DNA from: Bactericera cockerelli
Lineage: Eukaryota > Arthropoda > Insecta > Hemiptera > Triozidae
Reading direction: 5' to 3'
Length of the DNA: 64,000 nucleotides
NCBI GenBank assembly: GCA_024516035.1
Contig: CM044964.1
Location: 25,536,317 to 25,600,316, forward strand
Below are positions 1-64,000 of the stretch, piece by piece. Within the stretch, counting starts at the first letter, position 1. Every line of letters begins with the position of its first letter. A model generated the notes under the pieces. That model did no database searches. It saw only the letters and a list, made by a program, of their open reading frames with translations, and was not told the origin of the DNA. Made by a program: the position numbers and the translations under genes.

Positions 1-117
1 ACACCTATATTGCATTAATGTATTTTCTTTTTTTCCTTGTTTTCAATATTTGTTTTAATTATTTGTTTGTATTTGTCATTCTGATAAAGTATTCAATAAT
101 AATAATATAGTACAGTA

Positions 118-210
118 TATAAAGTATGGATCTCATATAGTATGGATCAAGTATGGATCACATACAGCATTAATCAAGTATGGATCTTTTACAGTATGGA
201 TGAGGGAGAT
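118..210. repeat. Short repeats of agtatggatc
   Basis: The motif agtatggatc or a close variant occurs about six times in under 100 bases of AT-rich sequence. A related motif (gagtatggat) recurs near 40340-40400. No gene is visible in 1-240. Confidence 0.6.
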
Positions 211-242
211 TTTTTTAAAGATGATTGTCTTAATGGGGCTTT

Positions 243-394
243 GTTTCACAGCCTTTTTTATTTCGTAGCCATGAAACAGGAGCTACTGTAGACGCTTGTG
301 GTCTGTGTTGTAGGCTGCCCATCCCGCAGTATGCCCCCCCCCCCTCTGATGGGCGAGGAGTGACACAATACTTCCCATTTAGGTGCTGGGTCAA
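243..394 (-). mobile_element. SINE family A, 3' part
   Basis: This is the reverse complement of the 3' two thirds of family A (see the full copy at 3473-3770). It includes the stretch corresponding to cacctaaatgggaagtattg and the tail aggctgtgaaacactca. The tRNA-like head is missing because similarity stops at about 394. A C10 run around 331 interrupts it. Confidence 0.85.
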
Positions 395-452
395 TGTTAC
401 TTAGGTAATAGTGCTTCGGTTGTTGGTTGTACGGTAGGGTTAAGTTTATACA

Positions 453-826
453 TACAGGGTCAGCCAAAAAAGGAGCCACTTGAAATATCTTGAGAACGGA
501 TTATTTATAAAAAATAAAATAAATTACTAAAACACGTGTACCATTATATCGAAGGGAAACATTTTCTATACTTGGTTATGATTTTTTATCATTACCAGCG
601 GGGAGCCAGGGGAGTCGACTTTGGAATCCTAAATGGAACTACCCTATTTGTAATACATTTATGAAAAGTAGTTGACATTGAAATTATTTTAAGACAAGTT
701 TGAGATTTTTTAATCAAAACAGGTCCGGAGATATCGTGCACTTCATTTCACAGTGTTCAGTATTTATTTATAAGAAAAAAATGTTAAATACACGTTTTTT
801 TAGACATTTAACTGACACCCTGTATA
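453..826. mobile_element. Small DNA transposon (MITE) with tacagggt ends
   Basis: The left end reads tacagggtcagcc followed by aaaaaaggagccactt. The right end, at about 812-826, is ctgacaccctgtata, the inverted complement of tatacagggtgtcag. The left 150 bp match the MITE at 26094-26312. Termini of the tacagggt type next to TA are typical of Tc1/mariner-like MITEs. No transposase is present. Confidence 0.55.
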
Positions 827-1069
827 GAGATTTGATGGGGCAGGACAAGTGCAGCATACTGTAACACTTTCACCACAATATGAAAGCTGAAATGCTCGAC
901 CAATTTTCTGTGGTTACCAAGTAAATACGTGCATGTGAATGTAAAATTAGCATGCACTTGATAACTATATCGGAAATAAAAGCTGAACCTCGTATATTGG
1001 AGGATGTTAACCAGTAAACAGGCTGTTCGATTCCCTGGATTTGCAGCAGTAAAAACTATACCGTTTCAA

Positions 1070-1200
1070 CCGACCTCAGTAGTTTGATCGATAAGGCGGT
1101 GGACTTGTAACTTGGAGGTCGGTGGTTCAAGTCCCGGTTTCAGCGTGGATTTAGTAAAGCGAGTTTGAGTAATTGTAGTTAACACAAATATGATAACTTA
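1070..1200 (+). mobile_element. SINE family C (tRNA-derived)
   Basis: A tRNA-like head with a B box (ggtggttcaagtcccgg) is followed by tagtaaagcgagtttgagta and a tail with aacacaaatatgataactt. The family recurs at 10425, 12990, 24905, 27905, 29822, 31530 and 62288. The head lacks a complete tRNA fold, so it is not called as a tRNA gene. Confidence 0.85.
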
Positions 1201-1310
1201 TATTGTTTCATATTTTTGTGAGCCGTTTTTTTTTTACCTATAAACGCGGCTTGGATAACTGGAAGTGTAACATATTATTTAAGTTTAATGCGCTATTCTG
1301 AGAATTTATG

Positions 1311-1482
1311 TAGCGTAGGGATGTGTTAGTTCGAATCCCACCTAATGCATGAATTTTTCCTCATTCATGTGAGAATTTGACCAAATATTTATAAGTCTCT
1401 GAGGTTTCGGTGGTAGAAAATGCTTTGAACATTAACCTCGCCTGGTAATAACCTTCCACTAAAGAGTGTTATTATTATAATA
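1311..1482 (+). mobile_element. SINE family D, 5'-truncated
   Basis: The copy starts inside the tRNA-like head (gttcgaatcccacc), continues with atgcatgaatttttcctcat and ggtggtagaaaatgctttga, and ends in an ATT-rich tail. It matches the longer copies at 33785-34010 and 61685-61895 in the opposite orientation. Confidence 0.8.
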
Positions 1483-1506
1483 GCTAGGCATATAATATGA
1501 ACTATT

Positions 1507-1546
1507 ACTTCCGGGAAATTTCTAATATTAGAAATCGGAAGTATTG
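1507..1546. repeat. Ultrashort palindromic repeat
   Basis: An 18-bp perfect palindrome (atttctaatattagaaat) lies between outward inverted ends acttccg and cggaagt. Similar units occur at 47000-47037 and 62250-62289, and a related one at 16531-16553. Confidence 0.7.
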
Positions 1547-1682
1547 CTCGATATTGAATTTGCCTTTCAAATACGTTGGAATATTTGAACTCCAGTAAAG
1601 ACTGGCAAATTCGCACTTAAGTGCAGGATTCCGCACTTAAGTCTGATTCTCATTCAGCCAAGTAGGGAACAGGAACTAGCAA

Positions 1683-2112
1683 GCTCTCACCGTACAGGAG
1701 AGAGGAAGAGAGAGGAGAAGGAAGGAAAGAGATGGGAAGAAGAGAGAGAGGAAGGAAGAGGAGAGAATAAAGGGAGAGAGAGAGAGAGAGACGAAGAGAA
1801 AGGAAAAAGAAGAAAAGAGAGCAGAAAAAGAAGAGAATAATAAAAAGTAAGGATAGAGATATAGAGAAGAATAAAGAAGAGGGAGAGAGATAGAGGAAGA
1901 AGGAGAGAGAGAAAGAAGAAAAGAGAGAGGGAGAAACAGGAGAGATGAGATACAGAGAGAGAAAGAGGAAGAAGAGAGATAAGAGGGAAAGAGAGAAGAA
2001 GAAGTACGGAGAGAGAGAGACAGGAAGAGAGATATAGAGAAGAATGAAGAAGAATGAAGAAGAGGGAGAGGGAGGAACAGGAGAGAAAGTAGGAAGAGAG
2101 ATAAATAAAATA
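1683..2112. repeat. GA-rich purine tract
   Basis: About 430 bases are almost purely A and G on the plus strand, built from agag and gaagaa units. Open frames on the complementary strand encode only Ser, Leu and Phe runs and are not genes. Confidence 0.9.
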
Positions 2113-2206
2113 AAAAATCTCAAGATAGCACAAGGGACGAGTCAGTAGTTTTGGGTTCGAAATCAACTGAACCAGACTAGATTATTATTTTGACTAGATT
2201 CAAATT

Positions 2207-2306
2207 TTGAAAAAAAAAAAAATTCCTGCCCCGCTGAGAATCGAACCCAGGTGACCATGCGTACAATGCCTAGCGCGCTAACTCACTCTGCCACGGTGAC
2301 TACTGA
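2207..2306 (-). mobile_element. SINE family E head
   Basis: On the minus strand this reads gtcaccgtggcagagtgagt, gcgcgctaggcattg and a B box cctgggttcgattctcagc, followed by an A-rich junction. Longer copies lie at 14672-14937 and 51005-51270. A short family F tail (tgatatgaccatgcagttga) follows at 2304-2340. Confidence 0.85.
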
Positions 2307-2433
2307 TATGACCATGCAGTTGAAAGCGATGTTAAATTTTTGTTTAAAAAAACGCTTGCATACGAGTCTGCAACCATTGGGACATTTTCATCTTTACTAT
2401 TCAAGGTCCAAAACCCAACTGACCAAATTTCGT

Positions 2434-2605
2434 ATTGTGCGCATGACACATACCTTCTCTCTTCTCTCCCTCTACAATTCAATACTTCGCCATTGTGCGC
2501 ATGACACACACTTTCCCTCTTCTCTCCCTTTACAATTCAATATTTCGTTACATAATATCGTTACATAATATCGTTACATAATTTCGTCACATAATTTTGG
2601 TTATG
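2434..2605 (+). repeat. Local tandem duplications
   Basis: A unit of about 60 bp starting attgtgcgcatgacaca and ending acaattcaatacttcg is present twice. It is followed by about four short units of the form ttacataatatcg. No coding potential is visible. Confidence 0.75.
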
Positions 2606-2639
2606 TGCCAGAGCAAAGACATGAAAATGTCAAAAAGGA

Positions 2640-2770
2640 AGGAGGGAGAGTGGTAGAAAGAGACATATGGAGAATATTACTATTATTAAGAAGAAAGAAG
2701 ACAGAAGGAGAGAGAGAGAGAGACAGAGAGAGAGGAAGAAGAAGAAGAAATAGATAAAGAAGAAGGAGTA
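2640..2770. repeat. GA-rich tract
   Basis: Purine-rich microsatellite with gagagaga and agaagaag runs. Confidence 0.85.
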
Positions 2771-2807
2771 GGTTGTGATGATTTCAATAGCGTTTTTGTC
2801 AGAGATT

Positions 2808-3300
2808 CATTGGGGGAGGAGGAGGAGGAGGGGGGGAGGGTGGGCTTGTGAAAGTACTAACTCATAGAAATGCAAGCCGGAGTTTTTGATGGGGGGGGGG
2901 TCAGGATTACCATGCAATGTACACTAGAGTATAGGAGGGCTGGTCTGGGGGGGGGCTGTGAGATTACTCGTAGAAATGAATACTTGTGAGGATTTGTTTG
3001 TGAGGGGCGGGCCGGGGCGGGGGGAGGGGGTGTAGGGGGTAGACTGGGGGGGGGGGGTGAAGACGCGGGGGGTGTTGGGGTATGTGTTTAACCCCAGTGT
3101 ATATTCAGAGGCGAGCGAACCCGGGTTATAGCAAGCGCAGCGGAGAGAAAGCTTTTCCCCGTCGAGTGTTTGAGCAAATATCATCAGAGCTGAGGACCCG
3201 TGCTTGACGCTTTGGTTGCGTGGGGGAGCGAGAGGGGGGAGAGGGGCGAGAGGGGGGAGAGGGGCGAGAGGGGGGAGGGGGTGGAGCAGAGCGAAGGAAA
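2808..3300 (+). repeat. G-rich island with many G runs
   Basis: The plus strand carries many runs of four or more G, for example around 2816-2836, 2891-2900, 2946-2955, 3002-3080 and 3222-3290. Closely spaced runs could form G-quadruplexes. The block 3222-3290 is a tandem repeat of gagaggggcgagagggg. The middle (3090-3220) is CpG-rich and looks unique. The long minus-strand open frame across it is proline-rich low complexity running into the SINE next door, so no gene is called. Confidence 0.7.
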
Positions 3301-3472
3301 TGGAGTGAAAGTAAATATAGAGATTGGGAGGAGAGAATTTGGTGGAGTGAAAGGTGCGAGCGGGGGAGAGATGGAGTGAAAGTGAAGGAGATAGAGGTAG
3401 GAAGAATTTGAGGAAATGAAAGCTGCGAGCGGGGAGAGGAGTGAAAGTGAAGGAGATAGAAATAGATCGCAC

Positions 3473-3770
3473 GAATAGCTCAGTGGTTAAGCACTCGCTA
3501 GCGATGCGGAAGGTCCCGGGTTCGAACCCCCGCGCCGACAAAAATTTGTATTCAAAACTTGGTTAAAGTTGTTTGTAAGGGATACCTTCCGGTGCGCTCG
3601 TGTTGACCCAGCACCTAAATGGGAAGTATTGTGTCACTTCTCGCCCATCAGAAGGGAGGCATACTACGGGATGGGCAGGCTATAACACAGACCACAAGCG
3701 TCTACAGTAGCTCCTGTTTCATGGCCACGAAATAAAAAAGGCTGTGAAACACTCATCATAAATAATTAAA
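3473..3770 (+). mobile_element. SINE family A, full-length copy
   Basis: The tRNA-like head has an A box (tagctcagtggttaagcac) and a B box (gggttcgaacccc). The body contains ttccggtgcgctcgtgttga and cccatcagaagggaggcata. The tail reads ggctgtgaaacactcat. It is the best-preserved copy among six in the window. Confidence 0.9.
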
Positions 3771-3802
3771 AATGTATGTATATGTATATTGATCTATTTT
3801 CC

Positions 3803-4095
3803 CAGTAGCTCAGTGGTAAAGGCGACAATCTCTGAGTCCAGAGATACCAGAGGTCGCGGGGTTCGAAACCCAGCCGGGACAAGACAAGTTATCCCCCCAT
3901 TTTTTACCACATAATAATATGTCTTGGGCTTACTGCTGGAATAATGGGACTTAAGAGTCCTAATCGGGCAGTATAAATAAGGCGATATTATTATTATTTT
4001 CCTTTAATGTTTATATTGTTTCATTCTTTTAATTTTTGTAATAATTGTAATTATTATTTGTACTTTAAATACTTACTAATAAAGGATTCAATAAT
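3803..4095 (+). mobile_element. SINE family B with AAT tail
   Basis: The head reads agtagctcagtggtaaagg with a B box ggggttcgaaacccagcc. It continues with gacaagttatcc, cttgggcttactgctggaat and cagtataaataagg. An AT-rich stretch ending in (aat)n follows. The same family is split by a LINE at 58601-60640. Confidence 0.85.
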
Positions 4096-4716
4096 AATAA
4101 TAATTCAGGACCCTAATACCCTTTAGAATCCGTTTCCCACAATTCGCACGCTTTGTACACTCGAATGAGACTGTCTCTCCCAGAAGAACACTAATGCAAA
4201 TTGCGTGGTCTTACACCCTTCAGGTCCAGAGAAATGCAAACTTTATTTCAACTTACTGTTTTGAAACACGTTGCGAACAACGAAAAAGTTTTTTTTTTCA
4301 AGAAAAAAGAAATTATTTATATAATGTATTTCTATAAAATGTACTCTCGTGTACTCTTTTTATGTTTCAGAAATGGTAGAGGAATCTAGAATAATTCTAA
4401 AAGTATAATACAAAAAATACAAAATAATAATAATTATTATTTTTGTTTTGTAGATTTTTTTAAGCGCTGACCTTGTTTATGTGGAAAAACTGAGAAACTT
4501 CCGTTACAGACTTTTATTTTTGAAATTTGATTATAAATGTAGTGAGTTAATGCGTTGTTTAGTTTTAACATAGGGTTGTTTGTTTTCCGGTGTTTAACGT
4601 TTTAAATCGTTATATTAAGACGGGGGTATATCAAACACCTTGGTTGTATACTAAGCTACACCATCCAACCTGAATAAGGTCGAAATAAAATTCCAAACTT
4701 GTGATTAAAATTCCAA
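4096..4716. other. AT-rich stretch without a recognised gene
   Basis: No coding region, known repeat or structured RNA was recognised. A 62-codon open frame at 4201-4389 has low-complexity content and no family resemblance. Confidence 0.5.
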
Positions 4717-4975
4717 AATACTCGAAGCAAGCGTCGCGTCGATGGTTCTTATGCACCGGTTCTTACCGAAGGTAAGCCACGTCCAGCGAGGTGAAGACTT
4801 TGTGATGTTGGCATTGCGGCCCAACCCAGACTGGGTGAGGTTAATGTAGGTAGCAGGTTTGTAATTTTCCAGCGAATGGAGGGATGGGAGGGTGACACCC
4901 CCGTCGTGATATGACCATGCAGTTGAAGGCGACGTTAAACCCAAATAAATAATAATAAATAATAAAAAAAAAACA
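4717..4975 (+). mobile_element. SINE family F (5S rRNA-derived)
   Basis: The first 80 bases resemble the middle of 5S rRNA: gtcgatgg, tgcaccggttctta, then taagccacgtccagcgagg. Next come the core domain (agactgggtgaggttaatgt), a tail (cgtcgtgatatgaccatgca, gttgaaggcgacgttaaacc) and an A/T-rich end. The better copies at 28390 and 47635 make the 5S origin clearer. Confidence 0.8.
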
Positions 4976-5309
4976 GACAAGTTCCAGTTACTGCATACAG
5001 GTTACACTATTGGCGCATTTCTAGCGCTGTGTACTTAATTTGTACATATAGGTTTTGTTTATGTAAATTCAAATAAAAGACACAAGAAAATGCTCTCGCA
5101 ATAAACTTGTGTGTATACAAAGGCAATAAAAAGTGAAACAGGAGTGACTGGTTTTATTTCTCACTTTTAGTTTGTTGCTACAAAAAAAAAATCGAAAGAA
5201 AAAAATAGATATATACAGGGTGAGAAAAAGATTGTCCCCATCTGGAGTCTACCCTGCATAGACAGCACGAAACTAAATTTATCAGAAAAGGTTGAGTACC
5301 TACGTAGAG
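4976..5309. other. Unannotated stretch with a transposon-end motif
   Basis: No gene is visible. The sequence tatatacagggtgagaaaaa at about 5211 looks like another tacagggt-type DNA transposon end without a clear partner. A similar facing pair, ataccgggtgtaggac and catcctgtatat, brackets only about 40 bp at 5676-5716. Confidence 0.4.
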
Positions 5310-5545
5310 CGCACGATTAGCTCAGTGCTAGGGTACTCGCTAGCCATGCGAAAAGTCCTGGATATGAATGCTAAAGCCAAAAATAATTTCCGGTGCGCTC
5401 GTGTTGACCCAGCACCTAAACGGGAAGTATTGTGTCACTTTTCACCCATCAGAGGGGATGCATACGGGATAGGCACAGACCACAAGCTATACAGTAGCTC
5501 CTGTGTCATGGCTATGAAATAAAAAGCACTCACTTTAAAAAAAAA
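5310..5545 (+). mobile_element. SINE family A, internally deleted
   Basis: The head gcgcacgattagctcagtgc and the 3' body (ttccggtgcgctcgtgttga to ctatgaaataaaaagcactc) are present. The linker after the head is shortened, the 3' region has small deletions, and the element ends in an A run. Confidence 0.85.
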
Positions 5546-5819
5546 AAAAATTGCCCAGGAAGTTATTCAAAGTCAAGAAATATGAAAAAATCAGAGCAAA
5601 AAACTGAGAGGATTTCATATCAAAAAGTTACATATTTCTTCCAATCTTGAAAATAAAGTATGCAGGATTGCAAATATACCGGGTGTAGGACTTTATGCTC
5701 ATCCTGTATATATAAAGAATATACCTGTATTAGCTACAATGCTACATATATATATAATATAAACCTATATCACCTACATATCTACAGCAGGAAGACCTTT
5801 GAAAGCAAACAAGAAGGAT

Positions 5820-6135
5820 AGATTGTCCTCAGAGAATACCTCCTTCTTTTCTTACATCCCTTCTTTTTTCTAGACTTGCTTCATACCTACTTCTTCGCAT
5901 TTCTCCCTTTCTTCCTCTTCTTCCTAACCCTCCTCTATCTCCTAGATTTTCTGCTTTCTTTCCCCTTTTCTTCTTCCTTTCTTCTTCCTCTACTTCCTAA
6001 ACCTCCTCCACCACTCCTCAAAACTTCCCTGGCGGTTCTCTATCTCCTAGATTTTCTTCTTTTTTTCCCCCCTTTCTTCTTCCTCTTCTTCCTTTCTTCT
6101 TCCACTTCTTCCTAACCGCTCCCCCCTCAACAGTT
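5820..6135. repeat. CT-rich tract with a duplicated segment
   Basis: Pyrimidine-rich sequence containing two copies of a segment with tctatctcctagattttct (about 5934 and 6040), each followed by a ttccttt run and a cctccaccactcctcaa- or ccgctcccccctcaa-like end. This is a local duplication inside a microsatellite. Confidence 0.75.
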
Positions 6136-6239
6136 CCCTGGCGTTTCCACTACTCTGCCAGACAGGTGGGCACCATAAAGTGTTCGGGTCCCAGGGCTGA
6201 ACTTAATGCGACATGTCGGAAACTTTATTTTTGTTTTGG

Positions 6240-6590
6240 AAGCGATTTGGAAAAAAAAAGAGAGGTGGGAGTAGAAAATATGAGAAAGGCGGAGGATGAT
6301 GATAGTGAGAGGAGAGAAGAAGAAAAAAGAGGGGTTAAGAAGAGAATGAGAGGGAGGAGAAGAGAATCAGAGGGAGGAGGATGATGATAGAGAGAGGGGA
6401 GCAGAACAGAAAATATGGGAGAAGAAGAGAATAAGAAGGAGAATGAGAGGGAGGAGAAGAGAATGAGAGGGAGGAGGATGATGCTGGAGAGAGGGGAGGA
6501 GAACAGAAAATATGGGAGAAGAAAAGAGTAAGAGGGAGAATGAGAATGAGAGGGAGGAGGAGAGAATGAGAGGGAGAAGAAGATAATTAA
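6240..6590. repeat. GA-rich tract
   Basis: Purine-rich tandem units such as gagagggaggagaagagaat and gaggaggatgatg repeat with several variants over about 350 bp. Confidence 0.9.
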
Positions 6591-6677
6591 TACTCAAAGC
6601 ATTTTCTACCACCTAACCCTCAGAGTCTTATTATTATGTAGTCATGAACTCAAATTAATGAGGCAAAATTCATGCAC
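6590..6677 (-). mobile_element. SINE family D, 3' half (split copy)
   Basis: The sequence from caaagcattttctaccacct to aattaatgaggcaaaattca is the tail-side half of a family D copy. Its head-side half resumes at 9533. A LINE inserted between them, duplicating aaaattcatgcac. Confidence 0.9.
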
Positions 6678-9519
6678 TTTTTTTTTTTTTTTTTTTTGAA
6701 CATTTGTCAACGCGTGGATACTATAACGGTAAAAAATCAGCTGAGCTGACGATACACGGGGGAGCTACCCGAAAGAGGGAAAGGTCAAACCGTTCCCTTC
6801 TCCGCGACACTCCCCCTTGCCTGTGTGAAACCCCCACATTCCAATACCGGAACTCCAGGGTGTGATCCCTGGTTCCCTGTTGCTCCTACTCCGGCGGGAA
6901 AACACTAAAAAACCGTTATAGGATCCCCGCGTGACAAGTAACCTTGCCGTGTGGGAACTGGAGACATTACTTCCACACGGCACAAAACAAAGTCGCAAAC
7001 TCATTTATTTAGATATAAATATAGACAAGCAATTATTAATTTATTATAGACAATACATTTTAAGTTACCACATACATATACGATAATTTAGACTGACCAC
7101 AAAATAAGTTTGAAATAACACATTACATAATAATATATAATACTTTACAAAAAATACCTCACTAATACATAGTTATTATTAGATAATTTGCCCGCTGTCC
7201 AAGTCTCCCCTGCTTGGGGAATGTGGTTGGTTTTGACCGGATCTCACTCTTCTCTCAGTTTCTTCCTTTTGTCTCATTATATCAACAACCATTCTAGAGA
7301 CAGCTTCCCAGTTCCGTGTTGAGATAAGCATAGTTCTGACGAAGCTGTCTTTAGATAGCTGTGTGCCTAGAACACTTTCTGTTTCCTCTCTTTCTCTCTC
7401 CCATCTAATACACTCGAAAAGGGTGTGTTCAGGTGTGTCCACTCCCTCGCAGAAGAGACAGTTGAGGGTTTGGGATTTTCCTATTCTATGAATGAAGGAT
7501 TGGAAACAGCCGTGACCCGATAGTGCCTGTGTCAGGTGATAGTTGACCTCTCCATGTATCCTAAGAAACCAGGGTCTGATCTCAGGGATTAGGGTTCTGG
7601 TCCACTGTCCCGTTTCGCTTTCTCGCCACCTCGTCTGCCATTTATTTAGTGTACACTCTCTCTCACGCTCTTTTTCCTCTTTATTCATGCGATAGGTTTG
7701 GCCTCTTTCTTCACATGCAAGGTCAATCGGGATAACCCGGGATATGACCGCTGCTGCCGCCGTGGAGACCGTTCTATAGGAACAGGCCACCCTCAGGCAA
7801 AATTTTCTTTGTCGAGATAGCAACTTGTGCCTGTAAGTTTTAAATCTCAGGCAATCGGGCCAAACAGGTGCAGCGTATAGCAGAATGCTATCGGCTGCAT
7901 GTTGGAGCATTCTTCTTTTATTTTCACCCGGGCCCCCCAAATTAGGCACCAATCGGGACAAGGCTGCAACCGTCCTTTCCGCTTTGGTGGTGATGTAGTC
8001 TAAGTGAGGGAGGAAACTCAGTTTCTGATCTATGATTACCCCAAGATATTTCAGACTACTTTTGATTGTGATCTGCTGTCCATTCAAGAAAATATTTACT
8101 CCGCTATATTTTTTCCGTCCGCTGATAATAATTGCCTCTGATTTCTCAGGGGCCACCTGCAATTTATTATTCTCCATCCAGTTGCAGATGGAATCCAAGG
8201 TGATTTTCAGTTTGAATTCCATGTCTTCCGCATCTCTTGCCAGAGAGACTATTGCCAGGTCATCCGCGTATGCCACCAGAGAGATTCCTTCTGGGACATC
8301 CAGTCTGAGGACCTCATCATACAAGATGTTCCAGAGTGTAGGCCTCAGGATTGACCCCCGCGGGACACCTGCTGTCATATTTTATCGAACAACTCGCCCC
8401 TGATTTCCCGATCGCTCAGATAGGCTTCAATCATTCTGATGAGATAAGCGGAGATTTTCTCTCTCTCTAAGGATTGAATTACGGTGACCCAATTGGCTGA
8501 GTTGAAAGCATTTTTTATATCTAGTGTCGCAAGGACACACATCTTTCTGGTTCTGCAATCGCCCCTTTTCGTAATCTCCTGCTCTGCTATCCGTATTACC
8601 TTGATAATGGCGTCTACGGTTGACTTTCCTTTGCGAAAGCCAAACTGGTTCTCACTCAGTACATTTTTTCCTTCGAGTTCGGATTTCAATCTCTCCTTAA
8701 TAATTATTTCAAACAGTTTCCCGAGTGTATTAAGGAGGCATAAAGGTCTGTATGCCTCGGGATCACCAGGGTTTTTGACGGGCTTCTGAAGGAGGACAAT
8801 CCTGGCTTCTTTCCAAATTTTTGGGAAGGTACCTTCTTTCAGGTGTTTGTTAAGTATTTCGACAAATACTCCAGGAATCTCCATTACAACCTCCCGTAGC
8901 ACCTTAGGTGGGATAAGATCCGGTCCTGGGGCCTTTCCGGTGTTCAGTTTGAGTACCGCTGCAGCGACTTCACATTCAGTTACTTCTGGTATCATTGCTG
9001 TATTGACCATTCTTAGATCCCAGGTTATTCTCGGGTTTTGCGGGAAGAGTTTCTCAATATGGTCCTTCCTAATGTCGGGCGGTATCTTCGGGGGTCGGTG
9101 GCCAATTTTCTTTGTGACGATTTTATAGGCTTAACCCCATACGTCTTTCTCAAGCTCTTGACACAGTTCTTTCCAGCATCTTGATTTAGACTTCGTGATT
9201 TCGGTCTTCAGCTCCTTTCTCCTTTTCTGGTACTCACCGTACACTAATCTGCATTCCTCTGAGTCAGCGTTCCTTCTCCTCAGTCTCGTGTATCTTCTCC
9301 TCTGTGATATGCAGTCCTTTCTTTTTTCTTTAATGGTATCGTTCCACCAATACATCTCGCGTTTCCTGATATCACCAGTTCTCTTCATGGATTTGTCGCA
9401 CGCCGCTGTAATGAGCTGTGTTAATTCTATTTCGTTTCCCGCCGTTTTCCCTCTTACTTCCGCTCTGAGTAGGTTCATTTTCGCACAACCTTCCGTACTC
9501 GCTGTCCACACCGAACCAA
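6678..9519 (-). mobile_element. R1-like non-LTR retrotransposon, 5'-truncated
   Basis: The insertion is flanked by a perfect 13-bp direct repeat, aaaattcatgcac, at 6665-6677 and 9520-9532. It splits a family D SINE cleanly. Read on the minus strand it holds the linker after the missing endonuclease, the reverse transcriptase, a C-terminal zinc-knuckle region, a 3' UTR of about 480 bases, and a poly(A) tract (the T run at 6678-6698). The apurinic endonuclease domain and any ORF1 are absent, so this is a dead 5'-truncated copy. Confidence 0.92.
7179..9516 (-). pseudogene. R1-like LINE ORF2 (RT and CCHC region), disrupted
   Basis: The reverse transcriptase copies element RNA into DNA at a nicked target. 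The first segment (9516-9131) is the basic linker before the RT. It ends in a TAA after VWG, and the same frame continues (AYKIV...), so this is a single nonsense change. The RT follows, with KAPGPD, the fingers motif EAYRP near 8745, and LDIKNAFNSA as motif A. At about 8375 the frame shifts: the upstream frame ends in LFDKI and the next resumes at 8378 with TAGVPRGSILRP, a degraded form of the usual GxPQGSxLGP motif. AYADD is catalytic motif C. A C-terminal CX2C...H...C cluster (CLFCEGVDTPEHTLFEC) is typical of the R1/LOA group. The two lesions make it a pseudogene. The R1 assignment comes from motif recall, not from a tree. Confidence 0.88.
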
Positions 9520-9532
9520 AAAATTCATGCAC

Positions 9533-9597
9533 TGGGTGGGATTCAAACCAACAGATCCCTACGCTACCTGGATTACCAGACTAGCGTGGTAATTATA
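9533..9597 (-). mobile_element. SINE family D, tRNA-like head (split copy)
   Basis: Continuation of the copy at 6590-6677: tgggtgggattcaaaccaac, gctacctggattaccagact, then agcgtggtaa. It carries the inverted B box. Confidence 0.88.
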
Positions 9598-10349
9598 GTA
9601 AGCAGCACGATCATTAGGGTGGGCCGAAAAAAGCGAATTTTTGAATCGAGAATTTTAATAGCAAAAAAAAGTTGCAGCATGGTCAGACGTTTCCAAAAAT
9701 ATAACTTTTGTCAAAATTGGATTTTATCTTCCACTGCCGCAAAGCGGTTGAAGTTTGACGAAAAAGTCGAAAAATGGCGTTTCGGACCCCACTTTAAGAA
9801 ATTTATAAAAATAGTAGATGAACATCTAAGAAGCTCAAATTTGTTTCAAATTACTCAATATGTGTTCTAATTTTATTTTTAAGACTAACAATAATGAGCT
9901 TTTTGAACTCTGTTCTGTATACAGGGTGATCCGAAATCATGAAATACCACTTTTTTATGTGATTTATATGGGGTATATTATGTTTATATTTATTGAATTA
10001 TTTGAATTAATTCTTCGATATTGGGAAACAAAATCATAAAATATTAAATATATGATAGTGCTGGACAGTTTGGATGATATTTGCACTCTTCAGATATACA
10101 GGGTGGCCAAAATTTTCATAAATTATGATGACTTTTTTATGTACTTAGTTCATGGTTTTTTTTTTACATTACAACCATGTAAATATTATGCTAAGCGGTT
10201 TTTGGGGGACATAAAACATAAATAAGGAGTATAAAAAGGATAATAAGACAGTTTCTTATCAAAGATATTCCGTATGGAGCCCAGGTGATTGATGGAAAGT
10301 CTTGGGTGGAAGGAAATTTTCACCCAACACAGTGCACCTTGGGAAATAT

Positions 10350-11231
10350 CTCGTAGTAACATTGGAGTGGCAGCATAAACAATAGTAGATCAACAAATTA
10401 TCTCAATACATAATATAATGATATAGTTGATCGATAAGGCGGCGCACTTCTAGCCTCTAACCTGGAAGTCGGTGGTTCAAGTCCTGGATGCAGCGTAGAT
10501 TTAGTAACTCGATTTTGAGTAGTTGTGATATCAAGAAAGTGATTAACACAAGTATAGTAACTTTTTTTAATGTTGTTTGCTCATCAGTAGAAGTTCATTT
10601 GATTTGCTTACATTTCTTTAGACAATAAATACAATCTCCTCCAATGATTTTCCACTGCGCACAGTACCCAAAGTAGATATAACATTCCCTCGCTATTCAG
10701 CGAGAAAAAAGCCATTGTTTAAGGTACATTTTTGCCTTTGAGCTACCAGTTGTTGTTGTTAATTTGTTACCAATACCAAAGAGATTTTCAATATTCTAAT
10801 CTGAAGGACTTACCTACTTTATTTTTTTCTGAAAGCACAAATGGCATGAAAGACCAGCATAATATACATTATGATATATTTTAAGAACCTATTTGGTTAT
10901 TCTTACCGATTCATTACTTTCTTCCCAATGGAAATAGGTGTAATGTATATGTATAACCTCAGAAATTCATTCGCCATTATACATAAGCCATTAAAACTCT
11001 TAAATAGCAGAGAGACCCAAAGAACTAGGTCGGAAAGATATCAAAAGACGCGATATAAAAAAATCGTTGTTGGGAGGGTTCGGGAGAGCTTCGTCGCGTG
11101 GTGTAGCCACCTGATACACATGGTAGCTAGACCTCATACAGTTATTTTAATAATAATAATGCAGGAAATAGAATTGTCAAACTATAAGGTAAAATTACAA
11201 CAACGATAAGGGAATACGTTCCCCATACAAC
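10350..11231. other. Unique spacer of the foldback element
   Basis: This 882-bp spacer holds a family C SINE (10425-10563) and AT-rich sequence. A 112-codon open frame at 10871-11209 is not recognised as any family and has no support beyond length. Confidence 0.6.
10425..10563 (+). mobile_element. SINE family C
   Basis: Head gttgatcgataaggcggcgc with B box ggtggttcaagtcctgg, body gtagatttagtaactcgatt, tail with aagtgattaacacaagtata. Confidence 0.85.
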
Positions 11232-11989
11232 ATATTTCCCAAGGTGCACTGTACTGGGTGAAAATTTCCTTCCACCCAAGACTTTCCATCAATCACCTGG
11301 GCTCCATACGGAATATCTTGGATAAGAGACTGTCTCATTATCCTTTTTATAATCCTTATTTATGTTTTATGTCCCCCGAAAACTGCTTAGCAAAATATTT
11401 ACATGGTTGTAATGTAAAAAAAACCATGAACTAAGTACATAAAAAAGTCATCATAATTTATGAAAATTTTGGCCACCCTGTATATCTGAAGAGTGAAAAT
11501 ATCATCCAAACTGTCCAGACTATCATATATTTAATATTTGATGATTTTGTTTTCCAATATCAAAGAATTAATTCAAATAATTCAATAAATATAAACATAA
11601 TATACCCCATATAAATCACATAAAAAAGTGGTATTTCATGATTTTGGATCACCCTGTATACAGAACAGAGTTCAAAAAGCTCATTATTGTTAGTCTAAAA
11701 ATAAAATTAGAACACATATTGAGTAATTTGAAACAAATTTGAGCTTCTTAGATGTTCATCTACTATTTTTATAAATTTCTTAAAGTGGGGTCCAAAATGC
11801 CATTTTTCGACTTTTCCGCCAAACTTCAACCGCTTTGCGGCAGTGGAAGATAACATCCAATTTCGACAAAAGTTATATTTTTGGAAACGTCTGACCATGC
11901 TGCAACTTTTTTTTGCTATTAAAATTCTCGATTCAAAAATTCGCTTTTTTCGGCCCAGCCTAACGATCATCTAGATTCTAGCTAAACCC

Positions 11990-12825
11990 TAGGTATCTAT
12001 TATCTTCTGCCAAACCACCTGCCATGCCAAACGAAATATACTAAGCATTCTATCTGCCAAAGACGCTGTCTCTATTATAAATTCCAACTCTATTCAAAAT
12101 ATTCACTAATATCTACCGCTAAGTCATTTAGCAAGCTGGGACAGGAAAGTTTTGTACCTCAAATTCAAGCAGGTGACTTTCTTCTCAAACTTAAATCCCC
12201 CTGGGCCTGAGGGGTTCCCTAACTCTCACCCCCCCCCGCCCAGAGGTACCCCTAACTCCTCCCCTTGCGGGTGTCCCAAACCACACCCCTCCCCTAGATA
12301 AACCCCTCCCCCAATATTTCCTAATACCTCCTCCTTCTCCTCTGGGGTTCTAAGAAACTTCACGTGAAAGTTAGGAGACACTTCTTGCATTTTTTTTTTG
12401 TTGCTCCTTTATATCTTTTTACTCCTTCTTTTTCAACCGCTTTTTTTAATCGCTCTGCTTCTATAGTGCGTTGTAAGCCGTTGAATCTCCGACTCGAGGG
12501 AAGTCGGTCTTATAATTATTTTTATTTTTTTAACAGCAAAATACCTATTTTTATTAATATAAACACACTCATTCATAATAAAATAAAAATAGTAGATAAT
12601 TATATTTAAAAATGAGGCATCCCCGCTCCATCTTCGTAGGGTAAGCTTCTTATGAGCCTCCTTGCTCCTCTTATTCTCAACCCAACTGCTCTTTTTATTG
12701 ACTGTGCTTTCAACCAAGATAGTATCTGGGAATAGGGTTTGTTCCACTTTGTTGAAAAGTTGATTCCTCTATAATTCGGCCTTTAATAATTAAAAATACA
12801 AAAGGTATTTCGGCCTAACAAATTA
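11990..12825. other. Stretch with C-rich and AT-rich parts, no recognised gene
   Basis: 12190-12360 is C-rich with several ccctcccc and accccccccc runs. 12360-12780 is mixed AT-rich sequence with overlapping open frames on both strands (12364-12609 and 12433-12747) that match no family I know. Confidence 0.45.
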
Positions 12826-12978
12826 CAGTCGGACCTAGATATAAGAGAACTGGATATAAGATAATATTGATTAAAGATAAACAATTCCAGTTCCAATTTA
12901 CTTCTCTATATGGAGAGATAAGCTCTTTTTATAAGAGAAACTTGGATATAAAAGAATTCTTCCAGATTTGACTGTATT
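12826..12978. mobile_element. Pogo-like MITE
   Basis: Left end tacagtcggacctagatata and right end gatttgactgta form imperfect inverted termini next to TA. The internal repeats ggatataagagaa recall the cagt...cgatataacgaa ends of pogo/Tigger elements. A second copy lies at 20745-20946. Confidence 0.55.
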
Positions 12979-12989
12979 ACAAAATACTC

Positions 12990-13115
12990 CTCAGCCGGCG
13001 AACTTATAACCTGGAGGTCCGTGGTTCAAGTCCCAAGTTAAGCAAAGTTCTAGTAAAGCGAGTTTGAGTAGTTGTGACATCACGAATGTGATTACCACAA
13101 ATATCAGTATCAGTA
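12990..13115 (+). mobile_element. SINE family C
   Basis: Contains ggaggtccgtggttcaagtc and tagtaaagcgagtttgagta, with a tail atcacgaatgtgattaccac. A further repeat segment (13140-13250, gaacatacctggacagctgt) recurs inverted around 46605-46650. Confidence 0.8.
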
Positions 13116-13299
13116 TAAACAGAAAAGTGAGAAGTTGTATTAGATGTAAATGAATATCAGAACATACCTGGACAGCTGTTTCGAGCTTATTTGCTCTCAT
13201 CAGCAGGTAATAGTTCTGAGTATCCATGCCATCAACTAACTTCTCTATTTTTAATAAGTTATGATTTTTTTTAATTTTAATTTAATTTAAAACTTAATT

Positions 13300-13400
13300 C
13301 CATCAAAGGGTGGCGTCATCGTAAATGATGGTAGCCAGACAGTGGAGTAATGACTCAGCACTTCTACCACTGTCTTTACAAGCAGGCTAATAATTGAACC
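13300..13400 (+). repeat. Repeat family H
   Basis: Contains agggtggcgtcatcgtaaat, gacagtggagtaatgactca and gcacttctaccactgtcttt. The other copies are 26620-26760 (minus) and 42774-42885 (plus). The first bases of this family (gacgccaccctatgatgatga when reversed) are reused in the acceptor satellite at 13895-16205. Confidence 0.8.
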
Positions 13401-13409
13401 AAGCCAATG

Positions 13410-13566
13410 CTGGTGTACCTACTCCCTGTTTATACTTCCCCAACCAAACTGCTGGTCTACTCCCTGTTTATAGTTCCCCAGCCAGACTGCTGGTCTACTC
13501 CCTGTTTATACTTCCCCAACCAAACTGCTGGTCTACTCCCTGTTTAAAGTCCCTCAGCCAGACTTA
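13410..13566 (+). repeat. 38-bp tandem repeat, about four copies
   Basis: Units of the form actgctggtctactccctgt followed by ttatacttccccaaccaa repeat about four times with alternating variants (acttccccaaccaa or agttccccagccag). Confidence 0.85.
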
Positions 13567-13639
13567 ATTTACTTTAAAAAAAAATTAATTTAATTTAAAA
13601 ACAATTTTAAATATGATAACTTTAAACCTGAACACTCAC

Positions 13640-13826
13640 CTTGAAGTCGCATATGTTCGGGTGCTGGTACCTATACACGAGGTGCTCCGACGTGGTGTAC
13701 CACCCACACATGATGGGCACGAAGGAGATGACGGCGGGCGACACCCAGACGTTGAGAAGCATGAAGGCCACCACTCTCTTGGTCATGTTGATGGGGTACT
13801 TGAGGGGCTTCACGATGGCGTAATAC
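13640..13826 (-). CDS. Octbeta1R-like: Beta-adrenergic-like octopamine receptor, exon C (TM4, ECL2)
   Basis: This exon completes the Arg codon of the DRY motif and encodes receptor residues 137-199: YYAIVKPLKYP (intracellular loop 2), TM4 (about 154-176, with the conserved Trp at 164 in NVWVSP) and extracellular loop 2 (GWYTT to NICDFK). Cys196 is the expected partner of Cys112 in the TM3-ECL2 disulfide. The acceptor on the minus strand is ctcaccatccccag, and the exon starts with the third base of an Arg codon. The donor after CDFK is gtgagt. Length is 187 nt, entering in phase 2 and leaving in phase 0. Loop 2 and TM4 look closest to insect Octbeta1R by memory, and the subtype is an inference. 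The next exon (TM5 onward) was not found at lower coordinates. Confidence 0.93.
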
Positions 13827-14535
13827 CTGGGGATGGTGAGGAGATAGAACATTAATAAAAATTAAAAAAAAAAAAAATATTAAAAAAATTAAAAAATTAA
13901 ATTTTTAAAAAATACTTCTGATTCATCATCATAGGGTAGCGTCCACGATGGCGTAATACCTGGGGATGGTGAGAAAGTAAAATATTAATAAAAATTAAAA
14001 AAAAAAAAAATTGAAAATTAAAATTTGAAAATACTTCCGATTCATCATCATAGGGTGGCGTCCACGATGGCGTAATACCTGGGGGTGTTGAGAAGATAAA
14101 ACATTAATAAAAATTAAAAATAAAATAAAAAACTAAAATTAAAAAATTAAAATTTGAAAATACTTCCGATTCATCATCATAGGGTGGCGTCCACGATAGC
14201 GTAATACCTGGGGATGTTGAGAAAACATTTGAAAACACTTCCGATTCATCATCATAGGGTGGCGTCATGGTCATAATAATAATGACAGTAAGGGGGATAG
14301 CCACGGGAGAGAAAAAGATGGACTACACAAAGTCGATCATAAAATAACCTCCCCACATTATGAACCAAACAACTTCAGGAGACTTGATCTTCGGATCCGC
14401 TCCTGAAGTTACAACACCAGGAGAATTGATCATATGATCCGCTCCAGGTGTGATACCCTTTGGAAGGTGATGATTGCCTTCCAAAGGAGAGAAAGTGAAT
14501 AATAATAATGATAGTAATAATATTAATGATAATAA

Positions 14536-14625
14536 AGGCCACCACCCTCTTGGTCATGTTGATGGGGTACTTGAGGGGCTTCACGATGGCGTAATACCTG
14601 GGGATGGTGAGAAGATAAAACATTT
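14536..14625 (-). pseudogene. Longer partial duplicate of exon C (copy 4)
   Basis: Besides the acceptor, this copy retains about 62 bp of exon C, coding YYAIVKPLKYP through RVVAF. It then breaks off into ATT-type microsatellite (attatcattaatattatta when reversed). It has no donor site and no TM4, so it is a fragment rather than an alternative exon. Confidence 0.88.
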
Positions 14626-14671
14626 AATAATAATAATAATAATAATAATAATGCTTTTTCTTTGTGTTATT

Positions 14672-14937
14672 ATGTCACAATTTTAGTGGGTAGCGCAGAA
14701 CCATAGGACTTTACCACTTTAATTTACAATATCTTGTATTATTTTTTTGCCTAAGATTCTGCCACTGGTCGCTGCTTCACATTAAAGCAGCTACTCATTT
14801 TTCCTCACGAGGTATGAGTGGACCCCGAACATCCAAGTACAGAGCAGAAAAAATCCTCCCCTGCTGGGAATCGAACCCAGGTCACCATGTGTGCAATGCC
14901 TAGCGCGCTAACTCGCTCTGCCACAGTGACTACATAA
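14672..14937 (-). mobile_element. SINE family E, long copy inside the array
   Basis: Head (B box ctgggttcgattcccagc, inverted) at the right, then a body including gttcggggtccactcatacc, and an end with ctgcgctacccactaaaatt. It matches 51005-51270 closely and lies between two groups of acceptor copies. Confidence 0.88.
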
Positions 14938-15255
14938 AAAACATTTGAAAATACTTCAGATTTATTATTATTATTATTAACTGATCTGGTTGCAGGCTTC
15001 ACGATGGCGTAATACCTGGGGATGTTGAGAAGATAAAACATTTGAATTTACTTCCGATTCATCATCATAGGGTGGCGTCCACGATAGCGTAATACCTGGG
15101 GGGATGTTGAGAAGATAAAACATTTGAAAACACTTCCGATTCATCATCATAGGGTGGCGTCCACGATAGCGTAATACCTGGGGATGGTGAGAAGATAAAA
15201 CATTTGAAAATACTTCCAATGAGGGGCTTCACGATGGCGTAATACCTAGGGGGAT

Positions 15256-15672
15256 GTTGAGAAGATAAAACAATTGAAAACACTTCCGATTCATCATCAT
15301 AGGGTGGCGTCCACGATAGCGTAATACCTGGGGATGTTGAGAAGGTAAAACATTTGAAAATACTTCCGATTCATCATCATTGGGTGGCGTCCACGATAGC
15401 GTAATACTTGGGGATGTTGAGAAGGTAAAACATTTGAAAATACTTCCGATTCATCATCATAGGGTGGCGTCCACGATAGCGTAATACCTGGGGATGTTGA
15501 GAAGGTAAAACATTTGAAAATACTTCCGATTCATCATCATAGGGTGGCGTCCACGATAGCGTAATACCTGGGGATGTTGAGAAGGTAAAACATTTGAAAA
15601 TACTTCCGATTCATCATCATAGGGTGGCGTCCACGATGGCGTAATACCTGGGGATGTTGAGAAGATAAAACA
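15256..15672 (-). repeat. 80-bp acceptor satellite block
   Basis: Five copies sit at an exact 80-bp spacing (15327, 15407, 15487, 15567, 15647). Each monomer joins the exon C acceptor and 16 coding bases to a family H end (gacgccaccctatgatgat) and then a spacer gaatcggaagtattttcaaa. The copy at 15407 reads cccaag instead of ccccag and still keeps an AG. Confidence 0.92.
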
Positions 15673-15795
15673 TTAATAAAAATTAAAAAAAAAAATTAAA
15701 AATTAAAAAATTAAATTTTTAAAAAATACTTCCGATTCATCATCATAGGGTGGCATCATGGTAATAATAATAATGATAGTAATAATAATAATGAT

Positions 15796-15885
15796 AATAA
15801 AGGCCACCACTCTCTTGGTCATGTTGATGGGGTACTTGAGGGGCTTCACGATGGCGTAATACCTGGGGATGGTGAGAAGATAAAA
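15796..15885 (-). pseudogene. Longer partial duplicate of exon C (copy 14)
   Basis: As in copy 4, the acceptor and about 62 bp of exon C are kept, followed by an ATT-rich microsatellite. It is nearly identical to copy 4, so the two share an origin. Confidence 0.88.
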
Positions 15886-16205
15886 CATTTGAAAACACTT
15901 CCGATTTATTATTATTATTATTAACTGATCTGGTTGCAGGCTTCACGATGGCGTAATACCTGGGGGTGGTGAGAAGATAAAACATTTCAAAACACTTCCG
16001 ATTTATTATTATTATTATTAACTGATCTGGTTGCAGGCTTCACGATGGCGTAATACCTGGGGGTGGTGAGAAGATAAAACAATTGAAAACACTTCCGATT
16101 TATTATTATTATTATTAACTGATCTGGTTGCAGGCTTCACGATGGCGTAATACCTGGGGATGTTGAGAAGATAGAACAATTGAAAATACTTCCGATTTAT
16201 TATTA
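15866..16205 (-). repeat. 97-bp acceptor satellite block
   Basis: The copies at 15862, 15959, 16056 and 16153 are spaced exactly 97 bp. Each monomer joins acceptor, exon start through gtgaagcc, the tail of SINE family G (tgcaaccagatcag), an ATT/AAT run, and atcggaagtgttttcaaatg. A complete family G SINE lies directly to the right (16205-16529). Confidence 0.9.
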
Positions 16206-16529
16206 TTATTATCTGATCTGGTTTGCAGGGTTTACAGTGAAACCCTAACAATTAACACTGCGACAAATTAGATCTATTGTGACCCCTTAATTCTTTTTGG
16301 TTTTAACGTCTTGATTGAGATGTTGATAGTCTGGACGGGGTTTTACCCTCCATTCGCTGGGAATCATGCCAGCTACCCACAATAATCTCACCCAGACTGG
16401 GTAGGGCCGGAAATGCCAGCCTCACGTGTTTGGAGGGAATAGAATTTTCTTCAAAAAGTCTGCTCCAACCGGGGACCAAACTCGGTGTCTACGGGCAGTA
16501 GTCACAACCATTACGCCACGGAGGCTGGA
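16205..16529 (-). mobile_element. SINE family G (tRNA head plus shared core)
   Basis: On the minus strand the order is a tRNA-like head (agcctccgtggcgtaatggt), a core (agactgggtgagattattgt) also found in 5S-headed family F, then ttggttttaacg-type sequence inverted and a tail ending in ctgcaaaccagatcagat. A second copy is at 63407-63734. Confidence 0.85.
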
Positions 16530-16559
16530 ATACTTCCGATAACATTAGTTATCGGAATT

Positions 16560-16862
16560 AGAGCGCGCGATTAGTTCAATGGTTAATCACTCGCTTGCCA
16601 TGTGGAAGGTCCCGGGTTCGATCCCCCGTGCCAACAAAAATTTGTATACTTAATTTGGTTACAATTGTTTGTAAGGGATACCTTCCGGTGCGCTCGTGTT
16701 GACCCAGCACCTAATTGGGAAGTATTGTGTCACTTCTCGCCCATCAGAGGGGAGGCATATTACGGGATGTGTAGGCTACAACACAGACCACAAGCGTCTA
16801 CAGTAGCTCCTGTTTCACGACTACGAAATAAAAAAATTCTGTGAAACACTCATCTTTTAAAA
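16560..16862 (+). mobile_element. SINE family A, full-length copy
   Basis: Head gcgcgcgattagttcaatgg with B box cgggttcgatccccc, body ttccggtgcgctcgtgttga, tail tctgtgaaacactcatc and A run. Confidence 0.9.
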
Positions 16863-17039
16863 GAAAAATTACATACAGGGTCCTTGACATTTTGCAGCAG
16901 CCTCTTCCATTTATTTCTACCCTGAGCTAAGCTCTGTTAATCTTCTTGGATTCTAGTGAAAATATATCCGTGACACCATTAGCAATTTTCGGAATTAATA
17001 AACTACCATCTTTATCTTTTATCCCATAAAACATATAAG

Positions 17040-17110
17040 ACAAGTTTGACTGCTGGAGTAGAGGGACTTTTCAGTCTTACCTCGGCAGTATAAACAGGGT
17101 ATATTCTATT
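17040..17110 (+). mobile_element. SINE family B tail fragment
   Basis: Contains ttgactgctggagtagaggg and cggcagtataaacagg, a diverged match to the family B tail (ttactgctggaataatggga, gggcagtataaataagg). Confidence 0.6.
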
Positions 17111-17289
17111 CTATCTTGGAATGTCCTTTTCTATCCCCTATTCGAGCATTCCCAACCCCTCCATCACTTGAGTATAACAAAGACGGAATGGATTCTCTGA
17201 TGTTATACTTTAAGAGAACTGGTTTATTCAGAAAAAACTATGCTTGAAAACGGTATGAATTTACCACAACGAATAAAGCTCTTAAAAAA

Positions 17290-17500
17290 AAGCAATCTCT
17301 TCCACCCAACAAAAGGGTTGGGTGGAAGAGATTGCCAAAGGCAATTCTCATATATTGTTGATTAATTTGTAATTACCTATGTTGTATATATGTCCAATTA
17401 ATAAAGTGTTGGTTTGCCGGTGTCGGATGACACCAGTAAACCATTGTTCAATAATTGTCGAGTCGGCATAATAATAATAATAATAATAAAAAAAAACTAA
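17290..17500 (+). mobile_element. Repeat family J with (aat)n tail
   Basis: Starts gggttgggtggaagagattg, has an AT-rich body (gtatatatgtccaattaata) and ends in (aat)n. A short inverted piece of its head (gcaatctcttccacccaac) precedes it, so the two heads face each other. Confidence 0.8.
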
Positions 17501-17559
17501 TAATAATAAAAAAACGAAAAAATAGTTTGACACAACAGTTTTATTTGAGTTTCAAGCGA

Positions 17560-17755
17560 ATGGAGTGTAAGCCCCCCGTCGTGATATAAACATGTTGACA
17601 GAGGAACTGAGGTAATAAGAAAGGAAGGGGGAGAGAGTAAAAATAAGGAGGAAGAGAAAGTTAGATTGAGCGAAAAAGGGTGTGATAAAAAGAGAGAAAG
17701 AGAGAGAGAGAGAGAGACAGGAAAAACAAGAGAAAGAAAGAACAATCGAAGAGAT
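17560..17755. repeat. Family F tail scrap and GA tract
   Basis: gcgaatggagtgtaagcccc and cgtcgtgatat are family F tail sequence. They are followed by a GA-rich microsatellite (17600-17755). Confidence 0.7.
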
Positions 17756-17801
17756 ACCGACCCCCCTCCCTGTCCCTCCTCAAATGAGTAGCGCTACTCA
17801 C

Positions 17802-17911
17802 CTGTCCACGCTGATGCAGCAGAGATGCAGAATGCTCGCGGTGGAGAAGTAGACGTCGAAACTGTTCCACACGTCACACATGAAGTAGCTGAAGTTCCAC
17901 TTTCCCGTCAC
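17802..17911 (-). CDS. Octbeta1R-like: Beta-adrenergic-like octopamine receptor, exon B (TM3)
   Basis: This 110-nt exon encodes receptor residues 101-136. [10 protein letters not shown] is extracellular loop 1, with Cys112 at the top of TM3. TM3 contains [12 protein letters not shown], where Asp119 corresponds to D3.32, the residue that binds the amine of octopamine. HLCCISVD leads into the DRY motif. The acceptor is ttcctccgccag and the donor gtgagt. The exon begins in phase 0 and ends with two bases of the DRY arginine codon, which exon C completes. The 22-bp minisatellite of intron 1 ends 12 bp upstream of its acceptor. The fit to exons A and C in phase and in receptor order supports one gene. 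Confidence 0.93.
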
Positions 17912-17924
17912 CTGGCGGAGGAAA

Positions 17925-18131
17925 GCTCAACTATTAGATGCTCTTAGCTCAACTATTAGATGCTCTTAGCTCAACTATTAGATGCTATTAGATCAACTAT
18001 TAGATCAACTATTAGATGCTCTTAGCTCAACTATTAGATCAACTATTAGATGCTACTAGCTCAACTATTAGATGCTCTTAGCTCAACTATTAGATGCTAT
18101 TAGCTCAACTACTAGATGCTATTAGCTCAAC
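17925..18131. repeat. 22-bp minisatellite, first block (about nine units)
   Basis: Units of gctcaactattagatgctat plus ta, with variants (gctctta, gctacta, gatcaac). It begins 12 bp from the exon B acceptor. On the transcribed strand each unit holds ctaat, a match to the loose branch-point consensus. Confidence 0.93.
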
Positions 18132-18391
18132 TGAATCGTGATATGCAAAAAGGGCTTCAGTCAGTAAAAATTCAAAATGGAGATAAGCTCACCAAAAATT
18201 ATTTTAATACTCTGCCGATCTTTCTATACAAAAAGGGTCTCTGTGACATACACCTTCATTGAAATAATAAGAACTTAGTGTAGATGTTTTATGTAAAAGA
18301 GACCTCAGTCAATGACTTACAAAGCTCAGAAGATGTAGCTCAGGTCAACAAGGAGATGTTGACTGAAGCCCTTTTTGCATATCACGATTCA
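18132..18391. mobile_element. Inverted-repeat element with 31-bp ends
   Basis: The first 31 bases, starting tgaatcgtgatatgcaaaaa, are repeated inverted at the end (18361-18391). The 260-bp element interrupts the minisatellite. It has no transposase and is MITE-like. A second internal similarity pairs aaaaagggtctctgtgac with the complement of gcctcagtcaatgac-like sequence only weakly. Confidence 0.75.
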
Positions 18392-18397
18392 ACTATA

Positions 18398-18637
18398 GCT
18401 GTATTTTTCTTTCTAACTAAAAAAAATTCCAGGTTAGGGTTTTTCCAAATGTTTCCATTTTATTCCAAGGTCAACTTCATTTTCTAACCAAAGTTAACTA
18501 ATCGGGAATAAAATGAACCAAACTGGAAGCAAGAATTTTCTACTTCCATTTTGGTTAACTTTGGAAAAATGACTTGCTTCCAGTTTGGTTCATTTTATTC
18601 CCGTTTGGTTAACTTTGGTTAGAAAGAAAAATACGGC
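18398..18637. mobile_element. Inverted-repeat element with 20-bp ends
   Basis: The left end gctgtatttttctttctaac and right end gttagaaagaaaaatacggc are inverted with one mismatch. The interior is itself palindromic: gaaccaaactggaagcaag and its complement occur at about 18513 and 18571. A diverged relative follows the array at 19875-20130. Confidence 0.75.
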
Positions 18638-19862
18638 TTTTTAGATGCTATTAGCTCAACTATGAGATGCTATTAGCTCAACTATTAGATGCTACTAGCT
18701 CAACTATTACATGCTATTAGCTCAACTATTAGATGCTATTAGCTCAACTATTAGATGCTATTAGCTCAACTATTGGATGCTATCAGCTCAACTATTGGAT
18801 GCTATTAGCTCAACTATTAGATGCTATTAGCTCAACTATTAGGTGCTATTAGCTCAACTATGAGATGCTATTAGCTCAACTATTAGATGCTACTAGCTCA
18901 ACTATTAGATGCTATTAGCTCAACTATTAGATATTATTAGCTCAACAATGATAACTATTAGATGCTCTTAGCTCAACTATTAGATTCTATTAGCTCAACT
19001 ATTGGATGCTATCAGCTCAACTATTAGATGCTATTAGCTCAATTATTAGATGCTCTTAGCTCAACTATTAGATGCTATTAGCTCAACTATTAGATGCTAT
19101 TAGCTCAACTATTAGATGCTATTAGCTCAACTATTAGTTGCTCTTAGCTCAACTATTAGATGCTCTTAGCTCAACTATTAGATGCTATTAGCTGAACTAT
19201 TAGATGCTATTAGCTCAACTATTAGATGCTATTAGCTCAACTATTAGATGCTATTAGCTCAACTATTAGATGCTATTAGATCAACTATTAGATGCTATTA
19301 GATCAACTATTAGACGCTATTAGCTCAACTATTAGATGCTCTTAGCTCAACTATTAGATGCTCTTAGCTCAACTATTAGATGCTCTTAGCTCAACTATTA
19401 GATGCTATTAGCTCAAATATTAGATGCTATTAGCTCAACTATTAGATGCTATTAGCTCAACTATTAGTTGCTCTTAGCTCAACTATTAGATGCTCTTAGC
19501 TCAACTATTAGATGCTATTAGCTGAACTATTAGATGCTATTAGCTCAACTATTAGATGCTATTAGCTCAACTATTAGATGCTATTAGCTCAACTATTAGA
19601 TGCTATTAGCTCAACTATTAGATGCTATTAGATCAACTATTAGACGCTATTAGCTCAACTATTAGATGCTCTTAGCTCAACTATTAGATGCTCTTAGCTC
19701 AACTATTAGATGCTCTTAGCTCAACTATTAGATGCTATTAGCTCAAATATTAGATGCTATTAGCTCAACTATTAGATGCTATTAGCTCAACTATTAGATG
19801 CTATTAGCTCAACTATGAGATGCTATTAGCTCAACTATTAGATGCTATTAGCTCAACTGTTA
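18638..19862. repeat. 22-bp minisatellite, main block with 330-bp higher-order repeat
   Basis: About 55 units of the same 22-bp sequence. Rare variants recur at an exact 330-bp (15-unit) distance: gctgaactat at 19191 and 19521, tagacgctat at 19311 and 19641, and ctcaaatatt near 19412 and 19742. A 15-unit block was therefore duplicated as a whole. Confidence 0.93.
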
Positions 19863-19874
19863 GTTCCAAGTGTA

Positions 19875-20130
19875 CCGAACTGTATTTTTCTTTCTAACCA
19901 AAGTGGATTCAAGTGGAATAAAATGGACGAACTGGAAGAAAGTCATTTTTCTTTTGGAAGAAAACGAAAAGAGGAGAAATCTTCTTCCAGTTTGGTTAAC
20001 CAAAACGGATTTATAAAATTCTTTCTTCCATTTCTTTATTCCTGGTTTGTTTACATTTTTCCATTGTTTTTTTTTTACATCTTTAAAAGTACGGTAATGC
20101 ATTTTTCTTTCACGAATGGTGGGAAAGCTA
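19875..20130. mobile_element. Diverged inverted-repeat element
   Basis: Begins ctgtatttttctttctaacc and contains ttcttccagtttggttaacc. It ends around tacggtaatgcatttttctt. It shares its start and the tttggttaac palindrome with 18398-18637. Open frames on both strands are not recognised. Confidence 0.5.
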
Positions 20131-20229
20131 AAATTGAAAAAAACCAAACCTGGTATTTGTTTTTAATCCAAAAGAAAGACGCGGCTCCGGACTATGGTAG
20201 ATTTTTCAAAATTCCTGAACTCCGTTAAA

Positions 20230-20637
20230 AAAATGCCTAGGGGGACATAATTATAATTATGTACGTACCTATTTGTTAATTTTTTTTCTTCTATTTTTAT
20301 GTTCATATTATATTCTATGTGTTTTCTCTGTATTTTAATATTATTCTCGTTTGATTCTTGTATTGTTGTGCACCACAGTAATTTTACTGTACACAACGTT
20401 GCAACGTAACTGTGAAAATACTGTCTTAATATACTACAGTTTACTTCTATGAATAAATAATTATATCCAGAGTAAATAATTTCCTTGTAGTCTTGCACAT
20501 TGCATAACCAATTAGTTTCAAGGCGTACATAAAAAATGACAAATTTGGTTGGTGTTGATATTAATATCCATGAAGACACAATGACAGTTATGATAACATG
20601 TTGATTTTAACCTCTTTTTATTTTACAAACCTCATTA
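20230..20637. other. AT-rich intron sequence, nothing recognised
   Basis: Part of receptor intron 1. A 138-codon minus-strand open frame (20163-20579) has no family resemblance and lies in AT-rich sequence. Confidence 0.5.
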
Positions 20638-20700
20638 GCTTGATTAATACGGCGGAATGGTAACATAGGATCGGTGGTTCGAGTTTCAAGTTCGGTAAAA
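20638..20700 (+). mobile_element. SINE family C head fragment
   Basis: tgattaatacggcggaatgg and ggtggttcgagtttcaag match the family C head with divergence. It is followed by a short A run. Confidence 0.55.
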
Positions 20701-20744
20701 AAAAAAAAAAAAGAAAATCAGAGAGAGATTAACTTTTTAATGAT

Positions 20745-20946
20745 ATAATCGAACCTGGATATAAGAGGACTAGATATAAGAGAAAACTTTATATAAGAAC
20801 ACATATTCAAGGTTCAATGTGTGTACCTCTTTGTAACGGAAAATGACCTCTTTAAATGAGAACTTGAGAAGTCTGAATATAAGAGAAAAATTCCGGTCGC
20901 TTGAGTTCTCTTACGTCGCTTGAGTTCTCTTGAGGTTTGTCTGTAA
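20745..20946. mobile_element. Pogo-like MITE, second copy
   Basis: Left end aatcgaacctggatataaga and right end gaggtttgtctgta resemble the ends of 12826-12978. Internal pieces of gaatataagagaa and a duplicated ttgagttctctta are present. Confidence 0.5.
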
Positions 20947-21055
20947 ATTTTTTTACTCTCTTTTTTTTTTAATGAACATTTATTTAAAGAGAGGTCTATA
21001 CCAATCGAAGTCCTTGCCCCCTCTTTACTCTCTTCTTTTACAAATAAAAACGCAC

Positions 21056-21355
21056 CTGTACACTGGCGTTGAACGTCATGGCCAGCATCGCCACCAGCAT
21101 GTCAGCAAAGGCCAGACTCACGACGAAATAGTTGGTGATGATGCGCAGCTTCCGATGGCGCATGACAGACACGATGACCAGGAGGTTGCCTCCGATGGAA
21201 GCGAGGATGATGAAGATCATGATGGACGCCCGGAGCGTCATCCAAATGATGGAGCCGACATTCTCATCCGGCAACGCTGCGTCCGTGACGTTGACACCAC
21301 CGGGCAGGGCTCCGTCGAAGATGGCGGATTCCGTCAAGATGGCGGATTCCGTCAT
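21056..21355 (-). CDS. Octbeta1R-like: Beta-adrenergic-like octopamine receptor, exon A (N-terminus, TM1-TM2)
   Basis: A 300-nt first coding exon, residues 1-100. The start is fixed by an in-frame TGA six bases upstream of the ATG, and A at -3 favours initiation. The extracellular N-terminus is short, with an N-glycosylation site (NVT at 22-24) and a duplicated TESAI unit. TM1 spans about 42-64 with the conserved Asn57 (GGNLLV). [11 protein letters not shown] is intracellular loop 1. TM2 holds LAFADML with the conserved Asp85. The donor is cag/gtgcgt in phase 0, joining VQ to the VTG of exon B. These receptors couple octopamine to Gs and raise cAMP in neurons and muscle (family knowledge). 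[15 protein letters not shown] and FNASV are hallmarks of the octopamine beta class. Confidence 0.94.
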
Positions 21356-22960
21356 GATTCAACTGTTTGATTCGGAATCAGTTTGATTCGACAGTTTGAA
21401 TGTATCCAACCGTTTGAGAACAGTTAACGACATTATTGAACATGTTGACCAAATTCAATTCGGACGAAGAGTTTTTTTCATGATTTTTTATCAACTCAGT
21501 TGTTCGAATTCAGTTGAAAATGGCCGGTTTTGATGGTTGTGATCTCTCCCAACATTGTATTGTTGGTAATATTGTTGATGAGGTACAAGTGATTGAGACT
21601 TACTTTGTTGCTGTTGTTGCTTTTAGTCTAGCTCTAATTTTGGGGTGCGGTACCTTTCAAGACGTTTCTGAAAATTTAGGTTGTGAGAGTAAAGAATCTC
21701 TTGAGTCGCATTGTTGCAGGATAAGCAGTGTTGTATGCAGCAGAGGGGTTGAGCTGAAAGACGCACAATGGAAATGTTGAGATGCTTTGAGTGGTAAAAT
21801 AGGTCTCGTTTGTTGGACTTTGTTCTACTTCGGTTATGTTGAGTTGTTGAGGACCTCGATTTGTACTCGTTGTGAAGTTTCAATTTTAGTTGCTGAAACC
21901 GGTTTGTGTCAACAGGTTCATGTCAATAAGAGTCTCAAGTGGATTGTTACAGGACATTAAATAATTTCAAGTGTTTCAAGGTTTGGATGAAATACTTGAT
22001 GAGAAATTTGAGTTAGAGAGCTGAAATTCAATCGATGTAGAAGGTTATCACTTAAGTGTTTGATCTCTGAATAAGAGTACCTATATAGAGAATATTATAA
22101 TGTGTCTCTCAAAATCGGAAGATGTTAGAGGGCTGGTATAACGGTGAGATTATCGTTGGTTATTCAGTTTCGTATTATCTTTTAGATTCACTTTTATGAG
22201 ACACACTGTAGGTTTTGTTAATAGAGATACATTTGTTTGAAACTATTAGTGTTCTGGAGTATTTGCTACTGATATTTACAGGTTTTCAACTGGTGAAACT
22301 TTTATACTATGAATTCATAAAAATTTATTTTGTGGTGATAAGGTAACAATAAGAATTGAAGAATTTACTAAAGAATTTTTCAGATGGTAAGTCATTGGAT
22401 AAAAGATATTATAAGATGTTCATTACATTCGTACGAGTATATAGTTCGTATTTGGTTTAGTTCATTGTTCACACAAGTTAACAATTGGTTTAGAGGTATT
22501 TCAAGTTCAGTTCACTTAGTATTTAGAAATAGAAAAATAAGAGTATAGCAAACACAGATCTGTCATTTTTTCTGCTACCTAATTAAAATTATGAAATTAA
22601 TTAGTTTATAATCATGTATTCAAATTAATTTTTCTCATAAAAATCTCTATGCACAGGTGACTGGAATTTTCATCATTCATGATATTTATAAACAAATATT
22701 TTTTTTTCTGTTGTGTTTTTAAAAGTTCCACACAAAAATTTCGACTGTCAAATTCAGCAAACTTCACACATGCGGTCACAGCTGTGTAGAGAGGACTTCT
22801 ATGAGATTGTTATTGCAAAGTTAATACCTTCTCCCATTAATTCTCGGATTGCCGGAACGCAAAGTTCCAACTGTAATAAAACATGTGAAAAGTTTGAAAA
22901 TAATTGTTACAATTTTCGAGAGTGGCAAATGAATATTTTCGAATGTGTAAGTTAAGTGTT
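21356..22960 (-). other. Apparently unique sequence upstream of the receptor start
   Basis: About 1.6 kb contains none of the repeat families found elsewhere in the window, which is unusual here. It could hold receptor 5' UTR, upstream exons or promoter. That is an inference from position and lack of repeats only. The open frame 21514-21780 on the other strand is not recognised. Confidence 0.4.
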
Positions 22961-23189
22961 ATTAATTTTCATTGTTTTAGCATCATGGACGCTTTCGAAA
23001 ATTATGATACTGGAAAAGTTTAGCTTTCCTGCGGCGCTGGCTAATGGTTTCAATACATTGTAGGGGTACTTGTGAATAGTGGGTATGTTCCTCTAATTGA
23101 ATCTATGTTGCACAGCTGGATATTCGTGCTCTCATTATACATATGAATGTATAAATAAGAGATAATACATGTATGTGGGTTGTTTCTTT

Positions 23190-23350
23190 TAGTAGTAATA
23201 TACTGAGGGTATCTTCTTTCACTCTGTCTTATCCCGCTCAAGCAGGGTCGACTAAAATGTTGTTCAACCTCATGGTTGAGGTTGGTTGGTTTTGGCACAT
23301 TTTTTACGGCTGGATGCCCTTCCTAACGCTATATACATATTTACGTAACC
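23190..23350 (+). repeat. Repeat family K
   Basis: Contains gtcttatcccgctcaagcag, gggtcgac, ggttggttttggcacatttt and acggctggatgcccttccta. The inverted counterpart is at 61560-61680. A direct repeat agtaatatactgagggtat brackets the copy (about 23194 and 23353) and may be a target duplication. Confidence 0.75.
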
Positions 23351-23405
23351 TCAGTAATATACTGAGGGTATACTTCGCACGAAATCGGTAACAGGCCAGG
23401 GTAAT

Positions 23406-23560
23406 GCTTAGAGCATTTTCTAACACCTAACCCTCAGAGTCTTTTTAGGTTACAAACTCAAATAAATGAATAAAAGTACAAATACTTAAACAGGAGGGTA
23501 GGATTCAATCCATTCACTAGCTTGTTTACATTACAAGTTTGGGGAAGTAACCACATAGAC
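23406..23560 (-). mobile_element. SINE family D, diverged
   Basis: Contains gagcattttctaacacctaa, ccctcagagtctt, caaactcaaataaatga and gggtaggattcaatcc. Confidence 0.7.
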
Positions 23561-24690
23561 TAATAATAATGTAAATGTTGAGCTAAAAACTTTATCCTGT
23601 ATTGTACATTGCATAATCACTCAGTTTCCAGGCGAACATAAAAAATATTTATTTGTTTTTTCTCATTTTCCTTATTCATGTTATTTTATTGAAGGATTAT
23701 TTTCTACGACTTCTGTCCGTTATAAATATTATTATTTGTTGATTATTTTATATTAATATTTATACTCATCAGCACTGGTTTGAAAAAATAAAATTTACCT
23801 ACCAACCTACGTACGTACATGTACTTTTATTAAATATTTTATTATAGTATGTATAATATTTTTTTGAGTAAAATTGTAATTTTTTTACATAATATTATTA
23901 TTATCCTTGTCAATGGGTTTTTTTTAGTCCACTTTAAAATTATGAGTGCATTTTGCGAATGGGTTTCAACTAAATTTTGTTGGCGTGTAGTCTCAGGTAC
24001 TCCAGTTCACCCAGACTGAATTTGAACCTCTAAAAAATTATCCAAACTATCCTCATAACACACTTTGATTTGAGGGATAAGGTTGATGGAGGTTACTGGC
24101 GACAATCGGGATTTCACGAGATTGTCCTGAAAGCAGAAGAGAAGATAAAAGGAATTAGCATTTTTCTATCAACAATAAATTTAGATACCAATTATATTCT
24201 GTTTTTTACTCAATAAATCTTCACAGGTCAATAAGGTAAAGGTTTGATTGCGTGATTATTGCTCAAAGCAATAATCACGCTTCGTTGCGATATTGTAAAA
24301 TAAAATAACAGTAAAGAGTTATAATAATATTACTATAGAAACTATTTTTTTTATAATAAAAAATATTGGATTGGTTTTTATTGTTAGGTATAGATACATA
24401 ATATCAAAATGGGTATTTCCTGTTGAAACTTCAAACAAAAAATTATGATTGAAAAAGTTACTCAATACAATTGAAACATTATGAAAATATAACTATGTAT
24501 ATTCTTTGTACATTATACATATTATTTGCTTAAAAGTAAAAACTTTATACATTTACGTAATTGTTAAATAATGATGCAACAATAACTTTCATAATTCATC
24601 TTTGTTCTACATCTTACCAAGCATAATAATATCTCAAGAGATTTTAATCCTTTTTCTTACCTTCATTTTTTTTCTTCACTATCTTTCTCA
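23561..24690. other. AT-rich region, no recognised gene
   Basis: Low-GC sequence without open frames or known repeats, apart from the 14-bp hairpin at 24250-24280. Confidence 0.5.
24250..24280. repeat. Perfect 14-bp hairpin
   Basis: The arms gcgtgattattgct and agcaataatcacgc are exact complements with loop caa. Confidence 0.9.
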
Positions 24691-24697
24691 TTCTCCT

Positions 24698-24702
24698 TTG
24701 CT

Positions 24703-24737
<35 letters not shown>

Positions 24738-24839
24738 TTCTCTTTCTTTCTCTCATAAGTTATTTTATATTAGTTTAGGATATGTTATTTCTGTAAATTT
24801 AAAATTGTTATAAATAAGAATAAACCAAATTAAATCAAA

Positions 24840-24870
<31 letters not shown>

Positions 24871-24895
24871 ATTTCTCTCTATCTTTCTTAGAATA
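24698..24895. repeat. CT-rich tracts
   Basis: Two (tc)n runs at about 24703-24755 and 24841-24890 surround AT-rich sequence. Confidence 0.85.
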
Positions 24896-24904
24896 GAAGA
24901 GAAA

Positions 24905-25045
24905 AGTTATCATATTTGTGTTTATAACTTTCGTGATGTCAAAACCATGTAACACTCTTAAATTTCAACCGAAATTGGGACTAAAACCACCGACCTCCAA
25001 GTTACAAGTCCAGCGCCTTATCGATCAAGCTACCGTAGCCGGTAT
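24905..25045 (-). mobile_element. SINE family C
   Basis: On the plus strand atcatatttgtgtttataac leads to gggactaaaaccaccgacct and gccttatcgatcaagctac, the inverse of the family C head. Confidence 0.85.
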
Positions 25046-25470
25046 CTCTTATATTGTTCTCTCTTTCTCTTCTGTTTCTCGTTCTTTATCACGCCCTTTC
25101 TCGCTCAATCTCTCTTTCTCTCTTTCCTTATATGTACTCTCTCCCTCTCTGATTCCTTAAGTTACTCTGGCCAATTTTATCTTCCTCCCTCTCTTTCCTT
25201 TCTTCTCTGCCTTCTTTTCTCTCATTTTCTCTTCTCTCCCTTTCTCTCTTTGTCCCTCTCTTTTTCTCATTCCCTTATTGTCTCTATCTCATTTTCTCTC
25301 CCTCCCTTTTTCTCTCTCTCACACGCTAAATCTATCTTCCTTTTCTCTTTCACACATTAAATCTCTCTCTCTCTTTCTGTCCCTCTTTCAATTTCTTGCT
25401 CTCTTTTCCCCTCAATTTCTCTTTTTCTCTGCTCTCTTCTCTCTTATCCTTTCTCTTTGATCCAAGGCAA
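25046..25470. repeat. CT-rich tract
   Basis: About 420 bp of tctctctc, ttctctcccttt and related units. Confidence 0.88.
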
Positions 25471-25699
25471 CTCACAAACTTTGCTCCAACATGATGGATC
25501 TCTAATTCACTCACAAGGAAACATCACAAAGCTGCACTCGCGCGGGGGTGTGGTTTTAACTTTCTGGAGACGGGAAAAGCTTCCCTTTTTTTTAATAAAG
25601 AAAATTATTCGTTAAATTAATTTAATTAAAAAGATAGAAGCGTGGAAGTTTGGTCCTCTGTCTTGCGTACCGACTGACGGGAATAAATAACTTTGTCTT

Positions 25700-26480
25700 C
25701 GGAATCCTTTGTTATTGAAAGAAGAACGAGGAGACAAAGGGAACGAGAAAGAAGAGAGAAAGAAGAATCGAAATATTTTCTCTCATTTTTAAAAGGAAGA
25801 ATCTGAGAAAGAAAGGGAGGAGGATCAAGAGGAGGAGGAGGGGCAGGAAGAACAATAAAGAAGAAAAAGAAAATGAAAAAGAGAAGAAAGAATTGGTAGA
25901 GAAAGAAAAGCAATGAGAGAGAGAATGAGGCGTGAAAACCATGGAATAATAAGGATATGGAGAAAGAAGATGAGAAGAATAAAAGGAGGGAAAGGAGAAT
26001 AATAAAGACGATAAAGAGAAAGAATTGATAGAAAAGAGAAGGAGGATATGGGAAGAGGAATAGAGAGAGAATTAGGCAAAAAGAGATAAAATATATACAG
26101 GGTCCCCCAAAAAAAAGGAGCCACTCAAAATATCTAGAGATTCTATAGTTGACCCTCCCTAGCGCCACCTCTGGTAATGATAAAAAATCAAAACCTAGTG
26201 GAAAAGGTTTCCCCTTCCATAATAATGGTACACCAGTTTTAGTTTTTCTCAAAATTTGAATCCGTATTCTAGATATTTCGAGTGGCTCCTTTTTTTTGGC
26301 GGACCCTGTATACAAGAGCAGGAAAAATAAATAAAGAGAAAGAAACGGAGAAGGAAACCTAGATAAATAAGGAGAGACAGTAAAAAAAGGGAGAATGTGG
26401 AGATAAATAAGAAAAAAAAGCTGAGAAAAAAGTAGGTTGAGAAAGAGAGAAAGGAGAAAAAAGAATATTAAGAATATGGA
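25700..26480. repeat. GA-rich tract interrupted by a MITE
   Basis: Purine-rich sequence on both sides of the insertion at 26094-26312. The long minus-strand frame (25626-26579) spans both and is low complexity, not a gene. Confidence 0.85.
26094..26312. mobile_element. MITE with ~45-bp terminal inverted repeats
   Basis: Left end tatacagggtcccccaaaaa then ggagccactcaaaatatcta. The right end is the near-complement, ending ttggcggaccctgtata. The interior holds cctagtggaaaaggtttccc. TA borders and the acagggt ends fit the Tc1/mariner group. Related sequences: 453-826 and 63800-63937. Confidence 0.82.
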
Positions 26481-26619
26481 GCTGAAATATGTGAAAAATA
26501 ACATAAAAATATTATTGAATATAATTATGTACTCTATCGATTTTTTATTTTCATTCTCTTTCATTTTCATTTTCTTCATTCTCCTTCATTCCCCTTCATC
26601 CCTGCTATATTAGAAATTC

Positions 26620-26760
26620 CTATGCGACAAAGACAGTGGTAGAAGTGCTGAGTCATTCCTCCACTGTCTGGCTACCATCGTTCACGATGACGCCACCCTA
26701 TGATGATGATCCGACACACTGGCGGTGATCCAGGTAGCCAAGACAGCGGACTCTGCCACT
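26620..26760 (-). repeat. Repeat family H
   Basis: Contains aaagacagtggtagaagtgc, tgagtcattcctccactgtc and cgatgacgccaccctatgat. Confidence 0.82.
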
Positions 26761-26786
26761 CAACCTCATCCCTCTCTTTTTAGTCA

Positions 26787-26895
26787 GTCCCGGTTGCTCA
26801 ATGGTCGAGGCGTTGTGTCTGGTAATCTAGAGGTCGCGGGTTCGAAACCCAGCCGGGACATGACAAAGTTATCCTCCCATTTTTGATTTTGACCA
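26787..26895 (+). mobile_element. SINE family B
   Basis: Head cagtcccggttgctcaatgg with B box cgggttcgaaacccagcc, then gggacatgacaaagttatcc. The tail is lost. Confidence 0.85.
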
Positions 26896-26984
26896 CCCAT
26901 TTGCCCACAAATCCTTGGGAGAAATGCAATCTATCAGGCTGGTTGAGGTTCTCTGTGTCCCCTGGGCTTCTCCCTGTTTATTTA

Positions 26985-27165
26985 TTTATTTACACTTTAT
27001 TAATAGGACATATTATATACAACACAAATAATTACAAATTAAAATACAATATAAAAAAAAATAAAGAAAAAATAAATAATTATATACATAATATTATGTG
27101 TCCTAACTAAAGGGCAGGGTAATTGCCTTTGGCAATCTCTTCCACCCAACCCAACAGTCTCTTCC
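26985..27165 (-). mobile_element. Repeat family J
   Basis: On the minus strand: gggttgggtggaagagattg, gccctttagttaggacacat, then an AT-rich body and an aaataaataaata-type tail. Confidence 0.82.
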
Positions 27166-27324
27166 TGTTTAACGTCTCCCAGCCAGACACCTCCATATTC
27201 TAGAAGAGCAAGCCGCAAAATCACACGAGTCATTTTGTCTGCAGGCGACGCGACGCGACTGAGGAATTTTAATATTCAGAAAATTTGTCTCCTAGCTTTC
27301 GTTCTTGCACAGATGAGCTAGTGT

Positions 27325-27740
27325 GTGTGAGAGAGAGAAAGATATAGAAAGAGAGAGAGAGATAGATAGAGAAGGAGAGAGAGATAGATAGGGAAGGAGA
27401 GAGATGAATATAGAAAGAGAGAGAGAGAGAAAGAGATAGAGATGAAGAGAGAGACATAGAAAGAAAGAGACAGAGAGAAAGAGAGAGAGAGAGATAGATA
27501 GAGATGGAGAGAGAGATATAAAAAAGAGAGAGTTGGGGAGAGAGAGAGAGAGAAAGAGAGAAAGAGAGAGACAGAGAGAAAGAGAGAAAAAGAGAGAGTG
27601 AAAAAGAAGAACAAGAGCAGGAGAATCTAGGAAAGAGATGAAGAAAGAAGTAGAGGGAAGAGAGTTATAAGAGAAGAAAGAAAATTATAAAAGAAGGGAG
27701 AGAGGAGGAGGAGAGATAATGATTGAGAAGGCGAAAGGAG
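27325..27740. repeat. GA-rich tract
   Basis: About 415 bp of gagagaga with gatagata variants. All complementary open frames are Ser/Leu low complexity. Confidence 0.9.
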
Positions 27741-27804
27741 AGCATTGGAATGCTAGCGTCCTTAATCCTTAAAGTATTTTATTAAGAAATGTCATGGTTC
27801 CTCC

Positions 27805-27995
27805 CTTCCGCGTCTCTCTCTCTCTCTTCTTCTCTCTCTCTCTCCCTTTCCCTCCCTCTCTATATTTCTCTCTTCCTCTCTCTCTCTCTTTTTCTCTCTC
27901 TCAACCAATGAGGTGGCGGACTCGTGACCTGGAGGTCTGTGGTTCAAGTCCCAAGTATGGCAAATATTTAGTAAGGCGAGTTTGAGTAGGTAATT
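27805..27995 (+). mobile_element. CT tract and SINE family C head
   Basis: A (tc)n run (27813-27903) abuts a family C head (aaccaatgaggtggcggact, ggaggtctgtggttcaagtc, agtaaggcgagtttgagta). Confidence 0.8.
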
Positions 27996-28246
27996 TTGAA
28001 AATTCTACAATTTTAGTGTAGGTAATAGGTATATTAATACAATAAAATGATTATTTTCTCTTCTAAGTACCTTTTTTTCTATTTTGTTTATCCTTTCTTA
28101 ATTTTTCCTTAATTTTTAATACAGAGGAAATAAAAAATATTTTCGTTTCTCTCTTTCTTTACTCCTTGGATCGTTTCCATATTGTCTCTTTCTTTACTCC
28201 TTACTCTTCTTGCTCTTTCTCTTAAGGCAAGTTTAGCTTAGAATAG

Positions 28247-28361
28247 TTTTCATATAAGCATAATATGCTTATATGAAAAATATTTTTGATACATATTATG
28301 TATCAAAAACTATTTTTTTTTTTTTGCATAAAATTTATAGTATTTATCAAATACTATAAAT
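28247..28361. repeat. Three consecutive perfect hairpins
   Basis: Stems of 15 bp (28247-28261 with 28265-28279), 12 bp (28283-28294 with 28298-28309) and 13 bp (28333-28345 with 28349-28361). Each has a 3-nt loop and no mismatches. Confidence 0.93.
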
Positions 28362-28389
28362 ACTTAGGTATTTTTTTTTTTTTTTTTTT

Positions 28390-28612
28390 TTGGTTTTAAC
28401 GTCGCTTTCAACTGCATGGTCATATCACGACGGGGGTGTTACCCTCCATTCACAGGAAACTCACAAACCTGCTACCCACATTAACCTCACCCAGCCTGGG
28501 TTGCGTCGGAATGCCAGCATCACGAAGTCTTCACCTCGCTGGACGTTGCTTAACTTCGGTGATCCAACGAGAACCGGTGCATTCAACGCGCCATCGACGC
28601 TGGCTTACTTAG
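28390..28612 (-). mobile_element. SINE family F (5S rRNA-derived), best 5S head
   Basis: On the minus strand it starts with gcgttgaatgcaccggttct, cgttggatcaccgaagttaa, gcaacgtccagcgagg. These segments line up in order with the middle of animal 5S rRNA (family knowledge). The core agcctgggt... (inverted) and the tail gatatgaccatgcagttgaa follow. A T24-like run at the left end is the poly(A) equivalent. Confidence 0.88.
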
Positions 28613-28917
28613 GTATTTGATACTAAGAATTTTTTAGAAATTTATTGTTATTTGAGGTAAATAAATTTGGCATTTTTTCAATTCAATTCTCTCTCCCTCT
28701 CTTCTTTCACATCCACTGGAATCCTTCAGCCTCTGGCTCCTCCACTACCTCCATAATTCTCTATTATTCCGTTCTGTCTCTCTCGCATATTTTCAGCCTC
28801 CTCAATTCAGAATAGAATTTCATTTGTAGTAATAGATCCTAATGTCCTTTATAAATGGTTTTTTTATAGCAGTAATCAGACAAAGTCCAGGCTACTCAAA
28901 TAATAATAATAGTAACT

Positions 28918-29062
28918 AATAATAATAACACTCTTTAATGGAAAGTTGGGTCTTATCATTTTGTGGTCAAAAATTCAATTTTTTGAGGAAAAATTCATGC
29001 ACCGGGTAGGATTTGGGCCAAGTGAATTACCAGACCAGGGCTTTAACCACTTGACTACCCAG
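28918..29062 (-). mobile_element. SINE family D
   Basis: Contains aataacactctttaatgg, gaggaaaaattcatgcacc, gggtaggatttgggcc and ttaaccacttgactaccc. Confidence 0.8.
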
Positions 29063-29172
29063 TTAATAACTGTTATTGTTTTAGTAATTATAATATAATA
29101 ACTGAAAGTAATCCATTGGCTGTATGACAAATTTCCATGATAAGGAGAAAAAAAAAAAAAAAAAAACAACTG

Positions 29173-29345
29173 AAAGTAGTCACTGTGGTCCAGTTGTGGA
29201 TCGCGGTAGGTATGAATGCACGGTGATCTGGGTTCGAATCCCAGCGCGGAGAAGGAATTTTTCGAATCTAAATTTTAGTCTGCTAGTCGCTCGTACCTCG
29301 TGAGAAAAAATGAGGAACTATTTCTAAGGATAGCACCCAGTTTGA
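29173..29345 (+). mobile_element. SINE family E, diverged
   Basis: Starts gtcactgtggtccagttgtg with B box ctgggttcgaatcccagc and continues with gtcgctcgtacctcgtgaga. Confidence 0.75.
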
Positions 29346-29450
29346 AAATAAATGAGAAAAAATGCATGCTTTGGGAGGGATTCGAACCAACGGATCCCTT
29401 CGCTACCTGGATCACGAGGCTAGCGCCTTAACCACTTGACTACCAATACA
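29346..29450 (-). mobile_element. SINE family D head
   Basis: Contains aaaaatgcatgctttgggag, ggattcgaaccaacggatcc and ccttaaccacttgactacca. Confidence 0.8.
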
Positions 29451-29584
29451 CAATCAACAAAGTCTGTAACTGGAAACTCGGCAGTGGTTTGGCAACACTG
29501 CTTCATCAACTGGGTTGGAAAGGTCTTGGAAAGGTTTCGTTCCAATCATTTCGTCCACCAATGTAAATAAAAAGAAACTTGGCA

Positions 29585-29790
29585 AGCCAGGATCAATGGC
29601 GCATTCAATGCACCGATGTTAAGCAACGTCCAATGAGGTGAAAACTTCGTGATGCTGGCATTTCCGTCTAGGCTGGGTGAGATTAATGTGGGTACCAGGT
29701 TTGTGAGTTTCCTGCGAAGGAACGGTAACATCCCCGTCGTGATATGACCAAATGACCATGCAGTTAAAAATGAACGCATAATAAATAAAA
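29585..29790 (+). mobile_element. SINE family F (5S-derived)
   Basis: Starts gccaggatcaatggcgcatt, then tgttaagcaacgtccaatga, core taggctgggtgagattaatg and tail cgtcgtgatatgacc, ending in an A run. Confidence 0.82.
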
Positions 29791-29821
29791 AAAAAATTGG
29801 TAAAGAATATAATATTATTAT

Positions 29822-29945
29822 CTCGACGCACCGACCTCAGTGGCTTGATCGATAAGGCAGTGGACTTTCAGCGTAGATTTAGTAAAGCGAGTTTGAGTAG
29901 TTGTGATATCACGAAAGTGATTAACACAAATATGATAACTTTTTT
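29822..29945 (+). mobile_element. SINE family C, internally deleted
   Basis: accgacctcagtggcttgat is joined to gtggactttcagcgtagatt, so the B box is lost, followed by tagtaaagcgagtttgagta. Confidence 0.8.
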
Positions 29946-30134
29946 TTAACTGATTATTATCTCGACGCAAAATTTGCTTTAAAAAAACTCAAAGACAGAA
30001 TGTCCCCATTCCAAGGCTTGAAAAAAGCCTGCCTGGGGCCCTTATGTCATGGTGTCGTGAGCTCTTGAATATAAATGAAAAGCAAGTCTAATTTCCCTGT
30101 CTGGGAGTGATTAATGAATCTTTCCATGCTACGA

Positions 30135-30800
30135 CGTTCCCTCCCATGCCTCTCCCTCCCCAAACTTCTCCCCCCCATCAATCTCCTTCCCCTTCTTTCT
30201 CTCTCCTCCCATCCCTCTCCCTCCCCTTCTCTCCCTATCCTTCCATTCTCCCTCCCTGTTCTTCTTTTCTCTCCTTCGTCTCTCCCACCAATCTCTCTCC
30301 CTCCCCTTCTCTCTCTATCCTTCCTTTCTCCCTCCCTGTTCTTCTTTTCTCTCCTTTGTCTCTCCCATCAATCCCTCTCCCTCCCCTTCTCTCTCTATCC
30401 TTCTTTCTTCCTCCCTGTTCTTCTTTTCTCTCCTTCGTCTTTCCCACCAATTCCTCTTCCTCCCCTTCTCTCTTTATGCTTCCTCCCTCCCTCCCCTTAT
30501 CTCTATCCTTCCTTTCTCCCTCCCTGTTATTCTTTTCTCTCCTTCGTCTCTCCCACCAAACCCTCTTCCTCCCCTTCTCTCTTTATGCTTCCTCTCTCTC
30601 TCCCCTTCTCTTTATCCTTCCTTTCTCCCTCGCTATCCCTTTCTCTCTCTCCTCCTCTCTCCCTCTCCTTTTTTTTGTCTCTCCTTCTCCTTCTCTCTCT
30701 CTCTCTCTGTCCTTTTCCTTCTCTTTCTCTCTCTCCATCCCTGTCCTTCTCTCTCTCTTCTTTTCTCTCTCTACCTCTCTCTCTATCTCTCTTTATTCTC
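30135..30800. repeat. CT-rich tract with ~65-bp internal repeats
   Basis: Contains several tandem copies of a unit with ttcttttctctccttcgtct and ctcccaccaatc. The two long plus-strand open frames are overlapping low-complexity Ser/Pro/Leu readings and are rejected as genes. Confidence 0.88.
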
Positions 30801-30894
30801 TCTCACACAAACTTTTTATTTATATCCCTCTCTTTTCAGCACTATCCAACTAACTTTCGCTCTCTTTACTGAGACTGCTAACCTAGAGTTTCGT

Positions 30895-31085
30895 GAGTTT
30901 TATTTTGGGTTTAATGTAGCATTCAACTGCATGGTCATATAACGACGAGGGTTTTACCCTCCATTCGCAGGAAACGAAGGTGTTACCTCCTATCCATATT
31001 AACCTCTTCTTGCATGGGTTGGACCGGAATGCCAGCATCACGAAGTATTCACCTGGACGTTGCTTATTTTCGATGATTCTCGTAA
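30895..31085 (-). mobile_element. SINE family F (5S-derived)
   Basis: Contains tagcattcaactgcatggtc, ggttttaccctccattcgca, ggaatgccagcatcacgaag and acctggacgttgctta. The 5S head is shortened. Confidence 0.8.
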
Positions 31086-31529
31086 GTTTGTTCAAGTATG
31101 AAACAATACAATAGTCATTGGGTCTTTTTGGGTGTGCACTTGTGCAGCCAACTTTTGGGTGTGCACTTGAGATATATGTATATATCTAAATAGGTTTTTT
31201 TTAGTTTTCACAGGGTAGGAGGTAAAACTTCATGATTGTCAATGTGGGTTGGAGTAAAAAAAAAAAAAAACCAGGTCTTCGGAAAGTTTTGTAAATATTC
31301 GAAGAATTTTTTGTCGCTTTTTCATCCGACGAAGAAAATGCAATAAATTTAATTTTATATCAAAGTTAAAAAAACAAAAGAAATTCTTTTGTTTTTCACA
31401 AAGTTCAACGAAAATTGGTAGACCAGACAAAAATATATTAGCTATTTGAGAGAGGAAGAGAGAGAGAGAGAGAGAAAGAGATTATTTTAATTTGAAGAGA
31501 ATCTTTATTTACTCAATAGTTTATTGAGT
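31086..31529. other. AT-rich stretch, no recognised gene
   Basis: Contains a short direct repeat (ttttgggtgtgcacttg, twice near 31127 and 31154) and a small GA run at 31445. No coding region was recognised. Confidence 0.45.
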
Positions 31530-31645
31530 TATCATAATATTTGTGTTAATCACTTTCGTGATATCACGCTGAAATCGGGACTTGAACCACCGACCTCCAG
31601 GTTACAAGTCCGCCGCCTTATCTATCAAGCTACTGAGGTCGGATC
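31530..31645 (-). mobile_element. SINE family C
   Basis: Contains atcataatatttgtgttaat, gggacttgaaccaccgacct, gcctta and tcaagctactgaggtcgg. Confidence 0.87.
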
Positions 31646-31999
31646 TCAATAGTTTAATAATAAACATTATAAAGACTTTGATACGTATGGATGCGAAAAT
31701 AAATGAAAGTATTAATATAAGAAATTTATTTTACAAAAATATTATCAAAAGAGAAAGAGAGACATAGAGAGAGAGAGATAAAATATTACACCTTTGCTTT
31801 TTTCATACCCGAAATTATCCACAAAAAAATATTATTATTATTATTTATATCTCTTTGAAAACAACAACCAAGTTTGAAATCGATCTAGCTAACTCTAAAG
31901 TGAGGAGTCACTCACAATACATCTTCAAACTATATTTGACGTTATTTCACAACCAGTTTTCTTTTATCTCCTCTTTTGCTTTTTACTACCTCTCTCATT

Positions 32000-32110
32000 T
32001 TCCTTTTTAATTTTTTTGTTTTTTCTCTCTATTTCTTTTACTACCTCTCTCCCCCTCAATATCTCTCTCCCTCTCCCTCTCCCTCTCTCTCTCTCTCATC
32101 TCTCTCTTAT
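32000..32110. repeat. CT-rich tract
   Basis: Pyrimidine-rich run with ctccctctccctctc units. A related GA tract lies just before it at 31740-31780. Confidence 0.85.
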
Positions 32111-32116
32111 TATAAA

Positions 32117-32990
32117 GATGAAGCAAAATATCTAGGTGTATAATTGTATATATTGACAATTCCTTCCAGATGAAACAACATATATTTAATATTTGTAAAA
32201 AATTACGAATTATCAAGTATAAATTGAATAAAATAAACGACCAATCTCTCCCTCTGACTACCAAAAAGATTATATATTTTTCCTTAATTGATTCCGTCTT
32301 GAGATACGGGGTTACTTTATATACCTATGCTCCGCAATACATATTGAACCTTTGATCACTCAACAGAAGCAAATAAGAAAACTTTTACCAATCAAATGTC
32401 GACTGCCTAACCCCAGATGAACTATCGAAATATACACTAATTTATTCCAACTTTTTTGAAAAATCATTTCGACAGCTTACTCATCAGCCATAGACTCTGA
32501 GGCATCAGGCCTTCAAGCGTATCAGAGTTAACACCATACGATATGGAAACAGGAGGCTAGATTATTGTATTCCCAGGCTACTGAATGATTACTGTCAGCC
32601 ATTCTTAGAAGAAAAAGATAAAAATAAAATAAAAGAAAAAATAAAACTTAGTATTTTAGCTAAGAGAGCACATTAGACAGCTATTTAAAATTAAAATTAT
32701 AATTGTGTGGTATAAGAACAGGATAAAAATATCATTGAACTTCTTAATTTCGCCTGTACAATAAACTGTATGAAATGCATTATAATGGATTCATTACATA
32801 TTGAGGTATCTTATATTGGTAGGTATCACCTAATTAGTAGCAAAGAGATGAGGTCCTTTATCTTTTATCATGTATTTTAGATAATTTGGGAAGAGAGATT
32901 CCCCATTATAAGTTAGCTCTTAGCTTAGGGAAATTATATGATGTAAAAAAAAACAAATAAAACAATTTATATTATTATCAAATCAAAAAA
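32117..32990 (+). pseudogene. Degraded LINE reverse transcriptase 3' end
   Basis: Broken frames read DEAKYLGV, then KQHIFNICKKLR with LIDSVLRYGVTLY, and further on RLDYCIPRLLNDY. These are the post-catalytic (thumb) and C-terminal signatures of Jockey/CR1-type LINE proteins. Several stops and shifts separate them. The copy ends near a 14-A run at 32987. The RT catalytic motifs are missing, so only the last few hundred bases of an old element remain. Confidence 0.72.
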
Positions 32991-32999
32991 AAAAAAAAT

Positions 33000-33432
33000 C
33001 TCTCTCTCTCTCTCTCGGTTTATCTATCTTTTTTCTCTCTTTTTCTTTTAGTAAATCTCTCCCCCTCAATATTTTTCTATCTCTCTCTACTTTTCTTTCT
33101 CTCTTTATTTTATTTTCTAACTCCCTCCCCCTCAATATCTCTCTAGCTCCCTCTTTCTCTTTTTATCTATATCTCTATGTCTTTTTTATTTGCTCTTCTC
33201 CTTAATATCTCTCCCTCTCTTTAATTCTTTCTCTACCTCCCTTCCCCTCAATATCTTTCTCTCTTTATCTACATATGTCTTTTTTTATTTGCTCTTCTCC
33301 TCGATATCTCTCTCCTTAATTCTTTCTCTACCTCTCTCCCCCTCAATATCTCTTTGTGTCCCTCTCTCTCTCTTTATCTATCTATGTCTGTATCTTTTTT
33401 ACATCTCTATCCTCAATATCTTTCTCTCCAAC
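33000..33432. repeat. CT-rich tract with ~100-bp internal repeats
   Basis: Units with cctccccctcaatatctctc and tatctctatgtcttttttat repeat several times. Confidence 0.88.
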
Positions 33433-33546
33433 TTAATAGCACTTTACCAACAGCTGGTAACGCCAACCCAAGGTGTTTCCAGCAAAAATTTCCACACAGA
33501 AAGCTACCCCTATGCTGAAAGCAAGGAGGAGAGTAGTCACCAGCAT
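33433..33546 (-). other. Possible signal-peptide first exon (weak)
   Basis: A 37-codon frame begins MLVTTLLLAFSIGVAFC, a plausible signal peptide or membrane segment, followed by VEIFAGNTLGWRYQLL. A potential donor gtaaag comes just before the stop. The context is unusually free of repeats. The opposite strand is also open over the same bases (SYPYAESKEESSHQHG), so the coding strand is uncertain and the call may be wrong. Confidence 0.22.
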
Positions 33547-33784
33547 GGCAAATTTAAAAGATAGAAAGCGGAAAATATGAATGCATGCATTTTTTATGAA
33601 TTTTTTGTTGTTTCATAGAACAGTTAAGCGAAAAAATACTCCATCTAGAGAGAGTTATGAAAACTCTAGAAGTTTCAAGATTAAAGACATCCCAACGTCC
33701 CATTATGCTGGCGAAATAATTCTCCTTCACTTTGCCTTTTCTCAAATCTACTTTGGATTAGCATTATTCAACCTCTTATAATAA

Positions 33785-34010
33785 TATTAGTAATAATAAC
33801 ACTTTATAGTGGAAGGTAACCACTAGGCGAGGTCAATACTCAAAGCATTTTCTACCACCTAACCCTCAAGAGTCTTATTATTACGTGGTCACAAACTCAA
33901 ATCAATAATGAGGAAAAATTCATGCACTGGGTGGGATTCAAACCAACGGATCCCTGCGCTACCTGGATTACCAGACTAGCGCGTTAACCACTTGACTTCC
34001 AGTGTTCTTC
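33785..34010 (-). mobile_element. SINE family D, near-complete
   Basis: Contains cactttatagtggaaggtaa, gaggaaaaattcatgcactg, ggattcaaaccaacggatcc and cgcgttaaccacttgact. This copy shows what the split copy at 6590/9533 looked like before the LINE entered. Confidence 0.9.
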
Positions 34011-35749
34011 TACTTCAGTGCAATTCTTCTTCTTTTTTCAAACCTTTTTGAGGTTGGTATTATTCAACCTCTTCTTTGTGATTGAGTTTGGTTGGTTATG
34101 TTGGTTTGGTTGGTTTTATCACTTTTTGATTGATTTTTATACGAGTTTATTTACAGAGGAGACTTAACAATCAGAGTCCTTGCTTCTTCAATCACTTTGG
34201 AGTTGGTATTATTCAACCACTTCTTCGTATCTGAGTTCGCTTGGATTCCACATTTTCGGGTAAATGTTCTTCCCAACCCCAACCCTATCAAGAAAATAAT
34301 TTGTGTTAGTGTCTTTTGTCCTGACGAAGGCGACAAAGCTTGTACTACTTATTTGTTGATATTGTTTTGCAATACTTAAATATATAATTAATATACCCCT
34401 TAAACAAAAAGGTGTCTCTGATCTACTAACTCCGATATAGTAGTCTCGGAGATTGATACGAGAGAGTAAAAACAGCGTGCTCGGAAACATCTTTCTCTGG
34501 GAGTGCTGCGGGAATGGATTGAAACTCTCCCGGAGAATGTTTAACCAACTTACTCGGAACCTATCCCGGATCTATTCCCGAGCTAGTTCGGGACAAGATC
34601 CAAACTCGTCCCGAGTACATGTTCTCGGAACCGTCTCGGAACGAGATCCAGTACCCTGTGGCAACACCGGAAATTGAAAGTAAAATTTGCAAAACATTTT
34701 CTAAATCGAGTGAATTCTGCAATTTGAATAAATTAATTAGTTTTCCTGAGGTAATTAGTAAAACTCAAATACATAAGAGGTAAAGATATTTTATACAGTA
34801 TTTTGAGAAACTACCGTCAATGTTATGTGTAATCTCATTCCTAAGATAACTTCATAAGTAATTTCACATCAGTGACTTCTGCTCATCCAAATAAGTGATT
34901 TAATAAAACGTGTTTTAAGTAATTTAAGTAATGGTCAATATGTCTGCAAACATAATATCTTTTTAAACATCTAGCATTTAAAATAATTATCACCAACATA
35001 AAGGCTAGAATAGCCGTCTTCAGTTAAAGAACGTGAAGAACTTGGTGCTCAATCAATAGATACTACTACTAAAATAATTATGATCTATGGAGGAAATCCA
35101 CATGATATTTTCCACCTGTTTACATGTATTGTGCATCCAATCCAACATAGCTTCAACCTGAAGATACCTATTCAAGCTGCCTCCCTCCTCAAACATATTG
35201 AACCTGACATGGGATAAGTGAAAGTGACTACAAATTGATGATTTACACAAAATAATTATATCTAACAATTTCAGATAAAAGTCCAACAAGTTGACTCTTC
35301 TAAAGTTCCTACATCATAGTTTTAGGGTGTAACTAAAAAGAAATTTTTCTCTACTTTAAAAAATTTACTGTTCTAAAGTGTACCAATTTCCATGCATTAA
35401 TCATAAGTGAGTTTTACACTCCAATTAGTGGGGTAAGCAATATCTAAACAATATCTTACATTTTACATTGTTTAATAGTCAAACCAGGATATGTATGTGG
35501 AAATGCTGGAGATTAACCTGTTCCAGATATTCCACTTAATCAGAATCACACTCTTAACAGGTGTCTGACTGGGGGATTTTAAACAGGGAAAAGACCAGTT
35601 TTTGCTAGACAACTATGAACAGAGAACTGACTAGCTAAAGGCTTTTTAATAGGTTCACATTATTGAAGATTTGACTATACTGTTAAATAATCAATAGATC
35701 CTGTGTTCAATTCACAGTTTTTTTTTCTTTCAAACAGCAATTCTGTTCC

Positions 35750-36010
35750 CTTTAAAAATGAGGCATTCCTAGCCCTTATCAGGCTAAGTGAGGTTAATGT
35801 GGGTAGCTGGGACTATTCCCAGTAAATTCAGTATACAACCCCCATTTTTATTTTAAATAAATAAATCTGTTCTCCGAAAATGTGAGGCTGGTATATCTAG
35901 CCCTACTCAGGCTGAGTGAGGTGAATGTGGGTATCTGGTACTGTTCCCATTAAATTCAGAATGAAATTCCCATCCTCACTATCTCAAATCAGGACAGGGG
36001 TTTTTCATGA
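35750..36010 (+). mobile_element. Two SINE core fragments
   Basis: caggctaagtgaggttaatg (35784) and caggctgagtgaggtgaatg (35909) are two copies of the core domain shared by families F and G, each with a following ttcccagtaaattcag-like segment. The second ends in tctcaaatcagga, as in family G. Confidence 0.75.
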
Positions 36011-36239
36011 ACCAGCTATAACATAAAAAAAAAAATATTGTAAGTTTAGAAGAAGTATTAAGTGTTGCAAATTTAGACAGTTTTTTTACTTGTAATAAGT
36101 ACATTTTTTACTATAATGTGTTCATTAATTTTAATTTTTAAAACAGTAGCTTGCATTATTCAGGATTTGACTACTCCCCGTAATCTAAAGATTTTGGTTC
36201 ATTTTTGTTGTTGTGAAACAGATAATTCTCCTTCTTTAG

Positions 36240-36470
36240 AAAATATGAGGCTGACATGTGTATACACAGCCTTTATCAGGCTGGGTGAGGTTAATGTGGC
36301 TACCTGGTACTATTCCCAGTAAATTCAGAATAAAATGGCCCAACCCAGGCTCGGTGAGCTTAATGTGGGTAACAGGTTTGTGAGTTTCCTGCAAATGAGG
36401 GTAAAACCTCGGTCATGATATGACTATGCAATTGAGGTTAAACCCACTTTAATCAAACAAAAAAAAAAAA
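36240..36470 (+). mobile_element. SINE core fragments, last with family F tail
   Basis: caggctgggtgaggttaatg with aattcagaataaaatgg is joined to a second core, caggctcggtgagcttaatg, then gtttgtgagtttcctgca and catgatatgactatgcaatt, ending in an A run. Confidence 0.78.
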
Positions 36471-37439
36471 TCTGGAAGACTGTTCTTTTTTTTATGAATG
36501 CCATATTATAGTCAAAATTCTCTCTGGGTTCTATTTCCTAATTTCATCTTTAATAATCTCAACTTCTGTTCTGGTATTCTTTGTCTTCGGGCAGCCTGCT
36601 GCTGGGCAGGAAGATGGCATTTCAGCACATCTCTCTCTTAATTACCTATATGTATAATAGATTTAGATTAATTAAGTCCACTTGGCTTAATTTATCTGCT
36701 GATTCTATGTATTATATTCTGTTTGTTTCATGTTTTTGTTTGTTACATATTTTTGCTTTTAATTCTTTTACCATGAAAATGGAAAAATATAAAACTGAAA
36801 AACACAAATTGTCTTTATATTTATTAATGTTAGCATTTCATCAACAGCTTTTCATCATTGTAGAACCAAATTGCCTTGAAGTAGTATATTTTTCATCAAA
36901 TCCAAATTAATTTTAAAAATTTCCTGTGAAATCACAATTTTCAAATTTTTCCGGGCAATGGCGGTGGTAAGAAATTCAATATGGAGCCCCTTAATTATTA
37001 AGTAGGTATTCAATTTCCAAAACCTTGTAAAAATAAGCTTAATAAAATGCTCAGGGGGAGGAAATAGTAAGCTTATAAAAGTGTTTCTAAAATGTTAAGC
37101 CTTGTCAAAATAAGCTTTATAAAATGTTTGAATCTTGTCAAAATAAGTGTTTTTAAAATCTTTTTAAACACTTTCTGTGCCGTCTGGGTAGTCTGCTGTG
37201 ACTAAAGATAGAGATACTTTTAAGATGTGAACTTATGTGATACTTTTATTTTCATGTCAATTTTTTTTCTAATGTTTCTAAATTGATTGCATAAATATAT
37301 TGATACCTTAGATTCCTTGGGTCAAATAAGCATGGATTATCTCTATCAACTAGGGGTCAGAAATGGACCCTAACTGAGTTAGAACTGACTTAAACTCGAA
37401 AAATTAATATTAAAAATTGAATTCGTATCCAATGTCCTA

Positions 37440-37500
37440 TACATATGTCCTAACTAAAGGGCGGGGTTATTGGTTATTGCCTATGGCAATCTCTTTATTC
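37440..37500 (-). mobile_element. Repeat family J head fragment
   Basis: Contains tatgtcctaactaaagggcg and attgcctatggcaatctctt. Confidence 0.8.
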
Positions 37501-38044
37501 CAATTGTTTCTAGTCTCTTATTGGGATTTTGCATTCTTTAAGGTGTATTCTTCTTTTTTTTTGTTTTGTTCTTAATTATTTTATTTTAAATTTCACAATA
37601 AAAAAAATGTTCTATTATAAAAATGTGTCGTATTATTTTTAGGTGGTTTTACAGCTAAAATTCCCAGGGTATTTAAAACGGTCTGTGGTCTAGAAGAGAC
37701 AGTCCCCGAGAATGTTCTCGGAGACGGTTCCGAGAAGGCTCGGAGACGGTCCCCGAGAATGATCTCGGAGACAGTTCCCGAGACCGATCTTGGAGCAATC
37801 TCGAGCACCAGCAATCGACGCTACGGTGCGGACGTAGACTGTCCCGTAGCAGTCTCCGAACGGTCTCCTAGGTGTCTCCGATATCATTTTTTGGGATCCG
37901 AGACAGGACGATACAATCTCGTTCCTAGATCTCGGAGATGGTTCCGAGACTGTTTTTTGTTTAAGGGGTAGGATACAATCCTTTGTAACAAAAATTTATT
38001 ACAAATAAAAATACACTACTACTACTACAGGATACACAAATAAA

Positions 38045-38100
38045 AATGGGTTGGGTAAAAGAAATTGCCATGAACAAAAACCCGTTAGTTAGCCTCTAGT
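38045..38100 (+). mobile_element. Repeat family J head fragment, diverged
   Basis: gggttgggtaaaagaaattg and cccgttagttag resemble the family J start. Confidence 0.55.
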
Positions 38101-38514
38101 TAGCCATAAATATTGGTTTATTAGCTCCAACCACACCTGTAATTTGGAGGAGAAATTTTAACCAATGTATATTTTTCCTTTTTGTATTGTCAATTTTATA
38201 TTTTAATTTTATCATTATATGTTTGTATGCTTGTATGTTTGTTCTTCAAATAAAATAAAATAGTATAATAATAATAATAATAATAATTAGAAATACTTTG
38301 TTATACTGCCGGAACGCCGTAGTAAGACTCCCATTTTGCTAGCAGTTTCAACAATTTATTTTACCCCACAGAAATGGGTTAACAGAATGGAATCGGAAAA
38401 CATGAAATTTATGCTCTAGGTCGAACAAACTGAAAACGAGAGATATTGAAATAGTTTTCAAGATACTTTTTCGAGTTTCGGAAACCTTGGGTTCATAAAT
38501 TTTGGTGTCGAGAA
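38101..38514. other. AT-rich stretch with an (aat)n run
   Basis: AAT repeats lie at about 38268-38288. A family B-like scrap (tatactgccggaacgccgta) may follow. No gene is visible. Confidence 0.45.
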
Positions 38515-38750
38515 GACACTCAGAAGAGAAAGAAAAGAGAGGAGAGAGAAAGAGAGAGAGAGAGAGAGATAGAGAGAGAAGGAGAGATGGGGTGGAAAAG
38601 TTGAGAAAGTTAGAGACAAAAAGGATGAAAATAGAAGAAGATAAAAAGGAGATATAGAAAAAAAAGAAAGAGATAGACAGTGGTTTAATGGATAATAAAG
38701 GAAGAGAGAGATGGGAGAGAGAGAGAGAGAGAGAGAGAAAAAAAGGGCCG
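38515..38750. repeat. GA-rich tract
   Basis: gagagaga and gaagataaaaagg units. Confidence 0.88.
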
Positions 38751-38879
38751 TCTTTTTGTGTGGGAAGAGAGTCCGTACATAAACAAAAAGATTTATAAAA
38801 GGCCTTTAAAGTAAAATCACCATTTTTCTTGAGTGTTGGGCATTATAGATGAACCCTCAGACCATCCATTATTTTCGAA

Positions 38880-39485
38880 GTATCTTTTTTTCTCTTTCTC
38901 TTATTTTCAAAGTATCTTTTTTTTCTTTCCCTCTCTTTCTCTTTCCCTCTCTTTCTCTTCCATCTGTTCTTTCAACCCTTTGTATCTTCATCTCTTTTTA
39001 ACCTAATCTTTTGAACCATCCCTCTCAAATTATTTCCCCAATATTATTCTCTGTAGATTTATCTTTCGTTCTCTCTCTTTTCCTACCTCTAGTTTTTTAC
39101 AATTCTGTTTTTTTTTTTCAAGTACCCCTCCTCTATTCTCTCTCTCTCTCTCTTCTTATTTCTTCTGTGTATCTCTCTCTTTCTCTCTCTTCCTACTACT
39201 CTGTCTTCTATATTCTTAGCTTTTTCTTTATCTCTTTTTCTCATTCTCTTTATTATTCTCTCTCTCTCTTCTCATTTCTTCTGTGTATCTCTCTCTCTTT
39301 TCCTACTACGCTGCCTTTTATCTTCTTAGCTCTTTCTTTATATCTTTTTCTCATTCTCTTTATTATTGTCTCTCTCTCTCCTTTTCTCTTTTTTCATCCC
39401 ATATTGTGTTTTTTATCTTATTTCTCTCCCCCCCACCTCCTTATTTTTTTTCGTATTCTCTCTCTCTCTCCCCCATTTTTCAAAA
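38880..39485. repeat. CT-rich tract with ~110-bp repeats
   Basis: Units with ttatctctttttctcattct and catttcttctgtgtatctct repeat two to three times. The 199-codon open frame is low complexity. Confidence 0.88.
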
Positions 39486-39554
39486 GTAAACCTTATTACA
39501 TTATCTTAAACTCCTACAACTCCAAATCTCCATGCAAGGGAAAAGGAAAAAGAC

Positions 39555-39812
39555 AATATTCTAATAAATTTAATATATTTCCATATACAGGGTGTAATAA
39601 AACATTCTAATAAATTAAATATATTTCCATATAGAGAGTGTAATGAAATACCCTAATACATTAAGTACATTTCTATATTATATACAGAGTGTAATGAAAT
39701 ACTCTAATACATTAAATACATTTCCATATACATAGTGTAATGAAATACTTAAATACATTTCCATATACAGAGTGTAATGCAATAATCTAATACATTAAAT
39801 ACATTTCCAAAA
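39555..39812 (+). repeat. 46-bp minisatellite, about six units
   Basis: Unit of the form taatacattaaatacatttc followed by catatacagagtgtaatgaa. The first unit carries atatacagggtgtaataaaa, a transposon-end-like motif. The units drift in length (37 to 51 bp). Confidence 0.88.
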
Positions 39813-40084
39813 AAAAAAAAAAAAAAATGACGTCATTCTTTATTGTCTATTACAACAACAAAAAATAGCTACTTCTTTGGGTTTTTATCTCACCGACGTT
39901 CTATGTGGAGTGATAATTTTGATTGTTTTTACCTGCAGGACCCATGGACAGTATCGCCCTTGACACCGGGAGGGCGGAGGGTATCACAGAAACATGGATA
40001 CAGTACACCATGTAGTACCTTCACTTCGAATTCCCAATATGTACCCACATACTCATACATTTTTTTTTTCAATCAACTTTACCG

Positions 40085-40315
40085 GATTTGACATTTTCCT
40101 TTCCTTATTCTTCTCCTTTTTTTATTGCCATTTAAATATTATTATTTTCTTTTTGTCATTCTTTTTCTTGTTATTTTCTCTTCTCACACTCTTCTCTTTC
40201 TCTCCCTCTCTTATCCTTCTCTATCTCTTATCCCTCTTTATTTTATATCCTCTCTCTCTCTCTCTGCCTCTAGTGTCATTCTCCTTCCACTCCTTAGCTG
40301 GATTTATTTTTAAGC
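40085..40315. repeat. CT-rich tract
   Basis: Pyrimidine-rich sequence. A short stretch before it (39880-40060) with gacaccgggagggcggaggg is unique but not recognised. Confidence 0.75.
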
Positions 40316-40399
40316 TTCTACTAGGAGTGAATTAAAAATACTATACGAGTATGATAACTCTACGAGTATGGACTGAGTATGGATCCTCGTATGGATGAT

Positions 40400-41284
40400 G
40401 AGAGTTCTGTTCCTATTTTTGAATAAAAAATATATCTAAAAAAAAAAAAAACAACTAAAAATGAGATGCCAAATGCAACTCAATGGATACTCTCCAGACA
40501 ACTTAATTTCAAAGTTGGCTCGTCCTGTACCATGTATTTTATGTGTGATCAACCATCGTGAGGACTTGGACTTTTTTTTATAAGCCATTAAACCCTTAGG
40601 AAAGTGCAAGCTAGCCTGGCTTGTAAGGGTTGGCTAGTATGTTCTCTGTTTATAGTTCTCTGGCGAGACACTAATCTTCTCAATGTTGTACGTTTAACAA
40701 TGAGTGTCATCTAATCTAGACTTAGCAACAAGCGAGTCTCTTTCCAAAAAAATTGTAGAGAATTCTTAGATATAGATTAAATGCAAATAATAAATATCAG
40801 GTAGAATACAACAAAACATGTATAAACAGATAGAACGGACGTTCCCTGCTTATGTGATTGCAATTATATTGAGTTTAAGGAGTGTATACTGTATTAATAA
40901 GACGACTCCTAGCTAGACCAGTATAAATACTATACGAGTATGAATACCCGTGATTCCGGGGAGAATTGCGTTGGTAACTTCTGCTGAATCTATGAACTTG
41001 GAAACGAGTAAATATCCCTCCCTGTTTGTATTGGCACTATAAATCCCGGCTATTATTTTCTCCAGGACACCATATCTGGGTCAGGGGACGCACGTAGTGT
41101 CGAAGATGGTGGGAATTTTTGAGGGATTTATTTTCTTCTACATAGAATCTAGACCCTCACATTTCTAAACTTTATTATTATTATTTTAATCTTTATTAGG
41201 AAGACACAGAATTTACAGAATAAAATTAAGAAAGAAAAAAAAAAAAAATATATAAAATAGTATGAAAATAAATAAAGTAGAATA
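40400..41284. other. Mixed repeats and AT-rich sequence, no gene
   Basis: 40585-40700 (attaaacccttaggaaagtg, tagcctggcttgtaagggtt) recurs at 46795-46930. The remainder, including 40940-41130, shows no gene. Confidence 0.5.
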
Positions 41285-41545
41285 AGGTCCCGGGTTCGTT
41301 CCCCCGTGCCGACAAAAATTTGTATTCCTATTTTTGGTTGCAATTGTTTGTAAGGGATAACTTCTGGTGAGCTCGTATTGACCCAGCACCTAAATGGGTA
41401 GTGGGAAGTATTGTGCCACTTCTCGCCCATCAGAGGGGATGCATACTATGGGATGGGCAGGCTACAACACAGACCACAAGCGTCTACAGTAGCTCCTGTT
41501 TCATGGCTACGAAATAAAAAAGGCTGTGAAACACTCACCTCTAAA
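41285..41545 (+). mobile_element. SINE family A, head truncated
   Basis: Begins at ggtcccgggttcgttccccc and continues through ttctggtgagctcgtattga to aggctgtgaaacactcacc. Confidence 0.9.
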
Positions 41546-41622
41546 AATAAAATAAAAATATTTAGGTATCGCACAATGTAAAATTGTGCTTTTTGTTAAA
41601 AAAAAGAGGAAGGATAATACTA

Positions 41623-41842
41623 GTGTCCTAACCAAAGGGCGGGGTTATTGCTTAGGGCAATCTCTTGGGTTGGGTGGAAGAGATTGCCATAGGCAATAAC
41701 CCCGCCCTTTAGTTAGGACTTATGTTTTTATATATTTTCTATTCTTTTTCATTTTCATTGTATATATTGTTTCCATTTTTTTTCATTGTTAAATTAATTA
41801 TTTGTATGTACATAATGTCCATTTATACCTAATAAGGCATTG

Positions 41843-41878
<36 letters not shown>

Positions 41879-41880
41879 CT
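41623..41880 (+). mobile_element. Repeat family J, head-to-head pair
   Basis: A short inverted head (gtcctaaccaaagggcgggg, 41623-41662) faces a full copy (41664-41880) that starts gggttgggtggaagagattg and ends in (ata)n. Together they form an imperfect palindrome of about 100 bp. Confidence 0.85.
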
Positions 41881-42059
41881 CTTCCACCCAACCCTTACAA
41901 ATTGGGAGACAACATCTGATGTCTCCCCCGTGTCCCGAAGATCCACCACTGAGGAGAAGTCTGGAGCTTACAGGTACTTTGCTCCAGTTTTTGTTCACAT
42001 TACTATAGTGCTTCGCAGTTTATATCTGAAAACTTTTAGGGAAAAAATGAAACAATACA

Positions 42060-42240
42060 ATATCGTTTCCTGTTTTTATCCTCTTTCTTCTCCTCTCTCC
42101 CCCTCCCCTATTCTCTCTACCTCCTTCCCTCTCATTCCAATTTTCATTCTCTTTCCTCTTCTCTCTCCCCCTCTCCCATCCCTATTCTCATCTCTTCTTT
42201 CCTCCTTCTCCCTCTTCTGATTCCCTTCTTTTCATTTTTT
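42060..42240. repeat. CT-rich tract
   Basis: Pyrimidine-rich run, tctcctctctccccctcccc-like. Confidence 0.85.
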
Positions 42241-42773
42241 AATAAATCAATGTGATACGTTAAAAAGCTTTATTTAGGTATATAGGTATATTACATGATC
42301 ATACGATACAGTTATATCTAAACCCTTATTATCTATTACATACGAGTATTGACAGGGTACCTTATGCAGAATATATGTATTAATAAACAGTTCAACACTA
42401 TTAGATAATTATAAAAAGACCTATGTACAGTATAAATAATTATTATAACAATGAAAAAATGAAAACAATGTAATCTCTATATATTATATCTATATATTAG
42501 CCAAAACGGTAAGAGATAGCGAAAAATGTCTCAGAATTGACCCCCCCAAAACCATTATCGCTTTGTCCAGAAAAATTATAAAAAGTTCAAAAAGGCATTG
42601 CTGTCCAGCAGTACGGCCATGCCTTAGTAAATTTGAAATTTAGTCCCGTTGCAAAGCACGGGCAAACGGCTAGTATACAATAAAAAAGAAAAAGAATGGA
42701 AAAATATATATAAACTATGTCCTAACTGAAGGGCGGTGTTATTGCCTATGGCAATTTCTTCCACCCAACCCTT
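42241..42773 (-). mobile_element. Repeat family J, long copy split by a Helitron
   Basis: Read on the minus strand: gggttgggtggaagaaattg, cgccctTcagttaggacat, an AT-rich body (attctttttctttttt, attgttttcattttttcat), then a tail toward 42241. The body is interrupted at 42474-42673. Confidence 0.8.
42474..42673 (+). mobile_element. Non-autonomous Helitron, 200 bp
   Basis: Starts tctctatatatt after an A and ends acggctag before a T. A hairpin (cccgt...cacggg) lies about 10 bp before the end. These are the standard Helitron terminal features. The related sequence at 50055-50110 lacks the insert. Confidence 0.78.
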
Positions 42774-42885
42774 CATCATCATCATAGGGTGACGTCATCG
42801 TGAACGATGGTTGCCAGACAGTGGAGGAATGACTCAGCACTTCTACCACTGTCTTTACAAGGAGGCTAATAAGAGTAATACTACT
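42774..42885 (+). repeat. Repeat family H
   Basis: Contains catcatcatagggtgacgtc, gccagacagtggaggaatga and gcacttctaccactgtcttt. Confidence 0.85.
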
Positions 42886-43286
42886 AAAAATTACACAACA
42901 AGGACCTTAAACAGCTCTTACCTATGTTAAAAATCTGGAACAAAATCCAAAGCTTAGAACAAAATATAGGATAAGGAAAGTAATAAATATATCTAATAGC
43001 CTGTTTTATGTACAAAAGATAGGTACAACAATAAATAAATAAGTAAACTCGAGTGCGGAACTAGCGCCTTTGGCATTCTTTCATCTACACAAGCATTCCT
43101 ACTAAAGAAAATTCCCACCAAAGAAACTTCCCACCCCTAAAATTTCCCACCCAAGAAAATCCCCAAGCTGTTATTTGCACGTATAATATTGACACCACCT
43201 CTTTAATTGTCTGCCTGGGGGCCTCTGCTTTCCTTTAATCTTCCAAACTGTTAGTTTCCTGACTTCAAAGACTCTAAGTGTCAAGA

Positions 43287-43738
43287 CAATCAAAGTCTTA
43301 CAAACACCAATAGTGCAGTAATATACAGGGTGGAACAAAGTCTTATAAACACCAATAGTGCAGTCATAAACTGGGTGGAACAAAGGCTTACAAACACCAA
43401 TAGTATAATATACTGGGTGGAGCAAAGTCTTAGAAACTCCAAAAGTGTAAAATACAGGGTGGAACAAAGTCTTATAAACACCAATAGTGCAGTAATATAC
43501 AGGGTGGAACAGAGTCTTACAAACACCAATAGTGCAGTAATATACTGGGTGGAACAAAGTCTTATAAACACCAATAGTGCAGTAATATACAGGGTGGAAC
43601 AAAGTATTACAAACACCAATAGTGTAATATACAGTGTGTAACAAAGTCTTATAAACATCAATAGTGCACTAATATACTGGGTGGAACAAAGTCTTATAAA
43701 CACCAATAGTGCAGTAATATACAGGGTGGAACAAAAAT
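43287..43738 (+). repeat. 45-bp minisatellite, about ten units
   Basis: Unit aacaccaatagtgcagtaat followed by atacagggtggaacaaagtc and ttata. Because 45 is divisible by three and the unit lacks stops in several frames, long open frames arise on both strands. They are repeats, not genes. Confidence 0.93.
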
Positions 43739-43767
43739 TCAATCAGCATTGCCCCTCTGTACGTACA

Positions 43768-43975
43768 GCCATCGAAATCGAAATGAAACAGGATTATATT
43801 TAATACAAGTCGAAAGCCATCGAATTCGAAATGAAACAGGATTAGATTTAATACAAAGTTATGACTCAGGCCATCAGCTGACTATAGTGTGCTCTGATTG
43901 GTTAAAATTCCCACCAGAGGGCGTGTTACGGTTTCAGGTCGACTTAGATTAAATCTAAACCTGTTTCACAATTCG
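43768..43975. mobile_element. Inverted-repeat element
   Basis: Arms tgaaacaggattagattta (43832-43850) and taaatctaaacctgtttca (43950-43968) are inverted with one mismatch. A direct repeat of the left arm region (gaaatgaaacaggattatat) precedes it. Confidence 0.65.
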
Positions 43976-44584
43976 GTCCGTAGTATCGTTGTACTCTTTG
44001 GCGTTCAACAAAGGTTTTAGGTGAGCGCTTAAAATCACAGTCACAGAAGCCAACTTACAGGATGCTAACAGTTAACAATACTAGAGGGAGTTATCAACAC
44101 ATTACTTGCTATGATAGGAGTTATGGGTACGATAGAAAATAACCACCAAACCTAAAGCAATAACATGATAGTTTATGTTTCCAATAATATTATTATTCTT
44201 AATAGGTACTATAATTATTATTATTATCACCATCATCATCATGATTATTATTATTGTAACTATTCTTACTATTATTAATGTTGCTGTGTTGCTGTTAATA
44301 CTAGGTACCCTTACTATTATTTTTGCTATTTTTATTAAAGTTGTATTTTGAACAAGTTAGTGTTGTAACTTCTGCAAACACAATAATTCTCGGGAGAGCT
44401 GTAAATTGTTCTTTAACTTTTTTTCCATCTCTTCAGTCCTGCTCATTGTATTGATTCGATTAAAAATAGAATAGTGTTTCAGCTGTTGAAATGCTGGATC
44501 TTCCGATATTGCGCTGACGATTTTTTAAATTTAGCTGTCGAAATTGAAAACGTATCCACTTTTCAGCATCGAATTTAGATATTT
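43976..44584. other. No gene recognised; ATT microsatellite
   Basis: A (att/atc)n region lies at about 44187-44340. The rest is unremarkable AT-rich sequence. Confidence 0.5.
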
Positions 44585-44945
44585 GAGCCCGCGCTTAGCT
44601 CCGTGCTAAAGCACTCACCTGCCATGGGGAAGGTCCTTTGTTCGAGTCTCAGAGTAGACAAAAAATTGTATTAAAAATTGGTTATATTTGTTTCTAACTT
44701 TGTAAGGGATTTTATTTATCTATCGTATGGCTTTATTACACATCTCAACTTCCGGTGTAAGGGATACTTCCGGTGCGCTCGTGTTGACCCAGCACCTAAG
44801 TTGGAAGTATTATGTCACTTCTCGCCCATCAGAGGGGAGGCATACTACGGGACAGTCATTGGGCTAGCTACAACACAGACCACAAGCGTCTACAGTAGCT
44901 GCTGTTTCTACCAAATAAAAAAGGCTGTGAAACACTCATATTTAG
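44585..44945 (+). mobile_element. SINE family A with internal insertion
   Basis: Head gcccgcgcttagctccgtgc, B box tttgttcgagtctcaga, an extra roughly 60-bp segment around 44700-44760 with a duplicated ttccggtg, then gcgctcgtgttgacccagca and the tail aggctgtgaaacactcat. Confidence 0.87.
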
Positions 44946-45075
44946 ATGAGAAAGGGAGATAGAGAGAGAGAGAAAGAGAGAGATAGGAGATAGAGAGTAG
45001 AGAGGGAAAGAGAGAGATAGAGAGGAGAGAGAGAGAGAGAGAAAAGAGAGGAAAACATAAGAAGAGAGAGAAAGC
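44946..45075. repeat. GA-rich tract
   Basis: gagagaga and gatagaga units directly after the family A tail. Confidence 0.85.
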
Positions 45076-45450
45076 TTATGTATAATGGAAGGAAATTTAT
45101 TGCGTGACGTATACTGACGAAGTGCTACTGGAATACAGAGAACTTTTTCTTTCTTTTTCTTGGTTCTTTTTTAAATTTCTCCTTAAACTTTACAACTAGT
45201 GAATCAAACTGTGCAAAGCTCCCTTCAGAGTTTACATATATTACGGAAAAAAACTCTTTAGGTAACAATTAGATTAAAAAAATGAACCTTTTCTTAGCCA
45301 AGCTTGACGTTGCAACTGTCATTAAAAAATATTATTATATTAAATTATAAGTATTATTTGGTTGTCATTCAAAAATCATTTATAAAAAAATACCCTGAAA
45401 ATTTCAGCTCGATAGGATGAAAATTGCAGCTTTCATTGCATTTTGATAAA
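45076..45450. other. AT-rich stretch, no gene recognised
   Basis: No open frames of note and no repeat family identified. Confidence 0.45.
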
Positions 45451-45469
45451 AACTCTTTCACTGTCTCAC

Positions 45470-45870
45470 TATATATCTTCCCTTCAATCTCTCACTATCT
45501 CTCTCTTTGTTCCCTTCAATCTCTCACTATCTCTCTCTTTCTTCCCTTCAATATCTCACTATCTCTCTCTTTTTCTTCCCTTCAATATCTCACTATCTCT
45601 CCCTTTCTTCCCTTCAATATCTCACTATCTCTTCCCTTCAATATCTCACTAACCTCTCTCTTTCTTCCCTTCAATATCTCACTATTTCTCTCTTTCTTCC
45701 CTTCAATATCTCACTACCTCTCTCTTTTTTCCTTCAATATCTCACTATCTCTTTCTCTTCCCTTCAATCTCTCAACTTTTCCCTTCCTTTCTTTCTCCCT
45801 CCCTCTCTCTCTCTGTCTCTCTCTCTTCCTCTCTCTGTCTCTCTCTCACCCTCATCTTCCATCCTTGTCT
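45470..45870. repeat. ~32-bp CT minisatellite
   Basis: Unit cttcccttcaatatctcact followed by atctctctcttt repeats about ten times before turning into plain CT. The open frames over it encode Ser/Leu/Phe repeats. Confidence 0.92.
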
Positions 45871-45999
45871 CTCTACAATCTATTAATCAATCCTTCTTCC
45901 ACCCTCTCAAAGCCAAGTCCGGGGAAGTTGATAGTTTCAATTGGGCGCGTTCCAACATCTTGGAAGACAAAAGCAGCACAAAAGGAATAATTATTTAAA

Positions 46000-46260
46000 G
46001 GAAAGAGAAGGAGAGAGAGAGTAGGAGGAGGAGGAGATAAAGAGAGAGAGAGAGGGAAGGACAGAAAAAGAGAGAGATAGAGAGAGAGGGGAAGGAATAT
46101 ATCGAGAGAGAGAGAGAGGAGATGGAGAGGGGATAGGGGAGAGATATAGAGAGAGAGAAAGAGAGAGAGAGAGAGATAAGGAGAGAGGGAGAGAGAGAGA
46201 GAGAGAAAAAGAGAGAGGGAGAGAAAAGAGAGAGGGAGAAAGGAGAAGAGAGGGGATGTA
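46000..46260. repeat. GA-rich tract
   Basis: gagagaga with ggagagaggg variants. A second, smaller GA tract follows at 46385-46475. Confidence 0.9.
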
Positions 46261-46499
46261 GTAAAGTAAGTAATAGCTGAGGATTAAACAATGAATACAA
46301 TATAAGGTGGAGAGGGGTGGGGGGATCAGGGATGTAGCTTAAATTCTGGCGTTAAGTAAGTTAGAAAAGAAAATCTGAATGAAAGAAAACAGGTGGAGGA
46401 GAAAAATAGAGAGAGAAGAGCTTTCTCTTCTCTCTAGAAGAGAGAGTAAGAAGAGGGAGAAAGAGAAATAAAGGTACTGAAAAACATTAAATAAAAATA

Positions 46500-46935
46500 T
46501 TTAGGTTTGAGAATAACATTGTTGTTGTTGTTGGCTACAGCTGTGGGTGTGATGGTCTCCAGCCAACTTAAGTGGAAAAGTTGAACCAAAAATTTCAATA
46601 GGTGGTTCAGCTGTCCAGGTATGTTTTGATATTCATGTACATCTAGTACAACTTGTCTCTTTTTACTGTATATTTACCGTAATTATAAGCACTGTAGTTT
46701 CTGGGAGGGTTCTCCCGCGAAACGACCGTTTCAAGTTATCGCTTGATAACTTGTTAAGCGATAAAACATCGTGAAAACTAGGTCTATTTCAATTCAAGCC
46801 ATTAAACCCTTGGGAAACTGCAAGATAGCCTGGCTTGGTAGAGTTGGTTAGTTCTTTCTCTATATTTATAGTCTTCTAGCGAAACACTGGTCTTCTCACT
46901 TTTTAATGTCCCTCAGCTAGGTATGTGAGAATAAT
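46500..46935. other. Repeat fragments, no gene
   Basis: 46605-46650 (cagctgtccaggtatgtttt) is the inverse of 13160-13190. 46795-46930 (attaaacccttgggaaactg, tagcctggcttggtagagtt) matches 40585-40700. Confidence 0.6.
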
Positions 46936-46999
46936 AATATTGCATTTTTTATACTAAGACTAAAAAAATACAAAAAAATGCTACACCAAGACTAAATAT

Positions 47000-47037
47000 A
47001 CTTCCGATTTCTAATATTAGAAATTTGTCGGAAGTAT
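47000..47037. repeat. Ultrashort palindromic repeat
   Basis: acttccgatttctaatatta then gaaatttgtcggaagt. Inverted end motif acttccga/tcggaagt around the attctaatattagaat-type centre. Confidence 0.8.
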
Positions 47038-47089
47038 AATGTCGCATTATTCTAGCAGTAAGCTCAAGACGCATTATATTGTGGTCAAA

Positions 47090-47195
47090 AACTCAAATGG
47101 GAGGATAACTTTGTCATGTCCCGGCTGGGTTTCGAACCCGCGACCACTGGATTACCAGACGAACGTCTTGACCACTGAGCAACCGGGAGATAGAG
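47090..47195 (-). mobile_element. SINE family B head
   Basis: Contains gggaggataactttgtcatg, cggctgggtttcgaacccgc and ttgaccactgagcaaccggg. Confidence 0.88.
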
Positions 47196-47214
47196 GAATG
47201 AAGGGCAAGTGACA

Positions 47215-47490
47215 AATGTAGACTGATAGAGAGAGATAGAGTCAGAGACAGAGAGAGAGAGAGATAGCGAACAAGTTAGTGGGAGAGATTGATTGATTAG
47301 GAGAGATAAATGAGAAAGACAGAGGAGGGAGAGAGATAATTAGGGGGGAAAATAAAGAGAGAGGAAAATATAGTGTAGGAGATGGATGGTTAAAAGTGAG
47401 AGGGAGAGAGATTCATTAGGAAAGGGGAAAGAAGAAAACTAGGACAGAGAGAGACAGAGATAATGAGATAGAGAGAGATGGGAGAAAAGG
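47215..47490. repeat. GA-rich tract
   Basis: Purine-rich sequence with gagagaga and gattgattaggagagata. Confidence 0.85.
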
Positions 47491-47634
47491 GGCGTTAGAA
47501 AATACGGTGATGGGTTTTGTGGTCTTCATGGGTTAATGATTGATTAATGATAGTTGTTAATTTCAGTCCCTGAAAAGTTTCAAGTCTTGAAGAAGTTCAC
47601 TTCAAGTTCCAACATGTTTAATTCAAGTTCCAAC

Positions 47635-47850
47635 CGACGCAACACTGGCTCAGAGTCATCACTGAAATTAAGCAACGTCCAGCGAGGCAAGGGCATGGAT
47701 CTGAGCCTTCGTGATGCTGGTTATTCCCGGCCTCACTCAGGCTGGGTGAGGGTAATTTGAGTAGCTGATTTGTGAGTTGCCAGCGAATGTACTGTTAAAC
47801 CCCCATATGATCATGCATGATCATGCAGTTGAAAGCAACTTTAAAGCAAG
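47635..47850 (+). mobile_element. SINE family F (5S-derived), with 5S 3' end
   Basis: gagtcatcactgaaattaag, caacgtccagcgaggcaagg and gcatggatctgagccttcgt follow the order of 5S rRNA further 3' than other copies. The core ctcaggctgggtgagggtaa and the tail gatcatgcagttgaaagcaa complete it. Confidence 0.87.
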
Positions 47851-47959
47851 AAAAAATTTCTTTTAAATTATGCGCTCCATAACTTTGAAGAGATGACAGA
47901 AGAGTGAGATCTTTAAAACGAAGAAAAACGATAAGGAGAAGAAGAAAGAGTTCAGAAAG

Positions 47960-48440
47960 TAGAGAAGGAGGATTTCAGAAAGTAGAGAAGGAGGAGGAGG
48001 AGAAGGAGAAGGAGGAGGAGGAGGAGTAGGAGGAGGAGGAGGAGAAGGAGGAGGAGGAGGAGGAGGAGGAGAAGGAGAAGGAGGAGGAGAAGGAGGAGGA
48101 GAAGGAGAAGGAGGAGGAGGAGGAGTAGGAGGAGGAGGAGGAGAAGGAGGAGGAGAAGGAGGAGGAGGAGGAGGAGGAGGAGAAGGAGAAGGAGGAGGGA
48201 GAAGGAGGAGGAGAAGGAGAGAGGAGGAGGAGAGGAGGAGGAGGAGAAGGAGAAGGAGGAGGAAGGAGGAGGAGGAGGAGGAGAGGAGGAGGAGGAGGAG
48301 GAGGGGGAAGGAGGAGGAGAAGGAGAGAGGAGAAGGAGGAGGAGAAGGAGGAGGAGGAGGAGGAAGATAAGGAGAAGGAGGAGGAGGAGGAAGACGTGTA
48401 GAAGGAGGAGGAGGAGGAAGAAGATGACTTGAGGAGGTGG
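47960..48440 (+). repeat. Large (GGA/GAA)n microsatellite
   Basis: About 480 bp of ggaggagg with aag and tag variants and a second-order pattern (gaaggagaaggaggagg). Complementary frames read as Leu, Ser or Pro homopolymers and are not genes. Confidence 0.95.
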
Positions 48441-48559
48441 AGAAGGATTGTTTACCAAGTGGAAAAGTTTGCTCATTATAGTGCCAGGTGTTGGATGTGG
48501 AGAGAAGTAGTGAGACATGTATAGATATAGGGAGAGGGAGAAGCAATGAGACATGTATA

Positions 48560-48765
48560 ATAATAATAAATATAATACTTTTTACTGGAAGGTAACCACC
48601 AGACGAGGTTAATGCTCAAAGTGTTTTCTAAAACCTAACCCTCGGAGTCTTATTATGTGGTCACTAACTCAAATTGATGAGGAAAAATTCATGTACTGGG
48701 TTGGATTCGAACCAAAAGATTACCAGACTAGCGCGTAAACCACTTTACCACCAGTGCACGTATGG
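48560..48765 (-). mobile_element. SINE family D
   Basis: Contains actttttactggaaggtaac, tcaaagtgttttctaaaacc, gaggaaaaattcatgtactg and gcgcgtaaaccactttacca. Confidence 0.87.
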
Positions 48766-49074
48766 ATATAGGGAGAGGGATAAGTTTGGAACAGGTAAGT
48801 CAAAGGTTGTAGGTGTTTGAAGTCAAAGTTTGAACAGAAGAGGAACGTGGGATATTTTAGACAGAAAAAATGAGAAGGAGAGAGTAAAAGAAAAATTATA
48901 AGGATGGCGTGGGATGAAATAAATTATTGACGTACTTTCTCCACATGTGGGAACTCGAACCCCCGACCTGGTCTTCTACCAGATCAATGAAACGACTAAG
49001 ATTTTTCTTTCAACAAAATTACATACATACTCGTATGTATTTTTTATCCATAGAGGTAATAGGACAAAGATTGG
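48766..49074. other. No gene recognised
   Basis: Contains gtgggaactcgaacccccga (about 48947), another inverted B-box-like tRNA-derived scrap. Confidence 0.4.
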
Positions 49075-49480
49075 TTTGAGAGAGATTATGCGACAGAGAA
49101 GACAGAGTAAGAAAGAAAATAGATAGAGAGAGTAGGAGAAGGAATAGGAAAAAGGACAACAAGAGAGATTAAAAAGAAAAACGGAAAGAGAGAAAACAGA
49201 GAAATAAAGAGAGAGAAGAGAGATTATGAAAGCGAAGAGAGACAAAGAAAAAAAGGGATAGAGAAAGAAAGAGAAGGAATAGAAAAACATATAACAAGAG
49301 AGAGCAAAGAGAAAGAGAGAAGAGATATTTTCATAGAGAAGAGAGAGAGAGAGAAAGAATATTGATAGAGAGAGAAAGAAAGGGAGATGAAAAAGAGATA
49401 GCAAAAGAGAGTAAAAAGAAAGAAAATAAGATGAAAGAGAGACATACAGAGAAAGAAAGAGATTGTAGCAAGAGGGAAAA
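49075..49480. repeat. GA-rich tract
   Basis: Roughly 150-bp segments with ggaatagaaaaa and aacaagagagattaaaaaga recur. Complementary frames (up to 201 codons) are low complexity. Confidence 0.85.
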
Positions 49481-49814
49481 AAACGAAAAGTTAAACGATC
49501 CAACTCCAGTTGCCAAGGAAAAACGTTAAAACAATGAAAAGACAAAGAAAGAAGTGAAAGAATAGGTACAAAAAACGCCAAGACAAAGGTGATGGGGGAG
49601 TGAAGAAATGGGAAAAGAAAGTTTTGGGGTAGAAATCCCCGGGTTTAAAATATTTTCCCCAGGTAAAGAAATGGCACCGAATAATTCCTGGGAGAATAAG
49701 GGAGGGAGGGAGGGAGGGAGAATATGGGAATGAAAAAGAGTGAGGGAAAAGCAACATACTTCCAACTCTTATTTTCTGGCAACTGTGCGTTATAATGTTA
49801 CATATTTATGTACA

Positions 49815-49955
49815 TATACAGGGTGATTCAGAAAAGGTGTCTTTATTTTAACCACGTGTTATATGGGCCGTTTTATATCAGCTGTCTGATAGGTATTTTA
49901 AGACAAGATTTTCCGCCATGAAGGCTGGCCACAGCTCCGTTACACTACAGAGCTA
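49815..49955 (+). mobile_element. Possible DNA transposon end
   Basis: tatacagggtgattcagaaa opens a GC-richer stretch (gaaggctggccacagctccg). No matching right end was found. Confidence 0.35.
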
Positions 49956-49959
49956 ATAT

Positions 49960-50111
49960 AATACAGCTACAAAGCCCGGTTTAGTAATAATAAAATTATT
50001 ATTAAACAATTTATTAGAAGATATAAAAAGATATACGTATAGTAATAGAAAATTATTATAGCAATGAAAAAATGTAAACAATATATACAATAAAAAGGAA
50101 AAAGAATCGAA
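49960..50111 (-). mobile_element. Repeat family J tail, uninterrupted
   Basis: tattatagcaatgaaaaaat, gtaaacaatatatacaataa and aaaggaaaaagaatcg correspond to the two sides of the Helitron insertion at 42474-42673. Confidence 0.75.
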
Positions 50112-50300
50112 AAATCTATACTTATAAAAGAGAGTTTCACTCACTGACTGACTGACTGATTCATCTTCTCCGAACTGGTAAGTCCTAGGAAGCTGAAATT
50201 TGGTAGGTAGCTTTGTCTTATAGTCTAGATGTGCAATACAACACCTGCCATTGGCGAAAAAGGATTTTTTGCCACAAACAATAAACAATTTAAATTTAAA
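50112..50300 (+). mobile_element. Helitron-like 5' end
   Basis: tctatacttataaaagagag then tttcactcactgactgactg after an A. The TCTATA...ACTGACTG form is typical of arthropod Helitron 5' ends (family knowledge). The 3' terminus was not located. Confidence 0.55.
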
Positions 50301-50559
50301 TAACAATATGAATATTAAAAAAAAAAAAACATAGTTAAAAATAAATATCTTTAATTACCTACATATATTGTACAATGTATTCATGGGTTATCGAGTTATT
50401 TATTGTGTGATATTATATATTAGTTACGGATGTCCCAATGTGTCAAAAGTCTTGTGTTGGGGAATTGGGGATCTTTTAATTCCATATGCATCATATTATC
50501 TTATTAAATTTGTATAAATAAGAATGATAATAATGATAATCTTTCAGTGAAAGGTAACT

Positions 50560-50800
50560 ACTACTAGATGAGAGAGTGAGAGGAAAAGAGAATGAGTAAA
50601 AGAGGTAGAGTGGAAAGAGAGAGAAGGAAGATGATGAGGAGGGAGAGAGACAGGAAGAGAATAAAGAGAAAGAGTGAGAGAGAGTCGGAAAGAGAGAGAA
50701 AAATTGTGGGAAAGTGGCATTGAGGGTGGGAGAGAGAGTGAGAGAGAGAGAGTGGGAGGGAGAGAGAAAGAGAGAGTGGGAGGGAGAGAGAAAGAGATGG
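50560..50800. repeat. GA-rich tract
   Basis: Tandem gagtgggagggagagagaaa units near the end. Confidence 0.88.
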
Positions 50801-50884
50801 CCAGTCCTGTAATAAATCCTAATTTATCTTATGCATTACATCACAAGTCGCAAGGGAGCCCATAAATTTTCTACCAAAGTCTTT

Positions 50885-50975
50885 CGCTCACTCTTCCTCT
50901 CTCTCTCTTTCTTTCACAATATTTTTCATTCCTATTCTCCTTGTCTCTCTCTCTCTCTCTCTCTTTTCCTCACTC
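50885..50975. repeat. CT-rich tract
   Basis: tctctctctctctctcttttcc and similar. Confidence 0.85.
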
Positions 50976-51004
50976 GTTTTACCTTATGTACGAATTTCTT
51001 TGTG

Positions 51005-51270
51005 GTGAAGCACAAGGCCTCTTCACAATTTTTGTGGGTAGCGCAGCATTACTAAGAGCCTCCTTTACATTTCGAATTATTCTATTACATTCATTTCTTT
51101 TTACTCTGGTAATGCCGCCACTGGTCGTTACTCATACAAGTAACTACTCATTTTTCCTCACGAGGTATGAGTGGACCCCGAACATCCAAGTACAGAGCAG
51201 AAAAAATCCTCCCCCGCTGGGAATCGAACCCAGGTCACCATGTGTGCAATGCCTAGCGCGCTAATTCGCT
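51005..51270 (-). mobile_element. SINE family E, long copy
   Basis: Contains gtgggtagcgcagcattact, ccgccactggtcgttactca, tcctcacgaggtatgagtgg and gggaatcgaacccaggtcac. It nearly matches 14672-14937. Confidence 0.9.
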
Positions 51271-51312
51271 CGTTTTACCTTATCTTTTTTCTTGCACTCA
51301 CTAATCTATGTA

Positions 51313-51314
<2 letters not shown>

Positions 51315-51355
<41 letters not shown>

Positions 51356-51565
51356 TCCCTCTCTCTATTTCTCTCTCTTTCTTTCATAATATTTTTCATT
51401 CTTCCTTTTCTCCTTGACTCTCTCTCTCTCTCTCTCTCTCTTTCCCTCACTCGCTTTACCCTATCTTTTTTTCTTTCTCTCACTAATCCATGTACTGACT
51501 CTCTCTCTCTCTTTCTTTCACAATATTTGTCATTCTTTCTCTCTCTCTTTCCCCCACTCGCTTTA
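51315..51565. repeat. CT-rich tract with ~110-bp duplication
   Basis: cactaatctatgtactgact and cactaatccatgtactgact each lead into a (tc)n run and a tttcataatatttttcattc-like segment, so a CT-containing block was tandemly duplicated. The same pattern occurs at 50885-50975. Confidence 0.85.
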
Positions 51566-52453
51566 CCCTAAATAAAGTGAGTATAAATAATTAACTGTAA
51601 CACACCCATTGCTATTACACACAAAAGTGATAACATATTCCTTCACAATTTTCTGTCTGTCCCATAGTGTCCACTTTGACAACTTCCACTATAAGTATTA
51701 TTTCCATTAAACTCTTTTGTAATTTTGTTCTTTTCTTTGGTTTTTTTCCGCTTTTATCAGAATTTTTGTTCGTTTTTGTCAAAAAAAAATGTTTGCTCCG
51801 ATTTCAAAACTTTTATTTTCTTCTGAACTGTATTGTCTGTTCTGATTATTTTTGTGTGTCCTTTTTTTTGCTTGTGCTCCTCTTGTTTTTTGTTGTTGAG
51901 AAGAATGTTTGTCATATTTTCTAGGGTTTCTTCAAGGCTAGACATGACTGAGGGAATTGAGAGACAAGGGACCGAGGGATAGAGGAGGGAGACAAATGTA
52001 CTGTCACAAAACTATTGAATAGACACCCAGGAACAATTTTAGGCTGGATCCGGGCCCAAATTCAAATAGCCATCATCAGAGTTTCAAGTATGTGTATTAG
52101 AAGTGCCCGGACCAGATTTAGTTGTAGGGAAGGCCATTAGGATATGAAGATTACTAATTCTCAATCATTAGATCCATCGACTTGAAAATTAGAGGATCAA
52201 GGAAAAAAATTCGACCAATTTCTGAATATGTTTAAAATATGTAAAAAAGAAAGAAAGAAAAAATTCACCCAAACAAAAAAATAAAATACATTTGTATATG
52301 TATAGTATAAAAAATTAATCTTATGTTTTGTAAATTGTGTATAATGTTATGTTAAACAACACAATAAATACATGAATTGAATTGAATTGTATGAATTACT
52401 AAGACCATCAGGGCATTACATAATTATGTAAATGCTTATTGATATAATAATAT
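51566..52453. other. No gene recognised
   Basis: AT-rich sequence. The open frame 51667-51924 is Phe-rich and unsupported. 52230-52400 ends in a family-like caataaatacatgaattgaa. Confidence 0.45.
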
Positions 52454-53026
52454 TGTTATGATTTGGTTCAAACAAGTTGAATACCCCTTTGGTTCAAGCA
52501 AGTTGAAAACCCCTGTGAAATGTGTGAGCAATCAGCTGTTGAGAGGGGAAATTAGTTCGGTGTTTTAATCATAGAGTGAGCTACAGGTATCGAATCTCGA
52601 TTTCTCTCGAATTTTCTGAGCGGAATGTGCTGGAGTGTTCTCGCTCTTTTATGTGAGATATATAATGGTAGCACGGTGGTTGTGCGAGTGAGTTGAAATA
52701 CTGAGATTGTGCGAGTAATTTGAATTCGAGATAGTGCGATATCGCGATATTCGTGATTTGTAGTGCGATAGTAGTTTCCGCGGATAGTACAGTAGTTTTT
52801 CCAGAGTGTATTCGTAAGTGATAAGAGACAGTTAAGCGTGCGTTAAGAGTCAGTTTAAGCATTAGACTTTGTGTTACGTGATAGTAGAACTGTTATAACT
52901 TATAAGACATATTGTACTTTTCGAGATTTATAATTTTCATGATAAACTTACTTTTTATTTTATTTATTTAATAATAAACTCAAGTGCGTTTTAAACTTTA
53001 ATCCCCCGAACCCGTAGCGCGTAACA
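52454..53026 (+). mobile_element. Solo LTR
   Basis: The 573-bp unit begins tgttatgatttgg and ends agcgcgtaaca, the TG...CA form with a five-base inverted end (tgtta/taaca). The same four bases, atat, stand immediately outside both ends. An aataaac signal lies near 52970. No gag, pol or second LTR is adjacent. A 4-bp duplication is common in Ty3/gypsy-type elements, but the superfamily is an inference. Confidence 0.75.
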
Positions 53027-53309
53027 ATATGTTGATTATTTAAATATAGTTGTTTATATTACCAGTGTCGGAACAGAATTGAAATGAATTGAATTGAATA
53101 TTTTCATTTTAATTTTACAATTTTATTGGTTCAATAACAATAATCCCCGAAGCTACTTCTAACTTTTTAGGGGATGTTCTCTCTCAGAAATATTGTATTG
53201 GCTATTTAATTTAATTTACATAATTGTTTTTTTTATTATGAATATTAATTATAATAAAGGTGAAGCACAATTGCTGATATTAGATTGCTATAATATTCCA
53301 TTGAACATA

Positions 53310-54150
53310 CTGGTGCTATATTCAGAGAGGAGAGAAGAGGTTGAAGAGATAGAGAAAAGATAAGGAAGGAAAAAGAATAGAGAAAGAGAGAGAGAGAGAG
53401 AGAGGGAAGAGATTGGGTAGATAAAATAGTTGGAGACGATTTAGAGGCGACAATGGGAGAACAAAAGAAAATGTTGATAGAATAGTAGAGAAAAATGACA
53501 TGATAATACCATAATTTCATAGAGAAGGAAAGACGACATTAAAGGTAAATAAAGAGAAAATGAAAGATATTGATAGAAAAAGAGGGATGAATAAGAGGAG
53601 CGAGGGAGAAACATTTATAGAAGGATTATAAGAGGGTATTAGGTATTAGCAAAAAGAAAAGATAAGATGGGATGAGAAAAAGAAGATATACATGCAAAAT
53701 AAGAGGACAAAGGAAAATGAGAAATTGAGAGAGAAAATAGAGATATGGGAGGGGAGAGTTAGTAATGTGAGAAAAAGAAGAGAAGAAGGAGAGATACAAT
53801 AGAGGTAAAGATAGAGAGAGAAAAGGTTTGACTCGAATTTATTATTTATAACAAAGTTATTGACAGAAAAGATTACCCCCTTTGATCATTCTACATCTTT
53901 CTCGGGAGAAACAGAGAGAGAGAGTGAGAAAAAGAGAGAGAGAGAGAGAAAGAAAAGAAAAGAAAAAGAGAAATAGAGAGAGGAAATGACAAAGACAGAT
54001 AGAACAAGAAAAAGACAGAGAAAAAAAATGTGAAGAGAAAGAGAGAAAACAAAGAGGTAAAGTGAAAGTAAAGAGATAGAAATTGAGAGGAAAAGAGAGA
54101 GAGAGACAAAGAGAGAGAGAGAGAGAGATAACGAAAGGGGGAAGGATTTA
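53310..54150. repeat. GA-rich region
   Basis: Purine-rich sequence with dense gagaga runs at 53385-53415 and 53910-54130. Confidence 0.85.
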
Positions 54151-54589
54151 TTAAGAGAGAAATATGACACCATAATAATATGACATTCAATAATGTACTT
54201 CTAATACTGGATAGATGGGAAATATAATTTCAGATACTATATTATGATAAATGAATACTGGAAATATTACCCTGAATGATAAAAATGATATAGAAAGAGA
54301 GAGAAATAAAAAGATAATATTATATAGATTATATTATATTTAAGTAGTTTTTTTTTTGAGGAAATAAAATTTTATTAAAACTAAGAGTTAAACATTATTT
54401 AAAGAACAGGTCGCGAGAAGAGAAAGAAATATTACCTCTACATGTATTTCTGTAATATAAAGTGAGAAAGGGATAATTCAATTAATAGTGGGAAATATTG
54501 TTTCAAAGGTACAAAACTCTGGAAAGAGTAAGGGGGAAAGAAGAGAAAAAGTGGTTTAATTATTCTGTACATTATTACAAGAAGAAGGA

Positions 54590-54722
54590 GAAGGACAAAA
54601 AGAACACCAAGAAAACAACAACAACACACACAAAAGAACAAAATCAACAACGACAAAATCAACAACAACAAAATCAACAACACCACCACCAACAACAACA
54701 ACAACAACAACAACAACAAAAA
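54590..54722 (+). repeat. (CAA)n microsatellite
   Basis: aacaacaacaacaac runs mixed with aaaatcaacaacgac units. Confidence 0.92.
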
Positions 54723-54828
54723 AACAAGGGATCTTGTTAATTATTGTAGTAGAAATAATAATAATAATATTTTCATTCATCAAAAAAAACTCAGGAAGAT
54801 GAAAGTCTAGACGATATGGAAAATAAGA

Positions 54829-57800
54829 ATGATGGAAAACATTTGGAATACCACATTCAACTTCAAGAAACTTGACGGAAATCGCCTTGCAGGTCAAGTC
54901 AGGTCAATCATCAAAAGAAAGGTGTTCACTGAGCAACAAATTCTCGACATCAAGAATAATGCTCGGAATGAACTTTCAATACAAAATGGAAGATGTGCTA
55001 CAAATTCTCGAAGCCCTACTGGTCAGATTATTGTTGAACATGATGAACCAACTCCTGTTGTAGAAAATGAAGGCCAGTTTGAAAATCATGCCAACGACAT
55101 CCCAACAGAAATCATCACAAGAGTAAATCATGATGATATTATCCAACAGTTTCAAAATATTGTTGAAAAGTATAAAAATGTTGAAATATCCGATAAGCCA
55201 CCTATACCTAAAATTCCTATCAACCATGTCAGCCATAATACAGTCAGTCAAGTAAATGAAGTTTTGAAAGAAAAATTCATGTCAAGTCAGAACATACTAC
55301 AAACGCATAATTTTATTTACTGTGCGGCATTGACTGTTTGCTTCCTTCTAAATATTAAAATAAAAAATGAGTTCAATAGTAAACCATTTGAAAAACATCA
55401 AACTCCTCCATGGAAATTTAGATTGGAAAACAAAATAAAAATAATGAGAAGTCATATTGGTACATTAAGTCATTACTTTCAAAAAAACTGCCAAGTTTCA
55501 TGGAATATAAAAAAGAAAATCAAAGTAATAGCAAACGAAGCCAAACTTCAAATATGGAAACCAAATTTCATCCAAAACATTAAAATATATCTGGAAAATT
55601 TAAAGCAGAAAGTAGCTGCCAGCGGATTTCGTATAAAAAAATATAACAAAAGGATTAAAAAATACCAACAAAACAAACTATTTACAAGAAACCAGAAAAA
55701 ATTCTACCAGTCGATCACAAATAAAAATATACCTGAAAACACAAAACCACCAAAAGGACAGAGTCTGTTTGAATTCTGGAACAAGATCTGGGGAAATGAA
55801 GTTCAACATAAGTATGATGCTCCATGGATTATGAAAGAAGAGGAAAGAATGAACAATGTGAACATGATGTCAAATATAAAAATTACCACAGAAGACATAT
55901 ATAATTCTGTTAAATACACACAAAATTGGAAAAGCCCTGGACCAGATAAGATCCAAAACTTTTGGTACAAATACTTCAGCCACTGTCATCACACTTTAGC
56001 GCAACAATTCCAAGAATGTATTAATAATCCAACATTGCTACCTGAGAGTTTCACAAAAGGAATTACATATATGATACCCAAGAATAATGATGTTACTAAT
56101 CCCGCCAATTTTCGACCCATTACTTGTCTTCCAACCATCTACAAATTGCTCTCATCAATAATAAAGTCAAAAGTTTACAAACATCTGAATGATAACAACA
56201 TAATGGCGGAAGAACAAAATGGTATGAGAAAGCATGCAAGAGGAAGCAAAGAGTTACTCACCATCGACAGTATCATAACAAAACAGGCAAAACACAACAA
56301 AAGAAATCTGTCAGTAAGCTGGGTCGACTATCGTAAATGTTATGACAGTATCCCTCACTCATGGCTTCTAAAAATCTTATCAATCTACAAAATAGATCCT
56401 GTCATTGTAAACTTCATGAAAATTACAATGAAGTACTGGTCAACAGAGCTCCTGTGTAAAATTAATAATGAGGAAGTAAAAACAAACAGACTGTACTTTA
56501 AGAGGGGTATTTACCAAGGTGATCCATTCAGCTCCTTGTGGTTCTGCATGTGTCTAAATCCTCTCAGTTACATCCTCAATTCTTCAACCCATGGATATAA
56601 GTTGCATAAAAACTTTAAAATAACCCACTTGTTTTACATGGATGATGTAAAATTATACGCAAGTAATGTTGAACAGCTACGTCACCTGCTGGAGTTATCA
56701 TTGGACTTTAGCAAAAGCATTTGTATGTCATTTGGATTAGATAAGTGTAACATATTAAACATCAAACATGGAAGTACCTATAAATCTGAAAACTTGACAT
56801 TGACTGATAATGTAATTATTAAGAACCTAGATGAGAACGAAAATTACAAGTACTTGGGAATGAAGCAACATCTATGTATTAATGATTCCGAACTAAAGAA
56901 AGAATATGAGGATGCCTTTGTAAAACGTCTGAATATAATAATGAGAACTGAACTGAACGCCAAGAACAAAATCAAAGCTATAAATAGTTGGGCTATTCCA
57001 CTACTAATATACACGTTTGGTATAATTTCTTGGTCCATTACTGACATCCGGAATTTAAATAGAAAGTTAAGAACTACAATGACGAAGTTTAGAATGCACC
57101 ATGTTCACTCTGCCACAGAGAGACTTTACCTGCCAAGACAAGAAGGAGGGAGAGGAATAATAAATCTGGAAAGACTGTTCAGTAACGAAATTGAAAAGTA
57201 TCGGAAGTATTTCAACACAAAGCAGTCGGAATTTTATCAAGAAATTAAACAAGCGGACAAATATACACCTCTAAACTTGTCTAGTTCTACATTTCTGCCG
57301 CCAAAAGTAAAGAACATACAAGAAATGAAAACAGATTTAGAAGCTGGAGTGATGAAAGGAAAGTACCCCAAGACCCTGAATCACGATCCCAATGTTGACA
57401 AGAAATTATCCGTGGGGTATCTGACTGATGGCTATCTTCTCCCTGAAACGGAAGGATTTTTGCATGCGATCCAGGATCAAGTTATCAGGACAAGGAATTA
57501 TATGAAATTTATCATGAAAGTCCCTGTTGAAACTGACATGTGCCGCCTTTGTTACAAAATAACGGAGAGCATTCAACATCTCTCTTCAGGATGCAGTTTC
57601 CTTGCCGGCAATGAGTACATAAACCGCCATGATCTAGTCGGAAATATTATCCACCAAGAATTGTTGAAAAATATAGTAAGAAGTAGAAAAATAAGTATAC
57701 CACACTATTTGTATAAACCTGATACTATCATTGAAAATAGAAACTTCAAATTATATTGGAATATGTACATACACACAGAGCACAATATAATTCACAATAA

Positions 57801-57978
57801 ACCAGATATTGTTTTCTTTGACATGAAAGAAAAAAGTGCCAAAATAATAGACGTCACAATTCCTCTTGATGACAATATCAATGAAGCATATACTAATAAA
57901 CTTATCAAGTATGATGATCTAAAGAGACAAATAAAAATATGTACAATCTTGACCGGGTTAAAATTCTTCCTATTGTAA
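54829..57978 (+). CDS. RT and restriction-like endonuclease ORF, frameshifted near its end
   Basis: A 1049-codon frame. An in-frame TAG at about 54808 precedes the ATG. Residues 1-330 are lysine-rich with a coiled-coil-like basic stretch and no clear zinc fingers. The reverse transcriptase follows: WKSPGPDKI (about 366), NFRPITCLP, motif A VSWVDYRKCYDS (Asp near 500), motif B GIYQGDPFSS (near 560) and motif C FYMDDVKLY (MDD near 604-606). The zinc knuckle is C905-X2-C908-X8-H917-X4-C922. The endonuclease core shows KPD (Asp993) and IDV (Asp1008), then the Lys-rich YDDLKRQI. The last dozen residues leave the family pattern. The expected C-terminal sequence continues in another frame from about 57935, so an A5 run (57933-57937) probably suffered a one-base indel. 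Otherwise the ORF is intact, which suggests a recent insertion. Confidence 0.9.
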   Translation: MMENIWNTTFNFKKLDGNRLAGQVRSIIKRKVFTEQQILDIKNNARNELSIQNGRCATNSRSPTGQIIVEHDEPTPVVENEGQFENHANDIPTEIITRVNHDDIIQQFQNIVEKYKNVEISDKPPIPKIPINHVSHNTVSQVNEVLKEKFMSSQNILQTHNFIYCAALTVCFLLNIKIKNEFNSKPFEKHQTPPWKFRLENKIKIMRSHIGTLSHYFQKNCQVSWNIKKKIKVIANEAKLQIWKPNFIQNIKIYLENLKQKVAASGFRIKKYNKRIKKYQQNKLFTRNQKKFYQSITNKNIPENTKPPKGQSLFEFWNKIWGNEVQHKYDAPWIMKEEERMNNVNMMSNIKITTEDIYNSVKYTQNWKSPGPDKIQNFWYKYFSHCHHTLAQQFQECINNPTLLPESFTKGITYMIPKNNDVTNPANFRPITCLPTIYKLLSSIIKSKVYKHLNDNNIMAEEQNGMRKHARGSKELLTIDSIITKQAKHNKRNLSVSWVDYRKCYDSIPHSWLLKILSIYKIDPVIVNFMKITMKYWSTELLCKINNEEVKTNRLYFKRGIYQGDPFSSLWFCMCLNPLSYILNSSTHGYKLHKNFKITHLFYMDDVKLYASNVEQLRHLLELSLDFSKSICMSFGLDKCNILNIKHGSTYKSENLTLTDNVIIKNLDENENYKYLGMKQHLCINDSELKKEYEDAFVKRLNIIMRTELNAKNKIKAINSWAIPLLIYTFGIISWSITDIRNLNRKLRTTMTKFRMHHVHSATERLYLPRQEGGRGIINLERLFSNEIEKYRKYFNTKQSEFYQEIKQADKYTPLNLSSSTFLPPKVKNIQEMKTDLEAGVMKGKYPKTLNHDPNVDKKLSVGYLTDGYLLPETEGFLHAIQDQVIRTRNYMKFIMKVPVETDMCRLCYKITESIQHLSSGCSFLAGNEYINRHDLVGNIIHQELLKNIVRSRKISIPHYLYKPDTIIENRNFKLYWNMYIHTEHNIIHNKPDIVFFDMKEKSAKIIDVTIPLDDNINEAYTNKLIKYDDLKRQIKICTILTGLKFFLL

Positions 57979-58130
57979 TCACCACAAATGGCCTTGTTCA
58001 CAAACATACAATAAATAACATCAAGGAATTGAAAATTGAAAATCCACAATCAGTCATTAAGAAGTGTCAAAAATCTGTTATATTGTCCACTACCAGCATG
58101 TTGAGAAAAGTTTTATCTCAAGAAGATTGA
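57939..58130 (+). pseudogene. Displaced C-terminus of the same endonuclease protein
   Basis: This frame reads VKILPIVITTNGLV and later CQKSVILSTTSMLRKVL, the conserved end of R2/R4-type proteins (family knowledge). It overlaps the end of the 1049-codon ORF in another frame. It is not an independent gene. A single indel or a sequencing error explains it. Confidence 0.82.
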
Positions 58131-58600
58131 GTACCTTCCTACAATATTCAGTCGTCCTCACCTCTACCACCAGCACTACAGTGAGAACAACGTACCATCC
58201 CCTCCAACATTGAAAGATAATTTGTTGTCAATTTATTGTTAAAAAAAACTTATGTGTTGCTTTGATGAAGCCCATGTAATGTAATTACCTTTATAAATAA
58301 ATAAAGTGAATATCTTGATAGTAATGATGATAATAATAATATAATATGCTATTGTTAGCATTGTAAGTATAAGTAAGTAAATACTACGCATAAGTAAGTA
58401 TTATTATTATTATTATGTTACTATTACTATGGTCCAGTCAAATTATACCATAATACTCGTATGCTTCCAAAAATTCAAACAGTACAGAACATATCAAATT
58501 CGCTGTTTTTTTGGTCATAAAAAATATAAGAATTCCGTCGCAAATTCATGGGACTGATCTTTCGGGCAACTAGGACTTACATCCTGCCTTTAGAGCCTTG

Positions 58601-58690
58601 TCTGTCCCAGTAGCTCAGTAATAAAGGCGGCGCTCTGTGAATCTAGAGATTCCAGACGTCGTGGGTTCGAAACCCAGCCGGAACAAGACA
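58601..58690 (+). mobile_element. SINE family B, 5' half (split copy)
   Basis: Contains cccagtagctcagtaataaa, gtgggttcgaaacccagccg and gaacaagacaa. The tail half is at 60511-60640. Confidence 0.88.
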
Positions 58691-60510
58691 AATTATTCTA
58701 CTTTAATTTCCGACAAAAAAGATGTACATTTGTATGATAGTTACCTATTGAACATTAATACGATTAAGATCACCGAATGGAAAGTGTTCAACGCTCTGAG
58801 TAAACTTCCCCAGCACGCGTGTAAGGGCCCGGATGAGATACCTTCCATTTTCTTCATCAGATGTGCCGCATCGCTTGCGGGTCCGCTCGCATTGCTCTTC
58901 CAGAAATCACTCGACTTGGGTGTGTTTCCATCGCGCTGGAAAACAGCCTATATCACCCCCATACATAAATCTGGAGATAAAGACTCTGTTGAGAACTACA
59001 GACCCGTATGTATCAGCTCTATACTGCCGAAGCTTTTGGAAAACTTGGTATCGCAAGTCTTATACCCACTACTTTCATCTGTTATCATCGATCAACAACA
59101 TGGTTTCATGAGACAAAGATCAACAGCCACAAATTTAATATCTTTTTCAGAATTCATCACAGAGAATTTACAAAATGGTGGCCAAATTGATTGTATTTAT
59201 ACAGACTTTTCCAAATGCTTTGACAGATTAAACCACAACATACTCATCTCTAAATTAAAATCAATAGGAATAGGCGGGAATTTACTTAACTGGTTGGAAA
59301 GTTTTCATTCGAACAGAAAACAAATTGTGAAAATAAGATCCCCGTCTCCAAACTGCAGTAACAGTATTCCATCTCTGTCTGAACCTATATCTGTTCCATC
59401 AGGATGCATACAGGGTGGTCACCTGAGTGGCATCCTATTCCTTTGTTATATTAACGACATAGTAGGTATCCTCCCTCCCAATGTCAGAGGGTGGCTCTTC
59501 GCGGATGATATGAAGATAGCGATGCGAGTTGATTCTGTGGGCGATGTAAACATCTTGCAGGAAACAGTTCGGTGCCTGCATGGCTGGTGTGCTGATAATT
59601 TGATGAGTCTCAACCTAGACAAATGTAAAGTTATGTCCTTTCATACCAAATTAAACCCTTTACTTGCTTCTTATAAAATAAATAACACCGAGCTAACCAG
59701 AGTGCATAACATCAAAGACCTAGGGGTTATTTTTGAACCAAATCTAAAATTCAATATGCACTATGATAAAATAAAAAGAAAGTCATTGAGCATGTTGGGC
59801 ATGCTGTACAGACATACTCAGGACTTTAGAAATCCTAACACAATAAAAAACCTGTATTACACCTATGTACGTTCTTGTCTTGAGTATTGCTGTACAGTAT
59901 AGTCCCCTCAGTACAACACCCACATTAAATTTTTAGAAGCTGTACAGCATAAATTTTTGAAAATGTTGGCTTACAAAACTTTTAAACGTATTGAAAATCA
60001 CAACTACGATGAAATAATGTCAACATATGAAATAGTAAGCCTTGAAAACAGGAGAAAAATACAAGACCTTATTTTCATATATAAAATCTTAAATAATCAA
60101 GTGTACTCTCCTGAACTCCTTGGTAAATTAAACATAAAAATAAAAACAAGATTCACAAGATCAAAGGATACATTTGTTCTAGGTGGAAACAAAACTAATC
60201 TAGGTAAACATTCGCCCCTTCACCGAATGAAGAAAATTGGAAATATCGCCAGTCATGCTGGTCTGAATCTGTTTTCCTGCCATTTAAGTGATGTATTACA
60301 TTTTTTTACTGAATAGTGTCCAATTAACTTGACCTAACTTGATTGGGTTGTAACTTTGTAAATTTATATTCTTATGTCCATTTTATTTTATTTTATGTTA
60401 ACTGGATTTTATTGTTATATTTTAATTTATGTTTTTTATGTTTTTTTTTTATGTTTTTTGTAATAAATGGAGCTTTAACTCCGTCGAATTATTAAAATAA
60501 AAAAAAAATA
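58691..60510 (+). mobile_element. Jockey/CR1-like LINE, 5'-truncated, nested in SINE B
   Basis: The element starts shortly before the RT and ends in an A-rich tract (60497-60515) after aataaatggagctttaactc. SINE family B resumes right behind with gttatcctcccatttgg. No convincing target duplication was found, although aaattattct and aaagttatcc are similar. Confidence 0.82.
58700..60316 (+). pseudogene. Jockey/CR1-like LINE ORF2, RT portion with one stop
   Basis: The frame covers the RT from before the fingers: CKGPDEIPS, WKTAYITPIHKSGD, ENYRPVCISS, motif A YTDFSKCFDRLNH, a divergent motif B (SGCIQGGHLSGILF in place of GxPQGSxLGP) and motif C LFADDMKIA. DLGVIFEP belongs to the thumb. At 59900-59902 a TAG replaces what is probably a Trp codon. 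The same frame then continues with SPQYNTHIKFLEAVQHKF to the end at 60316. Endonuclease and ORF1 are absent. The first codons (58637-58690) are SINE sequence, not LINE. Clade within the Jockey/CR1 group is unresolved. Confidence 0.87.
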
Positions 60511-60640
60511 AAAAGTTATCCTCCCATTTGGTATTTTTACCGCATAATAATACTTCTTGGGCTTACTGCTGGAATAATGGTACTTAATAGTCCTAATGAC
60601 AGTATAAAAAGTATAAATAATATTATTATTGTTTATCTTT
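60511..60640 (+). mobile_element. SINE family B, 3' half (split copy)
   Basis: Contains gttatcctcccatttggtat, cttgggcttactgctggaat, agtcctaatgacagtataaa and an ATT-rich end. Confidence 0.87.
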
Positions 60641-61170
60641 AATGGAAAATCACTTATAAAGTTCTGGGCTTAATAGCTTTACTTAACAAGCTTTGCCCTT
60701 ATAAGATTTTCTATTATTATTATTATTATTAAAATTTCAGAAAGCAACGCCTTTTTTATTGCATTTGTCTGGACTACTATTCCTGCTTATAAAAATAGAA
60801 GAATGAATAATATTATAATATAAAAAGAAACCCTATTCTCAAGAAACTACTGGCAATAACCGAGAAATGTTCTCTACATGACTGCTCTACACGCTCTGTT
60901 CAGAAAGAGGGAGAAAAAAAAATAGCATTTGTAAAAAATAAAATCATAAAGAATACCTTCGCGTGGGTAATTTGGAGGGAAAATTGTTAGAGAACCTTGA
61001 ATTTAAAATTCGCTGGCTGCGGTTTTTTTTTGCTATTTTTCAAGGCTGAGTTTTTTCATCCATGTGTTAGCGTTACTAATATTATTATTGTAAGTCTACT
61101 AAGCCTAAGTCTAGGTTGTCTCCTTTTGGGGGTGTCTCACACTCTCGAATACACCAGGGGTGGATCTAAG
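60641..61170. other. No gene recognised
   Basis: AT-rich sequence with an (att)n run near 60715 and no recognised element. Confidence 0.5.
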
Positions 61171-61171
61171 A

Positions 61172-61390
61172 TCCGTAAGGGTTGGGTGGAAGAGATTGCC
61201 ATGGGCAATAACCCCGCCCTTTAGTTAGAACTTATGTTTTCATGTATTTTATATTCTTATTGTATCATTTTTATTGTATAAATTGTTTCCATTTTTTTAA
61301 TAAAATTGTTAAAATATTTATTTGTATGTACATAATGTCCATTTACACCTAATAAAGCATTGTATAATAATAATAATAATAATAATAAGA
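61172..61390 (+). mobile_element. Repeat family J with (aat)n tail
   Basis: Starts gggttgggtggaagagattg, continues with taaccccgccctttagttag and ttatttgtatgtacataatg, and ends gcattgtataataataat. Nearly identical to 41664-41880. Confidence 0.9.
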
Positions 61391-61444
61391 TCAAGCATCC
61401 TGGTGTTTCTCTGTTCACAATTTGGGGAGGATATTATAATAATA

Positions 61445-61560
61445 ATCCGGCCCTACTAAGGCTGGGTGAGGTTAATGTGGGTAGTTGTTACGATTCCCAG
61501 CGAATAGAGGGTATATAAAACCTCCGTTCTAACCCAGGACGTTAAATCAAAATAGAATCG
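61445..61560 (+). mobile_element. SINE core fragment (F/G type)
   Basis: Contains ggccctactaaggctgggtg, aggttaatgtgggtagttgt and tcccagcgaatagagggtat. Confidence 0.82.
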
Positions 61561-61680
61561 TTGGCGTTAGGAAGAGCGTCCAGCCGTAAAAAGGTGCCAA
61601 AACCCAACCAACCTCAACCATGATTTTAAACAACGTCGACCCTGCTTAGGCGGGATAAGACAGAGTAAAAGAAGAATTTA
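61560..61680 (-). repeat. Repeat family K
   Basis: Contains gcgttaggaagagcgtccag, ccgtaaaaaggtgccaaaac and cctgcttaggcgggataaga, the inverse of 23190-23350. Confidence 0.82.
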
Positions 61681-61684
61681 TGAT

Positions 61685-61895
61685 AGTAATAATAATAAAA
61701 CTCTTAAATGGAAGCTAACTATTAGGCGAGGGATAATGCTCAAAGCATTTTCTGCCACCTGACCCTCAGAGTTCTATTATTATGTGGTCACAAACTCAAA
61801 TTAATGAGGAAAAATTCATGGTGGGATTCAAACTAACGGATCCCTACGCTACTTGGATTACCAGACTAGCGCGTTAACCACTTGACTACCAGTGC
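61685..61895 (-). mobile_element. SINE family D
   Basis: Contains aaactcttaaatggaagcta, tcaaagcattttctgccacc, ggattcaaactaacggatcc and gcgttaaccacttgactacc. Confidence 0.9.
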
Positions 61896-62249
61896 AGTTG
61901 GTTGGATATTATTTGGTGGACTTGATTGTCCACCGTATCTTGTGGACATTCTTCTTGGTGGTTCCGTCTGATGAGGAAACACTTCTGGGGACTCGGAAGG
62001 GGTCCAAACGCCCACTTTTGCACATTGTGAACTGTGCTCACAGGAATCGTATGCATGAGACTTTCAACAGTTTCAACCTCTGATGTCTGATTGCGGATGT
62101 GTCGGTCTAGGCGTTGGGATCATCCAATCCTACGCCTTTATTATTATTATTATGGATGACAAATTATAAGAAAACAGGAGGATATGAAACGCCCAGAAAT
62201 GTGAAAAAATTGAAATCGGAGCAAAGAAAATCGGAGCAAAACGAACACA

Positions 62250-62289
62250 ATACTTCCGATTTCTAATATTAGAAATTTCTCGGAAGTAA
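62250..62289. repeat. Ultrashort palindromic repeat
   Basis: tacttccgatttctaatatt then agaaatttctcggaagta. The clearest of the copies. Confidence 0.85.
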
Positions 62290-62440
62290 AACTTATCATA
62301 TTTTGTGTCAATCAATTTCGTGATATCACAACTACTCAAACTCGCTTTACTAAATCTATGCTGAAACCGGGACTTGAACCTCCAGCCTCCAAGTTACAAG
62401 TCTGCCGCCTTATTGATCAAGGTACCGAGTTCGGTTGGTA
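62288..62440 (-). mobile_element. SINE family C
   Basis: Contains aacttatcatattttgtgtc, actactcaaactcgctttac, accgggacttgaacctccag and ccgccttattgatcaaggta. Confidence 0.88.
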
Positions 62441-62574
62441 GTGTTCATTTGTTAATCGTGACAGATTAAATCACGGAATGGGATTTTTGTTGCAAGTGGG
62501 ATTGGATGTCGGTAAAAAACGGTAAAAAGCAAGGGATATATTTTATTGCATATCTTCCCGAGGGAAGATTCTGT

Positions 62575-63185
62575 ATGCAAAACTTTGTACTTGGGGAAGG
62601 GGGAGGGAGGGAATGGGAGGAGAGAGTAAAGTCTCGGGGAGATATGTAAAAATATTTCGAAACTTTTTCGTTTCAAGGGAATTTGTGCAGTATAAAAAGT
62701 TAGGGAGGGAGGGAGCTTGGGTGAGAGCAAGACAGAAGAAGGCGGTGGAGGGAGAGGGGGAGAACAAGTTGAGTAGGGAGAGAGAGAGGAAGTAGGGGGG
62801 AGAGAAAGAGGAAGAGAAACTAGAGGAGAGTGGGAGAGAGAGAGAGAGACAGAGAGAGAGGGAGAGCTAGTAGAGGAGAGAAAGAGAGATAAATTATAGG
62901 TGGGAGAGTTTAAGAGAGAGAGAAAGAGAGAGGGATGGCTAGTAGAGGAGAGAGAGAGAGAGAGATAAATTATAGGTAGGAGAGTTTGAGAGAGAGAGAG
63001 AAAGTAGAGGGGGAAGAGGAGGAAGAGAGAGGGAGAGAAAGGGTAAGGACAAAGGGGAAAAAGTAGAGGAAGACAGAGTAAGGGAGAGGGACAAAGAGTT
63101 AGGGAGAGAGGAGAAGAGAGAGAGAGAGAGGGAGGGATACAAATTGGGAGAGAGAGAGAGAGGGATACAAAGTGGGAGAGAGACA
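62575..63185. repeat. GA-rich tract with tandem blocks
   Basis: About 600 bp of purine-rich sequence. A block with ataaattataggtgggagag and gatggctagtagaggaga recurs at 62880-63000. The 312-codon complementary open frame is low complexity. Confidence 0.88.
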
Positions 63186-63406
63186 GCTGAATTTTTTGTG
63201 CAAAATTATTCTCTCCCGCATAACATTGTCTTGCAAATTTGTGTTCTCGCTTGTTTGTGAAATTCTTATGAACAAAAGCAATAGCTGTGCACAATATCAG
63301 AGATCCAGTGAAGAGAAGAAGAAATGGTTGAATGCAAATTACGAGAAAGAGAGAGAGAGAAAAAGAGAAGAAGGGAGAAAGAGAGGACATTTATATATTA
63401 TTCTAA

Positions 63407-63734
63407 TTATCTGACCTGGTTGCAAGGTTTTCAGTGAAACCCTTACAATTAACAATGCGACCTGATTAGATCTATTGTGACCAGTTGATTCTATTCATTT
63501 TTAAACGTCCTGATTTGAGATAGATAGTCAGGACGGGGGTTTTACCCTCCATTTGCTGGGCATCGTACCAGCTACCCACATTAACCTTACCCAGCCTGGG
63601 TAGGGCCGAAAATGCCAGCCTCACTTGTTTGGAGGGGACAGAATTTTCTTCGAAAAGTCTATCCCAACCGGGAGTCGAACTCGAGACCTCTGGACTACGG
63701 GCAGTAGTCATAACCGTTACACCACGGAGGCTGA
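63407..63734 (-). mobile_element. SINE family G (tRNA head plus shared core)
   Basis: On the minus strand: head agcctccgtggtgtaacggt with B box tcgagttcgactcccgg, then ggaggctgg-like joint, core cccaggctgggtaaggttaa and gggtaaaacccccgtcctga, and the end ccttgcaaccaggtcagata. Clearer than the copy at 16205. Confidence 0.88.
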
Positions 63735-63799
63735 AGAGAGAACATAAATATGAAGACAAAAAAAACACAAACTTACGGGGTTAAGTCCATTTTTGTTAT

Positions 63800-63937
63800 A
63801 GTAAAAAACAATAATTAAAATTAAAAACCTAGTAGGAAAGGTTTCCCCCTTTATATTTTAATGGTACACCTCTTTTAGTTTTTCTCAAAAATTAAAATCC
63901 GTTCTCTAGATACTTCGAGTGGCGGACCCTGTATAAA
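63800..63937. mobile_element. MITE fragment (acagggt type)
   Basis: aaaacctagtaggaaaggtt to ggcggaccctgtata matches the right half of 26094-26312. Relative to that copy, it has lost the segment between two ggc triplets in gtggctcc...ggcggacc. Confidence 0.75.
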
Positions 63938-64000
63938 TCGGTGTTGAAAAATCAGCTTCGTTAATTGGTTCAAAGTTGATAAAATAAGCGTATTTAATTG

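Follow-up and report, generated by a model that had tools for sequence, protein, structure and literature searches.

The intron between exons B and C of a beta-type octopamine receptor gene of the psyllid Bactericera cockerelli holds the acceptor of exon C in 17 extra copies, as an array that fits the structural definition of a mirage, the name given in lancelets to tandem repeats of intron-exon boundaries. It is quite likely that the array is a minisatellite of the mirage kind, raised by tandem duplication of the junction, and that its decoy acceptors (the extra copies) are silent or almost silent. At least five distinct junction arrays, this one among them, occur in the genome. What is new is the setting: splice-junction minisatellites in a psyllid, several of them in one genome and of both splice-site kinds. 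Coordinates refer to the window, the whole stretch of 64,000 nt that was analysed, except where another locus (L number) is named.

The receptor gene and the junction array

The exons of the gene are read on the minus strand and, together with the parts of the array and the further junction arrays, are listed in Table 1. Joined, exons A, B and C gave an open frame of 199 codons. The B-C intron (3,975 nt) splits the codon for the arginine of the DRY motif, leaving its first two bases at the end of exon B. Exons B and C together matched the PF00001 (7tm_1) profile of the rhodopsin-like receptors (E 9.7e-25), and their best match among solved structures was the octopamine b2 receptor of PDB entry 9m55 (E 1.8e-40). 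Matches to the exons for TM5, TM6 and TM7 (D, E and F) were found outside the window, in locus L042, so that the gene looks complete. The gene is a beta-type octopamine receptor, a rhodopsin-like GPCR, and has the features of that class. Among the 120 of 607 protein matches listed, its best named relatives were from psyllids, with 93% identity to a protein of Cyamophila willieti (81% covered) and 83% to one of Cacopsylla melanoneura (95% covered).

Table 1. Exons of the receptor gene, parts of the array in the B-C intron, and further junction arrays. Window coordinates are given where no locus is named; a slash within a sequence marks the splice junction; copy numbers of the further arrays include the true site.
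Feature	Location	Strand	Description
Exon A	21056..21355	-	start codon to TM2, 100 codons; donor CAG/GTGCGT
Exon B	17802..17911	-	TM3; last bases GACAG, donor GTGAGT
True exon C	13640..13826	-	YYAIVKPLKYPINM... to ICDFK; donor AAG/GTGAGT
Whole junction array	13827..16205	-	17 extra acceptor copies, the lead of the true acceptor and two inserts
Three 97-bp-type units	15863..16153	-	copies at 16153, 16056 and 15959
Long copy	15648..15862	-	63 nt of exon C, no difference by comparison with exon C
Eight units	15016..15647	-	80-bp-type linker at 15647, 15567, 15487, 15407 (AG lost), 15327, 15177 and 15095; 68-nt unit at 15245
97-bp-type copy at 15015	14598..15015	-	split by an insert that is SINE-like, tRNA-derived and has an (ATT)n tail; flanks AAATGTTTT
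Second long copy	14208..14597	-	1 difference of 63; another insert interrupts the unit at 14597
Last three decoys and lead of the true acceptor	13827..14207	-	copies at 14207, 14078 and 13959
Exon D of the same gene, exon end and donor	L042, about 4607-3885 (G000:C10)	-	12 copies; GT in 10 of 11 extra copies
Octopamine receptor paralogue L041	4856-6120		8 copies of the TM6 exon end with GTGAGA
Octopamine receptor paralogue L044	4318-5560		18 copies; GT in 16 of 18, read from the listing
L045, second locus copy of L044	3309-3545		5 copies
L046, another receptor, and L047, its second locus copy			minus strand; 26 and 17 copies (up to 6 mismatches)

Both strands of the window were scanned for the acceptor core with up to 5 errors. 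The scan returned 18 cores, the true exon C and 17 extra copies. Every one is on the minus strand and falls between 16159 and 13811; the first exon bases of the copies span 16153 to 13959. The initial annotation had described a satellite built from the acceptor of exon C itself, with 17 decoys met by the transcript between exon B and the true exon, and this description was right. It had also held the AG to be intact in every copy, which is true of 16 of the 17, the copy at 15407 following CCCCAA. Ten of the extra copies have the 80-bp-type linker, GACGC(C/T)ACCC; four are of the 97-bp type, two are long and one is of 68 nt. Between 16 and 63 nt of exon C follow the junction in the extra copies. 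An AT-rich lead with TTAAT is common to the copies at 14078 and 13959 and to the true acceptor, and since the lead of the true acceptor is itself array-like, the array has exon C as its last unit.

The scores given by TRF (1111 for the 80-bp block and 690 for the 97-bp block) show that the array is not a chance arrangement. A 161-base array probe was searched against the 565-Mb genome (1,032 contigs) and gave at least 15 matches, all inside the array and at the true junction; the search scores the best candidates only, and its match counts are lower bounds. A satellite spread through the genome was unsupported, the probe matching at this array alone among the best candidates. An assembly artefact, by which the array or its length would be an assembler error, was judged scarcely probable: assemblers have difficulty with the copy number of such arrays and apparent second copies of several loci are present in the assembly, but the units are heterogeneous, two inserts lie inside the array, and other genes have distinct junction arrays of their own.

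At the upstream edge of the array the intron reads ...CCCTGCAAACCAGATCAG...AATCGGAAGT...CCCCAG, and in the 97-bp units GTGAAGCC of exon C is fused to TGCAACCAGATCAG; such a fusion would result from simple tandem duplication spanning the junction. The 80-bp-type units take their linker from the end of a dispersed repeat that has three further copies in the window, at 42796 (minus strand), 13317 (minus strand) and 26689 (plus strand). The repeat that supplies the linker is roughly 80 bp or more in length. From these joins we infer a mechanism and an order of events in which the junction of the intron with exon C, made up of the intron end and the first 16 to 63 nt of the exon, would have been duplicated locally in tandem, with joins at short sequence matches or within pieces of the dispersed repeat. 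Unequal exchange or slippage would have made the array grow later, and the functional acceptor would simply be the last unit. The 0 and 1 differences between the long copies and exon C point to an array that is probably young; exchange with the true exon would look alike, and the intron-derived parts of the units differ more.

Gain of the B-C intron by duplication was considered as well, and no direct evidence for it was found; the paralogues at L009 and L011 cross the DRY site within one exon. The best named relative of the L011 paralogue is from Diaphorina citri (84%). L011 and L012 (G000:C10:1960178 and 1525135) are near-identical receptor loci 435 kb apart, and the L012 copy is frame-shifted around the DRY motif. 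A 22-bp minisatellite lies in the A-B intron (17924-18132 and 18641-19863); it comes within about 12 nt of the exon B acceptor and copies no exon sequence.

Mirages and other repeated splice sites

The initial annotation knew of no described satellite made from the splice junction of a coding exon. That view does not stand, as the mirages of lancelets (PMC3087553, PMC3902484) are of the same kind, one that is known but seldom described. They are tandem repeats of intron-exon boundaries and were found in the lancelet Adh, troponin C, globin and PGBD5 genes; RT-PCR suggests regular splicing despite their presence (PMC3087553). The unit of the window array likewise spans an exon-intron boundary of its host gene, here in 17 extra copies, and many but not all units keep the splice-site dinucleotide (AG in 16 of 17). 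In the lancelet work, mirage units of 10 to 160 bp combine the 3' end of the intron with the 5' part of the exon (BflGb6) or comprise the 3' boundary of the exon (BflGb9), AG or GT is present in many units and copy number is variable. The two haplotypes of BflGb6 have 6 and 3 units, in contrast to the 17 extra copies in the window. The psyllid case differs further from the lancelet mirages in its insect host, in the presence of acceptor and donor arrays in one gene, and in the two inserts, and it was read from DNA.

Another minisatellite made of a splice site is that of the human gene IFI6 or 6-16 (G1P3), which provides multiple splice donors and gives rise to several mRNAs (Turri 1995, as cited in PMC4526556 and PMC2572611). 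The human array contains donors only, and its units are used as donors according to these citing sources, whereas the window array consists of acceptors and was read from DNA. No report of junction arrays in insects was found among the titles and openings of abstracts listed from the open-licence literature.

Such arrays set near-identical splice sites side by side, the main differences being position and downstream context, and these natural competition tests could reveal the weight of exon definition, branch point and order in the choice of the true site. The arrays may also bear on the seeding of new introns, as was proposed for lancelet globin genes (PMC3087553).

Splice signals and reading frames of the decoys

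The AG that is kept in the 16 copies is CAG in 15 and TAG in one. Pyrimidines made up 0.80 to 0.85 of the 20-nt lead in 16 of the 17 decoys, 0.65 in the remaining one and 0.85 in the true acceptor; by this measure, decoy and true acceptors differ little. The motif TTAAT, which we take to be branch-point-like, was present in the AT-rich lead of the true copy and of three of the 17 decoys (15647, 14078 and 13959).

Donor strength was expressed in bits by a donor matrix that was not derived from a data set, and this applies to every donor value in bits given here. The true acceptor has a donor of 12.1 bits 187 nt downstream. For 16 of the 17 decoys the best donor at 20 to 400 nt reached 5.3 bits or less; the last decoy (13959) lies 320 nt from the 12.1-bit donor of the true exon. 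A 3' splice site beside a 4-kb intron is expected to require exon definition. With strong donors present only for the true exon and for 13959, exon definition predicts that most decoys are skipped. The true acceptor thus probably wins by exon definition, and if any decoy is used, the prediction points to 13959. The latter decoy has both the donor of the true exon and a lead with TTAAT and is not excluded by exon definition, which counts against the reading of silent decoys. The suggestion made earlier, that the real acceptor prevails by signals that were not copied, gains indirect support from the lack of a donor above 5.3 bits at 16 of the 17 decoys, against 12.1 bits for the true exon.

Nine of the copies with AG, if spliced to exon B, would read RYYAIVDATL and then stop. 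The tenth YYAIV copy reads DATQ and stop, and is the one that has lost its AG; the remaining 7 copies encode other residues and have later stops if read without further splicing. All 17 copies reach an early stop when read in this way. The expected outcome of using an 80-bp-type copy, a receptor that ends just after TM3 (YYAIV, DATL, stop), was accordingly read in the nine copies with AG.

A rival to silent decoys is that they are used at a real rate, giving truncated transcripts that are mostly targeted to NMD, so that the array would attenuate expression of the receptor and its copy number would act as a dial on receptor output. The AG and the pyrimidine content of all but one of the leads (0.80 to 0.85, against 0.85 in the true acceptor) would suit such use, as would the early stops and the varying copy number between locus copies of similar arrays (see below). 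Against it stand the weak donors of 16 of the 17 decoys, at most 5.3 bits at 20 to 400 nt, the lancelet mirages, reported as not disturbing splicing (PMC3087553, PMC3902484), and the similar rate at which exon intervals and control DNA are struck (see below). On balance this reading is unlikely. A broader form of it, in which junction arrays would be frequent in the psyllid and their copy number a heritable, fast-mutating dial, acting through decoy competition or unit-by-unit splicing at CAG/GT with output tracking array length, is very unlikely.

The array might instead be a chain of weak recursive splice sites, the use of a decoy being self-correcting by resplicing from copy to copy and finally to exon C. 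Like recursive ratchet points, described in PMC8605326 as juxtaposed acceptor and donor sites, 16 of the 17 copies juxtapose AG/GT (CAG in 15, TAG in 1); the units, 68 to 418 nt long, start with GT and, with one exception, end with AG, so exon B joined to any copy would regenerate CAG/GTATTA. The regenerated donor, however, scores 4.9 bits, compared with 12.1 bits for the donor of exon B itself, and the ratchet points of that source are single conserved sites, unlike the weak and repeated junction found here. A cryptic exon with a downstream donor is said to be required (PMC8605326), and 16 of the 17 copies are without one above 5.3 bits within 400 nt by the donor matrix, the copy at 13959 having one. 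Because the donor half is weak and the downstream donor missing, recursive splicing through the array was rated low, as a highly improbable reading.

Further junction arrays and the edges of exons

Beyond exon C, all of the junction arrays found in the genome are at donors. The arrays at exon C, at exon D, at L041, at L044/L045 and at L046/L047 are the five that can be told apart. The window gene itself carries a donor array (exon D) in addition to its acceptor array (exon C). When the threshold was set at 3 mismatches or fewer, the arrays of L046 and L047 counted 22 and 12 copies; some of their units are short and hold little beyond the donor. L044 and L045 are 91 to 99% identical in blocks outside the array, and L046 and L047 are 81 to 89% identical with the array included; either pair may be alleles or duplicates. 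Copy number was unlike within both pairs (18 versus 5, and 26 versus 17), as is expected of unstable minisatellites, and the window array was present at one place in the assembly.

The 33-bp arrays at L025 and L027 were rejected as junction arrays, as their sequence adjoins an acceptor and copies intron alone. A profile search with PF00520 gave no tight tandem sets and was uninformative, the PF00001 rows also having missed known arrays. A 38-bp minisatellite, seemingly the same by eye, occurs downstream of exon C (13419-13564) and downstream of the donor array of L045 (3651-3802).

Receptor exon loci were compared with themselves, and nearby control intervals of equal length were treated likewise; the comparison covered receptor genes only. 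The first set was run on 30 loci, of which L035 (cut by a contig end, with a faulty interval) was dropped to leave 29, and the exons of the window itself (L010 and L014) were kept out of both interval sets. Three or more direct repeats were found in 3 of 29 exon intervals and in 13 of 116 controls, and at least one repeat in 4 of 29 and 19 of 116, respectively; the three exon intervals were those of L015 and L016, which are copies of a single gene, and of L025, with its intron-only array. In the further set, several of whose 12 genes were shared with the first, three or more repeats occurred in 0 of 12 exon intervals and 5 of 48 controls. These figures are rough: the octopamine receptor arrays came from other routes, exon pieces with fewer than 24 nt of matched coding sequence escape the test, and some control windows fall in the same arrays as the exon matches. 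An affinity of minisatellites for exon edges was thus unsupported, exon intervals being struck about as often as nearby DNA. Since exon intervals were hit no more than their surroundings, the arrays are most likely neutral minisatellites, and we infer both this neutrality and the silence of the decoys.

Variation in the exon-derived and intron-derived parts of the units was compared in five arrays. For the window array, 15 copies including the true one were counted, with three copies that have indels set aside, and 5 of 240 exon-derived cells were variable versus 21 of 375 intron-derived cells (p 0.04). In L044 the counts were 7 of 342 and 25 of 288 (p 0.0002); both p values are too small, as cells that share descent are not independent. 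No difference between the two parts was seen in L041, L046 and L047. The lower variation of the exon part in the window array and in L044 is not predicted by plain neutrality; it would also result if units were exchanged with the true exon, or if AT-rich sequence changed faster.

Complex minisatellites (period and copy number of at least 20 and three, low-complexity units excluded) occupied 6.7% of the window, a share that counts this array; in ten fetched loci, mostly chosen for their arrays, they occupied 5.1 to 30.1%. Elsewhere in the window, positions 28512-28604 on the minus strand matched 5S rRNA (53.4 bits) over only 93 nt, perhaps as a pseudogene or a 5S-derived element.
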